NCBI RefSeq assembly: GCF_000025325.1
Contig: NC_013743.1
Location: forward strand, 3,348,001-3,412,000
Length of the DNA stretch: 64,000 nucleotides
Direction: 5' to 3'
Origin: Haloterrigena turkmenica DSM 5511
GTDB lineage: Archaea > Halobacteriota > Halobacteria > Halobacteriales > Natrialbaceae
The notes under the pieces were generated by a model that saw nothing but the letters and a program-made list of their open reading frames with translations, was not told the DNA's origin and searched no databases. The position numbers and the translations under genes were made by a program. Position 1 is the first letter of the stretch. Each line of letters starts with the position of its first letter. Below, one piece after another: positions 1-64,000 of this stretch.

Positions 1-109
1 TAATGACGAGCGCGATATGATCGGGGAGTTCGCCGTCGTGGCGACGGATCCGGAGGCCGAGATACTGTTCGTACAGACCCACGGTACTGCGTTTCCCGTC
101 CGATCTCAT
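1..109 (-). CDS. uppS: Undecaprenyl diphosphate synthase-like cis-prenyltransferase, N-terminus only
   Basis: Only the first 36 codons lie in the window; the gene runs off the left edge. The residues LYEQYLGLRIRRHDGELPDH resemble the start of the haloarchaeal UppS-like family, which condenses isopentenyl diphosphate into cis-polyprenyl diphosphates for lipid-linked sugar carriers. The ATG at 107-109 gives the longest form. A GTG at 80-82 would give a start beginning MGLYEQY, closer to the family as I recall it. The gene diverges from the DUF92 membrane protein at 291, with about 180 bases between them. No catalytic residues are visible in this fragment, so the call rests on N-terminal resemblance and context. 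Confidence 0.55.
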   Translation of the reverse strand, partial: MRSDGKRSTVGLYEQYLGLRIRRHDGELPDHIALVI

Positions 110-290
110 ACCGGTTTCGGGTTTTCGCGGGCAGCGATTCCCGGTCTCGGCCGGCGATCGTCCGGCCCGTGGCCGAACCGTCGGCGTCAGAACGGTGGGG
201 TTCCGACGAAACACCCAGTGAGGCGTGTCAGAACGGCCACAGCGAAGTTCACGAAGGTTCAAGTGAACGCCACAGAAAGGACTCGATATC

Positions 291-1640
291 GTGACAGCAC
301 CTGTTCGGCGAGCAGGCGTGTTTGCAGCCCTCTGTACGCTCGCACTCGCCGTTCCGCTCGGTAACCCGCGGGTCGGGGCTGCGATCGCCGCCGTCGCGGT
401 CCTCGGGGCGCTCGCCGTGACCGACGGGCCGCTCTTCGAACTGCTGGCCTATCCGAGCGACTACGAGGCGGGGCGTCTCTACGGCATCGTCACGCTCGTG
501 CTCGCAGGGGCCACGCTCGGTCTCATCGCGGTTACGACGTCGATGTCGGTCGCGGTCTTCGTCGGGACCGTCCTGCTGGTCGGGTACGGCAACCTCGCCG
601 AGCAACTCGCCCACCGGTGGACCGATCGCGACGTCGTCCACACGGCAGCCTTCTGCGTCGTCGCGACCGTCGCCGCCGTCGCCGGCCAATCCGCGGCGCG
701 CTCGATCGCCGACGGCGCCACCCTCGAGTCGCTGTCGCCGGCGCTGCCGACGATGCTCTTCCTCGGGGCCAGCGGCGCGTTGCTGGCGTCGCTGCTCCGG
801 GACATCCTGTTCGCGAACGACGATCCCGTCGTCATGCTCACCGTCGGCCTCCTCGGCTGGCTGCTCGCGGAGCTCGAGCCGGCGCTGGCCCTCTCTGGCG
901 GCGAGATCGTCGCCGCGCTCGCGGTCACCGTCGCCTTCGGCTACGCCTCCTACGCCCTCGAGACGGCCTCGATCGCGGGGATGCTCACCGGCATCCTGCT
1001 GGGGCTGCTGACGATCGTCCTCGGCGGCTACGGCTGGTTCGCCGTCCTCATCTCCTTTTTCGCCATCGGCGGCCTCTCCTCGAAGTACCGCTACGAGGAG
1101 AAAGCCGAACGGGGCGTCGCCGAGGATAACAACGGCGCCCGGGGCAGCGGGAACGTCCTGGGCAACGCCGCCGTCGCGCTCGGGGCCGTCCTGGGTTATG
1201 CGGCCAGTTCGGCGACGCTGTTGCCCGGCAATCCGGAGCCGAGCCTGTTCCTGTTCGCCTTCGCCGGCTCCGTCGCCACGGCGATGAGCGACACCCTCTC
1301 GAGCGAGATTGGCAGCGTCTTCGAGACGCCGCGGCTGATAACCACCTTAGAGCCCGTCGAACCCGGCACCGACGGCGGTGTCACCTGGCAGGGCGAGATC
1401 GCCGGCGTCGCGGGCGCCGCTGTCGTCGCCGGCATCTCCTACGGCCTCTTCGACGCGGTCACGACCGTCGGCGCGGCGATCATCGTCGCCGCCGGCGTCG
1501 TCGGCATGACCGTCGACAGCCTGCTGGGTGCGACCCTCGAGGGACGGGTGCTCGGCAACCAGAGCGTCAACTTCCTCGCGACGCTCTCGGGCGCGCTGGT
1601 CTGTGCACTGTTGGTCCTGTCGTTTGCCGTGCTCGGCTGA
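291..1640 (+). CDS. DUF92 family polytopic membrane protein
   Basis: A 449-residue, almost wholly hydrophobic protein with about ten or more membrane segments. The C-terminal half (about residues 225-449) carries DUF92 hallmarks: a glycine-rich segment around GGYGWFAVLISFF, a charged loop with SSKYRYEEKAERG, and MSDTLSSEIG at 331-340. The family includes plant VTE6 (phytyl-phosphate kinase) and is related to CTP-dependent polyprenol/dolichol kinases. The N-terminal half adds further membrane segments, as in other haloarchaeal members. The GTG at 291 is the natural start, just ahead of the first hydrophobic segment. It diverges from a cis-prenyltransferase gene, which suggests a role in polyprenol or isoprenoid-phosphate metabolism; that role is inference. 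Confidence 0.8.
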   Translation: MTAPVRRAGVFAALCTLALAVPLGNPRVGAAIAAVAVLGALAVTDGPLFELLAYPSDYEAGRLYGIVTLVLAGATLGLIAVTTSMSVAVFVGTVLLVGYGNLAEQLAHRWTDRDVVHTAAFCVVATVAAVAGQSAARSIADGATLESLSPALPTMLFLGASGALLASLLRDILFANDDPVVMLTVGLLGWLLAELEPALALSGGEIVAALAVTVAFGYASYALETASIAGMLTGILLGLLTIVLGGYGWFAVLISFFAIGGLSSKYRYEEKAERGVAEDNNGARGSGNVLGNAAVALGAVLGYAASSATLLPGNPEPSLFLFAFAGSVATAMSDTLSSEIGSVFETPRLITTLEPVEPGTDGGVTWQGEIAGVAGAAVVAGISYGLFDAVTTVGAAIIVAAGVVGMTVDSLLGATLEGRVLGNQSVNFLATLSGALVCALLVLSFAVLG

Positions 1641-1712
1641 GACGGGAACACCGAGCGACAAGTGCTGCGAAAACGAGACGTATTCCATCCGCTCGACCGC
1701 GACTGACTGGCC

Positions 1713-1913
1713 TCAGTCGTCGGCGGTACGGAACGAGCGTTCGGCGGTTCTCTCGGTCGACGCCTCGAGGTCGTCGAGTCGACTGTCGGGAACGATGTTA
1801 TCGGGTCGGTCATCGGCGTGCGCTTGCGTCGTCGCGCTGGTAGCGGTCGCCCAGAAGACCGTGAGCATCCAGACGCCGAGCAACGCGAGCGCAGCTGTTC
1901 CCGGTGGTGTCAT
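1713..1913 (-). CDS. Small single-span membrane protein, uncharacterised
   Basis: A 66-residue protein with one N-terminal hydrophobic segment (about residues 6-27, AALALLGVWMLTVFWATAT) followed by a polar acidic tail rich in Asp, Arg and Thr. This layout suggests a membrane-anchored or secreted small protein. It sits alone between the DUF92 gene and another small membrane protein. No family is recognised and no catalytic motif is visible. Codon usage is normal for the region. It is probably real, but it could be spurious given its length. Confidence 0.5.
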   Translation of the reverse strand: MTPPGTAALALLGVWMLTVFWATATSATTQAHADDRPDNIVPDSRLDDLEASTERTAERSFRTADD

Positions 1914-1993
1914 TACCGCTCGCTCAGCGCTATCGGCTTATCAATTACTCGCCCGAGTCCCGCTCGCTGGGAGTCCCCGCGAGCGCCGCGTTA

Positions 1994-2230
1994 TTAGCCA
2001 CAGGAGCCACCGCAGCCACAGCCGCCGGTCGACCGTCGAATCCACAGGTACAGGCCGCCCCCGACGCCGATGGCGACGCTCCCGACCAGCAGTCCGGAGA
2101 CGGTGCCGACGGCCGGAACCGCGACGGGTTCCGGTGGCACGAGCGTGCCGATACCGAGCCCGACGACGACGGCTGCGAGGAACTTTCCGATCCAAGGCAT
2201 AGAGACCGAATCGAGCGCTGATAGTCCCAT
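1994..2230 (-). CDS. Small membrane protein with Cys-rich C-terminus
   Basis: A 78-residue protein with two hydrophobic segments (about residues 14-30 and 39-62). It ends in a Gly/Cys-rich tail, GGCGCGGSCG, with three cysteines in the last eight residues. The tail could bind a metal or be modified, but its function is unknown. The start is uncertain: the ATG at 2230 is used here, while an ATG at 2200 (MPWIGKF) also leaves both membrane segments intact. It lies just downstream of dnaG on the same strand, with a 110-base gap, so it is probably a separate transcript. Confidence 0.6.
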   Translation of the reverse strand: MGLSALDSVSMPWIGKFLAAVVVGLGIGTLVPPEPVAVPAVGTVSGLLVGSVAIGVGGGLYLWIRRSTGGCGCGGSCG

Positions 2231-2340
2231 CTTGGTCGAAGTGTCATTCAGGACTACCTTCAGTCTTGTGGAGAGGAGACGGCCGACTCGAGAACCCGGA
2301 TCGCGCCTCGAGGCGTGCTCGGAGCGACCCGACGGCGACG

Positions 2341-3774
2341 CTACTCTGCGTTCGGCGGTTCGTCCGCGATCTCGTCGATCGCGTGGATTCGAACACCGGT
2401 CGGTCGCTTGGTGAACTGGCCCAGCGAGCGCGCGACGATCAACTCGACGCCGCGGTCCGCCGCGAGGTCGAGCAGTCGCTGGTCGAGGATCTCGTCCAAG
2501 ACGATCGTCGTCGGCGCCGTCTCGAGTCCCTCGAGGGTGTCGTAGGCCTCGCTTGCGTCGGCCTCCTCGACGGCGTCGCCGTCGGCGTCGAGAAAGCGGA
2601 CGCGGTCGGTGTTCCGCCGGACGATCACCGTCGCGTGGCCGTAGACGGTCTCGGGTTCGGCGTCGTCGCTGGTATCGTCCTCAGCCGCCGCGTCGGAACC
2701 GGTCTCGGCCGACGCCGACTCGGCGGTCGGTTCCGTTGCCGACGCGTCGGAGACGTCGTCGCGGGCGGCACCGTCGTCGACGGTCTCACTCCTGCCGTCT
2801 ACGTCGCCCGTCGGCGCCGATGGACTCGCCGTCTCGGGTGGCGACGTCGTGGGACCGTCGATCGCCTGCGACGAGCCGTCGGCGTCGCGGTCGGTCGTCG
2901 ACTCGGTCGGCGCCGGGGCCGGCGTCGAACTGCCGTCAGTCGCGGCGACGGCCTCGCGGGGTTCGTTCATCCCCGAGACGGTGTCGTAGGGGACCTTGTT
3001 CCGCAGGGCGGTGAACAGCTGGTGGTGGTCCAAGTCCTCGACGGACTCACCGGCCGGCGCGAACGCGACGTAGTCGACGTCGCCGACCTGAGAGAGTTCC
3101 TCTAAGATGAGGTCACCGCCTCGGTCGCCGTCGAGGAACGCCGTGACCGTGCGGTGGTGGGTCAGTTCGGCCACCGCGTCGGGGACGTTGGTTCCCTCGA
3201 CCGCGATGGCGTTCTTGACGCCGTACTTGAGGAGGGTGAGGACGTCGGCTCGCCCCTCGACGACGATGATCGCGTCGCTGTCGGTCACGCGAGGACCGGC
3301 GGGGAGTCCCTCGTACTCGGTGATGTCCTCGACGCGGACGTGCTGGCGGACCTCCGCGAGGATCTCCTCGGAGGACATCACGCTGTCGTCGAACCCCGTC
3401 TGGAGCAGTTCCTTCGCGCGGTCGACGACCGCCTTGCGCTTGGCGGCGCGGACGTCCTCGATCTCGGTCACCTCGAGGTCGGCCCGACAGGGACCGACCC
3501 GGTCGATCGTCTCGAGGGCGGCGGCGAGCGTCGCGGTCTCGACCTTGTCGAGGCTGGTCGCGATGGTGAGGTGGCCCCGAGACTGGCCGCCCGTGCTGAC
3601 GATTTCGACGTCGATGCGTCCGACTTTCTGTGACTGGCGGAGGTCGCGGAGATCGAGTTCGTCGCCGAGCAGGCCTTCGGTCTGACCGAAGATCGCGCCG
3701 ACGACGTCGCTCCGCTCGACGACGCCCTCGGCCGTAACATCGGCGTGGATGAGATATTTCGACGTGTCTTCCAT
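2341..3774 (-). CDS. dnaG: Archaeal DnaG primase-like protein
   Basis: A 477-residue archaeal DnaG. It has the conserved N-terminal region (residues 1-165) and a TOPRIM domain with the glutamate motif VVEGRAD (171-177) and the acidic motif FLDGDRGGD (213-221). An acidic, Pro/Ser/Thr-rich linker (about 275-375) of haloarchaeal type precedes the conserved C-terminal segment ending ARSLGQFTKRPTGVRIHAID. Archaeal DnaG shows primase activity in vitro and also associates with the exosome as an RNA-binding subunit, so a replication role alone should not be assumed. The start ATG at 3774 matches the family start MEDT.KYLIHA. A TATA-like element lies about 50 bases upstream. The gene is monocistronic. 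Confidence 0.96.
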   Translation of the reverse strand: MEDTSKYLIHADVTAEGVVERSDVVGAIFGQTEGLLGDELDLRDLRQSQKVGRIDVEIVSTGGQSRGHLTIATSLDKVETATLAAALETIDRVGPCRADLEVTEIEDVRAAKRKAVVDRAKELLQTGFDDSVMSSEEILAEVRQHVRVEDITEYEGLPAGPRVTDSDAIIVVEGRADVLTLLKYGVKNAIAVEGTNVPDAVAELTHHRTVTAFLDGDRGGDLILEELSQVGDVDYVAFAPAGESVEDLDHHQLFTALRNKVPYDTVSGMNEPREAVAATDGSSTPAPAPTESTTDRDADGSSQAIDGPTTSPPETASPSAPTGDVDGRSETVDDGAARDDVSDASATEPTAESASAETGSDAAAEDDTSDDAEPETVYGHATVIVRRNTDRVRFLDADGDAVEEADASEAYDTLEGLETAPTTIVLDEILDQRLLDLAADRGVELIVARSLGQFTKRPTGVRIHAIDEIADEPPNAE

Positions 3775-3950
3775 AGATCTGTCCTCGCTGCGCGGTCCCG
3801 CGGTCGGGATCGCGATCGGTTTATGTAGGTTTTGGATCGTGACGGGGAAATAGCTGTTGACCTTCCAGACCGCCGAGGATCGAATCGACCGCCGGTAGAG
3901 ATCCGACGGCGCCGGCGATCGGAACGCCCTCGAGTCGCCTCGAGCGGGAC

Positions 3951-4760
3951 TCAGTACGCTGGACGGTACCAGTACCAGTAGGCCGTGACGGCGAGCAACA
4001 CGAGCAGGCCGCCGAGGAAGAAGAGCAGGCCCGGCGGCGCGACGTCGAAGATCGCGTCGGCCACGTCCGCGGCGCCGTCAGTCGCTCCGTCGACGGTCTC
4101 GTTACCGGTCGCGTTCTCGGTCGTCCCGTTGTCGTCGAGGCTCGACGCGCCGTCGCCGCTGGGTTCGTCACTGGTGATTCCGACGTCATCCGACTGCTCC
4201 TCGGCGGATCCCGTTCCGCCGTCCCCGCCTGCGTCCGTTCCGTCACCACTCGTTCCGTCGCCCTCGTCCCCGGCAGCGCCCGTCGGCGCCGTTTCGGCTG
4301 GCGCGGACTCAGTCACCGACTCGGCCCACCGCGTGAGACTGTACTGGACGAACAGGCCGCCGGCGGCGAGCAGCGCGACCCCGCCGACGAACCGCGAGAG
4401 GGCCTCGCGAAGCCGGCTGGCCGTCGACTCGTCGCTCGTGACGATCAGCGGTCCGTCGGTCGTCGCGTAGACGCTCATCTCGTTGCCCCGCGAGGAGTAC
4501 CAGGTGTCGACGACCTCGACGAGCCCCGCCTCCTCCAAGTTCTCGAGGTGATAGCGGACGTTCTGGATCGAGGAGTCGATGGCCTCGGCGGCGTCGCTGG
4601 GCGTCGCGGGCTCCTCGTCGAGGCGCGCGTAGATCCGCCGGGCCGTCGTCGAGGAGAGCGCGCTGAACACCGCGTCTGCGTCCTCGCCCTCGAGGCCGAC
4701 GATCCGCGGCTGGCCCTCGGTTTCGGCGGGTTCGGAGCGAAACGGGAACAGCCGGGCCAT
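3951..4760 (-). CDS. Membrane-anchored winged-helix regulator (ArsR-like HTH)
   Basis: A 269-residue protein. Residues about 25-90 form an ArsR/helix-turn-helix winged domain (ALSSTTARRIYARL, then NVRYHLENLEEAGLVEV). A hydrophobic segment lies at about 115-135, followed by a long Gly/Asp/Ser/Thr-rich acidic region (about 140-235) and a final C-terminal span (about 240-262, LLFFLGGLLVLLAVTAYWYWY). The topology suggests a cytoplasmic DNA-binding domain linked to a surface-exposed acidic linker, so it may sense the cell surface or membrane. It diverges from the DUF3311/symporter operon, which makes that operon a plausible target. A TATA-like TATAGTAAT lies about 25 bases upstream of the ATG, suggesting leaderless expression. 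Confidence 0.8.
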   Translation of the reverse strand: MARLFPFRSEPAETEGQPRIVGLEGEDADAVFSALSSTTARRIYARLDEEPATPSDAAEAIDSSIQNVRYHLENLEEAGLVEVVDTWYSSRGNEMSVYATTDGPLIVTSDESTASRLREALSRFVGGVALLAAGGLFVQYSLTRWAESVTESAPAETAPTGAAGDEGDGTSGDGTDAGGDGGTGSAEEQSDDVGITSDEPSGDGASSLDDNGTTENATGNETVDGATDGAADVADAIFDVAPPGLLFFLGGLLVLLAVTAYWYWYRPAY

Positions 4761-4799
4761 GTGGTTCGCTTCGTACTCGCGCGGCGATTACTATACGTT

Positions 4800-4900
4800 T
4801 TGTCCTGTCTGAAAGAGCGATTTTAGCTTGGGACAACCAATGACTCGTGCTGGCAAAGAGCGATTTGAGTCTGAAACGGCCGGCGGAGAGCGCTTTCGAG
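4800..4900. promoter_or_regulatory. Direct and inverted repeats in a divergent promoter region
   Basis: The exact 12-mer AAAGAGCGATTT occurs at 4812-4823 and again at 4855-4866, 43 bases apart. A looser copy (GAGAGCGCTTTCGAG) lies near 4886. The first copy is enclosed by TTGTCC (4800-4805) and its complement GGACAA (4831-4836). The site is between the membrane-anchored HTH gene and the divergent DUF3311/symporter operon, where binding sites for that regulator would be expected. The repeats are seen directly; the regulatory role is inference. Confidence 0.4.
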
Positions 4901-4975
4901 GGGTCGATAACGAAACGTCTTCAATCGCGACGGTTGAAGGGAAACTGTTACCAACGTCGGGCCGAACACCCGGAT

Positions 4976-5278
4976 ATGCGTCGACTGCAACTCCTGGGGT
5001 GGACCGCGGTCGGGACCGCCCTCTGTGCGCTGGCGGTCCCGTGGTTCCTCTGGGGCGATTCGACGGTCGTCGCCGGCCTGCCGCTGTGGCTCTGGTGGCA
5101 CGTCGGCTGGATGGGACTCGCGTCCGTCGTCTTCTGGACATTCGCTCAGCGGGCATGGGGTATCGGCATCGAACCCGGACGCGGGGGCGACTCGAGCAAG
5201 GCGAGCGAATCCGAGACCTCGGGCCTCGAGCACGGAGATCGCTCGTCGCGACCGGCACCGGGAGGTGACCGGCCGTGA
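4976..5278 (+). CDS. DUF3311-type small membrane partner of symporter
   Basis: A 100-residue protein with two hydrophobic segments (about residues 5-22 and 33-58) and a polar tail. The motif PLWLWWHVGWM resembles DUF3311 proteins, short membrane proteins encoded next to sodium:solute symporters. The ATG at 4976 was chosen because it directly precedes the hydrophobic start and lies about 30 bases past a weak TATA-like element. Its stop overlaps the GTG start of the symporter by four bases (GTGA), so the two are translationally coupled. It probably acts as an accessory subunit or assembly factor for that transporter, by analogy with similar pairs. Confidence 0.8.
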   Translation: MRRLQLLGWTAVGTALCALAVPWFLWGDSTVVAGLPLWLWWHVGWMGLASVVFWTFAQRAWGIGIEPGRGGDSSKASESETSGLEHGDRSSRPAPGGDRP

Positions 5279-6759
5279 GCGTCGCCTTACAGCTTGGAAT
5301 TATCGTCGGCTACCTGCTGTTGGCGCTGGCCGTCGGGCTGGTCGCCTACCGCATGACCGACCGGACCGCGGAGGACTTCTATCTCGCGAGTCGGACGCTG
5401 GGAACGGTCGTCCTGCTGTTCACGACCTTCGCGACGCTGCTGTCGGCGTTTACCTTTTTCGCCGGTCCGAACATCGCCTACGCGCAGGGTCCCGAGTGGA
5501 TTCTCGTCATGGGGCTAATGGACGGGATCATCTTTGCCGTCCTCTGGTACGTCATCGGCTACAAGCAGTGGCTGCTCGGCCGCCAGTACGGCTACGTCAC
5601 GCTCGGCGAGATGCTCGGCGACCGCTTCGGGTCGAAACGGCTCCGCGGGCTGATCGCCGGTATCAGTTTGTTGTACCTCTTCCCGTACGTGATGCTCCAG
5701 CAGGTCGGCGCCGGGACCGCCCTCGAGGCGCTCACCGAGGGCGCAGTTCCCTACGCCGCCGGTGCAGGGCTGATCACCGCGTTCATGATCCTCTACGTCG
5801 TCGTCGCCGGGATGCGCGGGATCGCCTGGACCGACACCCTGCAGGGCGCGTTCATGCTCGTCACGACGTGGGTCGCGACGATCTGGGTGCTCGCCGCCGT
5901 CGGCGGTCCCGGCGCCGCGACCGAAGCGATCGCCTCGAGCGAGGCGACGAGCGGGTTCCTCTCGCTGGGTAGCGCCTACTACACGCCCCAGTGGATGCTT
6001 TCGACGGCGATCACGATCGGCTTCGGCGTCGCGATGTTCCCGCAGGTCAACCAGCGGTTCTTCGCCGCGGGCTCGAAGACGGTGCTCAAGCGCTCGTTCG
6101 CCCTCTGGCCGATCCTCTGCGTCCTGCTGTTCGTCCCCTCGTTCATGCTCGGCGCGTGGGCCGCCGGCCTCGAGGTGGCGGTGCCGGAGGGCGGTAACGT
6201 ACTCCCGATCGTGCTCGCCGAGTACACGCCCGTCTGGTTCGCCGCGCTCGTCATCGCCGGCGCGATGGCGGCGATGATGTCCTCTTCGGACTCGATGCTG
6301 CTGTCGGGTTCGTCCTATTTCACGCGGGATCTGTGTCGCCCGATCCTCGCGTTCTTCGGACGGGCGCTCTCCGAGCGAGGCGAGGATCTGATCGCCCGCA
6401 TCGGCGTCGTGGTCTTCGCCAGCGCGGCCTTCCTCGCGAGCCTCTGGAACCCCGCGACACTGTTCGAACTCGGCGACGCCGCCTTCAGCGGGTTCGCACA
6501 GCTCGCCCTCCCCGTACTTGTGGCTCTCTACTGGCGCCGGACGACTCGATCGGGGATCACGGCCGGAATCCTCGCCAGTCAGACGTTCTACCTCTTGAGC
6601 CTCTTTCTCTCGATCGTTCCCAGCAGTTACGCCGGCTGGACGGCCGGCATCGTCGGCATGGGCGTCGGACTGCTCGTCACCGTCGCCGTCTCGCTGGTGA
6701 CGACGCCCGCGGCCGCCGAGCGGCGGGCGATCTACTTCGAGCGGCTGGGTGCGGACTGA
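5275..6759 (+). CDS. Sodium:solute symporter family (SSS) transporter
   Basis: A 494-residue protein with about 13 membrane segments. It has the N-terminal SSS signatures DFYLASRTLG and, after it, FTTFATLLSAFTFFAGPN. Later come GMRGIAWTDTLQGAFML and the conserved helix AMAAMMSSSDSMLLSGSS. It would couple sodium import to uptake of an organic solute. The overall form is closest to the pantothenate/monocarboxylate branch, but the substrate cannot be assigned from sequence. The start is a GTG that overlaps the stop of the DUF3311 gene. It forms a two-gene operon divergent from a membrane-anchored HTH regulator. Confidence 0.9.
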   Translation: MSVALQLGIIVGYLLLALAVGLVAYRMTDRTAEDFYLASRTLGTVVLLFTTFATLLSAFTFFAGPNIAYAQGPEWILVMGLMDGIIFAVLWYVIGYKQWLLGRQYGYVTLGEMLGDRFGSKRLRGLIAGISLLYLFPYVMLQQVGAGTALEALTEGAVPYAAGAGLITAFMILYVVVAGMRGIAWTDTLQGAFMLVTTWVATIWVLAAVGGPGAATEAIASSEATSGFLSLGSAYYTPQWMLSTAITIGFGVAMFPQVNQRFFAAGSKTVLKRSFALWPILCVLLFVPSFMLGAWAAGLEVAVPEGGNVLPIVLAEYTPVWFAALVIAGAMAAMMSSSDSMLLSGSSYFTRDLCRPILAFFGRALSERGEDLIARIGVVVFASAAFLASLWNPATLFELGDAAFSGFAQLALPVLVALYWRRTTRSGITAGILASQTFYLLSLFLSIVPSSYAGWTAGIVGMGVGLLVTVAVSLVTTPAAAERRAIYFERLGAD

Positions 6760-6855
6760 ACGGCCGTCCGTCCGGCCGACCCCGTCGCAACTGGTTCTCG
6801 TGACTCCCTTGCCACTGGCACCGAGATTTTGTAGTTCGTCGCCCTGGGTACGCGC

Positions 6856-7641
6856 ATGGACCTCGAACTCGACGGTAACAGCGCACTGGTGACGGCCTCC
6901 TCGAGCGGACTCGGCTTCGCGAGCGCCGAGGCCCTCGCCGAGGAGGGCGCGAACGTGATGATCTGCGGTCGCGACGAGGAGCGCCTCGAGGAGGCCCGCG
7001 AGAAGCTCGCCGACGCGGGCGACGGCGAGGTCCGGGCGACGCCGACCGACCTCACGGACCCCGACGAGGTCTCCCATCTCGTCAGCGAGACGGTCGACGC
7101 CTTCGGCGGGATCGACCACCTCGTCACCTCCTCGGGTGGTCCGCCGAGCACCACCTTCCTCGAGACCGACGAACAGGACTGGTACCAGGCCTACGACCTG
7201 CTGGTGATGAGCGTCGTCTGGACGATCGAGAACGCCCACGAGCACCTCCTCGAGTCCGACCACGGCACGATCACCTGCATCACCTCGCGGACGGTCCGCG
7301 AGGTAGCTGACGGCCTCCTGCTGTCGAACTCCGTACGCCGTGGCGTGATCGGCCTCGTCAAGACCGTCTCGCGGGAGTTCGCGCCCGAAATTCGCGCGAA
7401 CGCGGTCCTCCCGGGAACGATCGAAACGCCCCGAATCGAGGAGCTCATCGAGGCGAACATCGAGCGCGGCGTCTACGAGGACTACGAGGAGGGGCTGGCG
7501 GACATGTCGAGCGACATCCCGATGGACCGCCTCGGCGAGCCCCGCGAACTCGGCGACGTCGTGGCGCTGCTCTCGAGTCCCCGCGGGAGTTTCGTCAACG
7601 GTGTCGCGCTCCCGATCGACGGCGGGCTGTTGCGGAGTTAG
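6856..7641 (+). CDS. SDR-family protein lacking the catalytic YxxxK motif
   Basis: A 261-residue short-chain dehydrogenase/reductase fold. The nucleotide-binding motif is atypical (TASSSGLG, 13-20), and the NAG-type motif is replaced by TSSGG (91-95). A Ser is present at 144 (ITSRT). At the usual distance after it, where Tyr and Lys are expected, the sequence is LSNSVRR, with Ser157 and Arg161 in those positions. A C-terminal NGVALPIDGG motif is intact. This matches the BKR-like SDR subgroup described as lacking a perfect catalytic tetrad, so activity may be altered or absent. The ATG at 6856 directly precedes the Rossmann strand. It is monocistronic, downstream of the symporter. Confidence 0.85.
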   Translation: MDLELDGNSALVTASSSGLGFASAEALAEEGANVMICGRDEERLEEAREKLADAGDGEVRATPTDLTDPDEVSHLVSETVDAFGGIDHLVTSSGGPPSTTFLETDEQDWYQAYDLLVMSVVWTIENAHEHLLESDHGTITCITSRTVREVADGLLLSNSVRRGVIGLVKTVSREFAPEIRANAVLPGTIETPRIEELIEANIERGVYEDYEEGLADMSSDIPMDRLGEPRELGDVVALLSSPRGSFVNGVALPIDGGLLRS

Positions 7642-7701
7642 GCGCGCTCGAAACCGTGTTCGAACTCCCTCGAGCGTGATTCGAACAGTAGGTGCATTCT
7701 C

Positions 7702-7831
7702 TGCGGTGGCGCGCGCGGTCGGGAGTCTGAGCGATAGCGAAGACTCCCGACGAAACTGCGCGAGGGATGAGCGAGCGACTGAAGGGAGTGAGCGAATCGG
7801 TTGGGGAGGGTGTGGCAATTCCCTGTTGCCA
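7702..7831 (+). repeat. Structured dispersed repeat, copy A
   Basis: This element begins with TGCGGTGGCGCGCGC (7702-7716) and ends with the conserved core CGGYYGGGGAGGRYGTGG (7798-7815) followed by a CCCTGTTGCCA tail. The interior forms a stem: GGGAGTC (7721-7727) pairs with GACTCCC (7742-7748). The same ends occur in the inverted copy at 7981-8156 and the direct copy at 14255-14512. No coding capacity is apparent. The layout of conserved ends with a variable stem-loop interior suggests a non-autonomous mobile or structured RNA element. I recall similar sequences from Natrinema/Haloterrigena-type genomes, but this is unverified. Confidence 0.75.
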
Positions 7832-7980
7832 GAACAAGCAGACCGCTTCGCTGTTCTTTTCGTGCCTTTCGAACGTCCCGTTCCATTCACGAGTTACTAC
7901 GTCGATCGGTCCAGCGGTACCCGTTCTCGAGTATCGCCATTCAAATCATCTCCTCGAAAGAATCCTCGTTCCTCATTCTC

Positions 7981-8156
7981 GTGGCAACGGTGATTTCCAC
8001 GTCCTCCCCGACCGATTCGCTCGCTTCGTCTGCTTACGGGCGCGAAGCGCCCGTTCGCATGGTATGCGAGACCGAAGGTCTACTCACAGAGACCTCGAAC
8101 GATTTCATTGGCTGTCCTCACTGCCGCTCGGACAGCCGACAGCGCGCGCCACTGCA
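7981..8156 (-). repeat. Structured dispersed repeat, copy C (inverted)
   Basis: On the minus strand this copy starts with TGCAGTGGCGCGCGC (8156-8142) and ends with the core CGGTCGGGGAGGACGTGG (8014-7997) and a CCGTTGCCAC tail (7990-7981). Interior stems include GCTGTCC/GGACAGC (8111-8117 with 8130-8136), GGGCGC/GCGCCC around 8038-8052 and AGACC/GGTCT around a GAA loop. It points towards copy A, with about 150 bases of unexplained DNA between the two 3' ends. It lies just downstream of the riboflavin synthase gene in the 7642-8226 gap, which otherwise holds no gene I can support. Confidence 0.75.
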
Positions 8157-8226
8157 CACTGGCTCTCCAGTGGACAGACTCAGAATTGCGAGAGAGACGC
8201 TGAGATAGTGTTTGCCGACGGATTCG

Positions 8227-8832
8227 TCACTCGAACCGCGCTTCGAGCAGCCGCTCGACGTACTTCGCGAGCACGTCGACCTCGAGGTGGACCTGATCGC
8301 CGACCGACTTCTCGGAGAGCGTCGTGAGGTCGTAGGTCGTCGGGATGATGGCGACGGTCACCCGACCCGCGGCCTCGTCTAGGTCGGCGACGGTGAGGCT
8401 GATCCCGTCGAGCGTGATCGACCCCTTCTCGACGACGTACTTCGCGTACCCCTCGGGCAGTTCGAACTCGAAGAACCAGTCCTCTTCTACGGACTCGATT
8501 TCCGTCACCGTCGCGACCGCGTCGACGTGGCCCTGGACGACGTGGCCATCGAACCGGCCGTCGGCCGGCATCGCCCGCTCGAGGTTGACGATATCTCCCT
8601 CCTCGAGGGTCCCCAGATAGGTCCGCTCGACCGTCTCGGTCGCGAGGAAGACTTCGAACCACGCGCCCGTTTCGAAGCGTTCGACCGTCAGGCAGACGCC
8701 GCTGACGCTGATGCTCTGGCCGTGCTCGAGGCCCGTCGCGACCGCGTCGGCGCCGATGCGCAGTCGGAGGCCGTCGTCGGTCCGCTCGCGAGCGACGATC
8801 TCGCCGGTCTCCTCGACGATTCCCGTGAACAT
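8227..8832 (-). CDS. ribE: Riboflavin synthase (lumazine-binding, alpha-chain type)
   Basis: A 201-residue protein with the typical start MFTGIVEETGEI and two lumazine-binding barrel repeats (about 1-90 and 97-190). The first repeat carries ISVSGVCLTV and the second GSITLDGISLTV. The motif VVQGHVDAVATV opens the second repeat. The enzyme dismutates two 6,7-dimethyl-8-ribityllumazine molecules into riboflavin and the pyrimidinedione. This is the bacterial-style riboflavin synthase rather than the pentameric RibC type of methanogens. The gene is monocistronic, with the structured repeat pair just downstream. The length is normal for the family. Confidence 0.95.
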   Translation of the reverse strand: MFTGIVEETGEIVARERTDDGLRLRIGADAVATGLEHGQSISVSGVCLTVERFETGAWFEVFLATETVERTYLGTLEEGDIVNLERAMPADGRFDGHVVQGHVDAVATVTEIESVEEDWFFEFELPEGYAKYVVEKGSITLDGISLTVADLDEAAGRVTVAIIPTTYDLTTLSEKSVGDQVHLEVDVLAKYVERLLEARFE

Positions 8833-8966
8833 ACTCGAAGGTCCGAGTCGACGGATAAAGCCGTTCCGAACTCGGAACTCGTTCCAGATCTGTGGCGACT
8901 CGAGAGCCGATGGCGGCGGTGACGGAGTCGCCGCGCTTTTGACCGCATCGCGCGTACGCCGGGGTA

Positions 8967-9251
8967 ATGGCCGGTATCATCGACACGATCAAACTCGCGG
9001 GGACGCTCGTCTTCGCGCTTCCCGCCGCCATGGCCGGAATCCAGTTTCTGATCGACGGGAAGACGCTCGTCGGCGCTATCCTGGTCACCCTCGCGGTGTT
9101 GCTCGTCGTCATCCAGCATCACATGACGACGCCGTCGGACCTCCCCGAACTGGCCGCCAAACGAGTCGTCGGATCGGTCGTCAGCGAACCGGAATCCGAG
9201 GACGAGGACCGCGACATCGTGGACGTGACTCCCGAGGACGAACGGAAGTAG
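8967..9251 (+). CDS. Small two-span membrane protein, haloarchaeal
   Basis: A 94-residue protein with two hydrophobic segments (about residues 8-27 and 33-50) followed by a cytoplasmic-type tail. The tail ends in a strongly acidic stretch (SEPESEDEDRDIVDVTPEDE). The sequence style (MAGIIDTIKLAGTLVFALPA) is common among conserved haloarchaeal membrane proteins, but I cannot name a characterised homologue. The ATG at 8967 directly precedes the first span. It is followed 49 bases later by a second, shorter ORF on the same strand, and the two may be cotranscribed. Function is unknown. Confidence 0.75.
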   Translation: MAGIIDTIKLAGTLVFALPAAMAGIQFLIDGKTLVGAILVTLAVLLVVIQHHMTTPSDLPELAAKRVVGSVVSEPESEDEDRDIVDVTPEDERK

Positions 9252-9300
9252 TGTTCAGGCATCAACAGTTATTCCGCTGGAGCGACTATCGGACCGATAG

Positions 9301-9453
9301 ATGTCGGACCTCTTTCTCGGACTTATTCACGCCGTCAACTTCGTAGTCGAGGGCGTCCTGAGCGTTTACGCTCGAGTAACTAGTTCCGAAGCGGACGCAG
9401 ACGGCGACGCGACCGACGAGCGCTCGATAACCGACTCCAACGATACCCACTGA
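9301..9453 (+). CDS. Candidate 50-residue acidic small protein
   Basis: An ATG at 9301 opens a 50-codon ORF ending TGA at 9451-9453. The N-terminal part is hydrophobic (LFLGLIHAVNFVVEGVLSVY, about residues 4-23) and could be a membrane-associated helix. The rest is polar and acidic (ADADGDATDERS), as expected for a haloarchaeal protein. It follows the 94-residue membrane protein on the same strand with a 49-base gap. No homologue is recognised. Amino-acid composition supports it, but the short length leaves real doubt. Confidence 0.4.
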   Translation: MSDLFLGLIHAVNFVVEGVLSVYARVTSSEADADGDATDERSITDSNDTH

Positions 9454-9468
9454 GCGCGCCGGTGGCCG

Positions 9469-10701
9469 CTACTCCTCGAGCAACGCCCGCGGCTCGAGCG
9501 AGCGCGACGGCGACGCCAGATAGGTCGCCCGCTCACCCTCGTCGCCCTTCACGAGGAGGTCGGCGATCCGCAGCCAGCGGTCCCCCTCGACTCGCACTGC
9601 CGACTCGAGTCGGACGACGCTCCCTGGCTCGATCTCGTCGCCGCCTGCGAGCGGTCGCTCTCGGGGCTCGAGCCCGACGCCGCCGACTCGCGTCGCGACG
9701 GCATCGGGATCCTCGAAGCCGAACGCGCGGACCTCTGCCTCGAGGTCGGCCTCGACGGCGGTCACCGACTCGCTGTCGGCGGTCAACATCGCCGCCGCGG
9801 AGCGAAACGACTGGGTCGCGCCGACGTGGGCCCGCCGCTCCCGACCGCCGTCGCCGTCGACGACGAGCGTGCGGACGAGCCCCCCGTGGTAGCCGCCCGG
9901 ACCGCGGGGTGCCGTCTCGAGGACGATCGGCTCGGCGGGGCGAAGCGGTTCGTCGGCCGCGTCGGCACCGCCAACGGAACCAGCGGCGACGGTTGCGTCG
10001 CGACTCGAGGGCGCGTGTCCGGAATCGGGATTGACGACGGTGTTGCCCGCGGGAAACGCGCCCGCTGCCACGATGCCCTCGTCGATCGCCGTCCGGAGCC
10101 GGGACGGGGTCACGGCGTCGCCGTCGGCCACGAGGTGGCCGTCCTCGATCGTCGCGTCTGCGAGCAGTGCGGCCCCTCGACGGATGCCGGCGCCCGCGGC
10201 AGTCTGGGCGGCGGCGATCCGCTCGCGTTCGGCCGTCGTCTTCGCCGCGCGAGCGCGTTCGAGCACGTCCGTCGAGGCCGGTTCGAAGCCGGCCTCCTCG
10301 AGGTAGAGCGCGGCGTCGTGAGGGAGCCGCGCCGGCGTCAGAACCGTCCCGGCGGCGACGCGATCGGCCAGTTGCGAGGCGAGCGCTCGAGCGGGATGGG
10401 TCGACGCGTCGGCGGCCGTGGCCGTGAACCACTCGCGCGTGTCACCGTCGAACGCGACAGCCGTGAGCGGTTGCTCCCGCTCGGCCGCTGACTGATCGCT
10501 GCGTTCCTCGAGCACCACTTGACAGTACCGGAGCCCCGGATCGCGCGGAAAACCGACGTGAACGAACGCGACGGCGCCGCGGCGCTCGAGGGTTTCGGCA
10601 AGACGCGACTCGAGGCGGTCGGCGACGCTCCCCGTGGGTTCGGTAGCGGCGTCGCCGTCGCTGGCGTCGTCGCTCTCGCCGATCGAATCGGCGTCGGTCA
10701 C
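9469..10701 (-). CDS. M24 (Xaa-Pro aminopeptidase-like) protein with degenerate metal site
   Basis: A 410-residue protein whose C-terminal half follows the pita-bread M24 layout: AAQTAAGAGIRRG, AGNTVVNPDSGHAP, EPIVLETAPRGPGGYHGGLVRT and GVGLEPRERPLAGGDEIEPG. In active enzymes the third block has the form D-x-G...(S)D-x-T-RT and the fourth begins with a metal-binding His. Here the first Asp is Glu (LET), the second is replaced in GGLVRT and the His is missing. It may therefore be non-catalytic or bind metal differently. The GTG start overlaps the stop of the upstream helicase gene by four bases, so the two are coupled. Residues 1-25 are an acidic, low-complexity extension. Confidence 0.7.
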   Translation of the reverse strand: MTDADSIGESDDASDGDAATEPTGSVADRLESRLAETLERRGAVAFVHVGFPRDPGLRYCQVVLEERSDQSAAEREQPLTAVAFDGDTREWFTATAADASTHPARALASQLADRVAAGTVLTPARLPHDAALYLEEAGFEPASTDVLERARAAKTTAERERIAAAQTAAGAGIRRGAALLADATIEDGHLVADGDAVTPSRLRTAIDEGIVAAGAFPAGNTVVNPDSGHAPSSRDATVAAGSVGGADAADEPLRPAEPIVLETAPRGPGGYHGGLVRTLVVDGDGGRERRAHVGATQSFRSAAAMLTADSESVTAVEADLEAEVRAFGFEDPDAVATRVGGVGLEPRERPLAGGDEIEPGSVVRLESAVRVEGDRWLRIADLLVKGDEGERATYLASPSRSLEPRALLEE

Positions 10702-12572
10702 GGCGCTTCGGCTTCGACCTCGTTGTCGTCCGCCTCGGCGTCCTGGGGTTGCTGGGCCTGCTCGACCAGTTCCTCGAGGGGCATATCGGTCAGCCGGTTG
10801 TTGAGCAGGACGTCGATCGGCAGCGTCGGCGCGCCGTCGACTAAGTTCTCGAGGAGGACGAGCCGTTCGCGGGCCCGAGACATGCCGACGTAGAAGACAC
10901 GGCGCTCGTTGTCAGTGAGAACGGGGACGGGGGAGGTGTTCTTGGTGAACTCCTCGACGCCGGGGACGTCCTCGGGGTCGTCGACGGTGGCGACCATCTG
11001 CTCGACGACCTTCTCGGTGAGGTCAGTGCCGACGATGACGTGGTCAGCCTCACGACCCTTCGCGGAGTGGATCGTGCCGACACGGACGCGGTCGGTTTCC
11101 ATGCCGAGGTACTCGCCGATCGCGAAGTACGACCGGATACTCTTCTTCTGGAAGTTCGTGACCTTCCGGACCATGTCGCCCGCGGAGGCGGGACCGGGCA
11201 TGAACGGAACGTGGTCCGCGACGACGTCGGCGGGGATCACGAGCTCCTCGAGGTCGTCGATGCCGGCCTCCTCCTGGCGGTCGTCGATGGTATCGAACAG
11301 GTCGTCGCGCTCGTTGGTCCCGAAGGCCGACTCCTGAAGCATGTCGGCGAGCCGTCGGGCCTGCAAGCCGGTGACGTCCTCGCCCTCGTCGATGGCCTCG
11401 ACGGCCCGGACGTACTGGGTGAGTCGATCGGTCCACATCCGCTGGTCGGTCAGCGACGTGAACGGCACGCCCTCCGTGATGAACTCGTCGATGAACTGGA
11501 ACATCTGGTAGCGCGCCCGGAACAGGATCATGACGGTGCCGTCGGTCTGATCGAGGGTCCGACGCACGTTCCGGACGACGTCGAGCATCGAGGCGTTCGC
11601 TCGCGCCTCGACGGCGCCGCCCTCCTTGCGGGGCTTTAGGTCCTTGTCCTGACGGGTCTCGATGTGGCGGATCTCCTTGTTGACCGCGTTGAGGACGTTC
11701 GAGGGGAGTCGGTAGGAATTCGGGAGAATAACGTCCTCGTCGACCTGCTCGTCGAGCAGGAGCGCGGGATCAGCGCCCTGCCAGGAGTAGACGACCTGGT
11801 CGTCGTCGCCGGCGATCAGTACCTGCCGCATGTGGGGTTTCCACTCCTCGTAGACGTCGTACTGCAGCGTGGTGATGTCCTGAAACTCGTCGATCACCAG
11901 GAAGTCGACGCTCGGAAGCAGGGAGCGCTGTGCGACCCGCTCGAGCATGTCCGCGAAGCCGATCTTGCCCTCCTCGCCCTTGTAGGAGCGCCAGGCGCGG
12001 ATCGCCTCGGGGACGTCGATCCGGTCGTCGTCGCTGGGCCAGGTCGGGGTGTACTTGTTGCCCTCCTGGGCGTTGGGATCGATTTCGGGCGGCAGTCGCA
12101 CTTCTTCGTCGTTCCACTGGAAGGGGACGTCGTACCAGTCGGTGACGTCACGTCGGGTCCGCTGGAGCCACTGGCTGGTCGCGATGACCTTGTTACCGAT
12201 CGTCGTCGACCGGGCGGTGCGTCGACCGGCGCCCGAGTACTCGTCCTCGTACTCGAGGCCGTACTCCTCGCAGAACTCCTCCTTGTCGGACTCACCGATG
12301 ACGTCGCTTCGAGAGAGGTCCAGCAGCTCGTAGGCCTTCGCGTGCATCGTACAGACGTTGCCCTGCAGTGCGCGGGGGCTCTCGCCGAGTCGCTCGGCCA
12401 GTCGCTCGCGAACCTCCTGTGCTGCTGCGCGCGTGTATGAGACGACGAGGATATCCCGGAAGGTCACACCCTCCTCCTCGAGGATCTCTTCGACGTGGTC
12501 GAGCAGGGCAGTAGTCTTCCCGCTGCCCGGACCACCGAACAACCGGGTCACCTTCGTCTCCGTGGTAGCCAT
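10698..12572 (-). CDS. UvrD/Rep-type superfamily 1 DNA helicase
   Basis: A 624-residue SF1 helicase. It has Walker A GGPGSGKTTA (13-22), motif Ia VVSYTRAAAQEVRERL, the DEFQD Walker B variant (LVIDEFQDITTLQYD), motif III AGDDDQVVYSWQGADP, VGTIHSAKGREADHVIVG near the C-terminus, and the final motif VGMSRARERLVLLEN. It is expected to unwind DNA 3' to 5' during repair or replication restart. The C-terminal tail is acidic. The downstream M24-like gene starts inside its stop codon, a pairing whose meaning is unknown. The start at 12572 (MATTETKVTRLFGGPG) directly precedes Walker A, as in haloarchaeal homologues. Confidence 0.93.
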   Translation of the reverse strand: MATTETKVTRLFGGPGSGKTTALLDHVEEILEEEGVTFRDILVVSYTRAAAQEVRERLAERLGESPRALQGNVCTMHAKAYELLDLSRSDVIGESDKEEFCEEYGLEYEDEYSGAGRRTARSTTIGNKVIATSQWLQRTRRDVTDWYDVPFQWNDEEVRLPPEIDPNAQEGNKYTPTWPSDDDRIDVPEAIRAWRSYKGEEGKIGFADMLERVAQRSLLPSVDFLVIDEFQDITTLQYDVYEEWKPHMRQVLIAGDDDQVVYSWQGADPALLLDEQVDEDVILPNSYRLPSNVLNAVNKEIRHIETRQDKDLKPRKEGGAVEARANASMLDVVRNVRRTLDQTDGTVMILFRARYQMFQFIDEFITEGVPFTSLTDQRMWTDRLTQYVRAVEAIDEGEDVTGLQARRLADMLQESAFGTNERDDLFDTIDDRQEEAGIDDLEELVIPADVVADHVPFMPGPASAGDMVRKVTNFQKKSIRSYFAIGEYLGMETDRVRVGTIHSAKGREADHVIVGTDLTEKVVEQMVATVDDPEDVPGVEEFTKNTSPVPVLTDNERRVFYVGMSRARERLVLLENLVDGAPTLPIDVLLNNRLTDMPLEELVEQAQQPQDAEADDNEVEAEAP

Positions 12573-12669
12573 TATCCCTGTTCAGGGTCGCAATACCCAT
12601 AAGTCACGTGGGTTTTGGTCGGCAAAAATCGACGGCCGTTCGCCGACGGAAACGGATCGGGACCGACGG

Positions 12670-12828
12670 TCAGGGGTTCCGCGGGGAGCGGGCGGTTCGA
12701 ACGTCGGCGCCGTCACGGATCTTGTCCTGACAGTCGGGACAGACCCGCGGGTCGTCGACGTCGCGCGGCGTGAACACGCGTGCGTAGGCATCCGTTACGA
12801 ACGCGCCGCAGTTCTGGCATTCCGGCAT
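12670..12828 (-). CDS. Small zinc-finger protein with two CxxC knuckles
   Basis: A 52-residue protein starting MPECQNCGAFVTDAYARVF, with a second knuckle CPDCQDK at residues 30-36. The spacing is that of a compact treble-clef or zinc-ribbon fold, found in small haloarchaeal proteins (recalled as DUF7563). The ATG at 12828 was chosen because the longer upstream reading has a non-acidic, non-haloarchaeal composition. Such micro zinc proteins often act as nucleic-acid or protein adaptors, but the role here is unknown. It lies about 100 bases upstream of the helicase gene on the same strand. Confidence 0.8.
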   Translation of the reverse strand: MPECQNCGAFVTDAYARVFTPRDVDDPRVCPDCQDKIRDGADVRTARSPRNP

Positions 12829-12989
12829 TGTTCTCAGCGAACTATAGGGTAACCATACGTTATAGTTGTATCGCATGTTTGGCGTTGAAATTACGGCCAA
12901 ACGAGCGGCTGATGCTCCGTTTACAGGACGGCACGCACTGTTCCGTTTCGATTCAGCGGACGCGAAAAAACGAGCGACGTAGCGTCGTG

Positions 12990-13175
12990 TTACGGCGTCG
13001 GTTCCCACCCACAGACGGTACAGGTCGTGGCGGACGTATCGTGCAGGCCGCCACACTCGGGGCACTGCTTCTTATTATACTCCTGCTCCCACCCGACTCG
13101 TTCTACGGTGTGACCGCGGTCCGAGAGGAATTGGTCGATGACGTCGTCACCGCCGCCATTGGGTGAGGTTGCCAT
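12990..13175 (-). CDS. HVO_0416-like small zinc-finger protein
   Basis: A 61-residue protein with an N-terminal polar segment (DDVIDQFLSDRGHTVERVGW) and a C-terminal zinc ribbon formed by CPECGGLH and CTVCGWEP. The pattern GHTVERVGWEQEYNKKQCP is one I recall from the HVO_0416 family of haloarchaeal zinc-finger microproteins. The ATG at 13175 gives the family start (MAT..G.DDV). It diverges from ubaA and is a likely monocistronic leaderless gene. The molecular role is unknown; a structural or regulatory adaptor is plausible. Confidence 0.85.
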   Translation of the reverse strand: MATSPNGGGDDVIDQFLSDRGHTVERVGWEQEYNKKQCPECGGLHDTSATTCTVCGWEPTP

Positions 13176-13356
13176 AGGTGTGTCAATGGCTGCCACAGTA
13201 TTAAACGATTGGGTTGGCACCCAGATCTGCCTCGAACTCCGAACGCCATCGGCGGCCGAACGACGGACGATCGATCGCTCCGATCGACTCGAGAACTGTT
13301 CCAGCACCGCTGGCACGACCCGCGGACTTTTCTCGGTCTCGGTCCAACTATCGCTC

Positions 13357-14199
13357 ATGAGCGACCTGCGCCTCGATGCGACCCAACTCGATCGCTACTC
13401 GAGACACGTCATCATGGATGAGATCGGGCCCGAGGGCCAGCAACGGCTGCTCGATGCCAGCGTCCTCGTCGTCGGAGCGGGCGGCCTGGGCTCGCCGGCG
13501 ATCCAGTACCTCGCGGCGGCGGGGGTCGGCCGGCTGGGGATCGTCGACGACGACGTCGTCGAGCGGTCGAACCTGCAGCGCCAGATCGTCCACGGCGACG
13601 GCGACGTCGGCCGTCCGAAGGTCGAGAGCGCGGCCGACTACGTCGACGCGCTGAACCCGGACATCGACGTCGAGACCCACGAGACCCGCATCACGGCCGA
13701 CAACGTCGGCGACCTCGTGAGCGGCTACGACATCGTCTTAGACGCCAGCGACAACTTCGGCACCCGATACCTGCTCAACGACCACTGCGTCCTCACCGAG
13801 ACGCCGCTGTCCCACGGCGCGATCTACCGCTTCGAGGGGCAGGTCACGACGTTCACGAACGAGCGCGGGGACGGCGTCGACGACTCCCCGCCCTGCTACC
13901 GCTGTATCTTCCCCGAGGCGCCCGAGCCGGGCACCGTCCCCGACTGCGCCACGACCGGCGTCCTCGGCGTCCTTCCCGGCACCGTCGGCTGCATTCAGGC
14001 CACCGAGGTCGTCAAGTACATCCTCGGAAAGGGCGAGCTCCTCGAGGGGCGCCTGCTGATGTACGACGCAATGGCCATGAGCTTCGAGGAGGTGCCGATC
14101 CAGTCGAACCCGACCTGTCCGGTCTGTGGCGACGAGCCCGAGATCGAGTCGGTCGAGGACGTCAGCTACGAGGGGAGCTGCGAGATCTCCGCGGACTGA
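13357..14199 (+). CDS. ubaA: UbaA, E1-like SAMP-activating/ThiF-MoeB family enzyme
   Basis: A 280-residue E1-like protein. It has the nucleotide-binding motif VVGAGGLGSPAIQYLAAAGV, then IVDDDVVERSNLQRQIVH, the catalytic-Cys region VPDCATTGVLGVLPGTVG, and two zinc-binding CxxC pairs (CYRC and CPVC). In Haloferax, UbaA adenylates the ubiquitin-like SAMP proteins for protein modification and for sulfur transfer to tRNA and molybdopterin; a single E1 serves all of these. The ATG at 13357 (MSDLRLDATQLDRYSRH) matches the family start. The upstream extension seen in a longer reading has no family support. The length is normal. Confidence 0.93.
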   Translation: MSDLRLDATQLDRYSRHVIMDEIGPEGQQRLLDASVLVVGAGGLGSPAIQYLAAAGVGRLGIVDDDVVERSNLQRQIVHGDGDVGRPKVESAADYVDALNPDIDVETHETRITADNVGDLVSGYDIVLDASDNFGTRYLLNDHCVLTETPLSHGAIYRFEGQVTTFTNERGDGVDDSPPCYRCIFPEAPEPGTVPDCATTGVLGVLPGTVGCIQATEVVKYILGKGELLEGRLLMYDAMAMSFEEVPIQSNPTCPVCGDEPEIESVEDVSYEGSCEISAD

Positions 14200-14254
14200 A
14201 CGGACACGCCAGCCCCGATCTACGTCCCGATTACTCCAGCCTGAGAAACCACGG

Positions 14255-14512
14255 TGCGGTGGCGCGCGCTGGACCGCGGTGAGGCGGCGTTGTGCGACTG
14301 GAGAGAGCGCCGACGAACCGCGGTCCGAACGCGCGCGAGGTCTTCACGAACGGAGTGAGTGAAGGCTTGGAAGACACTGTGCGTCTTCCAGTGGATGAGC
14401 GACCGGAGGAAGCATTAGCGCGGGAACTCTGGTCCCGCGAACCATCCGAACGGGTGCTTCGCACCCGTGAGGAGAAATCGGCTGGGGAGGGCGTGGCGAT
14501 TCCCCGTTGCCA
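14255..14512 (+). repeat. Structured dispersed repeat, copy B
   Basis: This copy begins TGCGGTGGCGCGCGC (14255-14269) and ends with the core CGGCTGGGGAGGGCGTGG (14479-14496) and a CCCCGTTGCCAC tail. It is longer than copy A (about 258 bases against 130). Its interior contains several stems: GGACCGCGG/CCGCGGTCC (14271-14279 with 14318-14326), CGCGGGA/TCCCGCG (14419-14425 with 14433-14439) and CGGGTGC/GCACCCG around a TTC loop (14451-14467). It sits between ubaA and the acidic PRC-barrel protein, in a 416-base gap with no gene. Confidence 0.75.
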
Positions 14513-14615
14513 CAAGCAGCAGAAACTCGCGTTCATCCAAACGCCGTTCGAAACGCGTCTCGGAACAGATGCGGCCAGCTTCACCGAGGAACCCGGTGGG
14601 GAAAGATCGATCCCG

Positions 14616-16904
14616 CTATTCCGCGTCGTCGGCCAGTCGCTGCTGACACGCCTCGAGGATCGCGACCTGTCGCTCGAGCAGGTCGCCGGTGATTTCGTCG
14701 TTCGTATCGACTCCCGCTTTGGTCGCGTCGACCGTTTCCTCGAGTTGCGTCTGCATCGATCGGAGCAACTCGAGGTGGACCGAGAGCTGTTGGTCGAACT
14801 CGTCGGCCGGGAGGTCGGCGTGTGTGTCCTCGAGAGCGGCGATCGCCTCGTCCACCGACCGGGACGAGCCAGGGTCGGAACCGGTACCGCCACCCAGCAG
14901 CGCACCGACGATATCGAAGTAGCCGCTGGTCGCCGCCTGCGTCGCCTCGAGGCCCTGCTGTTGCATTCGGAGCGGCGTCTCGACAGCCGAGGGGGCGGCG
15001 GCCTGCTGGGCGGCGAGGCCCTGTTTGACCAGTTCCTGTCCGCCGGTCATCGCGGCCCGCTGTGTCGCGACCACAGCCGCGAGCGGCGAGCCCGCTCGAT
15101 CGTATCGGTCGGTCGTCTCGCGATCGGTCTCGCTCTCAGCAACGGGGAGATCCGGCTCGTCGACGCGCTCTCTAGCGACTGCTCCGTCCGCCGACTCAGT
15201 GTCAGTCTCCTGGTCGGCGAGCGTCTCCGGATCGATCCCCGGTTCCGAACCCGCATCTTCGTCGGCATCGACGGCGGATTCGATGTCGACGCCGGGGGCG
15301 ACGTCCGTCGGCGACTGCTGTTCGTCCGAAGACATCGACTCGTCTCGAGTCGCCGCGTCGTCGACGGTCGATTCCGGTGACTCGAGTTCGGTCTCCGGCC
15401 GAGGATCGGACGCGGGACCCGAGCGAGCGTCGACGTCGGGATCCAGGTCCGTCTCGGGACGGGCGTCGGGCCGCGATCCCGAATCACCCGTCGCGGCCGA
15501 CTCGATGTCGACGCCCGTATCGACCGCATCGGTGAGGTCCGTCGATTCGGTTTCGCTCGAGGACCCCTCGCGGTCGGCGTCAGGGGTCGATTCCGCGGCC
15601 GACTCGAGGTCGAGACCGGTGTCGACCGCCTCGGCGACGTCCGCGTCGTCGCTCGAGTCGCTCTCCGTTCGGTCCGCATCGTCAGACTGCTCGTCGTCGC
15701 CGGACGCTACCGCGGCGTCGATATCGGTGCCGGCGTCCAGTTCGCTGGCGAGATCCGTCTCCTCGGTCGCCGGTTCCGCCGCATCGTTGCTCGAGTCGCT
15801 CGCTGCCGGCTCCGCAGCCGAGTCAGTGATGGCTCCGCCGTCAGCGTCGTCCTCGCGGGCGGCGTCGTTCTCGCGGTCGGTGTCGGCCGGCGACTCCATC
15901 TCGGCGTGGTCGGGCGCCGACTTTGCCTCCCCGACCGGCGTGTTCTGGACGCCCGCACGATCCATCTCGTCGGGAGAGTCCCTGTCTCGAGATTCGCTCG
16001 TTTCGTCGTCCGACGACTGTGTGTCGGCGGTTTCGGCGTCCGAGTCGCTTTCCGTGTCCGTCTCGAGTGGCTCCGTCGTCTCGATCCCGCTTGACGTCTC
16101 GGCCGTGTCGATCTCGTCGCGTGAGTCGCGATCGCCGGGACCGGCTATCGAGTCATCCGCCGTCGAGTCGTCGGTCCCACCCATCGGTTCGATCGCGTCA
16201 GAGTCGGCGGCGGCATCCGTCGACTCGTCCAGTTCCGGATCGCCGGGGGCATCTATCGGCTCGCCCATCTCCGGTTCGTCGGGAGTCTCGATCGACTCGT
16301 CGGTCTCCGACTCGACGATCACGGACGGCTCCGCTGGCTGTGTTGTCGTCTCCGACTGCTCGTCGTCGGCTTCGGACGGTTCGGACTCCGCGGTAGCAGT
16401 ATCGGCGGGCCCGGCGGGCTCGTCGGTCCGCTCGGCCGCGTTCCCTGTCACGTCTCCCTCCTCGTTGACGGTATCTCGCTGTGCGGCCCCGCGCATCTCC
16501 TCGGTGAGTTCGGCGTCCAAGTCGCGTTCTGCAGCGTTCGCGGGCTCGTCCTCCGCTCGAGACGCCGACTCCGTCGCGTCGGAGACGTTCGACGGTGTCG
16601 ATGCGGCCGTATCGACATCCGCTGGCTCGTCTGGCGATCGGTCAGTCGACGTCGTCTCGCCCGCCGCGGCCGTCTCGAGGCGGATCGCCTCGCTCGAGAT
16701 CGCGTCGACGGCGTCCTCGTGGATCGCGACGGTGTCCTCGTGGCTCCCGCTCCAGCCGAGGGCGGCCCTGATCGAGTCGACGAGGCCGGTCCGGGGTTCG
16801 ACGCGAACGGTATCGTCCTCGACGGACGCGACGGTCCCGATCACCTCGCCGGACTCGTTCTCGACGGTTTTCTCGAGATCGTCGTCAGTAAACGTGGCGC
16901 TCAT
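14616..16904 (-). CDS. Large acidic PRC-barrel protein with repeated DIESA motifs
   Basis: A 762-residue protein. Residues about 1-75 resemble a PRC-barrel (LEKTVENESGEVIGTV, then VEPRTGLVDSIRAALGW). About 80-600 is a very long Asp/Glu/Ser/Thr/Pro-rich segment. It contains repeated motifs of the type AVDTGVDIESAA, AVDTGLDLESAA and GVDIESAVDAD, spaced roughly 105-115 bases apart in the DNA between 15270 and 15760. The last 160 residues return to a helical, less acidic form (AAVVATQRAAMTGGQELVKQ), vaguely phasin-like. The ATG at 16904 gives the PRC start. It lies upstream of the structured repeat copy B and downstream of a PrsW-like protease gene. Function is unknown. Confidence 0.75.
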   Translation of the reverse strand: MSATFTDDDLEKTVENESGEVIGTVASVEDDTVRVEPRTGLVDSIRAALGWSGSHEDTVAIHEDAVDAISSEAIRLETAAAGETTSTDRSPDEPADVDTAASTPSNVSDATESASRAEDEPANAAERDLDAELTEEMRGAAQRDTVNEEGDVTGNAAERTDEPAGPADTATAESEPSEADDEQSETTTQPAEPSVIVESETDESIETPDEPEMGEPIDAPGDPELDESTDAAADSDAIEPMGGTDDSTADDSIAGPGDRDSRDEIDTAETSSGIETTEPLETDTESDSDAETADTQSSDDETSESRDRDSPDEMDRAGVQNTPVGEAKSAPDHAEMESPADTDRENDAAREDDADGGAITDSAAEPAASDSSNDAAEPATEETDLASELDAGTDIDAAVASGDDEQSDDADRTESDSSDDADVAEAVDTGLDLESAAESTPDADREGSSSETESTDLTDAVDTGVDIESAATGDSGSRPDARPETDLDPDVDARSGPASDPRPETELESPESTVDDAATRDESMSSDEQQSPTDVAPGVDIESAVDADEDAGSEPGIDPETLADQETDTESADGAVARERVDEPDLPVAESETDRETTDRYDRAGSPLAAVVATQRAAMTGGQELVKQGLAAQQAAAPSAVETPLRMQQQGLEATQAATSGYFDIVGALLGGGTGSDPGSSRSVDEAIAALEDTHADLPADEFDQQLSVHLELLRSMQTQLEETVDATKAGVDTNDEITGDLLERQVAILEACQQRLADDAE

Positions 16905-17020
16905 GGGAGACTCTCGGGCCGCTGCGAGGCAAGCCACTGCTGCCTGCACCCGCGGGCCGCGTCAGAACCGCCGCTCTGACGGGTCGACACGGTGGGATCG
17001 TCGCTCGAGACCGAGACTCG

Positions 17021-18034
17021 TCAGCGTCCGGGCGGGTCGAACTCGGTCTGTTCCGACCGCGGTTCGGGTCCGGTATCGTCCCTGACGGCGCGGAATGCCC
17101 GGCGGTATCTGGCGATCTTCCGGTAGAGGAACGCGCCGATGGCGAGGTCGAACAGGACCACGTAGCCGATAAACGCCGCGCCGAAGGGAAGCGGGGTAGC
17201 GCCGGTGATGAGCTCCGGGACGATGCCGACCGTGACGTTGTACGTGCCGTGGATGAACGCGGCGATCAACAGCCCCTTAGTGACGATCGAACCGGCGTGC
17301 TCGGGGTTGAACTTCGCGAGCCCGAGGTAGTAGCCCGCGATCGCCGAGTAGATGACGTGGCCGGGGCCGACGAGCGCCCGGACGGTCGTGGTTCCGGCGG
17401 CGACGGTGAGGAGGCCGCCGTCGGCCGTCGCGACCGCGCCGGAGATGTAGAGGGTGTTCTCGATCGCGGCGAACCCGAGGCCGGCGACGGCGCCGTAGAC
17501 CGCGCCGTCGATGACGGCGTCGAACGCCTCGCTCCGGTACGCGAAGAATCGGATCGCGAGCAGTTTCACCGTCTCCTCGACGGGACCGACGATCAGGTAG
17601 AAAAAGAGGACCATCCCGACGGAGCCGAGCGTCTGAAAGCTCGGACTGAACAGGGAGTTGACGACGGCCGCGAACGTCGCGAACAGCACGGCCAGCACGA
17701 AGGTCGCGACGAGCAGCGTGAGCGGTTCGTTCGTCGTGATATCCGAGTACCAGATGAAGGCCGCGAGGATCGCCGCCGGAACGACCGAGAGCCCGAAGAA
17801 GAGGGCGATGAAGATCGATCCCTCCTCGAGGACGAGCAGCGCCGGTTGGACCAGCAGGGCGACCGTGATCGCGAACGCGACCGCGAGCACGATCGTCTGT
17901 AGCCCGTAGTTGATCGCGGTGTAGATCGTGTACGCGAATCGATCGAGGAGCGATCGCGGCTCCCACGTCGAGACGTCGTACAGATCGGTCGACTCCTCGC
18001 TGGCCGCTTCGACCGGATCGCGCCTGCGTGCCAT
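17021..18034 (-). CDS. PrsW-family intramembrane metalloprotease
   Basis: A 337-residue membrane protein with about eight spans. It carries the family's catalytic pattern: VEETVK (152-157), a GFAAIEN motif with Glu192, a GHVIYSAIAGY motif with His226 and AAFIHGTYN with His262. Bacterial PrsW cleaves the anti-sigma factor RsiW; the archaeal substrate is unknown. The ATG at 18034 is preceded by a TATA-like CTATACTGG about 26 bases upstream, giving a leaderless start. A longer upstream reading lacks support. The next gene downstream on the same strand encodes the acidic PRC-barrel protein, 116 bases away. Confidence 0.88.
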   Translation of the reverse strand: MARRRDPVEAASEESTDLYDVSTWEPRSLLDRFAYTIYTAINYGLQTIVLAVAFAITVALLVQPALLVLEEGSIFIALFFGLSVVPAAILAAFIWYSDITTNEPLTLLVATFVLAVLFATFAAVVNSLFSPSFQTLGSVGMVLFFYLIVGPVEETVKLLAIRFFAYRSEAFDAVIDGAVYGAVAGLGFAAIENTLYISGAVATADGGLLTVAAGTTTVRALVGPGHVIYSAIAGYYLGLAKFNPEHAGSIVTKGLLIAAFIHGTYNVTVGIVPELITGATPLPFGAAFIGYVVLFDLAIGAFLYRKIARYRRAFRAVRDDTGPEPRSEQTEFDPPGR

Positions 18035-18175
18035 ACGCAAGTGTATACGAGCCGGCCCAGTATAGGTTCGGCACACGGACTCAAGTGGTGTGTACCCGAC
18101 GGCGTTCAGACACACCGTAGCTGTGAGAGAGCCCAACTCGGAATCCACAAAGGCCCGCCCCGCGTATCGGCGCCC

Positions 18176-18553
18176 ATGCACTTCGATCAGCGAACCCAGC
18201 AGGCGCTTCGCGACGTCGGCCTCGAGACCGACGATCTCCGGGCCGCCTCGGAGGCGGTCGTCGAGGCCGTCGCGGCCGACGCGGCGGCCCTCGAGGAGTT
18301 CTTCGACGAACGCGATACCGTTTACTCGGACATGGACATGGCTCACTCGTCCTCAGAGTATCCTGAACACACCGTCGAGTACCTCGACCTGACGACCCAC
18401 GCCGACGAGATGCGGGGCTGGCTGCGGTTCGACACGTGGGGCGTCTACGTCGAGGACGGCCGCGTGCTGCCCGACGAGTCGGTCGAACTGACGCTCGGAC
18501 CGACGATCAACGGCCGCGTTCGGTTCGCGCCGGACCGCGAGACGCTGCGGTGA
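18176..18553 (+). CDS. Conserved haloarchaeal protein (DUF7532-like), uncharacterised
   Basis: A 125-residue soluble protein with an Ala/Glu-rich helical N-terminal half (residues 5-50) and a compact beta-rich C-terminal half containing MRGWLRFDTWGVYVEDGR. The composition is typical of haloarchaeal cytoplasmic proteins. I recall it as DUF7532, but no function is known to me. The ATG at 18176 gives the expected start MHFDQRTQQALRDVG. It is followed by the FAU-1 gene, 22 bases after its stop on the same strand, so the two are probably cotranscribed and may share a role in RNA metabolism. Confidence 0.75.
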   Translation: MHFDQRTQQALRDVGLETDDLRAASEAVVEAVAADAAALEEFFDERDTVYSDMDMAHSSSEYPEHTVEYLDLTTHADEMRGWLRFDTWGVYVEDGRVLPDESVELTLGPTINGRVRFAPDRETLR

Positions 18554-18575
18554 TCCCCAGTATGGAGGGACAGCG

Positions 18576-20012
18576 ATGACGACGGGACGCGTTCGCGGCA
18601 TCTACACCACTGCGATCACGCAGCTTCTTCGCAACCGCGGCCTCGAGGTCGTCCAGGCCTCCGATCCCATCCGGGAGCGGTTCGATGCGTCGTTCGAGGC
18701 CGCGCCGGCCGACGTGGCGATCGAGACGACTCGGGACCGACAGGGCGTCGAACTCTCGGGCGACCCCGACGCGGTCGAGACGGTCGCGAGCGAACTCGAG
18801 TCACTCGCGATCGATAGCTTCCGCTGGGACGACGACGTCCCCCGCGGCGCGGTCTTCGACTGCGAGGTCGTCGACGCCGGCGGCGGGGGCGGGGCGACGG
18901 TCGACCTCGGCGACGGCCGACGAGGCTACCTCCACTACGACGACGTCGACGGCTACGTCGACTCGGGGAACCGCTACCGGGTTCAGGTCACCGAGCCCGT
19001 GCCGCCGTGGGCCGGCGACGATCCGCGCGTCGAGCCGACGCTCGAAGTCGGGGACGGCCTCGTCGCCCTCTCGCGAGATCGGACCGGCGTTTCAGCGGCA
19101 CTCCGGGGTGAGCGGGCCGACGAACTCGTCGGCATGACCGACCTCCTGTCGGTCGACGTCCCCGACGATTGGGGCGTGCGCTGGCAGGGAACGGCGGCCG
19201 ACGCTGACCTCGAGGCGATGGGAACCGCCCTCGAGCGCGCGGTCGATCGGGCGCTGGAACTCGAGGACGCGCTCGCCGACGCGCCCGAGACGCCGGGCGA
19301 ACCGGGGCGACTCGCCGCGCCGCGGGCGACGACGTGGGCCTGGTTCGGCCGCGAGTCGCGGTTCGCGCTGGACGGGGTGCGCCGCGAGGTCGAGACGACG
19401 ATGGCGGGCCACCACCGGACCAAGGCCGCCGACCGGGCCGTGAGCGCGGCCGTCGACTTCGCGGAAGCCGTCTGCGACTCTCCCGGCGAGAGCGGCGACG
19501 ACGGCGACGGGTTCCCCTTCGGCGCCGTCTCCAGCCAGTTCGGACCGACGACCGGCGACCGCCTCGAGATCGGCCACGGCAAGCCCGACGGGCGACTCAT
19601 CTCGCTCGGCCGCGGCGAGGTGACCGACTGGGACGCCGACGGCTCGGTCACCCTCGAGCGGTCGATGCGCGGCGGCGGCAGCTACGACGCGCTCGGCGTT
19701 CCGAAAGAGGAGGGTGACGTCGCCGTCACGAAGTTCCGCGAGGGTCGCTGGTGGTATCCGACGACGTACAAGGACGAAACCGGGACGGCGAAGGGAACGT
19801 ACGTCAACGTCTGTACGCCCGTCGAACTGTTCCCCGACGCGGCGCGATACGTCGACCTCTACGTCGACGTGATCCGCCACGCCGACGGGACGGTCGAGAC
19901 CGTCGACGCGGACGAACTCGAGGCCGCGGTCGACGACGGCCACGTCTCCGAGGAACTAGCCGAGAAAGCGACGAACGTCGCGGCAGCCGTCGAACGGGCG
20001 CTCTCGAAGTGA
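18576..20012 (+). CDS. fau-1: Probable ribonuclease FAU-1 / AU-1 RNA-binding protein
   Basis: A 478-residue protein with an N-terminal S1-like/Rne-type region (residues 1-~240, including VEVVDAGGGGGATVDLGDG-type turns and RRGYLHYDDVDGYVDSG). The C-terminal domain is DUF402-like (about 300-478), with IGHGKPDGRLISLGRGEV and YVNVCTPVELFPDAARYVDL. FAU-1 proteins bind AU-rich RNA and have been linked to 5S rRNA maturation. It follows a small conserved gene by 22 bases and probably shares its transcript. The length is normal for haloarchaeal members. Confidence 0.9.
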   Translation: MTTGRVRGIYTTAITQLLRNRGLEVVQASDPIRERFDASFEAAPADVAIETTRDRQGVELSGDPDAVETVASELESLAIDSFRWDDDVPRGAVFDCEVVDAGGGGGATVDLGDGRRGYLHYDDVDGYVDSGNRYRVQVTEPVPPWAGDDPRVEPTLEVGDGLVALSRDRTGVSAALRGERADELVGMTDLLSVDVPDDWGVRWQGTAADADLEAMGTALERAVDRALELEDALADAPETPGEPGRLAAPRATTWAWFGRESRFALDGVRREVETTMAGHHRTKAADRAVSAAVDFAEAVCDSPGESGDDGDGFPFGAVSSQFGPTTGDRLEIGHGKPDGRLISLGRGEVTDWDADGSVTLERSMRGGGSYDALGVPKEEGDVAVTKFREGRWWYPTTYKDETGTAKGTYVNVCTPVELFPDAARYVDLYVDVIRHADGTVETVDADELEAAVDDGHVSEELAEKATNVAAAVERALSK

Positions 20013-20078
20013 GAGTGGATCGAGGGCGGGGTTTCACCGGATCGCCGGAAGTAACGCTCGAGCGTCGGAGACGTCGGC

Positions 20079-20543
20079 TCAGTCCGAGACGCTCGCGACG
20101 TCGCCCTCGTCGGTCGCGGAGTCGGTCGGCAGCAGATGGACGTAGTCGTCGAGATCGAGGGCGAACTCGCGGTTCGTCGGCGGCTGGACCCATCGGAACT
20201 TGAACTCGGAACCGTGTTCCTCGCCGCCGTCAGTGACGGTGTGGGTCCAGCGGTCGCGCGGTTCGTGGACCGTCGCGTGGAAGAAGTGCCGGACGTACCG
20301 CTTGGGCGGCGACTCGCGGCGGGTCCAGACGTCGGTCGTCAGCTTCGTCGCTCCGTTTAACGTGCCGAGACCGCTCTCCTCGACGACCTCCCTGAACAGC
20401 GCCTCCGCGGGCGATTCGCCGGCCTCGAGTGTCCCCTTCGGGATCTGGAGGCCGTCGTGACCCGGCCCCTCGAAGACGAGGAGTTCACCCGTCTGTCGGG
20501 TGACGTAGGCGCACGCCTTCTGTACGTACGTGACGTTACTCAT
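20079..20543 (-). CDS. NUDIX hydrolase
   Basis: A 154-residue protein with an intact Nudix box at residues 37-59 (G-x5-E-x7-REVVEESGL), the signature for Mg-dependent hydrolysis of nucleoside diphosphates linked to another moiety. The start MSNVTYVQKACAYVTRQTG is the typical N-terminal strand. The C-terminal part contains FKFRWVQPPTNREFALDLDD. The exact substrate cannot be read from sequence. The ATG at 20543 was chosen over a longer reading whose extra residues are not family-like. It converges on the FAU-1 gene and is followed upstream by the BASS transporter on the same strand. Confidence 0.9.
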   Translation of the reverse strand: MSNVTYVQKACAYVTRQTGELLVFEGPGHDGLQIPKGTLEAGESPAEALFREVVEESGLGTLNGATKLTTDVWTRRESPPKRYVRHFFHATVHEPRDRWTHTVTDGGEEHGSEFKFRWVQPPTNREFALDLDDYVHLLPTDSATDEGDVASVSD

Positions 20544-20663
20544 GATACGATACGCACACCGTTCTCCCGTAAAAACCCTGTCCCGTAGTATGTTAAAAGA
20601 CACTAAGGATATTGCACGTCCGATTCGGAATCGAGAGAGAAACGAAACGGACGTACTGGGAGA

Positions 20664-21653
20664 TTAGTCCGAAGCGATCGTCGCGTCGACGTCCTCGACC
20701 CGCTCGTCGTCGTCGAGGTGCGTAAAGAGCGTCGCCAGCGCCGGCCCGGAGACGTTGTGCCAGACGCTGAACAGCGCCGGGATCAACGCGGCGCCGGCGC
20801 TGAAGTGCGCGGTGGCGAGGGCGACCGCGAGCCCGCTGTTCTGGAGGCCGACCTCGAACGCGCAGGCCCGCGATCGATCCTCGGCCATGCCCGTCGCGCG
20901 GCCGACGGCGTAGCCGGAGCCCAGTCCGAGCCCGTTGTGCAGGACGACCGCGAGGAAGACGAGGGCGCCGGCGCCGAGGATCGTCTCGACGTTGAGTCCC
21001 ACGACAGCCGCGACGATCGCGACGATCGCGACCACGCTGATCGCCGGGAAGACGGAGAGCCCCGCTTTCGCGACGACTGGCGCGCGCCTGTCGAGGACGT
21101 AACGCAGCGCCAGTCCGCCGATGACCGGCACTAGGACGACCTGTACGATCGACTCGGCCATCTCCGCGAACGTGACCGAGATCGACTCGCCGGCCAGCAG
21201 GACGATCCACGCCGGCATCACCACCGGCGCGGCGATCGTCGTCACCGTGGTGATCGACACCGACAGCGCGACGTCGCCGCGTCCGAGGTAGGTCATCACG
21301 TTCGACGCCGTCCCGCCGGGCGCCGCGCCGACCAGGATCAGACCGAGGCCGATCTCCCACGGCAATCCGAGCGCGACGACGAGCACGTACGCGATCGTCG
21401 GCATCAGGAGCCACTGGGCCAGTGCGCCGACGGCGACGTCCCGCGGGCGCGCTACGATCCGGCGGAAGTCGTCGGGGGTCAGCGTCAGCCCCATGCCGAG
21501 CATGACGATCCCCAGTAGCGGCGTGATGTACGGGGCGATCGGCGTGAAGAGATCGGGCGCGTACAGCGCCAGGGGCGCCGCGATCACCACCCAGAGGACG
21601 AAGTACTTGCTCGTGAACTCACCGATCCGCTCGAGAGTGGTATGCAAACGCAT
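20664..21653 (-). CDS. Bile acid:sodium symporter family (BASS/ACR3-like) transporter
   Basis: A 329-residue membrane protein with about nine to ten spans. Family motifs include PLLGIVMLGMGLTLTPDDF near the N-terminus, LILVGAAPGGTASNVMTYLG in the middle and AFEVGLQNSGLAVALATAHF near the C-terminus. Together these give the crossed-helix sodium-binding core of the BASS fold. Members carry bile acids, pantoate, pyruvate or other organic anions; the substrate is not predictable here. The ATG at 21653 (MRLHTTLERIGEFTSKY) is preferred over the longer reading. It is monocistronic. Confidence 0.93.
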   Translation of the reverse strand: MRLHTTLERIGEFTSKYFVLWVVIAAPLALYAPDLFTPIAPYITPLLGIVMLGMGLTLTPDDFRRIVARPRDVAVGALAQWLLMPTIAYVLVVALGLPWEIGLGLILVGAAPGGTASNVMTYLGRGDVALSVSITTVTTIAAPVVMPAWIVLLAGESISVTFAEMAESIVQVVLVPVIGGLALRYVLDRRAPVVAKAGLSVFPAISVVAIVAIVAAVVGLNVETILGAGALVFLAVVLHNGLGLGSGYAVGRATGMAEDRSRACAFEVGLQNSGLAVALATAHFSAGAALIPALFSVWHNVSGPALATLFTHLDDDERVEDVDATIASD

Positions 21654-21841
21654 TCGACTGAGTCCTCTGGGTGTCCGGACTATGAAAACTCCGGCTTCCG
21701 TGTTCGTTCGGGACGCTGAACCGAGAGGGCCGGCGAATCGAGGGCCGTGACCGCTCACCGATCGGCCGTTACCGTCGAAAACGACGTTGTCGTCGATCGA
21801 ACGCTCCGATCACCGCATTCCGAGCGCAGTACCCGTCGGTA

Positions 21842-21976
21842 TCAAACCGCGAAGTGTTCGCCGGAGACCGATCGCCCGCACACCGGACAGCCGCTCGACA
21901 GCGTCGCCTCTCGCATCGGATCGGTCACCGGTATCGCTCGCCGACAGTCCGGACAGGTAAACTCGTAGGTATTCAT
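21842..21976 (-). CDS. Small zinc-ribbon protein (44 residues)
   Basis: A 44-residue protein with two CxxC knuckles, CPDC (8-11) and CPVC (30-33), joined by a short hairpin (PMREATLSSG). It matches a haloarchaeal zinc-ribbon family I recall as DUF7560. A purine-rich ribosome-binding site, GGAGG at 21990-21986, lies nine bases upstream of the ATG at 21976. A TATA-like TATATAACT lies about 70 bases upstream. The mRNA is therefore leadered, unlike most neighbours. It diverges from the NAD-binding epimerase-like gene. Function is unknown. Confidence 0.8.
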   Translation of the reverse strand: MNTYEFTCPDCRRAIPVTDPMREATLSSGCPVCGRSVSGEHFAV

Positions 21977-22191
21977 GGCCGTGTTCCTCCGGATACTGGT
22001 ACGTCCGCGTCGGGGATAGGGTGGGTACCCGGATATAGAGGGAGTTATATACCGGCGACGCTCGTCCCGGCCGACCGAACGCCGTCCGCACCGGGGAAGA
22101 GCGGGATGCGGACCGGCCCGCGGCCGGCCGCCGGCGCACGGGCGACCGACCCACACGTATTTCGGTGATGCCGATCGAAGTTGTAATACTG

Positions 22192-22995
22192 ATGACCCGT
22201 CGAACGCTCCTGACGGGCGCGACCGGGACGCTGGGGCGCGCGCTGCGGCCGCGTCTGCGCGATGCGGGCCATGACGTAGTCGCGGCGAGTCGATCTCCGC
22301 CGTCGACCGACAGGGCCGACGTGGAATGGGTCCGAACGGATTTCGCCGCGGAAACGGGAATCCGCGACGCCGTGTCGGACGTCGACGTGGTCGTCCACGC
22401 CGCGACCGCGCCGCGGGGCGACACCGAGTCGGTCGACGTTCGCGGCACCGAACGGCTGCTCGTGGCGGCGGCCGACGCCGGCGTCTCGAATTTCGTCTAC
22501 GTCTCGATCGTCGGCGTCGACGAGATTCCGTACTCGTACTACGAACACAAGCTGACGGCCGAACGGATCGTCGCGGAGAGTCCCGTTCCGTCGACCATCG
22601 TGCGGGCGACCCAGTTCCACTCGTTCGTCCACGATATCCTCGAGACGATCGCGCGCGTGCCGATCTGGCCGCTCCCGACTGGGATCCGACTCCAGCCGAT
22701 CGACGTCGGCGAGGCGGCGGCAGCGATCGCCGACTACGCGACGCCGGAGGCGGCCGGACGAGCGCCCGACGTCGGCGGGCCCGAGATACTGACCGTCCGC
22801 GAACTCGCGGAGACCTACCGCGAGGTCCGCGGGCTCCGACGGCCCATCGTTCGACTCCCGCTGCCGGGAGAGGTCGCCGCCGGCTTCCGGTCTGGCGCGG
22901 CCTGCTGTCCGGATCGAACCGTCGGGACCACGACGTGGGGGACGTGGCTCGAGTCCGCGCATCGCGACCGTCTCGCGGCGGGCGGACACCGATAG
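22192..22995 (+). CDS. NAD(P)-binding extended-SDR/NmrA-like protein
   Basis: A 267-residue Rossmann-fold protein with the nucleotide-binding motif LLTGATGTLGRALRPRL at the N-terminus. It has VVVHAATAPRGDTE (the DxxxxxAA region), a YYEHK motif where the catalytic Tyr/Lys of extended SDRs is expected, and RATQFHSFVHDIL. It resembles NmrA-like or atypical epimerases that bind NAD(P) and may act as redox sensors or small-molecule reductases. The ATG at 22192 precedes the Rossmann strand; a GTG at 22165 would add nine residues. It is monocistronic and divergent from the small zinc-ribbon gene. Confidence 0.85.
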   Translation: MTRRTLLTGATGTLGRALRPRLRDAGHDVVAASRSPPSTDRADVEWVRTDFAAETGIRDAVSDVDVVVHAATAPRGDTESVDVRGTERLLVAAADAGVSNFVYVSIVGVDEIPYSYYEHKLTAERIVAESPVPSTIVRATQFHSFVHDILETIARVPIWPLPTGIRLQPIDVGEAAAAIADYATPEAAGRAPDVGGPEILTVRELAETYREVRGLRRPIVRLPLPGEVAAGFRSGAACCPDRTVGTTTWGTWLESAHRDRLAAGGHR

Positions 22996-23020
22996 GAGCT
23001 GCCACGCCAGCGATCGCCAC

Positions 23021-23452
23021 TCACCACAGGTTCGCGAGGACGAGAGTGACCTGGATGACCAGCAGCGACAGGAGGACCGTCAGCACTGCCAGTTCGTAGT
23101 GGCCCCGCTCTCTATCGCCCGCCTCGGTGCGCACGAGGACGTTCGCGAGTCCTCGAAACGCGCCGACCGCGACGGCGACGAGGATCGGGAACGCGGCGAG
23201 TGCGATCGTCGTCGGTGCGTACTCCGGTCCGTAGTAGGTGCCGACGCTCCAGCGGATTCGGAGCGTCTCTCCGAGGAGGCCGGCCGCCGCGAGGCTTACG
23301 GCGGCGCTGACGGCGACCAGCGCGAGCCCGCCGCCGGCGGTCGGTCGAAGCGGACTCGAGCCCGTCAGTCGGGTCCACAGCCAGCCCGCCGCGCGGCGCG
23401 TGATCCTCGTCGAATCGGTTCGATCGTCGATCGCTCGAGTCGATGGCGACAT
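23021..23452 (-). CDS. Membrane protein, uncharacterised (143 residues)
   Basis: A 143-residue protein with a charged N-terminal tail (about 1-38) and three hydrophobic segments: about residues 40-60, 78-97 and 120-140 (the last LTVLLSLLVIQVTLVLANLW). No family is recognised. It is divergent from a small HTH regulator gene, with a perfect 25-base palindrome midway between the two starts, so the regulator may control it. The start at 23452 is followed by a basic, Arg/Ser-rich cytoplasmic stretch. Function is unknown. Confidence 0.65.
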   Translation of the reverse strand: MSPSTRAIDDRTDSTRITRRAAGWLWTRLTGSSPLRPTAGGGLALVAVSAAVSLAAAGLLGETLRIRWSVGTYYGPEYAPTTIALAAFPILVAVAVGAFRGLANVLVRTEAGDRERGHYELAVLTVLLSLLVIQVTLVLANLW

Positions 23453-23490
23453 ACGAATACCGACGCGTTCGGGGACGAAAGACCGTCGAG

Positions 23491-23515
23491 CACGACTGCA
23501 GCGGCTGCAGTCGTG
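23491..23515. promoter_or_regulatory. Perfect 11+3+11 palindrome between divergent genes
   Basis: CACGACTGCAG (23491-23501), a CGG centre, and its exact complement CTGCAGTCGTG (23505-23515). It sits 39 bases from the start of one gene and 40 bases from the start of the other. It is directly upstream of the probable TATA box CTTTATGT (23523-23530) of the HTH gene. This is the classic place for an autoregulatory operator. A terminator or transposon-end hairpin is an alternative. Confidence 0.6.
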
Positions 23516-23554
23516 AAAACCCCTTTATGTCAGTTCTCGGTAGACGTTGCTACC

Positions 23555-23899
23555 GTGAGTGAGGAGCCGGACGTCGAGACGATCGGGACCCTGCTGGAGG
23601 ACCCGACGGTGCGCACGATCCTCACCCAGACGAGCCAGGAACCCATGTCAGCGACCACCTTGAGCGACCGCTGTGACGCGTCCAAACCGACGGTGTACCG
23701 GCGGCTCGACGACCTCCGCGAGTGTGGACTCCTCGTCGAGCAAACGAAACCGGATCCCGAGGGCGGCCACCATCGGACCGTCTACGCGACGAACTTAGAG
23801 CGGATCACGATCGAACTCGAGGACGACGGGTTGTCGCTTCGGATCGACCGCCGGACGGATATCGCGGATCGGTTCACCGATCTCATCGAGGGGATCTAG
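23555..23899 (+). CDS. ArsR-like winged-helix transcriptional regulator
   Basis: A 114-residue regulator. The winged helix-turn-helix lies at about residues 8-85: VETIGTLLEDPTVRTIL, then MSATTLSDRCDASKPTVYRR (recognition helix) and LRECGLLVEQTKPD. The remaining residues form a small C-terminal strand/helix region. The GTG at 23555 lies about 28 bases past a TATA-like CTTTATGT, consistent with a leaderless transcript. A perfect palindrome lies just upstream, suggesting autoregulation. The next gene begins one base after its stop, so they form an operon. Confidence 0.85.
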   Translation: MSEEPDVETIGTLLEDPTVRTILTQTSQEPMSATTLSDRCDASKPTVYRRLDDLRECGLLVEQTKPDPEGGHHRTVYATNLERITIELEDDGLSLRIDRRTDIADRFTDLIEGI

Positions 23900-23900
23900 C

Positions 23901-24221
23901 GTGCAGTCGACACCGCTGCAGCTCTGGGAACCGGCGGCGACGGAGTGGCTCGTGACGTTCGTTCAGGCGACCGACGTGCTGAGCGCCTGCATCGGCTTGT
24001 TCATCGCGTATCAGGCCTACCGCGGCTACCGGCGAAACGACAGCCGACCGATGCTGGTCATCGCTATCGGGTTCACACTCGCGCTCGCCGTGCCGTTCCT
24101 GCTGGTCGTGCTCTACGCGACGCTTCCGTTCCTCTCGGAGACGGCGATCGCCGTCCTCAGTCAGCTCAGTCAGCTGTCGGGGCTGGTCGCGATCCTCTAC
24201 GCGCTCCGGATGCCCTCCTGA
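23901..24221 (+). CDS. Small membrane protein cotranscribed with HTH regulator
   Basis: A 106-residue protein with three hydrophobic segments (about residues 22-40, 50-72 and 80-101). The GTG start is one base after the stop of the upstream HTH gene, so the two form a tight operon. HTH genes followed by such three-span proteins (recalled as DUF7521) recur in haloarchaea, and the pair may form a membrane-linked signalling unit; that is inference. No catalytic or metal-binding motif is visible. Codon usage is typical of the region. Confidence 0.8.
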   Translation: MQSTPLQLWEPAATEWLVTFVQATDVLSACIGLFIAYQAYRGYRRNDSRPMLVIAIGFTLALAVPFLLVVLYATLPFLSETAIAVLSQLSQLSGLVAILYALRMPS

Positions 24222-24303
24222 CACGGCCGCCGCATCGAGGACGCCGACTCGAGGCGAACATTCAAGGTGAAACGTTAACGTCCCTCACGAACTATGCCAA
24301 CCG

Positions 24304-24573
24304 ATGTCGACGTTAAACGACGAGATGGCCGACGTGCGGTCGGAGGTCGATGACGTCCGCAACCGGCTCAGGGAGGACGTCCCCGACCTCTTCGCGTTCG
24401 ACGTCACGGTCGGCAACATCGCGTACAACGCCAACAGTAACAGCGTCTCGGTCACCGTCGAACCGAGCTCTCGAGCGCGAGAGCAGCTCTCGGACGAACT
24501 CGGCGGAGTCAACGTGAAAACTGAGGGACATCTCGAACTCGAGTTCAGACTGACGAACACCGATCGAGAGTAG
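24304..24573 (+). CDS. Small soluble haloarchaeal protein, uncharacterised
   Basis: An 89-residue acidic protein. The N-terminal half is a likely coiled coil (STLNDEMADVRSEVDDVRNR). The C-terminal half alternates hydrophobic and polar residues, suggesting a small beta sheet (FAFDVTVGNIAYNANSNSVS, then GGVNVKTEGHLELEFRL). No family is recognised. It follows the HTH/membrane-protein operon by 82 bases on the same strand and converges on the aldo/keto reductase gene. It has haloarchaeal codon usage and a clean ATG, so it is probably real. Confidence 0.6.
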   Translation: MSTLNDEMADVRSEVDDVRNRLREDVPDLFAFDVTVGNIAYNANSNSVSVTVEPSSRAREQLSDELGGVNVKTEGHLELEFRLTNTDRE

Positions 24574-24608
24574 TCGCTCCCGCGACGTACTCGAGGTCGA
24601 AAACGCGC

Positions 24609-25664
24609 TCAGTCGGCTGCCAGTTTGTCGAGGCCGGCCGACTCGATGTCCGCGCCGTCGACGGAGGAGCGAAGCGAGTCCATGCCGTCGTCGCGGTCGA
24701 TGTCGAAGTCGTTCTCGTAGAGTTCCTCGACGCGGCTCATCTCCTCCGCGGAGAGCTTCGGGACGTCGCTGGCGGCGGCCCACTCGTCGATGTCGCCTTT
24801 CGTGCGGAACGTCGGGGTGACGGTCGCGACGGAGTCGTGGGAGAGCAGCCACGCGATCGAGGCCTGCCCCATCGTTCGTTCGCCGTCCCGCTCGAGAAAC
24901 CGAAGCTGCTCGAGTTTCTCCCAGCCGGTCTCGTACCACTCGTCGGGGCGGAAGCCGCGGTGGTCGCCCTCGCCGAGTTCGGTGTCGGGGGTGACCTGCT
25001 CGTTGAGAATCCCCGAGGAGTGGGGAACGCGGGGGATGAGGCTCGTCGACGAGCCCGTCTCCTCGATCGTCTCGAGGAAGTGGTTGCCGACCTCCTGCTC
25101 GAGTACGTTCCAGACGAGTTGGACGGAGTCGAACTCCTCCTCGATGGCGAGGTCGCCCTCCGCGAGCCAGCCGATCGAGGGCCCTAACGCGAGGCCGGTC
25201 GCGTCGATCAGCCCTTCCTCCTCGAGTTCGTCGAGGAGTTCGAGCACGTCGGGCGTGATCTCGTCGACGTCGGCGTTATGCAACTGGAGGACGTCGACGG
25301 AGTCGACGCCGAGCCGATCGAGGCTCTGCTCGACGGCGTCCCGGAGGTACTCGGGGTCCATCTCCTTTGGCAGTTCGCCGTGGCCGGCCTGGGGATTGTT
25401 GTAGAAGTCGTAGCCGACCTTGGTGGCGATCGTGACCTCGTCCCGAACCTCGGAGAGGGCCTCGCCGACCAGTTCTTCGCTGCGACCGTGGCCGTAGACG
25501 TCGCCGGTGTCGAAGTAGGTGATCCCCTGCTCGACGGCGTACCGGAGCATCTCGAGGGCGTCGTCTTCCGAGCGGTCGCCCCACCAGTCGGTGCCGACGA
25601 CCCACGCGCCGAAGCCGACTTCGCTGACCTCGACGCCGGAGTCGCCGAGTTCCTGGTATTGCAT
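24609..25664 (-). CDS. Aldo/keto reductase
   Basis: A 351-residue AKR barrel protein. The catalytic set is present: Asp in YFDTGDVYGHG, Tyr in the same DVYGHGRSEE segment, Lys in IATKVGYDF and His in VLQLHNADVD. The C-terminal part contains the cofactor-binding region (TVTPTFRTKGDIDEW). It would reduce carbonyls with NADPH; the substrate is unknown. The start at 25664 (MQYQELGDSGVEVSEVGFG) is typical. A palindrome lies about 50-60 bases upstream of the start. A second, more divergent AKR occurs at 47625-48509 in this window. Confidence 0.92.
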   Translation of the reverse strand: MQYQELGDSGVEVSEVGFGAWVVGTDWWGDRSEDDALEMLRYAVEQGITYFDTGDVYGHGRSEELVGEALSEVRDEVTIATKVGYDFYNNPQAGHGELPKEMDPEYLRDAVEQSLDRLGVDSVDVLQLHNADVDEITPDVLELLDELEEEGLIDATGLALGPSIGWLAEGDLAIEEEFDSVQLVWNVLEQEVGNHFLETIEETGSSTSLIPRVPHSSGILNEQVTPDTELGEGDHRGFRPDEWYETGWEKLEQLRFLERDGERTMGQASIAWLLSHDSVATVTPTFRTKGDIDEWAAASDVPKLSAEEMSRVEELYENDFDIDRDDGMDSLRSSVDGADIESAGLDKLAAD

Positions 25665-25684
25665 AGTCGCCCGTTCGTATCGAG

Positions 25685-25726
25685 GGGACTTATGGGATGC
25701 GGAATATCGCTTTTCGGATCCCGAAA
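25685..25726 (-). promoter_or_regulatory. Promoter and palindrome upstream of aldo/keto reductase
   Basis: Read on the minus strand, a TATA-like CCCATAAGTCC lies about 27 bases upstream of the reductase ATG, implying a leaderless transcript. Just upstream is the inverted repeat TTTCGG/CCGAAA around an ATC spacer (25712-25726). The position fits a redox or regulator binding site. The arms are short, so chance occurrence is possible. Confidence 0.4.
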
Positions 25727-25812
25727 TATGATGGGTGGGTTCGTAATCACTCGAGACGGATTCTGACTTCGCGATCCGAACGACTCATTGGAGTCGGATC
25801 CCACCGTTCTGC

Positions 25813-26070
25813 ATGGCAATTCAGGGAGACCGCCGCCTCGAGTACGCCGCCCTGGGACTCGCCGTGCTCGTCGTCCCCGTCACGGCGGTGGTCGTCCTCG
25901 AAGTCACCGCCATCTCACGGTTCGATCCGAGCCGGATCACCAGTTGGGCGGTCGTCGGCGGCGTGCTGCTCGCGCTCGCAGCAATCGCCCTTCCGGCCGT
26001 CCTTCTCACCGGCTGGCAGTCCGCACAGCGGACGGCACGCGAGGAGACTACTCGGGACCGACGGTCGTAG
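25813..26070 (+). CDS. Small two-span membrane protein, uncharacterised
   Basis: An 85-residue protein with two hydrophobic segments, about residues 11-33 (EYAALGLAVLVVPVTAVVVL) and 43-65 (SWAVVGGVLLALAAIALPAV). The short polar tail is rich in Arg and Thr. No family is recognised. It stands alone between the aldo/keto reductase gene and a convergent acidic protein. The ATG at 25813 precedes a short basic N-terminus, as expected for a membrane insertion signal. Function is unknown. Confidence 0.65.
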   Translation: MAIQGDRRLEYAALGLAVLVVPVTAVVVLEVTAISRFDPSRITSWAVVGGVLLALAAIALPAVLLTGWQSAQRTAREETTRDRRS

Positions 26071-26115
26071 CCGTCCACTCGAACGGAACGGCGTCTCACG
26101 CAGTCGCCACTCGAG

Positions 26116-26889
26116 TTACTCGTCTTCGTCGTCGCCGTCTTCGGTCGCCTCGTTCTCGTCGTCGGTGCTGTCGGCTTCCTCGCCCGGTTCGACCTTCATG
26201 TCCGAGGCGTCCTCCTCGGGCGTCTCCTCGGGTTCGGTCGCGTCGGTCTGGGAGGGCTGGGCCTGTTCGGGGTCGGGACCCGTCGCTTCGGCGGTCTCCT
26301 CTGCCATGGCCGTATCGGAGACGTCGACCTCGACCGTCTCGTCGTCGTCGCCGGTGTCCCGGCGCGGATCCTCTTCGTCGCCTACGTGGTCCGGTTTCGT
26401 GCGCGTCTCTTCCTCGTCCGTCTCGTCGCTGAACTCGATGCGCGAGCCCGTCTCGCCCTCGTCGCCGAGCTGTGCCGACTCGTGGACGTCCCCGTCGGCG
26501 TCGATTTCGGACTCCTGTCCGGAATCGGGGCGCTTGGCGGCCGCGTGGGCCGCGTCGGAGACGTCCTTCCCGTCGGTCCCGCCCTCGATCTCGTCTAAGG
26601 TCGGCCGGAACGTCTCCGCCTCGTCCCCGCCGCGGTTCCGCAGCCCGTAGCTGAGCAGGCCGGCGGCGACGGCAGCCTTCGGAATCGCCCGCAACTGTCC
26701 CTTCCCGAGCGATTTGAGTGCCGAGAGGAGCACCACGCCGCCACCCAGCAACGGCACCATGGATTTGAAGTCGCCGCCGACGATCGACAGCGCCGTGTCT
26801 ATCGGAACGTCTACGTCGTACTCGTCGAGTTTCTCGGTCGCTTCCGTCGGGAGTTCCGTCGCCAGGTCGTGATCGTGTTCCTCGGACAT
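26116..26889 (-). CDS. Acidic haloarchaeal protein with one hydrophobic patch
   Basis: A 257-residue protein. Residues about 35-82 include a moderately hydrophobic, glycine-containing region (SMVPLLGGGVVLLSALKSLG, then AIPKAAVAAGLLSYGLRNRG) that could be one or two membrane segments. The rest is highly acidic low-complexity sequence ending DDENEATEDGDDEDE. No family is recognised. The ATG at 26889 (MSEEHDHDLATELPTEAT) was chosen because the longer reading upstream has a basic, non-haloarchaeal composition. Function is unknown; a membrane-surface scaffold is one possibility. Confidence 0.7.
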   Translation of the reverse strand: MSEEHDHDLATELPTEATEKLDEYDVDVPIDTALSIVGGDFKSMVPLLGGGVVLLSALKSLGKGQLRAIPKAAVAAGLLSYGLRNRGGDEAETFRPTLDEIEGGTDGKDVSDAAHAAAKRPDSGQESEIDADGDVHESAQLGDEGETGSRIEFSDETDEEETRTKPDHVGDEEDPRRDTGDDDETVEVDVSDTAMAEETAEATGPDPEQAQPSQTDATEPEETPEEDASDMKVEPGEEADSTDDENEATEDGDDEDE

Positions 26890-27079
26890 TGAATGAACCT
26901 CCGCGCACGCTGCGCTCGTGGCGGCTACACCCCCCGGACGGTTGAAGCTTGGACCGGCAACTGAAGCTGAACGTCGAGGGATCGACGACCGATCGCTGTC
27001 AGCCGGTCGGCGAACAGTCAGCCGAGCGAAACGACTATGCCGTACGCGGTCACGATACCCGAGCGATGCGCCTCGAGTG

Positions 27080-27445
27080 ATTCCGTTCGGCGATCGACCG
27101 AGTCGATCCGCCACTCCGTCGGGCTGGGCGGTCCGTCCGATGGCCGTTAGGAGCAATACGGTCTACGCTGGTCGTTCTCGCGTATCCCCATCCGATCTTC
27201 GGCGTTCTGTTCGGTCTGACGTTCTTCTCCCTCGCTCTCGCTCGCCTCCACCCGATCCTCTCGTGGGTCGGGCTCTCGGAGCAGGCGGTCGGTGTGATCG
27301 CCGGCACCGACGCGCTCGCGGCGTTCTGGGTTACGGCCTCCGACTCCTGTTCGACATCGATGTCGTCGCATCGGTCGGAGCAATAATACACTATTTCGAT
27401 AATGGCACCCCTTCCGCAGGAAATCTGCTTCATACGCACCTGTAG
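27080..27445 (+). pseudogene. Possible frameshifted membrane-protein remnant
   Basis: The 26890-27552 gap holds no intact gene that I can support. Within it, one plus frame reads a hydrophobic stretch (LVVLAYPHPIFGVLFGLTFF, then PILSWVGLSEQAVGVI) but has no clear start codon. Near 27315-27325 the similarity of composition passes to another frame, which reads GVLGYGLRLLFDIDVVASVG and IIHYFDNG before a stop at 27445. Joining the two frames gives a plausible small membrane protein. A broken gene or chance hydrophobic reading are both possible. No homologue is recognised. Confidence 0.3.
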
Positions 27446-27552
27446 TTACCAACTCACTCGATTCGCTTTCAGACCTCCGTCTGAACAAAGAAACCGTGCT
27501 ACTATCTACTGAAAACGAACCGTAACGGGTCCTCTGACTCGAGCGATCGGCC

Positions 27553-30096
27553 TCAGGGCTGCCAGTCGAACCGTTCCGGATTCCGTGCCGCGAGCGCCGT
27601 CCGAACTGCAGCGACGTTCTCGGGAACGTCGTGGACCCGAACGATGTCGGCGCCCCGGTCGGCCGCGATCGCGCTCGCTGCGACGGTCGCCGCGGTGCGC
27701 TCGCCGGTCTCGCGGCCGACGTGTTCGAACATCGACTTGTGGGAGTGGCCGATCAGGATCGGACAGCCAAGCGCCCGGAACTCGTCGGTGCGATCGAGGA
27801 GTTCGAAGGCCTCGGGAGCCGACTTGCCGAAGCCGATCCCCGGATCGACGATGATGTCCTCGCGGTCGATGCCGGCCTTCTCCGCGAGGAGAATCCGCTC
27901 GGAGAGCCGGTCGATCACGTCCTCGACGACGTCGTCGTACTCGATCTCGCGGCCCGGCACGACCGGCGCGTCGATGCTGTGCATCAGCACCAGCATCGCG
28001 TCGTGGTCGGCGACGACGAAGCGCATCTCGGGGTCCTCGAGTCCCGAGACGTCGTTGATGATGTCCGCGCCGGCCTCGAGAGCGGCCTCGGCGACGGCGG
28101 CCTTCCGGGTGTCGATCGAGACGAGGGCGTCGAGGTCCGCGATCTCCTCGACGACGGGGACGACGCGGTCGATCTCCGCCTCGGTCGGCACCGGGTCGGC
28201 GCCGGGACGGGTCGACTCGCCGCCGACGTCGATCACGTCGACGCCGTTCTCGATCATCCGTTCGGCGCGGGCGACGGCGTCCTCGAGGGCGTCGTACTCG
28301 CCGCCGTCGTGGAAGCTGTCCGGCGTGACGTTCAGAATGCCCATGACGGCGGTGCGGTCGTCCCAAGGATGGCCCGCGTCGGCGCCGTCGGCGCCGGTAG
28401 TCCCGGCCGTGACTGCTGTGGGCCCATCGCTCGAGTCCGCCTCCGAATCGATCTCAAGGCGCTCGCGAAGTTCCCGGGCGACCTCGAGCAGACCGCGTGT
28501 GCCGTCGTCCGAGCGGTCCGTCGGCCCGGGGCCGGACTCGAGGCGCTCGACGAGGCGTTCGAACTGGGTGACGGTACCCATCAGGACGGCGTCGACCGAC
28601 TCCTCGTCGCGCTGGAGTCCCGAGAGAGCGCACTCGCCGCCCAGTCGCAGCAGTTCCCGTTCGACGGCCGTGGCCCGTCGGTAGCCGAGCGAGAGCGAGA
28701 CGACGCGGTGGACGGCGTCGCCCTGCAGTTCCGAATCGCTCGCGGCGGGTACGTTCGCCGTCGAAAGCGCCTCGCGGGCGTCCTCGCGGTCGCGAATCCG
28801 TTTCGGAACCCCGGCGTTCGTCCAGCGCGAGCGGGCCTCGGCGACGGCGAACAGCGAGCCCGTCACGAGCACGCAGTCGTTGTCGTCGGCCTCGCGGAGA
28901 GCGGTCTCGAGGGCGTCCTGGACGGTGGCTGACGTTCGGACGTCGGCGACGCCGACGTCTTCGAACACGCTCGCGAGGACGTCGCGGTCCTCGGCGCGGT
29001 CGAGGGGCGGCTCGGTCGCGACGACCACGTCGGGCGTCGGCAGCGTCGCGGCCATCTCGCGGTGGTCCTTGTCGTGCATCGCCCCGAAGACGAGGTGGAG
29101 GTCGTCGTAGTCGTAGGTGTCGAGCGTCGCCGCGAGCGGCTCGCAGGCGCCGGGGTTGTGCGCACCGTCTAAGACGATCAGCGGCGTCGTCTCGAGGACC
29201 TCGAATCGGCCGGGCCAGTGGGCACTTCGCAGCCCGCGTGCGAGGTCGTCGTCCGAAATATCGGCGACCTGCCGGGCCAAGACGGCGGCGATCCCTGCGT
29301 TCTCGGCCTGGTGGGCCCCCAGCAGCGAGAGTCGGTTTTCGAGGGTCCAGTCGCCGTGTTCGACGGTGACGGCGGCTTCGGTGTGGTTCACGCGGCCGCC
29401 GTATGCGACGCGAACGTCGGGCTCGTCGTCGCGATCGGCGTCTGCGGCCCCGACGGTGATCACGTCGCCCGCGACCTCACGGACTCCCTCGAGGGCGTCG
29501 CCGGTGGTTCCGGTCACCAGCGGCGCGTCGGCGGGCGCGACGTGGGCCTTGTCGCGGGCGATCTCGCCGACGGTGTCGCCGAGGATGCCCGTGTGCTCTA
29601 GTGTGACGCTTGTGACCGCGCTCGCGACGGGGTCGACGACGCTCGTGGCGTCGTACTTCCCGCCGATGCCGACCTCGAGGACGGCGACGTCGACGTCCTC
29701 GCGACCGAACTGCCAGACGGCCATGGCGGTCATCGTCTCGAAGAACGTCGGCGACTCGCCGTCGGCGCCCCGGTCGGTAAGGTACTCGTGAGCCGCCTCG
29801 ACGAATTCGCGGACCGCCGAGCGGGGGATCTTCCGGCCGTCGACGCGGATCCGCTCGCGCAAGTCCTCGAGGTGGGGCGAGGTGTAGAGGCCGACCGAGA
29901 GCCCGGCCTCCCGGAGGCTTCGCTCGACCATCCGCGCCGTACTCCCCTTGCCGTTGGAGCCGGCGATCTGCACGAACTCGACCCCGTCGTGGGGGTCGCC
30001 GAGGTGGGCGAGCAGCCGCGCCGTCGACTCCGTCCCCGGTTTGGGGCGAAAGCGCCGCAGATCGAATAAGAAATCCGCCGCCTCGTGATACTCCAT
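27553..30096 (-). CDS. folCP: FolC-FolP fusion: folylpolyglutamate/dihydrofolate synthase plus dihydropteroate synthase
   Basis: An 847-residue bifunctional folate enzyme. The N-terminal FolC part (about 1-420) has the P-loop AGSNGKGSTARMVERSLREA and GIGGKYDATSVVDP. The C-terminal FolP part (about 580-847) has GILNVTPDSFHDGG, VDVIDVGGESTRPGADPV, DIINDVSGLED and GIGFGKS. FolP joins pABA to the pterin; FolC adds glutamate. A linker of about 150 residues (GYRRATAVERELLRLGGECA region) connects them. I recall proposals that this linker supplies a pterin reductase activity in haloarchaea, but that is unverified. The fusion is typical of the group. It is monocistronic. Confidence 0.93.
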   Translation of the reverse strand: MEYHEAADFLFDLRRFRPKPGTESTARLLAHLGDPHDGVEFVQIAGSNGKGSTARMVERSLREAGLSVGLYTSPHLEDLRERIRVDGRKIPRSAVREFVEAAHEYLTDRGADGESPTFFETMTAMAVWQFGREDVDVAVLEVGIGGKYDATSVVDPVASAVTSVTLEHTGILGDTVGEIARDKAHVAPADAPLVTGTTGDALEGVREVAGDVITVGAADADRDDEPDVRVAYGGRVNHTEAAVTVEHGDWTLENRLSLLGAHQAENAGIAAVLARQVADISDDDLARGLRSAHWPGRFEVLETTPLIVLDGAHNPGACEPLAATLDTYDYDDLHLVFGAMHDKDHREMAATLPTPDVVVATEPPLDRAEDRDVLASVFEDVGVADVRTSATVQDALETALREADDNDCVLVTGSLFAVAEARSRWTNAGVPKRIRDREDAREALSTANVPAASDSELQGDAVHRVVSLSLGYRRATAVERELLRLGGECALSGLQRDEESVDAVLMGTVTQFERLVERLESGPGPTDRSDDGTRGLLEVARELRERLEIDSEADSSDGPTAVTAGTTGADGADAGHPWDDRTAVMGILNVTPDSFHDGGEYDALEDAVARAERMIENGVDVIDVGGESTRPGADPVPTEAEIDRVVPVVEEIADLDALVSIDTRKAAVAEAALEAGADIINDVSGLEDPEMRFVVADHDAMLVLMHSIDAPVVPGREIEYDDVVEDVIDRLSERILLAEKAGIDREDIIVDPGIGFGKSAPEAFELLDRTDEFRALGCPILIGHSHKSMFEHVGRETGERTAATVAASAIAADRGADIVRVHDVPENVAAVRTALAARNPERFDWQP

Positions 30097-30182
30097 ACCC
30101 GAACCACAGAGTCCGCGCGCTTAGGGATATCGGACTCCGCTCTCGAGCCTCGAGGTGTCGGCGATCTCGAACGACCCGCGTC

Positions 30183-31274
30183 TCACGCGTCCGTCGCCGT
30201 CAGCGACAGGTCCAGTCCGACGTGATCGGCCAGGTAGTTCGGCACCTCGCCGCCGTCGTCCGCGTAAAACTGATCCGGCGGCGCGAGTTCCCGCCAGAAC
30301 ACACGGCGCTCGAGCGCGTCGACGTGCAGTTCCATCTCGTGGTCGGCCGTCGGCTCCTCGAGGAAGACGTAGTCGATTTGCTCGCCGGCGTCGTCGCCGG
30401 GGCAGTACGCCGGCGGCGCACCGCTCGGGTCGAAGGCACAGCCGTCGATGATCGCGTCGTCGTTCGTGCCGCCCGGTCCGCTCCCGTGGTCGAGCCACGC
30501 GTCGTACAGCCCGGCGGTCGACGCGAACGACTCGAGGGCGTCGGCCGCCGCGCCGTCCGGCGCGATGTTGAAATCGCCCGCGACGAGGGTCACGTTCTCC
30601 GGGCTGGTCTGCTCGGCGACGAACGCGCCCAGTTCCTCGAGTTGCTGGCCTCGGAGCGCCGGGATGTCCTCGTCACCGCCGTCGGTCCACGGAAGGAGCG
30701 AGCCGGACACCAGATGCGTCGTAAATAGGTCGACCTTCCCGGGGCCGAGGTCGAGTTCGACGTAGTTGGCTCCTTTCCCGACGTGGGCGTCGACGTAGGT
30801 CAGATGGTCGCTCGGTTCGGCGTCGTACTCGAGCGTCGCGTGGTCGGTCACGGTGACGCCCGCGACCAGATCGAGCAGTCCCGCACCTTTCTCGCCGCCG
30901 TCCGGACCGGGACCCGCGATCGCCGTTCCGGTACCGGCACCGTCGACGTACTCGGTCTCGACCGTCTCCTGCTCGTCGTTGAACACTTCACAGAGTCCGA
31001 CGATATCGTAGCCCTCCTCGACGAGTCGCCTGCCGAGTTCGCTCGCCCGCTCCTGGTACTGCGGTTTCGCTGCAACGGTAAAGGGTAGGCCCGCGACGCC
31101 CTCCATGCCGTCGGCGAGCCACGCGTTCACCCAGAGGAACCGGTAGGACTCGGGCGCCGCCCGGACGGACTTCGAAGCGCCCGTCGCGCCGAGCAGTACG
31201 CCGCCGAGGCCGGTCGCGCCGGCTTTCAGTGCCGTTCGCCGTCGAAACGTCGGAAGGTCCGCGCTGTCAGTCAT
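30183..31274 (-). CDS. Tat-exported endonuclease/exonuclease/phosphatase (EEP) family protein
   Basis: A 363-residue protein with a twin-arginine signal: FRRRTALKAG near residue 11, followed by a hydrophobic Gly/Ala stretch and a likely cleavage after SVRA-A (about 40). The mature domain has EEP motifs: LVAGDFNIAPDG, a central DAWLDHGSG region, and the C-terminal DHVGLDLSL. Other EEP enzymes hydrolyse phosphodiesters in nucleic acids or in lipids such as sphingomyelin; the target here is unknown. The upstream region is AT-rich with several TATA-like stretches (31305-31345). It is monocistronic. Confidence 0.88.
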   Translation of the reverse strand: MTDSADLPTFRRRTALKAGATGLGGVLLGATGASKSVRAAPESYRFLWVNAWLADGMEGVAGLPFTVAAKPQYQERASELGRRLVEEGYDIVGLCEVFNDEQETVETEYVDGAGTGTAIAGPGPDGGEKGAGLLDLVAGVTVTDHATLEYDAEPSDHLTYVDAHVGKGANYVELDLGPGKVDLFTTHLVSGSLLPWTDGGDEDIPALRGQQLEELGAFVAEQTSPENVTLVAGDFNIAPDGAAADALESFASTAGLYDAWLDHGSGPGGTNDDAIIDGCAFDPSGAPPAYCPGDDAGEQIDYVFLEEPTADHEMELHVDALERRVFWRELAPPDQFYADDGGEVPNYLADHVGLDLSLTATDA

Positions 31275-31594
31275 GCGTCACTGACTATCGCTCGACAACC
31301 GAACTTCACTATTAATATTTTATCTATATCTACTAAAATTTGTGTCCGTGCGAGTACGTTACTGGAATCGCCGAAGCCGACCACGGGCGACAGTTGCGTT
31401 AATCCTCTCGTAGTGGAGACGACAGCGGATGCAAACGGCGGCAGCCGTGCTTCATCCGGACGAGACAACCGCCGGTCGATCGAGCGTCCCGTTCCAATCG
31501 CGACGGAGCTAACACGTTCGGGGGAAAAGCGACCCGGTCAGCCTGTTTACGCTTTCGCATGCGTAATTCCGGGAGTCGCCGAGGATGATCACTG
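31275..31594. other. AT-rich intergenic region with divergent promoter signals
   Basis: These 320 bases separate the EEP gene from the cupin gene. Positions 31305-31345 are unusually AT-rich for this genome, with ATTAATATTTTATC and neighbouring TATA-like runs that fit the EEP promoter on the minus strand. A 60-codon ORF on the plus strand (GTG at 31413, ending at the cupin ATG) has a non-acidic composition and I do not call it. I see no RNA gene or clear operator here. Confidence 0.5.
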
Positions 31595-31969
31595 ATGCCA
31601 GCAACTGACTTCGACGCCGAACGGACGTACGACGAGGAGCGATTCAGCACCGCGCCGGTCTTCCGGAACGATCGGATAAAGGTCGTCCTCGGCTACTTCG
31701 AGCCGGGACAGTTCATCCCGGTCCACGCGCCGGGTAGCGATGTGACAATCTACGTCCGGTCCGGACGCGGCGTCGTCCGCGAGGGCGACGCCGAACACGA
31801 CGTCGAACCGGACGACGTCGTCGTCGTTCCGGCCGACGTCGACCGCGGCGTGCGCGCCGCCGAGGAGGAACGACTCGAGGCGCTGTTAGTTACGGCGCCG
31901 CCGCCGACGGACGAGGAACACGCGCCCGTTCGCGAGGGGCTTCAAAAGGGTGTCTTCGACCCCGACTGA
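31595..31969 (+). CDS. Cupin-domain protein
   Basis: A 124-residue single-domain cupin. The motif 1 region reads GQFIPVHAPGSDVTIYVRSG, with a His but no clear full HxH pair. Motif 2 is DDVVVVPADVDRGVRA, where the usual metal His is not conserved. It may therefore bind metal weakly or serve as a small-molecule or protein-binding cupin. The ATG at 31595 gives the start MPATDFDAERTYDEE. It stands alone upstream of the convergent ABC ATPase gene. Function is unknown. Confidence 0.85.
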   Translation: MPATDFDAERTYDEERFSTAPVFRNDRIKVVLGYFEPGQFIPVHAPGSDVTIYVRSGRGVVREGDAEHDVEPDDVVVVPADVDRGVRAAEEERLEALLVTAPPPTDEEHAPVREGLQKGVFDPD

Positions 31970-31979
31970 CGGCTGGGTA

Positions 31980-32765
31980 TCACTCGATCGACGGCTCCGC
32001 CGACCGCTCCTCGGCCTCGGGTGTCTCCTGTGTCACCTCGAGGAACGCCTCCTCGAGACTGCGGGCCTCGCCGGTTTCCGCGCGGGATTTCAGCTCTTCG
32101 GGGTCGCCCTGTGCGACCAGTGTGCCCTTGTGGAGCACGCCGATCTCGTCGGCCAGTTCGTCGACGACGGGGAGGATGTGCGTCGAGAGGAAGATCGTCA
32201 TCTCCTGGTCAGCCAGATCGGCGATCGTCTCCCGCATCGTCCGGGCCGCGCGGGGATCGAGTCCGCTGGTCGGTTCGTCGAGGAAGGCGACGGCCGGTTG
32301 GTGCAACACGGCCTGAATGACGCCGACCTTCTGGCGCATCCCCTTCGAGTAGCCCTCGATTCGCCGGTCGGCGTCCTCGCGCAGGCCGAACCGGTCGAGC
32401 ATCGATTCGATCCGTTCGGATGACTCGGCTTCCGGCAGATTGCGGAGCCCGGCGGCGTACTCGAGTTGCTCGCGGCCAGTGAGTTCGTCGTAGATCGGCG
32501 GCTCCTCGGGGAGGTAGCCGATGTGGGGCGTGACGGCGTCGCGATCGGTGATCGGCTGGCCGGCGACGCGAGCCGTCCCCGACGTCGGTCGCACCAGCGT
32601 CGTCAGCATCCGCATCGTCGTGGTCTTCCCGGCCCCGTTCGGGCCGAGAAAGCCGTAGACCGTCCCGCGGTCGACGTCCATCGTCAGGTCGGAGACGGCG
32701 GTCGTCTCCCCGTATCGTTTGGTCAACCCGTCGGTCTCGATAGCGGGGCCGGCAGCAGGACTCAT
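31980..32765 (-). CDS. ABC transporter ATP-binding protein
   Basis: A 261-residue ABC ATPase. Walker A is GPNGAGKTT (41-49), the Q-loop region is HIGYLPEEPP, the signature is YSKGMRQKV (139-147), Walker B is AFLDEPTSGLD (160-170) and the H-loop His is at 196 (LSTHI). It belongs to the DrrA/CcmA-like branch that works with ABC-2 permeases for export. The expected partner is a membrane permease. One is found at 34190-35848 but on the opposite strand and beyond another gene, so the pairing is inferred. A TATA-like TTAACTATA lies about 25-30 bases upstream. Confidence 0.92.
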   Translation of the reverse strand: MSPAAGPAIETDGLTKRYGETTAVSDLTMDVDRGTVYGFLGPNGAGKTTTMRMLTTLVRPTSGTARVAGQPITDRDAVTPHIGYLPEEPPIYDELTGREQLEYAAGLRNLPEAESSERIESMLDRFGLREDADRRIEGYSKGMRQKVGVIQAVLHQPAVAFLDEPTSGLDPRAARTMRETIADLADQEMTIFLSTHILPVVDELADEIGVLHKGTLVAQGDPEELKSRAETGEARSLEEAFLEVTQETPEAEERSAEPSIE

Positions 32766-32824
32766 ACGGTTTGCTTCGTCTGAATATAGTTAAAGGTGTG
32801 TCATTTATCACGGTGGGGAGGAGA

Positions 32825-33988
32825 CTACTGCTCCGGCGCCGTCCACTCCCTCTCGACGTAGTTCTCGACCGAGAGGGGATCCGTTGCGCTCAGTGAGACG
32901 GTTGTGGCGTCGAGCGACGTCGTATTCGTCTGGTTCGCCGTCTCGTTCGTCTCGTTTCCGGCGCCCGCGTCGGTACCGCTGTCTCCGCCAGAGCCGGTGT
33001 CGCCGGCCGGTCGCTCGAGGATGGTGCCGGCGTCGCCGACGGCGACGTCGTACGTCGCTCCCGCCGCGACGCCGTCGAGTTTCGCCTCGACGCCGGTTTC
33101 GTAGCGCTCCCACTGGCCGGCGGACCGGCGCTCGTAGATCGTCCCTCCGTCGCCGGCCGCGAGTCCGTCGGCCCCGTCGCGGTCGACGGCCCGGATCGCC
33201 CGTCGCTTGTCGTCGACGACGTGGGGCGTCCACCGGAAGCCGTCGTACCGATAGACGATCCCCGAGCCCGCGGCGGCGTTCACGTCCCGCTGACTCTGAC
33301 TCGCGAGGTCGAAGAACGCGCCGCCCGCGAAGTCGATTCCGATCTGCTCCCATGTCTCGCCGCCGTCGGGAGTCTCCCCGACGAACTGGCTCGTGGTGCA
33401 GACGTGGCCTGCTTCTCGGGCGTGGAAGTCGATACCCGGGATCGTCGAGCCGCCGCCGGGTTTGATCACCTCCTCGTACTGCATCGCACCGCCGTCCTGC
33501 CGGACGCCGACGAGCAGTTCACCGGAGCCGTTGACGAAGTACACCCGCTCGTCCTCGCCGGCGGTCCCCCGCACGGCGCAGTCCTCCCAGGTGCTGGTCT
33601 TCCCCTTCGGCGCGGAGTAGTTGGTCAGCGTCCGCGTCTCGACGTCGTACTCGCCGATGACGCCGCTGCCGCCGACGAACCAGACCGCACGGCCGTCGTC
33701 GGTGGCATCGATCCCGGTCAAGCGACGGCTCCGGGCCTGCGGGCCGTACGCCACGACCGTCTGCCAGCCGTCCTCGCGACGGACGATGACGTTTCCGTCG
33801 GCCCCGGCTGCGAACGGCCCCGCCGCGGTATCGACGGCGTCGTTCAACGCCTTTCCGGTCGGCGAGTCGACCCGTTCCCACTCGCTGTCGTCCGATTGCG
33901 CGGCGGCCGCCGAACCGAGCCCGAAAACGCCGGCGGTCGTCGATACGGTCGCGAGGCGAAGCACGTCGCGTCTGGTCTGGTCGGTCAT
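32825..33988 (-). CDS. Tat-exported beta-propeller-like protein (YCF48/WD-like)
   Basis: A 387-residue protein with a twin-arginine signal (TRRDVLRLATVST, cleavage after AAAAQ near 30). The mature part has repeating blades of the type GVIGEYDVETRT, FVNGSGELLVGVRQDGG, AAAGSGIVYRYDGFRW and AAGDGGTIYERRSAGQW, resembling bacterial photosystem-assembly YCF48 or sialidase propellers. A Gly/Asn/Thr-rich low-complexity region (about 335-360) precedes the C-terminus. No catalytic residues are apparent, so a binding or structural role in the cell envelope is likely. It lies between the ABC ATPase and the divergent permease gene. Confidence 0.8.
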   Translation of the reverse strand: MTDQTRRDVLRLATVSTTAGVFGLGSAAAAQSDDSEWERVDSPTGKALNDAVDTAAGPFAAGADGNVIVRREDGWQTVVAYGPQARSRRLTGIDATDDGRAVWFVGGSGVIGEYDVETRTLTNYSAPKGKTSTWEDCAVRGTAGEDERVYFVNGSGELLVGVRQDGGAMQYEEVIKPGGGSTIPGIDFHAREAGHVCTTSQFVGETPDGGETWEQIGIDFAGGAFFDLASQSQRDVNAAAGSGIVYRYDGFRWTPHVVDDKRRAIRAVDRDGADGLAAGDGGTIYERRSAGQWERYETGVEAKLDGVAAGATYDVAVGDAGTILERPAGDTGSGGDSGTDAGAGNETNETANQTNTTSLDATTVSLSATDPLSVENYVEREWTAPEQ

Positions 33989-34107
33989 GGGTCGCAGCCC
34001 GGGGTAGCGCTTGAGGGCCTATAAGGACCCGAGACGTTCTAACTCGGTAGACTAAACGAGGACGGCAACGGGATCGATCGACGTCCGTTCGCATGACAGA
34101 AACCGAA

Positions 34108-34117
34108 CTATTTACTG
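34108..34117 (+). promoter_or_regulatory. TATA box ahead of short leader ORF and ABC permease
   Basis: CTATTTACTG is a good haloarchaeal TATA-like element. Its centre lies about 27 bases upstream of an ATG at 34140. Transcription would therefore begin at or within a few bases of that ATG, making the short ORF at 34140-34190 the first translated frame of a leaderless mRNA. The permease start lies 50 bases further on. Confidence 0.55.
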
Positions 34118-34139
34118 AATGCGCGACGCGCTTCCGACT

Positions 34140-34190
34140 ATGGCCCCCGCGACGACGACACGTCGAGACGAGAACGGAGGCGATCGCTGA
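34140..34190 (+). CDS. 16-codon leader ORF overlapping the permease start
   Basis: An ATG at 34140 opens a 16-residue ORF (MAPATTTRRDENGGDR) ending TGA at 34188-34190. The A of that stop is the first base of the permease ATG (TGATG). The upstream TATA box predicts transcription starting at this ATG. The peptide is hydrophilic and too short to be an enzyme. It could couple translation of the permease, or be the residual 3' end of a lost upstream gene, such as the missing ATPase partner. Confidence 0.35.
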   Translation: MAPATTTRRDENGGDR

Positions 34191-35848
34191 TGACGGGAAT
34201 CCCCGCGCTCGTCGCCAGAACGGAGTTTCGGCGGACGGTGCGAACGGTCACGTCTGATACGACGAAACTCCTCGTAACGGGGTTTCTGGCGTTGGTTTTC
34301 GGCGGATCGATCCTTCTCGCGGGCGGCTATATGCTCCCGCGGCTGGGCGCGGAGCTCGCCGACGGTGTCTCGTCGGACACCGCCGCGTTCGCGACGAACC
34401 TCGTCACCGGTGGCGTCGGCGTCGGCTGGTTCTTCCTGGTCTTCTTCACGACCTTACGCGCGTTCTCGACGGCCGCAGATCCGGACGAACCGGAGTTCCT
34501 CCTCACCTCGACGTCGCTTCGAAACGCCGTCATCGGCGTCATCGGCGCCGAAATACTGCTGTTCGGGAGTTGGCTCCTGCCCGCGTCGCTCGTGCTCTCG
34601 GGCGCATTCGCCTACGGAACCGGCACGGTCTGGCCCGTTCTGGTCGGCCCGCTGCTCGTCTGTCTCGCCCTCGCCACCGCCGTCCCGACCGGCTTCGTGA
34701 TCGGGATCAGCGTCCGACACCTCGTCACCGTCTACGAACCGATCGCTCGCTTCCGCATCCTGGTGTTCGCCGCCTTCTGGGCCGCGTACCTGTGGGTGTT
34801 CGCGACGGGCCGCATCGACGGGCTCACAAGCTGGTTGTTCTCGCTCCTCCAGGACACGCCGCTGGGCTGGCCCGGCCACATCCTGCTCGCGGCCGTCCCG
34901 AACGTCGACGCCTCGAGCACGGCGATCCTGGGCGGCGTCGTCGGTGCCGTCGCCGTCAGCGCCGTCGCGTTCGCCGTCGCGATCGCCATCGCCGGCGTCC
35001 ACTGGTTCGCCGATCCGGCCCGGTTCGAGGAGGAAGAGGCGACCGCGACGGAGTCGTCGAACCGGCTCGCGGACCTGCTGGGTCGCGGCCTCTCGCGACC
35101 GGTCCGAGCGGTAACCGTCACCGCGATCCGGCGGACGAAGCGAGCGCCGATCCGGCTGGCGTACGTGGCCTACCCGCTGTTCGGCTCGATCGCGTTCTTC
35201 CAGGAGATTGTCCAGACCGGACGCGTGCCCGCGCACATCGCCGTGATCCTCTCGGTGTACCTCGTCTGGGCCGCCGGCGCGCTGTTCACGCTCAACCCGC
35301 TGGGCGATCTTGGCCGCGGGCTGCCCGCGGTCGTGGCGTCGCCGCTGTCGGGCCGACAGGCGATCACCGGGCTGGTCGTCGCCGGCGCGCTCGTCGCCGG
35401 CCCGATCGGCTTCGTTGGCGCGCTTGCGCTCGGCCTCGCCAGCCCGCTCTCGCTCGAGCGAACGGCCGCGCTGGCCGCGGGCACCACCGTCGGCACCGTC
35501 GTGACGCCCGCGCTCGCGACGGGTATCGGCACGGCCGCGCCCCGCTTTGGCAGCGTCAAGGTCACGAACAACCGCGAGGCGGTGATGCCGAGCAAGACCG
35601 CCTTCGTCGTCTACTCCCTGGCGATCATCCTCCCCGCGATCGCCGCGGTCGTGCTCTACGCCGAGGCCCCCGAACTGATCGCCGACACTATGCTCGCCGT
35701 CTCGACGTGGCTGCCCGGTCCGACGGTGTCGGTCTCCGCACGCGGGATCACGATCGCCGCGTGGGCCGTCCTCGTGACCGGCCTGATCGCACCCGTGATC
35801 TCGTACCTGTACGCCGTCGAACGGTTCGACTGGTACACGCTCGAGTGA
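34190..35848 (+). CDS. ABC-type export permease, polytopic membrane protein
   Basis: A 552-residue protein with about 12-14 hydrophobic segments and few charged residues. The general layout (long N-terminal cytoplasmic FRRTVRTVTSDTTK, then paired spans) fits large ABC-2-type permeases of haloarchaea. The cognate ATPase is probably the gene at 31980-32765, although it is not adjacent and lies on the other strand. A short 16-codon ORF overlaps the start. Substrate is unknown. The last span region around VSARGITIAAWAVLVTGLIA is strongly hydrophobic. Confidence 0.75.
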   Translation: MTGIPALVARTEFRRTVRTVTSDTTKLLVTGFLALVFGGSILLAGGYMLPRLGAELADGVSSDTAAFATNLVTGGVGVGWFFLVFFTTLRAFSTAADPDEPEFLLTSTSLRNAVIGVIGAEILLFGSWLLPASLVLSGAFAYGTGTVWPVLVGPLLVCLALATAVPTGFVIGISVRHLVTVYEPIARFRILVFAAFWAAYLWVFATGRIDGLTSWLFSLLQDTPLGWPGHILLAAVPNVDASSTAILGGVVGAVAVSAVAFAVAIAIAGVHWFADPARFEEEEATATESSNRLADLLGRGLSRPVRAVTVTAIRRTKRAPIRLAYVAYPLFGSIAFFQEIVQTGRVPAHIAVILSVYLVWAAGALFTLNPLGDLGRGLPAVVASPLSGRQAITGLVVAGALVAGPIGFVGALALGLASPLSLERTAALAAGTTVGTVVTPALATGIGTAAPRFGSVKVTNNREAVMPSKTAFVVYSLAIILPAIAAVVLYAEAPELIADTMLAVSTWLPGPTVSVSARGITIAAWAVLVTGLIAPVISYLYAVERFDWYTLE

Positions 35849-35960
35849 ATTCCCGAATTTCCTCGAGCGCGGCCGTACTCGTATTCGACGCCGGCGACCG
35901 TCGACGTCCCGGTGTCGGCGGCCCAATACTTATCTCGCGGGCCGAGAAACCGCTCGCGCA

Positions 35961-36536
35961 ATGCCACGGCTGTGGCGGCTGACACGGAATCGGTACGGTC
36001 GCGCCGTCTACGACGCGCTCGCACGGCGCGGAATCACGGCGACGGAGATGATCGAGTACGTCGCCGACCTCGAGGACGCGCCGGCCGCCGACGGCGGGAG
36101 CCAGCGCAGTGCGTATACGGTCGAAGTCTGCGATCCGTCGACGGTCACGGCGCTCGACGCGCCGGTCGAGGAGCTCCGACCGGACGAACTCGTCGTCGCC
36201 GCGCTCGAGGACGGCCGTCCCCGCAGCTACCTGTTTTGCTCCGTCGACGCGACTCACGAGATCCACCCCCTCGAGCGAGAACTGCGCTTCGAGGGAGCCT
36301 ACATCAGGCGCGTCTTCGTCGATCCCGACCACCGCAATCGCGGCATCGCGACGGCGCTGGTCGGCGAGACCTGCCGGCTGGCTCGGGAACGCGGTGCGAA
36401 GCGCGCGACGGCGCTGGTCGCGCTCGACAATAGCCCCTCGAGAGCCCTGTTCGAACGCCACGGCTTCACCCCTTCGCGCCGCCGCCGCTACGTCAGAATC
36501 GGGCCGTTTTCCCACCGGTCGGTGCGACCGTCCTGA
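35961..36536 (+). CDS. GNAT-family N-acetyltransferase
   Basis: A 191-residue protein. The N-terminal region (about 1-35) is helical and basic (MPRLWRLTRNRYGRAVYDAL). The GNAT core carries IRRVFVDPDHRNRGIATALV at residues 115-134, with the acetyl-CoA-binding R/Q-x-x-G-x-G/A loop represented by RNRGIA. A following VALDNSPSRALFERHGF segment is typical of the family's C-terminal part. It would acetylate amines or N-termini; the substrate is not predictable. The ATG at 35961 was kept as the longest plausible start. Confidence 0.88.
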   Translation: MPRLWRLTRNRYGRAVYDALARRGITATEMIEYVADLEDAPAADGGSQRSAYTVEVCDPSTVTALDAPVEELRPDELVVAALEDGRPRSYLFCSVDATHEIHPLERELRFEGAYIRRVFVDPDHRNRGIATALVGETCRLARERGAKRATALVALDNSPSRALFERHGFTPSRRRRYVRIGPFSHRSVRPS

Positions 36537-36593
36537 CCGGAACACGCCCCGAGGAGGGTGAATTCGATGCTTCGCGTCGATCGCCTGGGACTC

Positions 36594-36649
36594 CGTACCG
36601 GTACGTAGCGACCAAGAACTATATAGATGCGTACTAAGTAAATAGTTCT
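36594..36649. promoter_or_regulatory. Palindrome and inverted repeat ahead of CDP-alcohol transferase operon
   Basis: CGTACCGGTACG (36594-36605) is a perfect 12-base palindrome. It is followed by an 8-base inverted repeat AGAACTAT/ATAGTTCT (36615-36622 with 36642-36649) in an AT-rich stretch. A TATA-like CTTTATTCC lies at about 36658-36666, some 30 bases before the ATG at 36695. The palindromes could be an operator, or part of the upstream GNAT gene's termination region. Confidence 0.4.
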
Positions 36650-36694
36650 CGGAGCAGCTTTATTCCGATTCGGGTAGAGGTACCACTCGAGCGG

Positions 36695-37393
36695 ATGACC
36701 AACGAACTGCGAGAGGCGATACGGGGCGTCAGGAACCGACTGGATCTCGCCGATCGGCGCGTCGGGACGACGGCGGACCGAACGAACGTGCTCGAACAGT
36801 TGACGGGCGCCGACTACATCAGCCTCGGGGCGCTGTTCGTCGGCTGGGCCAGCGCGCTGCTGTTCGTCGGCGGCGAACCCAACTGGGCGCTGCTGGCCAT
36901 GTTCGGCGCGTTCCTGCTGGACAAGGTCGACGGCTGGTACGCCCGCCGCACGGGGACGTCATCGCCCTTTGGCCGACAGGTGGACTCTTTCATCGACATC
37001 TTTGCCTACCTGGTGCCGGCGGTGCTGCTCTATCACTTCGTCCTCGCGCCGCACGTATTCGCCAGCCTCGTGGTCGGCTTCCTCGTGCTCGCCTTCGGCG
37101 GCCTGCGACTGGTCCGACACAACGAGGAGGGATTCGGTTCCGACGGCGGCGCGAGTTACTACCACGGGACCACCGTCGTCCACACGAACCTCCTCGTGGT
37201 CGCGAACTACTTCGTCGCCGCCCTCGTCGCCCCGTGGAACGGCTGGATCGCGGGGCTGCTCGTCGCCGCCGCCTGCCCGCTGATGGTCTCGGACTACAAG
37301 GCCTACAAGACCGACGGCACCCACGTGCTGGCTGGCCTCGCCGCGGTCGCGGCCGTCGGCCTGGCGCTGGGCCTCGAGTTCGGCTACCTATGA
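36695..37393 (+). CDS. CDP-alcohol phosphatidyltransferase family protein
   Basis: A 232-residue membrane enzyme with the full CDP-alcohol signature DxxDGxxARxxxxxxxxGxxxDxxxD at residues 76-101: Asp76, Asp79, Gly80, Ala83, Arg84, Gly93, Asp97 and Asp101. Such enzymes swap CMP from a CDP-alcohol for a polar head group, here likely archaetidylglycerol/serine or inositol-phosphate-like lipid synthesis. About six membrane segments are present. The downstream PHP gene overlaps the stop by four bases (ATGA), so the pair is an operon. Confidence 0.92.
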   Translation: MTNELREAIRGVRNRLDLADRRVGTTADRTNVLEQLTGADYISLGALFVGWASALLFVGGEPNWALLAMFGAFLLDKVDGWYARRTGTSSPFGRQVDSFIDIFAYLVPAVLLYHFVLAPHVFASLVVGFLVLAFGGLRLVRHNEEGFGSDGGASYYHGTTVVHTNLLVVANYFVAALVAPWNGWIAGLLVAAACPLMVSDYKAYKTDGTHVLAGLAAVAAVGLALGLEFGYL

Positions 37394-38124
37394 CGCGTCG
37401 GGCCGAATACGCCGCGGTCGATTCGGGGCCGCAAACGCTCCGAATCGACACCCACGTTCACACCGCGGCGTCCTACGACGGGACGACGACGCCGGCAGAG
37501 CTGGTCGACGCGGCCCGCCGCGCCGGCCTCGACGGGATCGCCGTCACCGACCACGACACGATCGACGGGGCCCGCGAAGTCGCGCGACTGGCGCCCGACG
37601 ATCTCCTCGTCATCGTCGGCTGCGAAGTCTCGACTGCCGACGGCCACCTGCTCGCACTCGGCGTCGACGCCGCGCCGGAACCCGGCCGTCCACTCGCCCG
37701 AACGGCCCGAGCGGTGCGCGAGGCCGGCGGAATCGCGGTCGTCGCCCACCCGTTCCAGCGCTCGCGCCACGGCGCCCGCAGGGCCGCGATCGACGACGTC
37801 GACGGCGTCGAGGTCTACAACGCCCACGCCGTCACGAACGTCCGCAACCGGCAGGCCGACCGGTTCGCGATCCGCCGCGACTACCCTCGGTTCGGCGCCA
37901 GCGACGCCCACCGTCCCGAAAACGTCGGCCGTGCCGCCACCGACGTTCGACTCCCCGCCGACGCCGTTTCGTCACCGAACGCCACCCCAGCGACTGAGAC
38001 GGTCCTCGAGGCGATGCGCGCCGGCCGAACCGACCCCGTCGGCGACCGGACGACGACCTGGCAGTACCTGACCAAGGTCGTCGGCAACGCCCGGCTGAAG
38101 ACCACATCGCTCTCGCTGTTCTGA
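37390..38124 (+). CDS. PHP-domain metal-dependent phosphoesterase
   Basis: A 244-residue PHP-fold protein with the full metal-binding set: His22 and His24 (DTHVHT), Asp54/His55 (TDHDT), Glu79 (VGCEVS), His120 (VVAHPFQ), and Asp172/His174 (SDAHRP). PHP enzymes hydrolyse phosphomonoesters or nucleotides and include histidinol phosphatases and YciV-like RNases. The ATG overlaps the upstream transferase stop (ATGA), so it may process a phosphorylated product of that lipid enzyme. The C-terminal 30 residues (TWQYLTKVVGNARLKTTSLS) are shared with other haloarchaeal PHP proteins as far as I recall. Confidence 0.9.
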   Translation: MTRRAEYAAVDSGPQTLRIDTHVHTAASYDGTTTPAELVDAARRAGLDGIAVTDHDTIDGAREVARLAPDDLLVIVGCEVSTADGHLLALGVDAAPEPGRPLARTARAVREAGGIAVVAHPFQRSRHGARRAAIDDVDGVEVYNAHAVTNVRNRQADRFAIRRDYPRFGASDAHRPENVGRAATDVRLPADAVSSPNATPATETVLEAMRAGRTDPVGDRTTTWQYLTKVVGNARLKTTSLSLF

Positions 38125-38325
38125 CTCCGTCTCGCCGCGGCGAACGCGGTCGGCGATCCGGCCGCGATATGCTGATTCGTCGCGCTGTCGCTGTGACTCG
38201 AGGGGCTTCGCTCGAGTTGTATCCGATCGAACGCTCCGTCGCCGCTCGAGTCCAGCCTGACTAACACGACCACGAAAAGGCGCTTCTTTATCAGGATTGA
38301 GAACTACGTACCGAACAGTACCGCT

Positions 38326-38982
38326 ATGATGGCGCTCACCCACGGGTTCATGGCTCTCGCGGCCGCCGTGTTCCTCCTGCCGGTCGTCGGCGAGTACGCC
38401 GGGCCGGCCGTCCTCGCGGCCGCGTTCCTCGGCGGCCTCGCGCCCGACGCCGATCTGGTGGCGCGCCACCGGAAGACGCTGCACTTTCCGGTCTGGTTCT
38501 CGGTCGCGACGCTCGCGCTCTCGGGACTCTTCCTCCTGACGGGATTGAGCGCGTTGCTGATCCTGACGGTCGCCGTCGGAGCCGCCGCCCTCCACTCGCT
38601 CTCGGACGTCCTCGGCGGCAGCGCCGAGCGCGAGCCGTGGAATCCCGTGACCGAAAACGGCGTCTACAACCACGTCCTCGGGCGCTGGCACCGGCCTCGT
38701 CGGTACGTCCGCTACTCGGGCGCGCCGGAGGACTTCGTCGTCTGCCTCGCCTTCGCGGCCGTCGCGATCGGCTCCGGACTGACCGCGCCGGCCGTCGACC
38801 GCGCGCTGATCGCTCTCGTGGCGTTTGCCGGCGTCTACGCGCTCTGTCGGAAACGACTCGCGACGATCGGCGCGGTCGCCGGTAGTCTCGTCCCGACGAG
38901 ACTGCGCGCGGTTCTCCCCGCGGTGTCCGTCGAGGAGACGGAAACCGATGGGACGACGGTCGACATCCGGTTCGGACGCTGA
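38326..38982 (+). CDS. Metal-dependent hydrolase, YdjM/DUF457-like membrane protein
   Basis: A 218-residue membrane protein with about five spans. It has the LexA-binding/YdjM-like pattern: His6 in the first span (ALTHGFMALAAAVFL), GGLAPDADLVARHRKTLH with the PDxD acid pair and histidines, and a His in AAALHSLSDVLGG. It is likely a membrane-embedded metal-dependent hydrolase. The substrate is unknown. The ATG at 38326 is about 25-30 bases past a TATA-like CTTTATCAG. It converges on the bat-type HTH gene. Confidence 0.85.
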   Translation: MMALTHGFMALAAAVFLLPVVGEYAGPAVLAAAFLGGLAPDADLVARHRKTLHFPVWFSVATLALSGLFLLTGLSALLILTVAVGAAALHSLSDVLGGSAEREPWNPVTENGVYNHVLGRWHRPRRYVRYSGAPEDFVVCLAFAAVAIGSGLTAPAVDRALIALVAFAGVYALCRKRLATIGAVAGSLVPTRLRAVLPAVSVEETETDGTTVDIRFGR

Positions 38983-38995
38983 ACCGATCGAATCG

Positions 38996-39646
38996 TCACG
39001 GCTCGCGTCGGTCGGCCCGTCCCGGGCCGGCGAGGGCCGATTTCACCAGTTTCGCTTCGCCTCGACGGAGGATCGTACTGGCCGTCGCTTTGTCGATGCC
39101 GGCTGCTTCGGCGACCGTCGCGAGCGTGCAGTCCCGCGGCACTTCGAAGTAGCCCTCTCGTATCGCGATCTCGAGGAGTTCGCGCTGTCGATCGGTGAGC
39201 AGCGACTCCGTCTCCGTGGTTCTCACCAGCGACTGGAGTTCGTACGCCAGTCCGGACGCCTCGAGCGTCGCCCGGAGGTTCTCGAGTTCCTCGCGGGTCC
39301 CGGTCAGATCGAATTCGAACCGGCCGTTCCGGACCGTGACCGGAAACTCGATCGGCAGCGACGGCTCCTCGACGAAGTCGTAGAGCGCCGTGTCGGTCGT
39401 CTCGTACTTCCCGAGGACGCGCCGCTCGGTCGATTCCAACCGTTCGAACGCGAGGATCGAGGGGTGGGTCCGTAGCGCGTCGACGACCGCGTCGGGGGCG
39501 TCCGTCGTGACCTCGCCGAGTTCGACTGCGGTCTCGTCAGACCGGTAACCCGAGAGGAGCGCGAAGGTCGCATCGGAAAACCGCTGCGAGAGCGTTTGCA
39601 CCCAGATGCCATCGGGCAGTTGGATGCGAAATCGGGCGCGAATCAT
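38996..39646 (-). CDS. Bacterio-opsin-activator-type HTH regulator
   Basis: A 216-residue regulator. Residues about 1-150 form the N-terminal BAT sensor-like domain, and about 155-205 the HTH_10 domain: TDRQRELLEIAIREGYFEVP, then CTLATVAEAAGIDKATASTI with the recognition helix. This family regulates single target genes, often a divergent neighbour. The divergent DUF4188 gene is the most likely target, and a 12-base palindrome lies between the two starts. No receiver or PAS domain is present, so it may respond to a ligand or to protein partners. Confidence 0.88.
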   Translation of the reverse strand: MIRARFRIQLPDGIWVQTLSQRFSDATFALLSGYRSDETAVELGEVTTDAPDAVVDALRTHPSILAFERLESTERRVLGKYETTDTALYDFVEEPSLPIEFPVTVRNGRFEFDLTGTREELENLRATLEASGLAYELQSLVRTTETESLLTDRQRELLEIAIREGYFEVPRDCTLATVAEAAGIDKATASTILRRGEAKLVKSALAGPGRADRREP

Positions 39647-39731
39647 TGGAGAGCGACGACGGCGCGAACGCTTCGGCTGGCGGGTCCGCGTCGGACGGTA
39701 CCGTCGAGAGCGTCGTCGCTCGGAGCGCTCG

Positions 39732-39743
39732 CTAACATGTTAG
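39732..39743. promoter_or_regulatory. 12-base palindrome CTAACATGTTAG between divergent genes
   Basis: CTAACATGTTAG is a perfect palindrome lying about 86 bases from the start of the bat-type HTH gene and about 30 bases upstream of the DUF4188 ATG. It directly precedes the probable TATA-like AGTGTAATC of that gene. The position fits an HTH operator that blocks or assists transcription-factor binding at the DUF4188 promoter. Confidence 0.5.
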
Positions 39744-39772
39744 TGTAATCGGCAAGTGGGAGCGCCACGAGT

Positions 39773-40351
39773 ATGAGTGTGATGACAACACGCGACCGTT
39801 GGGACGGCGATTCGGGGACGAAGAACGCAGCGGAACCGATCGAACAACGAGTCACCGCGGAGCGCGACGGAGGAATCGTTGTCTTTCATATCGGCATGCG
39901 AATCAACGCCCTCTGGAAGATCCAGCTGTGGCTTCCGATACTCCTCTTCGGTCCGCGGATGGTCCGCGAACTCCGTGCCGACCCGGACTCCGGACTGCTC
40001 GGGAGTCGAACGGTGGTCGGACCGGGGATCCGACACATCGGGTTCGTCCAGTACTGGGAGTCGTTCGACGCGCTGAAGGAGTACGCTCACGACGGCGACC
40101 GCTCGCACGTCGACGGTTGGCGGTCCTACCTGAAGCGCAGGGAGAACGGCGCCGTCGGGATCTGGCACGAGACGTATCGCGTGGCCGCCGGCGAGTACGA
40201 GACGGTGTACGACAACGTGCCGCCCCACGGACTCGCCGCGAGCGAGGGAACGGAAATCGTCCCCGCGACCGGTCGGCGAGAGTCGGCAGCTGGTCGGATC
40301 GGAAACGCGAGCGATGCGGATGAGAGCAGCGGCGAGGACGGGACGGACTAA
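39773..40351 (+). CDS. DUF4188 (monooxygenase-like) family protein
   Basis: A 192-residue protein. The core (about residues 32-150) matches the DUF4188 pattern: GGIVVFHIGMRINALWKIQ, LPILLFGPRMVRELRADP, and HIGFVQYWESFDALKEYAHD. It resembles dimeric alpha/beta barrels of the ABM monooxygenase or heme-degrading type, although no heme ligand is obvious. The C-terminal tail is disordered and acidic. The ATG at 39773 is used; an ATG at 39782 is nearly as good. It is divergent from, and probably controlled by, the bat-type HTH gene. Confidence 0.8.
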   Translation: MSVMTTRDRWDGDSGTKNAAEPIEQRVTAERDGGIVVFHIGMRINALWKIQLWLPILLFGPRMVRELRADPDSGLLGSRTVVGPGIRHIGFVQYWESFDALKEYAHDGDRSHVDGWRSYLKRRENGAVGIWHETYRVAAGEYETVYDNVPPHGLAASEGTEIVPATGRRESAAGRIGNASDADESSGEDGTD

Positions 40352-40417
40352 CCCGCCGCTGCGCTCGAAAACGAGAAAAACGGCGAAACCGGGGTGAGAG
40401 CGTCGTCCGTCAGTTCG

Positions 40418-43400
40418 TCAGTCCGAGCGGCCCCACTCGGCGGTGCGCTTCGGACGGTCGGTGATCGCCTGCACGTCGATCGGTTCGTCCTTCGCCTCGA
40501 GCGCCTCGAGCGCAGCGGACGCGCTGGCGGGCGTCGAGAAGTAGGTGATTTCCTCCTCGACGGCGACCTCGAGCAGGTCGCGGTCGCGGGAGACGATGAG
40601 GTCGACCTTGCCCTCGCGGACGGCCTGTGCGAGGTCGACTTCCTCGCAGAGGTCGAAGTACTCGGTGAAGCCGTCGACCAGTGCCTCGCCCTCCTCGGTC
40701 TCCGGGTCCGGGAACTTGTCGGCCGAGAGGTCGATGATCGCGGTACCCGACTCGGGAATCGGCTTGTTCGTCGCGTCCTGGGCCTTGTCGTAGGCCTTGC
40801 CGAAGGTGTCGGCGCTGCCCATGACTTCGCCGGTGGACTTCATCTCCGGGCCGAGACGCGGGTCCGAGCCCGGCAGGCGGTCGAACGGCAGGACGACCTC
40901 CTTGATCGAGGTCTGCTCGGGGATCTGTTCCTCGATCGCGAGGTCCGCCAGCGTCTCGCCGGCCATGACCTTCGCGGCGATCTTGGCGATCGGGACGCCC
41001 GTGGCCTTCGAGATGAAGGGGACGGTACGCGAGGAGCGCGGGTTCGCCTCGAGGACGTAGACCTCGCCGTCGCGGACCGCGAGCTGGACGTTGAGCAGCC
41101 CGACGGTGTCCAGCGCCGTCGCGATGTCCTCGGTGACCTCGCGAACGCGCTCGAGCGTCTCGTCGTCCAGCGAGCGCGGCGGGATCATACAGGCCGAGTC
41201 GCCGGAGTGGACCCCCGCGGCCTCGACGTGTTCCATCACGCCGCCGATCAGAACGTCCTCGCCGTCGGCCACGGCGTCGACGTCGAGTTCGACCGCGTCC
41301 TCGAGGAAGTCGTCAACCAGAATCGGCTTGTCCGGGGAGACGCGGACGGCCTCCTCGATGTAGGTCTCGAGTTCGGCGTCGTCGTAGACGACGTCCATCG
41401 CGCGGCCGCCGAGCACGTAGGAGGGGCGCACGAGGACCGGGTAGCCGATCTCGTGGGCCAGCTGCATGGCCTCTTCCTTGCTGTGGGCGGCGCCGCCTTC
41501 CGGCTGGGCGATGCCCAGATCGTCCATCAGGGCGTTGAAGCGGTCGCGGTCCTCGGCTAAGTCCATCGCCTCGACGGAGGTGCCCATGACCGTACAGTCG
41601 AGCCCGCGGCGCTCGAGTTCGTCCTCGAGCGGTTCGCCGATGTTGACGGAGGTCTGGCCGCCGAACTGGACCATCACGCCGTCGGCGCCGGTCGCCTCGG
41701 CGACGTCGGCGACCTCTTCGGCCGTGATCGGCTCGAAGAAGAGGCCGTCGGAGGTGTCGTAGTCGGTCGAGACGGTCTCGGGGTTGTTGTTGACGACGTG
41801 GGCCTCGATGCCCATGTCGCGAAGCGCCTGGACCGCGTGGACCGAACAGTAGTCGAACTCGACGCCCTGTCCGATGCGGATCGGTCCGCCGCCGACGACG
41901 ATCACGCTCTCTAAGTCGCGGTCGACCTCGAGCTCGCCCGACGCGGCGTCGCCCAGCAGCGGCCCTTTCTCGTACTCGTTCTTGCGGGCGGAGTAGTAGT
42001 AGGGCGTCTCGGCCTCGAACTCGCCGGCGCAGGTGTCGACCTGCTTGTAGGTGCGACCCGGCACCTCCTGTTCGACGGTGTCGACGTCGGCGCCGGCCGT
42101 CGCGGCGATCGACGCGTTGGTGTGGCCGGCGATCGCGGCCTCGGTGAAGTCGCCCTCCTGGGCGGCGAGCGACGAGTCGGCGATGCGCTTGAAGCGCTCG
42201 GCGTACCACTCGAAGATGCCCGTCAGTTCAACGACCTCGTCGACCGTGTAACCGCGCTCGTAGGCTTCGAACATCGCGTACGGGCGGTCAGGGGAGGGAC
42301 GCTCCAGATACTGCTCCTCGAGTTCCTCGTCGCTGACCTCGGCCCAGTCGACGTCGGGTTCGTACTCGCTCGAGCGAAGCGCCTTGAGGAGGCTCTCCTC
42401 GAAGGTTCGGCCGATGGCCATCGCCTCGCCGGTCGACTTCATCGCCGTCGTCAGCTCGAAGTCGACGTCGTCGAACTTGTCTTTGGGCCAGCGCGGCACC
42501 TTCGTAACCACGTAGTCGATCGCGGGCTCGAAGGCGGCGGTGGTCTCGCCGGTAATTTCGTTCTCGATCTCGTGGAGGCGCTTGCCGAGTGCGACCTTCG
42601 CGGTCACGCGGGCGATCGGGTAGCCGGTCGCCTTGGAGGCCAGCGCGGAGGAGCGGGAGACGCGCGGGTTGACCTCGACGACGCGGTACTCGCCGCCTGG
42701 CGTGCCGTCGTCGTGCCAGGCGAACTGAATGTTACAGCCGCCCTGAATGCCGAGTTCGCGGATGACGTCGAGCGCGGCGGTGCGCATCTCCTGGTGGCCC
42801 TCGTCGGGGACGATCTGGGAGGGCGTGACGACCGTCGACTCCCCGGTGTGGATTCCCATGGGGTCGATGTTCTCCATGTTGCAGATGATGATACAGGAGT
42901 CGTCGGCGTCGCGCATGACCTCGTACTCGTACTCGACCCAGCCCGCGATGGACTCGGTGATCAGCACCTCGCTGTTACGCGAGAGGCGCAGGCCCTTGCG
43001 GACGCGGGCCAGCAGTTCGTCGAACTCGTGGACGACGCCCGAGCCGGAGCCGCCCAGCGTGTACGTGGTGCGGGCGATGACCGGCAGCCCGCCGACCTCC
43101 TCGACGGCGGCCTCGACGCGCTCTCTGAGGTCCTCCTCGGTCAGTTCCGAGACCTGCTCGCCCTCCTCGAGCGAGATGGTCGTCGACTTCGGAACCGGCT
43201 GGCCGATCTTCTCCATGCGCTGGCGGAAGAGGTCGCGGTCCTCCGTGGCGTAGATCGTATCGAGGGGGGTCCCCATGATATCGACATCGTACTCCTCGAG
43301 AACGCCCTCTTCGGCCAGTTCGGCCGTGACGTTCAGACCGGTCTGGCCACCCAGCCCGGCGATGACGCCGTCGGGTTGCTCCTTGCGGATGATCTCGGCG

Positions 43401-43642
43401 ATGGCCTCGGTCGTGATCGGCTCGATGTAAACGCGGTCGGCCATCTCCGGGTCCGTCATGATCGTCGCGGGGTTGGAGTTGACGAGGACGACGCGGGCGC
43501 CCTCCTCCTGTAGCGCCCGGCAGGCCTGTGCGCCGGAGTAGTCGAACTCGGCTGCCTGTCCGATCTGGATCGGGCCGCTCCCGATCAGCAGAATCGTGCG
43601 TCCGTCCCCTGTCTCGCCCTCGCTTGGCTGGTCCGTACTCAT
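40418..43642 (-). CDS. carB: Carbamoyl phosphate synthase large subunit
   Basis: A 1074-residue protein of normal CarB length, with two ATP-grasp halves. The first half includes GSGPIQIGQAAEFDYSGAQA and GGQTGLNVTAELAEEG. The second half includes VGGGPIRIGQGVEFDYCSVH and VQFGGQTSVNIGEPLEDEL. The C-terminal MGS-like allosteric region ends the protein. CarB makes carbamoyl phosphate from ammonia or glutamine, bicarbonate and two ATP for arginine and pyrimidine synthesis. The small subunit gene is not in this window. A TATA-like GCTTATTACG lies about 33 bases upstream of the ATG. Confidence 0.97.
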   Translation of the reverse strand: MSTDQPSEGETGDGRTILLIGSGPIQIGQAAEFDYSGAQACRALQEEGARVVLVNSNPATIMTDPEMADRVYIEPITTEAIAEIIRKEQPDGVIAGLGGQTGLNVTAELAEEGVLEEYDVDIMGTPLDTIYATEDRDLFRQRMEKIGQPVPKSTTISLEEGEQVSELTEEDLRERVEAAVEEVGGLPVIARTTYTLGGSGSGVVHEFDELLARVRKGLRLSRNSEVLITESIAGWVEYEYEVMRDADDSCIIICNMENIDPMGIHTGESTVVTPSQIVPDEGHQEMRTAALDVIRELGIQGGCNIQFAWHDDGTPGGEYRVVEVNPRVSRSSALASKATGYPIARVTAKVALGKRLHEIENEITGETTAAFEPAIDYVVTKVPRWPKDKFDDVDFELTTAMKSTGEAMAIGRTFEESLLKALRSSEYEPDVDWAEVSDEELEEQYLERPSPDRPYAMFEAYERGYTVDEVVELTGIFEWYAERFKRIADSSLAAQEGDFTEAAIAGHTNASIAATAGADVDTVEQEVPGRTYKQVDTCAGEFEAETPYYYSARKNEYEKGPLLGDAASGELEVDRDLESVIVVGGGPIRIGQGVEFDYCSVHAVQALRDMGIEAHVVNNNPETVSTDYDTSDGLFFEPITAEEVADVAEATGADGVMVQFGGQTSVNIGEPLEDELERRGLDCTVMGTSVEAMDLAEDRDRFNALMDDLGIAQPEGGAAHSKEEAMQLAHEIGYPVLVRPSYVLGGRAMDVVYDDAELETYIEEAVRVSPDKPILVDDFLEDAVELDVDAVADGEDVLIGGVMEHVEAAGVHSGDSACMIPPRSLDDETLERVREVTEDIATALDTVGLLNVQLAVRDGEVYVLEANPRSSRTVPFISKATGVPIAKIAAKVMAGETLADLAIEEQIPEQTSIKEVVLPFDRLPGSDPRLGPEMKSTGEVMGSADTFGKAYDKAQDATNKPIPESGTAIIDLSADKFPDPETEEGEALVDGFTEYFDLCEEVDLAQAVREGKVDLIVSRDRDLLEVAVEEEITYFSTPASASAALEALEAKDEPIDVQAITDRPKRTAEWGRSD

Positions 43643-43953
43643 TTCTCTTGTTCGTCCGGAGTTCGCACATCGTAATAAGCCCCACGATACAGTACGAATC
43701 TCGAAATGGCTTTTCGAAATTCGAACCGGGGGCTCGATAGGGGTCGTCGACGGGGCGATCCGTCGTGGCGTTTCGACGGAAAGTACCGAGATTGTCTCTC
43801 ATCCCCGGTGCGATCCGCCGCACCGTTTCACGGATCGGCGCTCGTTTACGGCCACCGTCTCGAGGTCGGCAGTTCGGCGATCGGACGCGTGAGTCCGTGC
43901 GCGCGCCGGCCGAATCGCTTATCGTGGCTCCGTTACTGTTCGTACGCAACGAG
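43643..43953. other. Intergenic region with promoters for carB and histidine kinase
   Basis: These 311 bases hold the carB promoter (TATA-like GCTTATTACG at 43671-43680, minus strand) and a promoter for the kinase (CGCTTATCGT at 43916-43925, plus strand, about 32 bases ahead of its ATG). A repeated TTCGAAA/TTCGAAC motif lies around 43692-43716. No RNA gene or ORF with haloarchaeal composition is visible. The plus-strand reading that extends the kinase upstream to 43765 has a basic, non-family composition and is not used. Confidence 0.5.
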
Positions 43954-46083
43954 ATGGTCGACGCCGGACGCTCACGTTCGATGCCGTCGAGAGCCGTGCT
44001 GTACGTCGATCCCGACGAGACGGCTCGACGGCGTCTGTCACGCGACCTCGCGGCCGGCGCGGCCGACCCCGCGATCGACGTCGAGGGGGTAGCGACGGCG
44101 GCTGCCCTTCGCGACGCGCTCGCCGACGAGTCGAGCGCCTACGCCTGCGTCGTCACCGAATACCGCCTCGACGGCCTGGACGCTGACATGGACGCGCTCA
44201 CGCTGTACGACTCCCTGCGAGCCGACGGACTCGCGACCGTCCCGTTCGTCCTCTACACCGCCGACGGGAGCGAGACGCTCGCCAGCGAGGCGATCACCGC
44301 CGGATTCTCCGGATACGTTCCGAAGGGGCGGACGGATTCGGTCGAGCGACTCCGCGAGCAGTTGCGAGCCGTGACCGGACTGGATGCGAACCGAACGATC
44401 CGCGCTCGGACGGACCAGCGGGCGGGGCCGCGGGGCCCGAGCCAGGAGTGCGAGCACGAGCAGGACCTCGAGCGATACCGAACGCTCGTGGAAACGGTCG
44501 GGGACTCGATGTACGTACTCGACGAGTCCGACCGCATCGAGATGGCCAACGAAGCCATGGCCGACGCGTTCGAGACGACGCGCGAGCAACTCCGCGGCCG
44601 GCCGATTGACGACTTCGTCGCCGCCGAAGACGCCGGTTGCATTCGGTCGACGCTCGAGGAGGTACGGGCGATCGACGGTCGGGCGTGGAAGACCGTCGAC
44701 CTGACCGTCGAAGTGACCGACGGAACGACCTGCGACGCCGAGGTCAACGTCGCGCCGCTGGTCGACGCCGACGGGACGCTGACGGGGAGCGTGGGCGTGA
44801 TCCGTGACGTCTCGGAGCGGGCGAAACGCGAGTGGCGGATCCGACGGCTCCACGACGGGACGCGGCGGCTGATGGCGGCGACCGAGACCGACGAAATCGC
44901 CCGCATCGTGACCGAGATCGCCGCCGACGCGCTCGATCTCGATCTCAACGCCGTCTACCTCTACGAGCCGAACGTGCTGACGCGATCGGCGTCCCGCGCC
45001 TCCGGCGAGTCGACCGACGGGGACGCCCGATCGGACGCGACCGACGAGGAGCGAGGCGGACTCGTTCCCGTCGCGATGAGCGACCGCATGCTCGAACTGT
45101 TCGACGGGATCACATCGCACATCGAACCCGGCGGCGGAATCGCCTGGGACGCCTACGAGGCCGGCGAGGAGATCGTCCACGGCGACGTCCGGCAGACGTC
45201 GAACGTTCGCAACCCCGAGACGCCGATTCGCAGCGAGGCCCACGTTCCGCTCGGCGATCACGGGATCTTCATCGCGAGTTCGCTCGAGCCGAACGACTTC
45301 GATCCGGAGGCGCTGACGCTGGCGCGGATCCTCGCGGCCAACGCTGAGGCCGCCCTCGACCGCGCCGAGCGCGAGAGCGAACTCGCCGAGCACGGCCGCG
45401 AACTCGAGCGCCAGAACGAACGGCTCGAGGCCTTCGCCAGTACGGTCTCGCACGACCTCCGGAACCCGCTGGCGCTCGCGACGGGCCACCTCGATCTCCT
45501 CACGGACCGGATCAACGGCGACGGCGAGACCGACCGCCACGTCGAAGAGATCGAGTGGGCCCTCGCGCGGATGGACGCACTCATCGAGAACGTCCTGACC
45601 CTGGCCCGGAGCGGCCGGCGGTTGACCGAGACCGAGCCGGTCGACCTCGCCGCCGTCGTCGAGCGCGCCGAGCGGACGACCGAGGGAGACCTCGAGGTAG
45701 TCTGGGACGGGGCACTGCCGACGGTCGACGGCGACGAGGAGCGGCTGTGCGTCCTCTTCGAGAACGTGTTCCGTAACGCCGTGGAGCACGGCTCCACGAG
45801 CCCTGACTCGCACGCTCTTCGGGCTGCGACGGAACAGAGATCCGAGACCGTGACGGTCACGATCGAGCCGACCATCGAGGGGTTCGCGATCGCAGACGAC
45901 GGCTCCGGCATCCCTCCCGGCGACCGCGACCGCGTCCTCGAATGGGGCTACAGTACGGACGCCGAGGGGACCGGCTTCGGGCTGGCGATCGTCACGGAGG
46001 TCGTCGAGGCCCACGGCTGGTCGGTTGTGGTCGAGGAAAGCGACGCGGGCGGGTTGCGGTTGGCCGTCTCCATCCCGCCGTGA
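43954..46083 (+). CDS. Receiver-PAS-GAF sensor histidine kinase
   Basis: A 709-residue cytoplasmic sensor kinase. An N-terminal receiver-like domain (about 12-135) has Glu69 (VVTEYRLDG) where the phospho-acceptor Asp is usual. A PAS domain (about 172-290) begins YRTLVETVGDSMYVLD. A GAF-like domain spans about 300-470. HisKA has the phospho-accepting His500 (VSHDLRNPLALATGH). The HATPase has the N box ENVFRNAVEHG (603), DDGSGIPP and GTGFGLAIV. No membrane span is present. No response regulator gene is adjacent, so it is an orphan kinase. The ATG at 43954 follows a TATA-like element. Confidence 0.92.
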   Translation: MVDAGRSRSMPSRAVLYVDPDETARRRLSRDLAAGAADPAIDVEGVATAAALRDALADESSAYACVVTEYRLDGLDADMDALTLYDSLRADGLATVPFVLYTADGSETLASEAITAGFSGYVPKGRTDSVERLREQLRAVTGLDANRTIRARTDQRAGPRGPSQECEHEQDLERYRTLVETVGDSMYVLDESDRIEMANEAMADAFETTREQLRGRPIDDFVAAEDAGCIRSTLEEVRAIDGRAWKTVDLTVEVTDGTTCDAEVNVAPLVDADGTLTGSVGVIRDVSERAKREWRIRRLHDGTRRLMAATETDEIARIVTEIAADALDLDLNAVYLYEPNVLTRSASRASGESTDGDARSDATDEERGGLVPVAMSDRMLELFDGITSHIEPGGGIAWDAYEAGEEIVHGDVRQTSNVRNPETPIRSEAHVPLGDHGIFIASSLEPNDFDPEALTLARILAANAEAALDRAERESELAEHGRELERQNERLEAFASTVSHDLRNPLALATGHLDLLTDRINGDGETDRHVEEIEWALARMDALIENVLTLARSGRRLTETEPVDLAAVVERAERTTEGDLEVVWDGALPTVDGDEERLCVLFENVFRNAVEHGSTSPDSHALRAATEQRSETVTVTIEPTIEGFAIADDGSGIPPGDRDRVLEWGYSTDAEGTGFGLAIVTEVVEAHGWSVVVEESDAGGLRLAVSIPP

Positions 46084-46096
46084 CGGATCTCGCGGG

Positions 46097-46184
46097 CCGC
46101 TATCGAACACGGCTCCCCAGGAGACGAGGCGCCGTTACATGGAAGCAGGAGAACGCCCACGACTTCAGTCGTGGGAGTAGTCAC
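46097..46184 (+). mobile_element. TnpB/IS200-IS605 right-end remnant
   Basis: In one plus frame the DNA reads a degraded TnpB C-terminus, NTAPQETRRRYMEAGERPRL followed by QSWE and a TAG stop at 46178-46180. Overlapping it is the terminal hairpin CCCACGAC-TTCA-GTCGTGGG (46156-46175), the hallmark right end of IS200/IS605-type elements, which in intact elements also forms the 3' part of the guide RNA. The rest of the element is missing, so this is a scar of insertion and loss between the kinase and the next gene. The family call rests on recalled haloarchaeal TnpB ends. Confidence 0.65.
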
Positions 46185-46717
46185 AGCGCGCGGTCGTGTT
46201 CGCTCTCGAACTCGCGCTGGCGTCGGTACTGGTCGACGAACTCCGCAACATCGAACTCGAGCATCTGGGTCTCGAACTCGGAGATGGCGGTGTCGTCGTC
46301 GGCGTGGCTCACCGCGTGTTCCATCAGTTCGACCACCAGTTCGACGACGATCTCGTGGAGCCGTCGGGCGTCGAAGTCGGTCATCCACAACATTGCGTAG
46401 CCGACGGCGCCGTCGTCGCTGGCGTCGTAGGTGCGGACCTTCTCGGGGAACTCCTCCATGACGACCCCCAGCAGGTGGGGCGTGCCGAACTCCTCGAACT
46501 CGTCGGCGGGTTCGATCGTCTCCCGCAGGACGGCGACGAGCGATTCGGGGAAAAAGCGCGAGGGCGGGTGGACGTCCGTGACGACGGCGTGGGACGCACC
46601 GCAGGGACAGGCGTACTCGCGCATCCCCAGATCGATCTCGTGGGGGTCGATCGAGTTGCCGCAGGGAAGCTCGAGGTGCCGGTCGCCGCCGGATCCCGGA
46701 ACGCGGGGCTCTGCCAT
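46181..46717 (-). CDS. DUF5815-like haloarchaeal protein
   Basis: A 178-residue soluble protein with a Cys pair (ACPCGASH at about 36-43), which suggests a small metal-binding knuckle, and a helical acidic C-terminal half ending YRRQREFESEHDRAL. I recall it as DUF5815, of unknown function. The ATG at 46717 (MAEPRVPGSGG) was chosen over a longer basic extension. Its stop lies immediately next to the TnpB right-end hairpin, so the insertion stopped at the end of this gene. The downstream promoter context is otherwise normal. Confidence 0.75.
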   Translation of the reverse strand: MAEPRVPGSGGDRHLELPCGNSIDPHEIDLGMREYACPCGASHAVVTDVHPPSRFFPESLVAVLRETIEPADEFEEFGTPHLLGVVMEEFPEKVRTYDASDDGAVGYAMLWMTDFDARRLHEIVVELVVELMEHAVSHADDDTAISEFETQMLEFDVAEFVDQYRRQREFESEHDRAL

Positions 46718-46830
46718 TGCTCCTCGTAGGCGGGGGCGAGCCAAAAGGGCGACGACTCGAGACGTACGGGTGACGCCTCGAGTCGGGTGGACAACGGCCG
46801 CGATCGCCTGCCGAGACCCGTCGCCGTCGC

Positions 46831-47589
46831 TCACTCGGGCCGGCGCAGGGCGAGGCTGTACATCTCGCCGGCCGACTCCGAACCGATCCCGTCGACGAGG
46901 GCGTCGGCCCGCTCGAGCAACGCGGCCCCCAGTTCCGAGTCCGCGGGGAGCGCGTCGACCCTCGAGCGGACTACCGCGGCGTGGGCCTCGAGGTGGCTCT
47001 CAGTCCATGGGACCGGGTCCAACAGCGTTCGGCGCCGATCGACCGTCCACCCGTAGCCGGCGAACAGTCGGCCGAGCGCTGCGGCCGGGTAGAAGGTCAG
47101 CATCGGCTCGCCGTCGGCAAGCCGTGCGGCCGCGTTCTCGAGGGCGAAGAGGTCGCGAACGGCGGCGTCGTCTGGCAACGGCTCGTAGTCGTCGACGACG
47201 AGGTGACAGCCCGGCGCGGCGACGCGGGTCAACTCGCCGACGATCGCGTCGAGATCGGCGGGCGGGACCACGTTGAACAGCCCGTGTGCGGTGATGACCT
47301 CGACTGCGTCGTCGGGCAGCGGGATCGCGCGGAGGTCGGCCTCGAGGACGGCGAGTCGATTGCGTGCTCGTCTCGGGTCGTCGTTGCCATCGTCATCGGT
47401 GGGCGATCGGACGCGCTCGAGCGTGGTCTCCGCGTGCGTTCGATCGTCGGTCACGGCGTAGACCCGCGCCGCGCCGTTCGCGAGCAGCCCCGCCGTCGTA
47501 TTGCCGACGCCGGCCCCGGCTTCGAGACAGACCGCCCCCTCGATCGGGCGGTCCTCGAGGGCGGTCGTGACGGTGCGTGGAACGTCCAT
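46831..47589 (-). CDS. Class I SAM-dependent methyltransferase
   Basis: A 252-residue Rossmann methyltransferase. Motif I is VCLEAGAGVGNTTAGLLANG (the G-x-G-x-G SAM loop), followed by RVYAVTDDR (acidic residue after beta 2), LAVLEADLRAIPLPDDAVEV and LVVDDYEPLPDD. It could methylate a small molecule, lipid or protein; the target is not predictable. The ATG at 47589 (MDVPRTVTTALED) was chosen over a longer basic reading. It is 35 bases from the end of the aldo/keto reductase gene on the same strand, so the two may be cotranscribed. Confidence 0.88.
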   Translation of the reverse strand: MDVPRTVTTALEDRPIEGAVCLEAGAGVGNTTAGLLANGAARVYAVTDDRTHAETTLERVRSPTDDDGNDDPRRARNRLAVLEADLRAIPLPDDAVEVITAHGLFNVVPPADLDAIVGELTRVAAPGCHLVVDDYEPLPDDAAVRDLFALENAAARLADGEPMLTFYPAAALGRLFAGYGWTVDRRRTLLDPVPWTESHLEAHAAVVRSRVDALPADSELGAALLERADALVDGIGSESAGEMYSLALRRPE

Positions 47590-47624
47590 GTGGTCTCGCG
47601 GGTCGCCTCGCCGTCGCGGGCGGT

Positions 47625-48509
47625 TCAGTGGTGGAGCTGTTCGGGGACCGGGCTGTCGTCGTGGCGCGCGTCCGCGATGAGCGAGCGCTGTTCGCTCTCG
47701 GCCATCCCGTCGTACCGGGTGGCGGCGTCGAGCACCATCGCGACGAGCTTCGGATCGCCGGGCGTGACGACGGTCGAGAGGCCCTGCGACGCGGCGAAGT
47801 CGAACCGCTCGCGGATCTCGTCGGGCGTATCCACCGGCTCGTACCAGTTGGAGTACGGCCGATCCGCTTCGGGTAACTCCTCGGTCGAGGGCCACGATCC
47901 CTTCGCGAAGGCCTTGATCCCGAGCGTGCCGATCCCCGCCTCTTCGGCGCGCTCGAGGACGGCCTCGTAATCGTGGTCGTCGTCGCCCTTCGCGGCGACG
48001 ACCGGGTTCAGTGGGAACATCACCGTCGCGAGGTCGTCGATCCGATCCATCGCGTCGAGAATGAGCTGCGGGTTCCCGTGGCTCGTGAGGCCGATGTCGC
48101 CGATCAGCCCCTCTTCTTTGGCGTCGCGAAACGCCGCGAGGGCGCCGTCATCGCCCGTGATCTCCTCGAGTTCCTCCTCGTACTCGAGGCCGTGGACCTG
48201 ATAGAGGTCGATGTGATCGACGCCGAGTCGGTCGAGCGAGCGCTCGAGTTTCCGGCGCGCGCCGTCGTAGTCTCGCTCCTGGGTCTTGCAGCCGAGATAG
48301 ATCTCCTCGCGGTGCTGGCGGAGTTTTGGGCCGAGCTTGAGTTCGGCGTCGCCGTAGGTCGGCGCGACGTCGAAGTGATTGACGCCGCGGTCGAGGACGA
48401 GTTCGACCATCTGGTTCGCGCCCTCCTGCTCGAGCCAGTTGAGTGCGATCGCACCGAAGGTCGCAACGGTGCTTTCGTGGCCGGTCGGGCCCAAGTTACG
48501 CGTTTCCAT
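47625..48509 (-). CDS. Aldo/keto reductase (second copy)
   Basis: A 294-residue AKR. It carries NHFDVAPTYGDAE (Asp and Tyr), LGCKTQERD (Lys) and LYQVHGLEY (His), so the catalytic set is present. The C-terminal cofactor region is TVVTPGDPKLVAMVLDA. The protein differs strongly from the copy at 24609-25664, so the two are not recent duplicates. The ATG at 48509 (METRNLGPTGHESTVATFG) matches the family start. It probably shares a transcript with the methyltransferase downstream. Confidence 0.9.
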   Translation of the reverse strand: METRNLGPTGHESTVATFGAIALNWLEQEGANQMVELVLDRGVNHFDVAPTYGDAELKLGPKLRQHREEIYLGCKTQERDYDGARRKLERSLDRLGVDHIDLYQVHGLEYEEELEEITGDDGALAAFRDAKEEGLIGDIGLTSHGNPQLILDAMDRIDDLATVMFPLNPVVAAKGDDDHDYEAVLERAEEAGIGTLGIKAFAKGSWPSTEELPEADRPYSNWYEPVDTPDEIRERFDFAASQGLSTVVTPGDPKLVAMVLDAATRYDGMAESEQRSLIADARHDDSPVPEQLHH

Positions 48510-48643
48510 ACCGGTCCATCGGCGAGGTCGCACATAAGTCACGGGCCATCGGCAGTCCGAACGATGGCTCGAATCTGCGGTGTCTCACCGAACGAGCGGA
48601 GAAAGGAGCGGCGGCTCGGTCGGCCTGTCGGGGGCCGTCGCGG

Positions 48644-49054
48644 TCAGGGCCAGTCGTCGCGGACCGGTTCGGCGTCGTCGTCGCCGGTCTCGGTGTTCGC
48701 GGCGATGATCCAGTCGGCCGCCTCGGCAGCGTCCTCGACGTCGAGATACTCCCAGTCGACCTCGTCGGCGAGCTGTTCGTCCGCCTCGGTCGAGCCGATG
48801 AAGACGTACCGGTCGGTGTCGAACTGGTCTTTGACGCCCTCGAGGCTCTCGGCTTTGCCCCGCGGTCCGGAGAAGAAGTCCTGCCGGATGCGGTTCTTCC
48901 GAGTGAAGTTCGTCACGACGTACGTGGGTTTCTCGGAGACAACGCCGATGTACTCGGTCCAGCCTCTGGCGTCTTCGAAGACGCTCTCGGGCGAGGCGAG
49001 TTCTTTCAGCGCCTCGAGTTCGAACGCCAGGGTCATGTCGCTATCGCCGTTCAT
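48644..49054 (-). CDS. Conserved haloarchaeal protein (DUF7124-like)
   Basis: A 136-residue acidic soluble protein. A typical segment is ALKELASPESVFEDARGWTE followed by VVTNFTRKNRIRQDFFSGPR. I recall it as the DUF7124 family, with unknown function. The start ATG at 49054 is used; a second Met at residue 7 is possible. It lies alone between the aldo/keto reductase gene and a small uncharacterised gene on the same strand. No enzymatic motif is recognised. Confidence 0.75.
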   Translation of the reverse strand: MNGDSDMTLAFELEALKELASPESVFEDARGWTEYIGVVSEKPTYVVTNFTRKNRIRQDFFSGPRGKAESLEGVKDQFDTDRYVFIGSTEADEQLADEVDWEYLDVEDAAEAADWIIAANTETGDDDAEPVRDDWP

Positions 49055-49133
49055 AGGTCATCGAAGGCGCGCACGCGGGAAAACGACTTCGATACTTCCG
49101 ACGGGCCGAGAGCGGGGGCGGCGAAGCCGGAGG

Positions 49134-49361
49134 TTAGACGCTGACGACGCGATAGTACTCCGTGAAGACGATTACCTCGCCGGCCTCGAGATTTACCGCT
49201 GACTCAGGGACCGGGCGATTTTCCTCGAGACACTCGTAGAACGCCTCCAGCGTGTCCGTATCGAGCTGATCGACGTGGCGGACGGTCGCGTCCGACGACA
49301 CGGAGTCGGCGCGCTCGAGTCGGACTCGTCGTTGGAGGAGCTCAGTGGAACCCATGTTCAT
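49134..49361 (-). CDS. Small soluble protein, uncharacterised
   Basis: A 75-residue protein, acidic, with a likely small alpha/beta fold (residues ending AGEVIVFTEYYRVVSV). No family is recognised. The ATG at 49361 begins MNMGSTELLQRRVRLERAD. A TATA-like TTAAGTAG lies about 25-30 bases upstream on the minus strand, so the gene is probably leaderless. An in-frame TTG at 49370 is less likely. It lies 79 bases upstream of the DUF7124-like gene on the same strand. Function is unknown. Confidence 0.6.
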   Translation of the reverse strand: MNMGSTELLQRRVRLERADSVSSDATVRHVDQLDTDTLEAFYECLEENRPVPESAVNLEAGEVIVFTEYYRVVSV

Positions 49362-49581
49362 TGTTACCAAATGTCGTGATACTACTTAACGGTTCCGCCG
49401 AGATCGATGAGAATCGGTGTCTCGAATCGATCGAACCGACCGGATCGCAGTACCGAACGTCGAACGTGACCTCGATATGACGGGCGTTGATACCCGATCG
49501 CGGGGAAGTAAAATCAGTCCGTGAACGGACGATGAGACCGCGAGCGGCGACCGGATCGCGGCCGGCCACCGTCGACGACCG

Positions 49582-50820
49582 CTACTGTTCCTGTGCCGGC
49601 GCGAGCTCGTCCAGATCGACCTGCTTCTCGAGGAGGACCTCGGCCTGGTCGGCGACGTCACGCTGTTCGCGCATCAGCTGTTTGAACTTGCTCTGGGGCG
49701 AGAGATCGCCGATGAGGACCCCGCCGACGATCTTGCCGTCCTTGAAGGCGATGCGTCGCCACTCGGTGTCGCTGTACTTGCGCTCGGCGTGTTCGTCGCC
49801 GAGTGTCGGGTGGCCGAAGGAGAGGAAGGGGAAGTCGAAGTGCGTGATGGAGTACGAGGAGACCCACTCGAACTCTTCTTCCTCGTCGTCGGCGGCCATG
49901 TTGACCGCGGCGACCCGACCTTGTTCCTTGGCCGAGCCCCACGAGCCGTTCTGGGCCTGATCGCCGAGCAGGACGTCGTAGAAGCGCGTGATGTCGCCGG
50001 CGGCGTAGACGTCGTCGACGTTAGTCTGCATGTACTCGTCGACGACGAGCCCGTTGTTCTGCTCGAGACCGGCTCCCCGGAGGAACTCGGTGTTGAATGT
50101 CAGCCCGATGGCGACACCGGCGAAGTCGCAGTCGTAGCGGTCGCCGTTGGGGTCGACCGCGGCGGTGACGTGTCCGTCGTCGTCGACCTCGAAGCGGTCG
50201 ACGCCGCTGTCGAAGACCGGTTCGACGCCGACCTCGCGCATGCCCTCGTGCATGATCTCGGCGCCGTCGGCCGAGAGCGCGTAGCGCCACCAGCGGTCGC
50301 CGCGCATCAGGTAGTCGGCTTCGATACCCTGCGCGCCACAGACGGCCGCGAAGTCGATTCCCAGCAGGCCGGCGCCGACGATGACGCCCCGATCGGACTG
50401 CTCGGCGTGCTCGCGGATCCCGCGGGCGTCCTGAAACGTCCAGAAGTGGTGGACGCCGTCGGCGTCGCTGTTTTCGACCGGGAGCTGCGTCGGCGTCCCG
50501 CCGGTCGCGACCAGGAGCTTGTCGTACTCGATCTCGCCACTGTCGTAGGTGTGGACGATCCGCTCGTCCGTGTCGACGCTCGTGACGTGGGTGTTCAACG
50601 AGAGCTCGATATCGCGCTCCTCGTACCACTCTTCCTCGTGAATCGAGATGGGAGCTTCTGGCAGTTTCCCCTTCGCGTGTTCCTTAATGAGAATGCGGTT
50701 ATACAGTGGCTCCCCCTCATCGGTGATGACGGTAATCGTCGCCTCCGGATCCTCCTCCCGGAGGGTCTCGGCAGCCGAGCTGCCGGAGATTCCGTCACCG
50801 ATGATCACGTAATGGGTCAT
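49582..50820 (-). CDS. NAD(P)/FAD-dependent oxidoreductase (NirB/rubredoxin-reductase type)
   Basis: A 412-residue flavoprotein with two dinucleotide-binding motifs: the N-terminal FAD site IIGDGISGSSAAETLREEDP and the central NAD(P) site VIVGAGLLGIDFAAVCGAQG. The FAD-binding ATGGTPTQLP and the terminal VYAAGDITRFYD are typical of ferredoxin or nitrite reductase-type pyridine nucleotide-disulfide oxidoreductases. It probably transfers electrons from NAD(P)H to a ferredoxin, rubredoxin or iron-sulfur partner. A TATA-like CTTTAACC lies about 27 bases upstream of the ATG at 50820. It is monocistronic. Confidence 0.92.
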   Translation of the reverse strand: MTHYVIIGDGISGSSAAETLREEDPEATITVITDEGEPLYNRILIKEHAKGKLPEAPISIHEEEWYEERDIELSLNTHVTSVDTDERIVHTYDSGEIEYDKLLVATGGTPTQLPVENSDADGVHHFWTFQDARGIREHAEQSDRGVIVGAGLLGIDFAAVCGAQGIEADYLMRGDRWWRYALSADGAEIMHEGMREVGVEPVFDSGVDRFEVDDDGHVTAAVDPNGDRYDCDFAGVAIGLTFNTEFLRGAGLEQNNGLVVDEYMQTNVDDVYAAGDITRFYDVLLGDQAQNGSWGSAKEQGRVAAVNMAADDEEEEFEWVSSYSITHFDFPFLSFGHPTLGDEHAERKYSDTEWRRIAFKDGKIVGGVLIGDLSPQSKFKQLMREQRDVADQAEVLLEKQVDLDELAPAQEQ

Positions 50821-51086
50821 ATTCGGACCGTTCGTAATGCGGGTTAAAGTGGATTGCTATCTCGTCTATTTTACCCAGCGGGAGTTTCGCCACAACAGTT
50901 GTATGCTGAAATCGGACGCAAACTGTCAAAACGGTAATCGCACGTCGGTCTTCCGTTTCCGATACTTGACGTTGCAAGGTTTGCTGGTATCTCCGACGGT
51001 CGACCGTCCGAGCGAGCCGTCGGTATCTCGCCGACCCTTCATAGTTGTCCGAACCGTTCTTTAGGCGCTACTGCCTACATCGTCGC

Positions 51087-51683
51087 ATGAAACTCCGTCA
51101 AAACGCGAAACACTTCGCCTATCGAAAGGCCCTCGAGACGCCGGGCGTCCGTTCGGTCGCCAACGCGGGGCTGGTCAGACTGCACACGAAGATATTCACC
51201 GGAAAGGCCGACCCCGCCCACGCGGAGGAGCGAACGGCCCACCTCGACGGCCTCTTCGACGCGACGATGGACACCTACCTGCGAGCGCTTCAGGCGGGGT
51301 TCTCCGAGGCCGAAGCCCGCGAGATCACCCACATTCAGGCCAACTTCGACTTCTACAACCACGGCTGGACCGAGATGATGGAGATCCCGGTCGACGAACT
51401 CGAGGCCCACTACGAGCGCTACGGCGACTTCTTCGAGCGGTGGGACATCACGATCGACGACCCGCTCGGCCAGTTCGAACCGCCCGAGGGGATTCCCGAG
51501 GCGCCCTCGACGCCCGAACGACTCGACGAGCCCGAACACCCCCACGCGGAGGGCGGGTTCGCCGACGACGTCTACGTCGAGACCGAGGACGGCGACCTCG
51601 TCGTGGGTAGCCAAGACGAGCCGGACGACGTCGACGTCTCGAACGCGGTCGATCTCGAGGACGAGGATATCGAGGCCGACTGA
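51087..51683 (+). CDS. DUF6149-like haloarchaeal protein
   Basis: A 198-residue soluble acidic protein. The N-terminal half is helical (residues 1-115, including HAEERTAHLDGLFDATMDTY and EAEAREITHIQANFDFYNHG). The C-terminal 70 residues are strongly acidic and probably disordered. I recall it as DUF6149, of unknown function. A CTTTAGGC element about 26 bases upstream fits a leaderless start at the ATG at 51087. It stands alone. Confidence 0.8.
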   Translation: MKLRQNAKHFAYRKALETPGVRSVANAGLVRLHTKIFTGKADPAHAEERTAHLDGLFDATMDTYLRALQAGFSEAEAREITHIQANFDFYNHGWTEMMEIPVDELEAHYERYGDFFERWDITIDDPLGQFEPPEGIPEAPSTPERLDEPEHPHAEGGFADDVYVETEDGDLVVGSQDEPDDVDVSNAVDLEDEDIEAD

Positions 51684-51818
51684 CCGACGTTCGGTCCATT
51701 CTGCCGCGCCTACTCGCGATCGAGCCCGCATTTCGCACCAGCGCTTTCGACGTTTGTTCTCGTCTACCGGATAGTAATCTAACAGTAACAATATTGTTTG
51801 CAGATCTGTTTTCGGTCG

Positions 51819-53054
51819 ATGAACCGACGAACGTATCTCGCGGCAGCAGCGTCGGCAGCGGGGCTCGGACTGGCGGGCTGTGCCGACTCGCCCGCGCTCG
51901 ACGAGGACGAAGGGAACAACGACGACTCGCCGCCGCCGAGCGATCCCGCCGCGAATCTCCCCGACGCCGCCAGAACCGTCGACGACTTCGAGGACCTCGA
52001 GGCGTGGACGGTCGCCGGCGGGACGCTTACGGCGGATCCGGACCGCGCCGCCGTCGGCTCGCAGAGCGCCCAGCTGACGGTTGGCAAGACCGAGCAAATG
52101 GCCAGACTCACGAGGACGTTCGCCGATCCTCGCGATCTCACCGACGTCGTTCCCGGCGTCGCCGTCGCGACGGACGAACTCGTCGTCCCGTGGCTTCGAC
52201 TGGTCGACGACGAGGGAGCCGCCGTCGAGTACCGTCGCGGGATCGTCGGCGACCTCCCCCTCGAGCGGTACAACTTCGGCGTCAGCGAGATCGATCCGGC
52301 GTTCGACGCGGCGAGCGTCCGAAAAGTGTCCCTGCGGCTCTGGACGGCCGAGGGGGAGCGACGGACGGTCTGGTTCGACGACCTTCACTTCACGCCGCGG
52401 CCGGAGACGGGGCAGGTGATGATCCAGTTCGACGACGCACACGTCACCGATTACACGGAAGCGTTGCCGCGCCTCGAGTCGTACGACTATCCCGCGACGA
52501 CGTTCGTCAACTCCGGGTACATCGGCGGCGACGACGTCGGCGGCGATCCCCGATTGACGGTCGACCAGCTCCGCGAACTCCAGGACGCCGGCTGGTGCGT
52601 CGCGAACCATGCGAAGAACCACCCGAAACTGCCCGAACTCGACAGCGACGAACAGGAAACTCAGATCCGGGCGGGCAAGGAGTGGCTCGTCGAGCGAGGG
52701 TTCGAGGACGGCGCCGACTACTTCGCCTACCCGTTCGGCCAGTACGACGCGACGTCGATCGAACTCGTCGACGAGTACCACTCGATCGGCTTCGGTGGCG
52801 GCCCGCCGGCCCAGGGTTATACGACGAATACGAAACTGGCCTCCAGAATCGGCAACCCCAGCGCCGAACGCGTCCGAAGCGCGCTCGAACACACCGTCGA
52901 ACAGCGCGGGATCACCGGTCTCTTCTTCCACCGCCTCGAGGACGACCACCTCGAGGCCTTCGAGACGATGGTCGAAACGATCCACGAGTACGAGTCGAAG
53001 GGCGAACTCGAGGTGATTCTCCCCCGACATCTCGAGGAGCGGTTCCTGTTCTGA
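51819..53054 (+). CDS. Tat-lipoprotein polysaccharide deacetylase
   Basis: A 411-residue exported protein. The N-terminus MNRRTYLAAAASAAGLGLAG followed by Cys21 is a Tat signal with a lipobox, so it is probably anchored to the membrane. The deacetylase domain (about 205-411) has the metal and catalytic residues: DD in MIQFDDAHVTDY, the HxxxH pair in VANHAKNHPKL and the FAYPFGQYD motif. It would remove acetyl groups from a surface polysaccharide, such as an S-layer glycan or capsule. The promoter AACAATATTGT lies about 25-30 bases upstream. It stands alone. Confidence 0.88.
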   Translation: MNRRTYLAAAASAAGLGLAGCADSPALDEDEGNNDDSPPPSDPAANLPDAARTVDDFEDLEAWTVAGGTLTADPDRAAVGSQSAQLTVGKTEQMARLTRTFADPRDLTDVVPGVAVATDELVVPWLRLVDDEGAAVEYRRGIVGDLPLERYNFGVSEIDPAFDAASVRKVSLRLWTAEGERRTVWFDDLHFTPRPETGQVMIQFDDAHVTDYTEALPRLESYDYPATTFVNSGYIGGDDVGGDPRLTVDQLRELQDAGWCVANHAKNHPKLPELDSDEQETQIRAGKEWLVERGFEDGADYFAYPFGQYDATSIELVDEYHSIGFGGGPPAQGYTTNTKLASRIGNPSAERVRSALEHTVEQRGITGLFFHRLEDDHLEAFETMVETIHEYESKGELEVILPRHLEERFLF

Positions 53055-53153
53055 GGGAGGCCGACTCGGCGCCCGTCGAGAAGCGTTCGGGCGGTGTCGG
53101 GATCCAAGCCGCTAAGTGTCCGGGGAGACCCGTTTCAACAACGAGACGATTCG

Positions 53154-54425
53154 ATGGCACTCGATAGCAATGACCGATCGATCGCCGGCTTCACCATGGC
53201 CGGCCACGCGCTCGTCCACTGGTTCGAGACGTCGATCCCGATCTTTCTGGTCGTCTGGCTCGATACGTTCGACACCGGCGTCGCCCTGTTCGGACAGGTC
53301 GTCGCGCTCGGCTACGCGCTCTTCGGGATCGGCGCGCTGCCGAGCGGCATCCTCTCGGATCGATACGAGACCAAGCGGCTCATCCTGGCCTGTCTCGCGG
53401 GAATGAGCGGGGCCTTCCTCATCCTCTCGTTCGCGAGGTCGGTCTACGCGATCGCCCTCGCCCTCGTCCTGTGGGGAGTCGCCGCCAGTATCTACCACCC
53501 CGCCGGGCTGGCGCTCATCAGCACCGGCGTCGAGGAGCGGGGCACCGTCTTCGCCTGGCACGGGATCGCCGGCAACGCCGGCATCGCCCTGGGCCCGTTC
53601 GTCACGGCGACGCTGCTCGTCGTCTTCGAGTGGGAGCTCGTCGCAGCGCTGCTGGCCGTCCCCGGCGTTCTCGCGGTGCTGTACGGCCTCAGCGCGTCGT
53701 TCGATCCGACCGCAGCCGTCGACGACGACGTCGACGCCAGCCCCGACGAGGCGCTGTCCGTCTCGGAACTGTTCGCGGAGACGCGAACGCTGTTCGCGAG
53801 CGCCTTCGCCATCGTCTTCGCCATCGTGATGTTCGAGGGGCTGTACTACCGCGGGATGTTGACCTACCTGCCCGAGATCCTCCACGGTCTCGAGGCGATG
53901 GCCAGCTTCGCCGTCCCCGCGAGCCTCGAAGGGATCGAGCCGGCCGATTACATCTACGTGGGGCTGTTGGTCGTCGGAATGGCGGGCCAGTACGCCGGCG
54001 GGAAACTGACCGACCGCGTGGCACCGGCCCGTGGCATGATTGCCATCTTCGCCGTCCTCGCGGTGCTGGCCGTCGCGTTCGTTCCCGTCACCGGCATGGG
54101 CGTGGTCGCGATCGCAGCCCTCTGTGGCGCCTTCGGATTCTTCCTGTTCTCGATCCAGCCGTTCTACCAGAACGCCGTCGCGGTCTACACGCCCGCGGAC
54201 AGTCGCGGACTCTCCTACGGCTACACCTACCTCGGCGAGTTCGGCTTCGGATCGGCGAGCATCGCCATCGGCGGCTTCGTCCTCGGCGGCTTCTCGCTCG
54301 CGGCGTTCTTCGCGTTGATCGCCGGCTTCGCCCTCGTCGGCGGCCTGCTCGCGGGCGGCCTGCTGGTCGGTAGCGGGCGGCTCGCGACCGACGCGAGGGA
54401 AATCGAAGCCGAAGCGGACGATTGA
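53154..54425 (+). CDS. Major facilitator superfamily transporter
   Basis: A 423-residue protein with 12 predicted membrane segments in two halves. The first intracellular loop is ALPSGILSDRYETKRLILAC, the MFS motif A type. The middle loop is acidic (SFDPTAAVDDDVDASPDEAL). The substrate is unknown. The ATG at 53154 (MALDSNDRSIAGFTMAGHAL) was chosen over a longer reading. It follows the deacetylase gene by 99 bases on the same strand. Confidence 0.9.
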   Translation: MALDSNDRSIAGFTMAGHALVHWFETSIPIFLVVWLDTFDTGVALFGQVVALGYALFGIGALPSGILSDRYETKRLILACLAGMSGAFLILSFARSVYAIALALVLWGVAASIYHPAGLALISTGVEERGTVFAWHGIAGNAGIALGPFVTATLLVVFEWELVAALLAVPGVLAVLYGLSASFDPTAAVDDDVDASPDEALSVSELFAETRTLFASAFAIVFAIVMFEGLYYRGMLTYLPEILHGLEAMASFAVPASLEGIEPADYIYVGLLVVGMAGQYAGGKLTDRVAPARGMIAIFAVLAVLAVAFVPVTGMGVVAIAALCGAFGFFLFSIQPFYQNAVAVYTPADSRGLSYGYTYLGEFGFGSASIAIGGFVLGGFSLAAFFALIAGFALVGGLLAGGLLVGSGRLATDAREIEAEADD

Positions 54426-54535
54426 CGCTGTACGGTCAGAGGGTCCGAACGGGACAGCGTACCGACGGCCGAAGGTACCGATCAAACGGCAAAGCGAGGG
54501 AAGAATGAGAACGGCTCCGTCGACTCGAGTCGCTG

Positions 54536-55870
54536 TTAAAACCAGTCCGGTTCGGCGTAGTCGGCCGTCTTGTGCTCCTCGGGCCAGATAGTCTGCTGGA
54601 CGCCCGTCCCGTCGTCGTTCTCCTGCCACTGGAAGAACAGCGGGTGGACGTTGTCTTCACCGTAGATGACGTCGTGGGCGTGCTCGTGGCTCGAGTCGTG
54701 GAACTCAATGGTTCCGGTCGTCCCGGTAACGGAAATGTCCTCGAGTTCGCTCACCAGCTCGTCGGAGTCGGACGTTTCGGCCTCCTCGACCGCCTTCGCG
54801 AAGAGTTTGACCGCGTCGAACGAGATATAGCCGGTGTAGACGGGCGCGGACCCGTCGTTCCTGCGCTGGTACTCGTCGACGAACGGCAGGGTCTTTTCGG
54901 TGGTTTCGGTGGTCGGTGTCGCAAAGGCGTACCCGGTCGCGTAGCGGCAGGCGCCGTCGACCATTCCGTAGTACGAGGACAGCTGCATCGGCACGTGAAT
55001 TCCGCTGAAGGCGAACGGCCGTTCCGCTGGCCCCCAATCCATCACGGCCCGAGTTCCAGTGTGGGCTGCCGCAATGATCGCCGCGTCGGCTCCCGTCCGT
55101 TCGACCTCGTCGTAGATGTCCGAGAAGTCGTCAGTCGCCGGTGCGTACCGCTTTTGCATCGCAACGTCGACGGCCGTGTCACCCAATCGGTTCTGGTACA
55201 CCTCCCACAGTCTCTCGGTCCAATCGTAGTCTTCGACGAGGATAGCGACGGAGCCCCAGTCGAGTTCAGGTCCCATCTCGTCCAGAAAATCGATCTGGGT
55301 CTCGGCGAGGTTCACGTCGTTGATCGGACCGACACGGAAATGGTACTTGTACTCCTCGTACTGGTCGCTGACCATCCGGCTCGCCGCCGTCGTCGCGGAA
55401 CCGACCGTGAGATGGGGGATCTCCTGCTCGGCAATGTCGTCCATCAAGTGGATGAGTACCTCGGAGGTGGCGACGCCGATCGTAACGTCCGCGCCTTCCT
55501 CGAGAACGAGCCGCTGGTACTGACGGCGCGCCTCGAGCGGACTCCCGTTCGTGTCGCCAATGGCCAGTTCGACGGCTCGACCGTCGATTCCGTCGTCGTC
55601 GTTGAGTTGGTCGCGAGCGATTTCGGCTCCCTCGACGATCGATTGCCCGGTGGAGTTGCTGTCCGGATCGGGTGCCAGAACGCCGATCGTAACCGGATCG
55701 ATATCGGCGCTCCCCACGACCGATCCGACGGTCTCGATACAGCCCGCCAGTGAGAGGCCGACCACTCCGCCAGCCGTCGTTTTGAGCACGTGACGGCGAT
55801 CGAGATCGCGTCGCTGAGTAGCGCCAGCAGAAGTATTTCCGTCCCCATTCCTGGGGGTATTGTCGTTCAT
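54536..55870 (-). CDS. Tat-lipoprotein substrate-binding protein (Leu/Ile/Val-type)
   Basis: A 444-residue type 1 periplasmic-binding-fold protein. The signal is RRHVLKTTAGGVVGLSLAGC, with a twin-arginine and lipobox Cys at about residue 44. The mature part starts DPVTIGVLAPDPDSNSTGQS and shows the usual two-lobe pattern, including GVATSEVLIHLMDDIAEQEI and AAIIAAAHTGTRAVMDWG. This family binds branched-chain amino acids, urea or similar solutes. No ABC permease or ATPase is nearby. It diverges from a Htr transducer, which suggests that it delivers ligand to that receptor rather than to a transporter. Confidence 0.88.
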   Translation of the reverse strand: MNDNTPRNGDGNTSAGATQRRDLDRRHVLKTTAGGVVGLSLAGCIETVGSVVGSADIDPVTIGVLAPDPDSNSTGQSIVEGAEIARDQLNDDDGIDGRAVELAIGDTNGSPLEARRQYQRLVLEEGADVTIGVATSEVLIHLMDDIAEQEIPHLTVGSATTAASRMVSDQYEEYKYHFRVGPINDVNLAETQIDFLDEMGPELDWGSVAILVEDYDWTERLWEVYQNRLGDTAVDVAMQKRYAPATDDFSDIYDEVERTGADAAIIAAAHTGTRAVMDWGPAERPFAFSGIHVPMQLSSYYGMVDGACRYATGYAFATPTTETTEKTLPFVDEYQRRNDGSAPVYTGYISFDAVKLFAKAVEEAETSDSDELVSELEDISVTGTTGTIEFHDSSHEHAHDVIYGEDNVHPLFFQWQENDDGTGVQQTIWPEEHKTADYAEPDWF

Positions 55871-56080
55871 ATTGAACAGTTGTTTCGACCTACGTTTCTT
55901 AACGTTTGCGGAGAATAGCATGAGGAAGGGAAACAGTCCGGCAGGCGCGACAGCAGAGATAGTATGTTGGAATCGTTAGTTTGATCCGAAATTCACACCC
56001 GATATCTCCATAATCATTCCTATTAGAGCCCGTATATTTTATTGTTATGGATTTCGCAACACATCTATTTATTGAGTCCC

Positions 56081-56118
56081 GTTATCAGTACCGATAACTG
56101 CAGATCACCATTTATGTA
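56081..56118 (+). promoter_or_regulatory. Near-perfect palindrome and TATA box ahead of Htr gene
   Basis: GTTATCAGTACCGATAAC (56081-56098) is an 18-base near-perfect palindrome with one mismatched pair. It lies about 12 bases upstream of a TATA-like CATTTATGTA (56109-56118), itself about 30 bases before the Htr ATG at 56144. The surrounding 55871-56143 region is AT-rich for this genome. A second short inverted repeat ACGTT/AACGT (55892-55905) lies near the divergent binding-protein promoter. Together they suggest coordinated control of the pair. Confidence 0.5.
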
Positions 56119-56143
56119 GTAACGAAATCACCCGTACGCTATC

Positions 56144-59100
56144 ATGGATTTCGTTCGACGGTTGGTGCCGACAGCTATCCGACGCAGGTATGCAGTGAAG
56201 TTCGGAATCGCGTTGCTGATTCTCGGACTCTCGGTAGGGCTACTCGGAGCCGGTGCAACGGGAGCGATCACGAATCAGGTAGAAGACCGGGTTCAGGAAG
56301 ATCACGCTTCTTCGGCCGAACAGGAAGCACAGAGCCTACAGATGTGGAACGAACAGAACGAACACACGATCGGGACGATCGCCCGATCCGACGTCGTCGC
56401 CAGCGACGATCCGGCAGCGATCCAGTACCGCTTCCTCGACTGGCAGGAGCACTTAGATGCTGACACGTTCGATATCTCCTACGTCGACCTCAACAACGAT
56501 ACCGTCACGGCCAGTACCAACGAGGCGTACCGCGATAGGGCGACCACCGAGATCGACACCGTTCCTGACGAGGCCTACTCGACGGCCACCGAAAACGTCC
56601 CCTGGGTCTCGGACGCCTACCTCGCCGAGGGAGAGTTCGGTCAGAACACCACCGTGATCACCTACGTCCAACTCTCGGCCGAAAACGAGGACCGGGCGAT
56701 CATCTACACCGCCAATCTCGAAGCCTACGCGAACCAGCTTCAGAACGACGACGGCGTCACGACGATGGTTCTCGACGGCGACAACGAGGTCATGATCGAT
56801 AACACGGCGGACTACAGCGAATCCCACGGGACGTTCGGCATGGCCTACGGTGGCGACACGAGTCTCTTGGAGTCCGCCCGAACAGAGGGAGCGACTACGC
56901 GGCAGGTCGCCGGCTCGTCGCTGGCCTTCGAGAACGACGCCTACGACTTCGGAAACGACGGCGAATACGTCACGAGTGCTGCTCGCATCTTCGGTACCGA
57001 CTGGGTCATCGTGACCCACGAACCGACCGATCAGGCGCTCGGGTTCGTCACCACGATCGGCCGGTGGGGCGGCATCGCGACGATCGTCGGCGTGCTCATG
57101 ATCGGCGTGGTCGGCGTCGTCCTCGGTCGGAACACCGCCGTTTCGATCGATCGGCTCACCGACAAGGCCAGCAAGATGGAGGAGGGCGACTTAGACGTCG
57201 ACCTCGAGACGAAACGCATCGACAACATCGGCCGACTCTACGAGGGCTTCGACTCGATGCGCGTCGCCTTGGGCGAACAGATCGAAGAGGCCGAAGCCGC
57301 TCGCGAGGACGCCGAACGAGAGCGCGAGCGCATCGCGGAGATCAACGGGCAACTCGAGCGGACGGCCGACGAGTACAGCGACGTGATGGAGGCGGCCGCC
57401 GCCGGCGATCTGACCGCCCGGATGGACGCCGAGACGGACAACGAGGCGATGGCGGAGATCGCCGCGGACTTCAACGACATGCTCGAGGAGATCGAGGAAA
57501 CCGTCGCCGACCTCAACCGGTTCGCGACCGACGTCGCGACCGCCTCCGAGCAGGTGACCGCCTCCAGCGAAGAGGTTCGCTCCGCCTCCGAGCAGGTCAC
57601 GGAGTCGATCCAGGAGATTTCCGACGGCGCCGAGCAGCAAAACCAGTCGCTGCAGTCGGTCACTCAGGAGATGAGCGGGCTCTCGACGACCACCGAGGAG
57701 ATCGCCGCCTCCTCGAACGAGGTCGCGGACATCGCCGAACGGACGGTCGACACCGGCCAGGAAGGACAGGAGGCCGCCCACGAAGCGATCACCGCGATGG
57801 ACCAGATCGAGACCGAGGCGGAAGACGCCGTCAGCGAGATCCGCCGCCTCGAGCAAGAGGTCCAGCAGATCGACGAACTGATCAACACGATTTCCGAGAT
57901 CGCCCGCCAGACGAACATGCTGGCGCTGAACGCCAACATCGAGGCCTCCCGCTCCGCCGGCGGACAGGACGACGAAGGGTTCTCCGTCGTCGCGAAGGAG
58001 GTCAAGGCCCTCTCCGAAGACGTCGCCGAGGCCGCTGACGAAGCCGAGGACCGCCTCGAGGCGATCCGCGAGCGCACCGAGCGGTCCGCGAACGAGGTCG
58101 AGGGCACCAGCGACCAGATCGAGGCCGCCGGCGAGCAGGTCACCGAGGCTGTCGAAGCGCTCGAGGAGATCGCCGACCTCGCCCAGGAGACCAACGTGGG
58201 CGTCCAGGAGATCTCCGCCGCGACCGAAGAGCAGGCCGCCTCGACGCAGGAAGTCGTCGCGATGGTCGACGACGCCGCGACGATCTCCGAGGAGACGACC
58301 ACCGAGGCCGAAAACGTCGCCGCCGCCGCCGAAGAGCAGACCACGGCCCTGACCGAAGTGACCCAGTCCGCCTCCGACCTCTCCGGCCAGGCCGCGGAGC
58401 TCTCCGAAGCGCTCGATCGCTTCGAGACCGGCATCGACCGCGAGCGACTCGAGAGCGACCGCGATTCGGACGACGATGACGATCCGACCGCGACGGAGCG
58501 TCCGCCCGAGTTCGACGCCGCGGCCGACGCGGCCGTGGACGAGTCACGGTCCGACGAGCAACCGCCGGCGTCGGAGGGCGACCAGCGAGGGCAGGGAATC
58601 ACCCTCTCGACCGACGACAGCGAGACGCTCGAGTCGCCCGAGCGGACCGACGAGCAAGCGACCGAACCCGACGCGGAGCAGCCGACCGAACGTGAGGCAG
58701 AGCAGCCGACCGAGTCGTTCGAGGCCGAGTCGGCGGAGACCGAGCCCGCAGACGACATCGCGCAGACCGCTGATGCGGCCGATATCGAACCCGCGCCGGC
58801 TCCGGACACAGACGCGCTCGAGGCCGAATCGGGCGATCAGACGTCGATCACGGACAGCGGGTCGACGAGCGAGACCGAACCCGAGAGCGATATCGACGCC
58901 GAACCGACGCCGGCGCCTGCTCCGGCCGCTCTCGAGGAGTCGGACCGGTCGGACCAGGAGTCGGCGGCCGACGGCGAGACGACCGCGGGCGGCGAACTCG
59001 CCGCCGAGGAGATCCTCGGGATCGACGACGACGGCACGACCGTCAGCGAACCGGAAGCCGATGACGACGAGACCGACGAACCGGCAGCCGACGTCGATGC

Positions 59101-59338
59101 GACCGACGAATCCGAGGACGCCGCGGCGGACGCGACGGATCCGCTCGCGGACGACGCGGACTCGGTGACGGCACTCGAGCCGGTCGAAGACGACGAGTCC
59201 GACGAGACCGGCGACGGAGACGTCGGGTCGAATGACGCTGAGACGGCTGCTACCGACGACGACGACACTGATGTGACCGACGACGACACCGACGCGACCG
59301 ACGACGACGTGTTCACGTTCGGAACCACCGACGAGTAG
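56144..59338 (+). CDS. Htr-type methyl-accepting chemotaxis transducer with long acidic tail
   Basis: A 1064-residue transducer. TM1 is at about 19-43 and TM2 at about 303-328, with a large extracellular sensor domain between them (about 44-302, Cache-like). HAMP domains follow (about 328-380 and 400-455). The signalling domain (about 455-775) has the hairpin tip EIARQTNMLALNANIEASRS and FSVVAKEVKALSED, which bind CheA/CheW. The last 290 residues (about 776-1064) form a very acidic, Asp/Glu/Thr-rich extension beyond the usual end of such receptors. It pairs divergently with a binding lipoprotein, resembling the BasB/BasT and CosB/CosT systems of Halobacterium. Confidence 0.93.
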   Translation: MDFVRRLVPTAIRRRYAVKFGIALLILGLSVGLLGAGATGAITNQVEDRVQEDHASSAEQEAQSLQMWNEQNEHTIGTIARSDVVASDDPAAIQYRFLDWQEHLDADTFDISYVDLNNDTVTASTNEAYRDRATTEIDTVPDEAYSTATENVPWVSDAYLAEGEFGQNTTVITYVQLSAENEDRAIIYTANLEAYANQLQNDDGVTTMVLDGDNEVMIDNTADYSESHGTFGMAYGGDTSLLESARTEGATTRQVAGSSLAFENDAYDFGNDGEYVTSAARIFGTDWVIVTHEPTDQALGFVTTIGRWGGIATIVGVLMIGVVGVVLGRNTAVSIDRLTDKASKMEEGDLDVDLETKRIDNIGRLYEGFDSMRVALGEQIEEAEAAREDAERERERIAEINGQLERTADEYSDVMEAAAAGDLTARMDAETDNEAMAEIAADFNDMLEEIEETVADLNRFATDVATASEQVTASSEEVRSASEQVTESIQEISDGAEQQNQSLQSVTQEMSGLSTTTEEIAASSNEVADIAERTVDTGQEGQEAAHEAITAMDQIETEAEDAVSEIRRLEQEVQQIDELINTISEIARQTNMLALNANIEASRSAGGQDDEGFSVVAKEVKALSEDVAEAADEAEDRLEAIRERTERSANEVEGTSDQIEAAGEQVTEAVEALEEIADLAQETNVGVQEISAATEEQAASTQEVVAMVDDAATISEETTTEAENVAAAAEEQTTALTEVTQSASDLSGQAAELSEALDRFETGIDRERLESDRDSDDDDDPTATERPPEFDAAADAAVDESRSDEQPPASEGDQRGQGITLSTDDSETLESPERTDEQATEPDAEQPTEREAEQPTESFEAESAETEPADDIAQTADAADIEPAPAPDTDALEAESGDQTSITDSGSTSETEPESDIDAEPTPAPAPAALEESDRSDQESAADGETTAGGELAAEEILGIDDDGTTVSEPEADDDETDEPAADVDATDESEDAAADATDPLADDADSVTALEPVEDDESDETGDGDVGSNDAETAATDDDDTDVTDDDTDATDDDVFTFGTTDE

Positions 59339-59464
59339 CGCGAACACGCGACTCGAGTCGCTCCGCTTCACGTCGATCGATTTCGTCGGGATTCGCCGCC
59401 GTGAATCGCCGTTCTGTTCTCATCTCTCGTCCGTACGCAGTGGCCTCTCGTACGCGGTACCCAC

Positions 59465-60919
59465 TCACTGCTCAGTGATCCGCCGGCCGTCGAGCCGAGA
59501 CCGGCGACTCGGCTCGGAGACCGCCCGCGCACAACGCAGGCCGGTCTCGAGCGCGCCGCCGGCGCGTCGCTGGGGGAACTGCGGCTGCCGGACGACCGTC
59601 GCGTCGTAGATGCCGTCAAGATCAGTCGCGCGCGCGTGCGGAGACGCTCCGTTGACGCTCGAGTGAACGCCGTCGGGGACCGGCTGCCGGATCCGCGTCG
59701 AGTCGACGGCGACGAGGTCGTTCCGGTCGAACGCGGAGAACCGGGACGCCAGCGCCTCGAGCCACCGTCGTTCGATCGTCGCGCTCGAGCGACCGTCGGC
59801 GACCGCTTCGCCGCCGTCGAGCAGGTAGTACCGGTGACCGCTGGACGCGTCGGGCGAGCGCGGTATCGTCGGTGCGACGAGTTCGCCGAAGGGTGCATCG
59901 TCGACCATCGTCACGCGATACGCGTCGGTCAGCTGCGTTTCGGCGGTCGTCGAGACCCGCAGACAGGTCCGCGTTCGAAACGATACCGACGGGGATCCAA
60001 GCGACGACTCGAGGGCCTCCGGAACGGTCGCCAGCACGACCGCGTCGACGGCGTGGCGCTCGCTCGCGTCGCCCCGGTCGACGGTGAGCGACTCGACGGC
60101 GCCGTCCGCCGTCCCGAGTTCGCTCACGCGCGCGTTCGTCGCGATCCGCTCGCGGCCGACGGCGTCGACGAGCGCCTCGACGAGGACGGCCGCGCTCTCG
60201 GCGAAATAGCCGTGCTTCTCCCGGCCGAACCGAGTGCGGTCCACCCGGCCGCGACAGTGCTCGAGCACCCACGCGGCGCTGACATTCGCCGCCGCCGAGC
60301 CAAAGCGAGCCTCGAGCAGCGGTCCGTAGAACCGCTCGTAGACGGCGTCGCTCGCGTGCTCGCGGACGAACGCCTCCGCCGGGACGTCGCTGTAATCCGA
60401 CGGCTCGTAGGCGTCGAACTGCGGCCGTCGTCGAGGGAGGCCGCGGCAATCGATCCCGCTCTGGAGGGCGGCGAGACGCGCGGTATCCGACAGCGACAGC
60501 GGCGGGTAGGCCAGAAACTCCCAGGGCGCGTCGACGGGGTGGACGATGCCGTCGACGTACATCGCCGTCCGGATCGGTCCCCACTCGAGGTGACCGGACA
60601 GGCCGAGTTCCGCGAGCAACTCGAGAGCGACCTCGTCTCTGGGTCGGGTAAACGAAACGGGGACGCGCTCGAGCGGTGTAGTGGCGGTTCCAGACGGCGA
60701 CGATGGAGACAGGGGTGACGGCCAGGACGGAGACTGAGACGGTGCAGACGAAGACGGAGACTGAGCCGAAGACGACGAAGGCGAAGTCGGAGACGGGGTC
60801 GTCGCCGCGATGCCGCCCAGTTCGTCGCCCGGTTCGAAGACGCGGACGTCGTAGCCGCGCTGGCGGAGCCGGTAGGCGGCCGCGAGTCCGGACAGCGATC
60901 CGCCGACGACGCCGATCAT
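59465..60919 (-). CDS. FAD-dependent amine oxidase/protoporphyrinogen oxidase-like protein
   Basis: A 484-residue flavoprotein. The FAD motif is GVVGGSLSGLAAAYRLRQRG, followed by EPGDELGGIAAT. Immediately after that lies a Ser/Pro-rich low-complexity insertion (about residues 41-78), encoded by a simple-sequence DNA region with an in-frame 27-base repeat. Later segments include MYVDGIVHPVDAPWEFLAYP, FYGPLLEARFGS and ATVPEALESSLG. Members oxidise amines, porphyrinogens or sterols; the substrate is unknown. The insertion may make this copy unusual. The start at 60919 is the only ATG directly before the FAD strand. Confidence 0.82.
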   Translation of the reverse strand: MIGVVGGSLSGLAAAYRLRQRGYDVRVFEPGDELGGIAATTPSPTSPSSSSAQSPSSSAPSQSPSWPSPLSPSSPSGTATTPLERVPVSFTRPRDEVALELLAELGLSGHLEWGPIRTAMYVDGIVHPVDAPWEFLAYPPLSLSDTARLAALQSGIDCRGLPRRRPQFDAYEPSDYSDVPAEAFVREHASDAVYERFYGPLLEARFGSAAANVSAAWVLEHCRGRVDRTRFGREKHGYFAESAAVLVEALVDAVGRERIATNARVSELGTADGAVESLTVDRGDASERHAVDAVVLATVPEALESSLGSPSVSFRTRTCLRVSTTAETQLTDAYRVTMVDDAPFGELVAPTIPRSPDASSGHRYYLLDGGEAVADGRSSATIERRWLEALASRFSAFDRNDLVAVDSTRIRQPVPDGVHSSVNGASPHARATDLDGIYDATVVRQPQFPQRRAGGALETGLRCARAVSEPSRRSRLDGRRITEQ

Positions 60920-61029
60920 ATGCAGTGAACGGGAGTAGCGACCCTTTGCAATTGCGGTCGGCCGGTCGACGGGCCGGCGGGCCGTCGCGGTCCGCTACCT
61001 TTTTGCCTGCCGTCTCGGAAGGAATCGGC

Positions 61030-61911
61030 ATGCTCACCGTGCGGGCACCCGCGACGAGTGCGAACCTCGGGAGTGGCTTCGACGTCTTCGGTGTCGCCCT
61101 CGGCACGCCCGCCGACGTGGTCCGAGTCGAACGCGCGCCGGAAACGCGGATCTCCGTGACCGGCGCCGGCAGCCAGTACATTCCGGAGGATCCGGAACAG
61201 AACACCGTCGGGGCGGTCGCCGACGCCCTCGACGCGCCGGCCCACATCAAGATCGACAAGGGCGTGCGGCCCTCCTCGGGGCTGGGCTCCTCGGCGGCCA
61301 GCGCGGCCGCCGCGGCCGTCGCCCTCAACGCGCTCTACGATCGCGGACTCTCCCGGAAGGAGCTCGTCCCTATCGCCGCCGAGGGCGAGGCGCTCGTCTC
61401 CGGCGAGGCCCACGCCGACAACGTCGCCCCCTCGCTGCTGGGCGGCTTTACTGTCGTCACCGACGACGGCGTCACGCAACTTGACGCCTCGATTCCCGTC
61501 GTCGCCTGCCTCCCCGAGATGTCCGTTTCCACGCGCGACGCGCGAGAGGTCGTCCCCGATTCGGCCGCCCTCGAGGACGTCGTCGACACCGTCGGCAACG
61601 CCGCGACGCTGACCGTCGGGATGACCCGCGACGATCCCGACCTCGTCGGCCGCGGGATGGAAGACGCCATCGTCACCCCCGAACGCACCGCCCTGATCGA
61701 CGGCTACGACCGCGTTCGCGACGCCGCCCTCGAGGCTGGCGCGACGGGCGTCACCGTCAGCGGCGCCGGGCCGGGTATCCTCGCGGCCTGTCACCGCCCC
61801 GACCAGGGCGCGATCGCCGGCGCGATGATCGACGCGTTCGACGCCCTCGGCATCGAGAGTCGCGCCTACCAGACCCGGATCGGCGAGGGCGCGACGCTGT
61901 ACCGGGACTGA
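61030..61911 (+). CDS. thrB: Homoserine kinase
   Basis: A 293-residue GHMP-family kinase with the start MLTVRAPATSANLGSGFDVF. The ATP-binding loop is PSSGLGSSAA (81-90), and the C-terminal motif is GVTVSGAGPGILAACH. It phosphorylates homoserine in threonine biosynthesis. The ATG at 61030 was chosen because the longer upstream reading has a basic, non-family composition. A T-rich TACCTTTTTGCC lies about 25-30 bases upstream. The next gene starts 41 bases downstream. Confidence 0.95.
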   Translation: MLTVRAPATSANLGSGFDVFGVALGTPADVVRVERAPETRISVTGAGSQYIPEDPEQNTVGAVADALDAPAHIKIDKGVRPSSGLGSSAASAAAAAVALNALYDRGLSRKELVPIAAEGEALVSGEAHADNVAPSLLGGFTVVTDDGVTQLDASIPVVACLPEMSVSTRDAREVVPDSAALEDVVDTVGNAATLTVGMTRDDPDLVGRGMEDAIVTPERTALIDGYDRVRDAALEAGATGVTVSGAGPGILAACHRPDQGAIAGAMIDAFDALGIESRAYQTRIGEGATLYRD

Positions 61912-61952
61912 TCGTCGATTCCTGTCTCGAGTCGTCTCGAGTCGAATGAACC

Positions 61953-62303
61953 ATGGGGACCCGAACCGACGCCGCGCTCGCGACACTCGTTCTCGCGGCC
62001 GTCGGGATCGCGTTCGTCCTCGTCGACGCGTCGCTATCGCCCCTCGCAGTCGCTCTCGGCGGACTCGGCACGATCGTCTTCGAACTCGTGGCCGCTCGGG
62101 CGTACGAGACCGTCCGCGACTACTGGGAACGACCGCTCGTGGAGGGACTGTCCCTCGTCGCGGCGCTGATCGTCGTCGCCGTCGGCGCCACCGCCGCACC
62201 GGAGGTCGTGCTGTCGCTGTTCTGTGGCGGAGCGGTGACGTATCTCGCGTTTCTCGCGCTCGTCGAAACAGGGGTCGTTCCACCGCCGGAGACGTGGTGG
62301 TAG
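61953..62303 (+). CDS. Membrane protein, uncharacterised (116 residues)
   Basis: A 116-residue protein with four hydrophobic segments (about residues 8-27, 29-50, 66-86 and 90-110). The short cytoplasmic loop reads AARAYETVRDYWERPLVEGL. No family is recognised. It follows thrB by 41 bases on the same strand and may share its transcript. It converges on a soluble uncharacterised gene. Function is unknown. Confidence 0.7.
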   Translation: MGTRTDAALATLVLAAVGIAFVLVDASLSPLAVALGGLGTIVFELVAARAYETVRDYWERPLVEGLSLVAALIVVAVGATAAPEVVLSLFCGGAVTYLAFLALVETGVVPPPETWW

Positions 62304-62310
62304 CCCCGAG

Positions 62311-63090
62311 CTACCGCGGTCTGCGAGCCGTCTTCCAACGGCGACCGTAGATCCGCGGAAGCGCGTCGACCTTGGCCCCGCGAACGTTCCCTGGCACGGT
62401 CGACACGCGCGTAGAGATGCCGGCCGGGAGCGGGCCGTAGGGCACCGATGAGACCGCAGTCGGGTTATTCGACACCGGTTTCCGGCCGGCGTAGCCGGAG
62501 CCTCGTTGCTTCGACTCGTACAGGGTCTCGAATTTCGAGTGTCCCTCGATGACTCCGTTCCGTGCCGTTTTGGCGGCCTTTTTCGCCTTCTGTTGGATCG
62601 CCGCGTCCACCGCGTCGGGTTTTATCTCGTCGACGAACGACCTCACTTCCGCTGCTGCCTCGGAGTCGCCCGAGGAGTCAAGCGCGTCGGGACCGACGAC
62701 GTCCTCGAGTTCGGCCTTGAGTTGTCGTAGCTCCTTCTGGAAATCGACGAGGTCGACGGTGTTCCAGAGTTCGTGAAGGTTGACGGCGCGTCGAACCGTG
62801 CTGAGATCCAGCACCTGGTCCAGATCCTTCTCGCGAATCGCGTCGGGAAGTGCGTCTAGCTTGAGGAGATCCGGTAGCGCCGACAGCTCGACGACGTCCG
62901 GCAAATTCTCGAGATCGATCGTCTCAAGGAGGTCTTCGACTTCCTCGACGACGTCCCACAGTTCGGCCGCCGTCGCCGACAGCGAATCGGACGTCTCGCC
63001 GTCGGTAGTTTCCCGGATCAACCGTTCGGTTCCCGCTTCGACCCGGTCCGACAGTTGCTCGGCGGCAGATGGAGACGTCGTTTGACTCAT
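62311..63090 (-). CDS. Haloarchaeal protein with LPD-repeat segment, uncharacterised
   Basis: A 259-residue protein. Its N-terminal half is acidic and helical. Residues about 60-98 contain a repeating LPDVVELSALPDLLKLDAL-type pattern, with Leu-Pro-Asp recurring at near-regular spacing, suggesting an amphipathic or lipid-binding helix array. A Lys/Ala-rich stretch (QQKAKKAAKTARNG) and a Gly/Pro/Ser-rich tail follow. No family is recognised. The ATG at 63090 gives a clear start. It stands alone between the membrane protein and pdxS. Function is unknown. Confidence 0.65.
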   Translation of the reverse strand: MSQTTSPSAAEQLSDRVEAGTERLIRETTDGETSDSLSATAAELWDVVEEVEDLLETIDLENLPDVVELSALPDLLKLDALPDAIREKDLDQVLDLSTVRRAVNLHELWNTVDLVDFQKELRQLKAELEDVVGPDALDSSGDSEAAAEVRSFVDEIKPDAVDAAIQQKAKKAAKTARNGVIEGHSKFETLYESKQRGSGYAGRKPVSNNPTAVSSVPYGPLPAGISTRVSTVPGNVRGAKVDALPRIYGRRWKTARRPR

Positions 63091-63187
63091 ACGAAATGGA
63101 GGTGCTAGACGGGGATAACGGAGTTGCTTGCCGATCGGTTGCGCGTCGGGACCGTCCGTACCGAAAGCGAGTTTCGCCGCCAGTCGG

Positions 63188-64000
63188 TTAGACGCCTCGG
63201 CCCTGCAGTTTCTCGTCCTCGGGGAGGTCGGCGTTCGCGTCGCCTTTCATCCCCTTGCCGAGGTTCTTCGAGATGTCGGCGAGTCGCTCGGGGTCGTCCC
63301 AGTTGTTCGTCGCCTCGACGATCGCTTCGGCCATCGCGGGCGGGTTCTCGGCGCCGAAGATGCCGCTGCCCACGAAGATGCCGTCGCACTCGTGGTGCAT
63401 CATGAGCGCGGCGTCGGCGGGCGTCGCGATGCCGCCGGCAGCGAAGTTGACGACCGGAAGACGGCCCATCTCGGCGGTCTCGTGGACCAGTTCCGCGGGC
63501 GCCTCGATCTCTCGAGCGAAGGCCTCGCGCTCCTCGTGTTTCATCCCCTCGAGTTCGCGGATCGCACCCTTGATCGTCCGCTGGTGGTGGACGGCCTGGT
63601 TGACGTCGCCGGTGCCGGCCTCGCCCTTGGTTCGGATCATCGCCGCGCCCTCGTCGATCCGGCGCAGCGCCTCACCTAAGTTGCGGGCGCCGCAGACGAA
63701 CGGTGCGGTGAAGTCACGCTTGTCGATATGGTAGGCGTCGTCGGCGGGGGTGAGCACCTCGGACTCGTCGATCATGTCGACGCCGACGGCCTCTAAGATC
63801 TGGGCCTCCTTCATGTGGCCGATCCGCGATTTGCCCATCACCGGGATCGACACTTCGTTCACGATCTCCTCGACGTCGGCGGGGTCGGCCATCCGGGCGA
63901 CGCCGCCGCGTTTGCGGATGTCCGCCGGGACGGCTTCCAGTGCCATCACGGCGACCGCGCCGGCGTCCTCGGCGATACGAGCCTGTTCCTTGTTGACGAC
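63188..64000 (-). CDS. pdxS: Pyridoxal 5'-phosphate synthase lyase subunit, N-terminus cut off
   Basis: The last 270 codons of PdxS, with the N-terminus beyond the right edge. Conserved segments include [58 protein letters not shown] and [20 protein letters not shown]. PdxS combines ribose 5-phosphate, glyceraldehyde 3-phosphate and ammonia from PdxT into pyridoxal 5'-phosphate. The active-site lysines lie in the preserved region. The PdxT partner gene is not in the window. Confidence 0.95.

Follow-up and report, generated by a model that had tools for sequence, protein, structure and literature searches.

Element B, a 260-nt intergenic element of Haloterrigena turkmenica, belongs in our view (probability of roughly 0.55) to a family of dispersed, non-coding elements that is widespread in haloarchaea and whose members work as folded single strands, RNA being likelier than DNA. 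The best reading of its history is that of a formerly mobile element, now mostly inherited in place. If the family is an RNA, it is an archaeal structured RNA family with an unusually high gene copy number and no Rfam 15 match; if it is a mobile element, selection still acts on its folded shape at fixed sites, long after it was inserted there. The many copies and the sister species without the element allow direct tests of function.

The element and its copies in the window

The window is the whole 64-kb stretch of DNA analysed (G000:C1:3348001-3412000), in a genome of 5.44 Mb and seven contigs, of which C1 makes up 71%. It holds three copies with common end blocks, as the first-pass annotation had recognized: A (132 nt), B (260 nt) and C (177 nt). 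Their positions and the parts of B are as follows.

7701-7832, plus strand: copy A, short form, 132 nt
7981-8157, minus strand: copy C, 177 nt, convergent with A
14254-14513, plus strand: core of element B, 260 nt, with model hits at 14254-14376 and 14476-14513
14254-14271, plus strand: left constant block GTGCGGTGGCGCGCGCTG, holding the 5′ strand of P1 (CGCGC); mean pairwise identity 0.89 over 6 orthologous sites
14271-14280, plus strand: 5′ arm of stem I, 10/10 pairs with its own 3′ arm
14317-14326, plus strand: 3′ arm of stem I, 10/10 pairs with its own 5′ arm
14332-14340, plus strand: constant block CGCGCGAGG, the 3′ strand of P1
14341-14393, plus strand: hairpin module M1, inserted in GAGG^GATGAG and present only in some copies
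14394-14399, plus strand: constant block GATGAG
14415-14475, plus strand: hairpin module M2, two hairpins, at the position of the insert in the G002 copy of A (judged by eye)
14476-14513, plus strand: right constant block; mean pairwise identity 0.90 over 6 orthologous sites
14484-14488 with 14500-14504, and 14493-14497 with 14509-14513, plus strand: possible pseudoknot of the right block, according to pair counts

At up to 3 mismatches, the window contains the right-end 17-mer 3 times where chance predicts 0.41; 0/100 shuffles reached 3. The left 16-mer alone, at 3 mismatches, stays at chance level (5 against 5.9 expected in the window) and is convincing only in combination with the right end. 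The interior of B, described earlier as about twice that of A, measures 205 nt against 77 nt, i.e., ≈2.7 times as long (taking 18 and 37 nt as the end blocks); that description was roughly right. B also folds better than shuffled sequence: against 200 shuffles its z is −4.7 on the plus strand and −5.6 on the minus strand, so the strand cannot be read from fold energy.

A and C share one gap, flanked by a short-chain dehydrogenase gene (6856-7641, plus) and a lumazine-binding-domain gene (8227-8832, minus). The neighbours of B are a ThiF-family gene (13138-14199, plus) and a minus-strand gene (14616-16949) without a Pfam match. Rfam covariance models gave 0 matches above gathering score in the whole window, and relaxed Rfam searches of B and four Natrinema zhouii loci returned only matches far below gathering scores. 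A weak model match at 59410-59532 on the minus strand (13.3 bits, E 0.64) may be a decayed copy or chance.

Across copies, the parts follow the order GTGCGGTGGCGCGCGCTG, stem I, GYGCGAGG, GATGAG, second hairpin and GAATCGGYTGGGGAGG; the recurring constant blocks are GGCGCGCGC, GYGCGAGG-GATGAG and GAATCGGYTGGGGAGG, the last being followed by NNGTGGCGATTCCCTGTTGCCAC, with variants, in Natrinema and Haloterrigena. Palindromes are found near both ends (stem I and the right hairpin). Over 31 copies of N. zhouii, the conserved region ends abruptly behind CTGTTCCATTCAC, 55 nt 3′ of the core, whereas on the 5′ side it fades gradually and is gone by ≈47 nt upstream. Copy lengths range from 117 to 406 nt, too short for a transposase gene. 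A GGGACTCAAAGGGGCAG-like tail stands 3′ of the element in 27 of the 36 copies of genus g18 (L202, L205-L207, L216 and others), and similar tails follow some f4/f5 copies.

Pairing kept while stem sequence changes

The arms of stem I vary in sequence and keep pairing with each other. Over 90 of 94 copies that could be parsed, mostly from Haloterrigena and Natrinema (the 4 without the tail motif were left out), own arms form 8.97 of 10 pairs, arms swapped between copies 6.96, and the highest of 200 shuffles reaches 7.37. The 40 copies from families f4, f5, f6 and f17 behave alike, with 6.6 of 7 pairs for own arms, 5.36 for swapped ones and 5.68 for the highest of 300 shuffles. The second hairpin of g18 (32 distinct sequences) gives 4.2 of 5 pairs against 2.7 when swapped and 3.2 in the highest of 500 shuffles. 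These swap and shuffle tests count related copies several times; 8 alignment duplicates were removed from the extracted copy set. When 42 short copies were aligned, 93.5% of cells were paired against 83.8% after shuffling, none of 500 shuffles being as high, and 12 pairs had changed on both sides. P1 as well as stem I is maintained by compensatory change as its sequence turns over. The right hairpin and pseudoknot show little variation among these 42 copies and are therefore weakly tested by covariation.

The view that the ends are the conserved unit thus stands in part: they are ≈0.90 identical, but conservation also extends to the inner blocks (GYGCGAGG and GATGAG) and to stem I pairing. By comparison of the copies, the shape of the element and its inner constant blocks are conserved besides the ends: stem I keeps its pairing, and two length differences were traced to whole hairpin modules at two spots. 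Random interiors with no structural conservation had been named as the outcome that would speak against the earlier interpretation; we found interior sequence near random and structure conserved.

Mismatch cells in stem I are biased: 49 are G-T and 11 are A-C, a ratio of 4.5 (90 parsed copies, unfiltered), against 1.48 in column shuffles, where the highest of 500 is 1.98. G-T is far better tolerated than A-C, which marks the plus strand of the element as the one that folds. One P1 pair is GU in 21 copies, GC in 19 and AU in 2; a GU as the commonest state (21/42) points to RNA without proving it. Single-stranded DNA too would tolerate G-T better than A-C, so that the G-T bias is no proof of RNA.

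The suggestion of an RNA with variable specificity loops fares differently in its two halves. Compensatory change together with G-T tolerance agrees with an RNA; variable loops are not favoured, because the paired stem is what varies most and the tip loops of short stems are small (3-5 nt, over the 77 copies whose stem I is short). In 47 of these 77 copies, the tip consists of a tandem G-A, two pairs and a 3-4 nt loop; by eye, most of the other 30 look like 5-nt loops, and most have GA on both strands. A comparison of loops between copies, as had been proposed, found GN(N)A in 28 of the 47 fitting tips, so that a constant GNNA tip loop is borne out only in part and does not extend across the 77. 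In copy L013, the tip looks by eye like the usual one reverse-complemented, as if inverted between the arms.

Distribution, site history and a candidate promoter

A DNA search with B finds 58 matches in its own genome, some of them fragments. With the covariance model, built from the 42 short copies, 150 candidates were scored, of which 119 reached E ≤ 0.1; 118 of these hits lie on C1 and merge to 95 elements, and the single hit elsewhere is weak. All 50 matches in N. zhouii are likewise on the chromosome. A scan across the order found matches at E ≤ 1e-4 in 143 of 293 genomes, belonging to 46 of 87 genera; it scored 10 candidates per genome, and its copy numbers are lower bounds. Deeper searches at E ≤ 0.001 give 118, 69 and 153 hits in three further genomes of the genus (G003, G004 and G005), and in genus g9 a deeper search gives 56, 51 and 28 hits in three genomes. 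Ten genomes of f4, f5, f6 and f17, chosen for good matches, have 8 to 53 hits at E ≤ 1e-6, and the exact two-block pattern of g18 occurs 23 to 66 times per genome in six genomes (reversed control, 0).

Secondary replicons elsewhere do carry copies; a Natrinema thermotolerans record, for instance, has them at two places. Plasmid records were matched by copy B (2) and by a g18 copy (8), the match on an N. zhouii plasmid among these 8 covering only the part downstream of the core. Viral contigs gave 0 exact matches of one right-end pattern, and phage records gave no match. Six genomes that were blank in the first scan, two of them from g9, still had no model match in the deeper search; one of the six, G016, was matched once in a DNA search with B (E 1.1e-5). 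Since it is absent from some sister species, the element is shown to be dispensable, not essential, and such patchy absence fits a selfish or accessory role. In genus g43, each of four genomes searched again has one match, which in three (L194, L195 and L198) lies between what look by eye like cobalamin-biosynthesis genes, on the opposite strand.

Site B is old. In all six genomes of the genus, B occupies the same place in the same orientation, with an interior of 68-209 nt. Mean pairwise identity over the six sites is 0.89 and 0.90 for the ends, 0.36 for the interior (gaps counted), and 0.47 and 0.60 for the 50-nt flanks. Ends ≈90% identical at a fixed site in six genomes suggest selection after insertion. 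Copy A is present in five of the six; the sixth, G004, has ≈110 bp between the two genes and no element, which looks like a loss because the other five have A. Copy C is whole in the genome of the window, carries an internal deletion in G001 and was not seen in the other four. Length differences of a whole module can be followed at A, where the G001 copy has a hairpin module of ≈50 bp absent from the otherwise near-identical copy in the window, and that of G002 has another, of ≈60 bp, at a second spot. In G005, the segment 8229-14283 is inverted relative to the window. Its two breakpoints correspond to the gaps occupied in the window by A/C and by B, and in G005 one junction is without an element.

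TATA-like boxes were found in one genus. In g18, a box lies at −22 to −5 in 18 of 36 copies against 1 of 36 at −65 to −48, and the copies fetched after the box was first noticed give 11 against 1 of 24; a second cluster occupies −50 to −33 in 9 of 36. With usual TATA spacing, transcription from the boxes at −22 to −5 would start inside P1. None of 30 copies from other genera has the box at −22 to −5, and a promoter common to the family was rejected. Transcription is thus suggested by sequence for g18 alone, because the TATA-like box is absent from the 30 copies of other genera.

Competing explanations and known systems

The strongest competitor is a non-autonomous transposable element of the PATE/REPIN kind, whose single-stranded DNA hairpins would be read by a transposase acting in trans, with no cellular RNA involved. 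This is a serious possibility that we nevertheless think probably wrong. Dispersed copies, the abrupt 3′ end of conservation behind CTGTTCCATTCAC in N. zhouii, the element-free A site in G004 and the patchy presence among close species all speak for it, as do the PATEs of Haloquadratum, which are numerous and have near-terminal palindromes (PMC3119063). Presence or absence at single sites also speaks for the mobile element proposed in the first-pass annotation, and to that extent the proposal stands; a transposase with matching ends was not found among the two families searched in the window's genome. Within 1.5 kb on each side of the matches to two transposase families (TnpB and TnpA) in the genome of the window, the ends of the element are absent from all 13 TnpB loci and the one TnpA remnant, and TnpB/IS605 was rejected as partner for this genome. 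The sole Y1 transposase match there is a 38-aa remnant with a stop. Further points against mobility are copies that avoid the smaller replicons (118/119 on C1), where 8 of the 13 TnpB matches lie, the retention of B in 6/6 genomes with its ends ≈90% identical, and a G004 gap that looks like loss. As to target duplication, the 5′ boundary is gradual and the empty site is this same apparent loss. The Y1 (PF01797) remnant is at G000:C1:1301393-1301506, ≈1 kb from a TnpB match.

The same loci bear on the idea that the copies are what is left of omegaRNA-like guide RNAs associated with TnpB, the guide being flanking DNA. By eye, the 3′ TTCAC looks similar to what is presumably the end of some TnpB elements, and a pseudoknot is possible; however, model R1 had no match at E ≤ 10 in the 14 loci (13 TnpB and 1 TnpA remnant), and we consider this origin very improbable. 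Gene context bears on the possibility that the element serves the gene upstream of it as a transcription terminator or a 3′ UTR element. The copies lie between genes: in none of 94 is the element covered by a predicted gene (edge overlaps of up to 90 nt were tolerated, and one of 20 nt was found). Among 91 copies with both neighbours called, by codon score and with orthologous sites counted more than once, 39 are convergent, 41 tandem and 11 divergent, and the excess of convergent over divergent contexts speaks for a terminator, as do the close element pairs of the window's genome, convergent in 15/15 cases (tandem pairs being hidden by the merging of hits). Against this, copies in tandem contexts run along the genes 20 times and opposed to them 21 times. 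Convergence as a rule for close pairs was rejected, divergent pairs occurring in G049 (at least 2) and G005 (at least 1), and a terminator role deserves hardly any credence.

Returning to the folded, probably RNA, family, we propose that an ancestor of the element would have spread by copying, and that its copies now presumably pass down mostly at the same sites, with occasional losses and with length added by hairpin modules. The element would be transcribed and act as a folded RNA, its shape most likely being recognized by a protein rather than through base pairing with targets; protein recognition is favoured because the variable parts are mostly paired. Tentatively, and at somewhat short of even odds, this may amount to a new class of archaeal non-coding RNA acting through shape, possibly a family-wide protein-binding scaffold, with tens to more than 100 copies per genome in many Halobacteria, a constant core and sequence-free stems often bearing tandem G-A steps.

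No such family was recognized in the literature searched, and the core strings were found there only in four unrelated papers. REPINs and REP elements form hairpins, as the element does. They are also short dispersed repeats (PMC3116915). Unlike REPINs, the element is longer, multi-stem and variable in stem sequence, and an intact Y1/RAYT-like transposase was not found in its own genome. The PATEs of Haloquadratum walsbyi are, like the element, short, non-coding, haloarchaeal, present in many copies and without a transposase, with palindromes near the ends and other small elements inserted inside (PMC3119063). PATE ends are related to IS605-type transposons, whereas the ends of the element occur at no TnpB locus of its own genome; free stem sequence with pairing kept and the age of site B also set it apart. 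A bioinformatic search for sRNAs in H. volcanii, reportedly by Babski et al. in 2011, may bear on repeated sRNA families. Archaeal sRNAs are given as ≈50-400 nt long in a study of haloarchaeal intergenic sRNAs (PMC3956466), which resemble the element in being intergenic. The same study reports 22 of 27 deletion-tested sRNAs as confined to H. volcanii, unlike which the present family is widespread and multi-copy.
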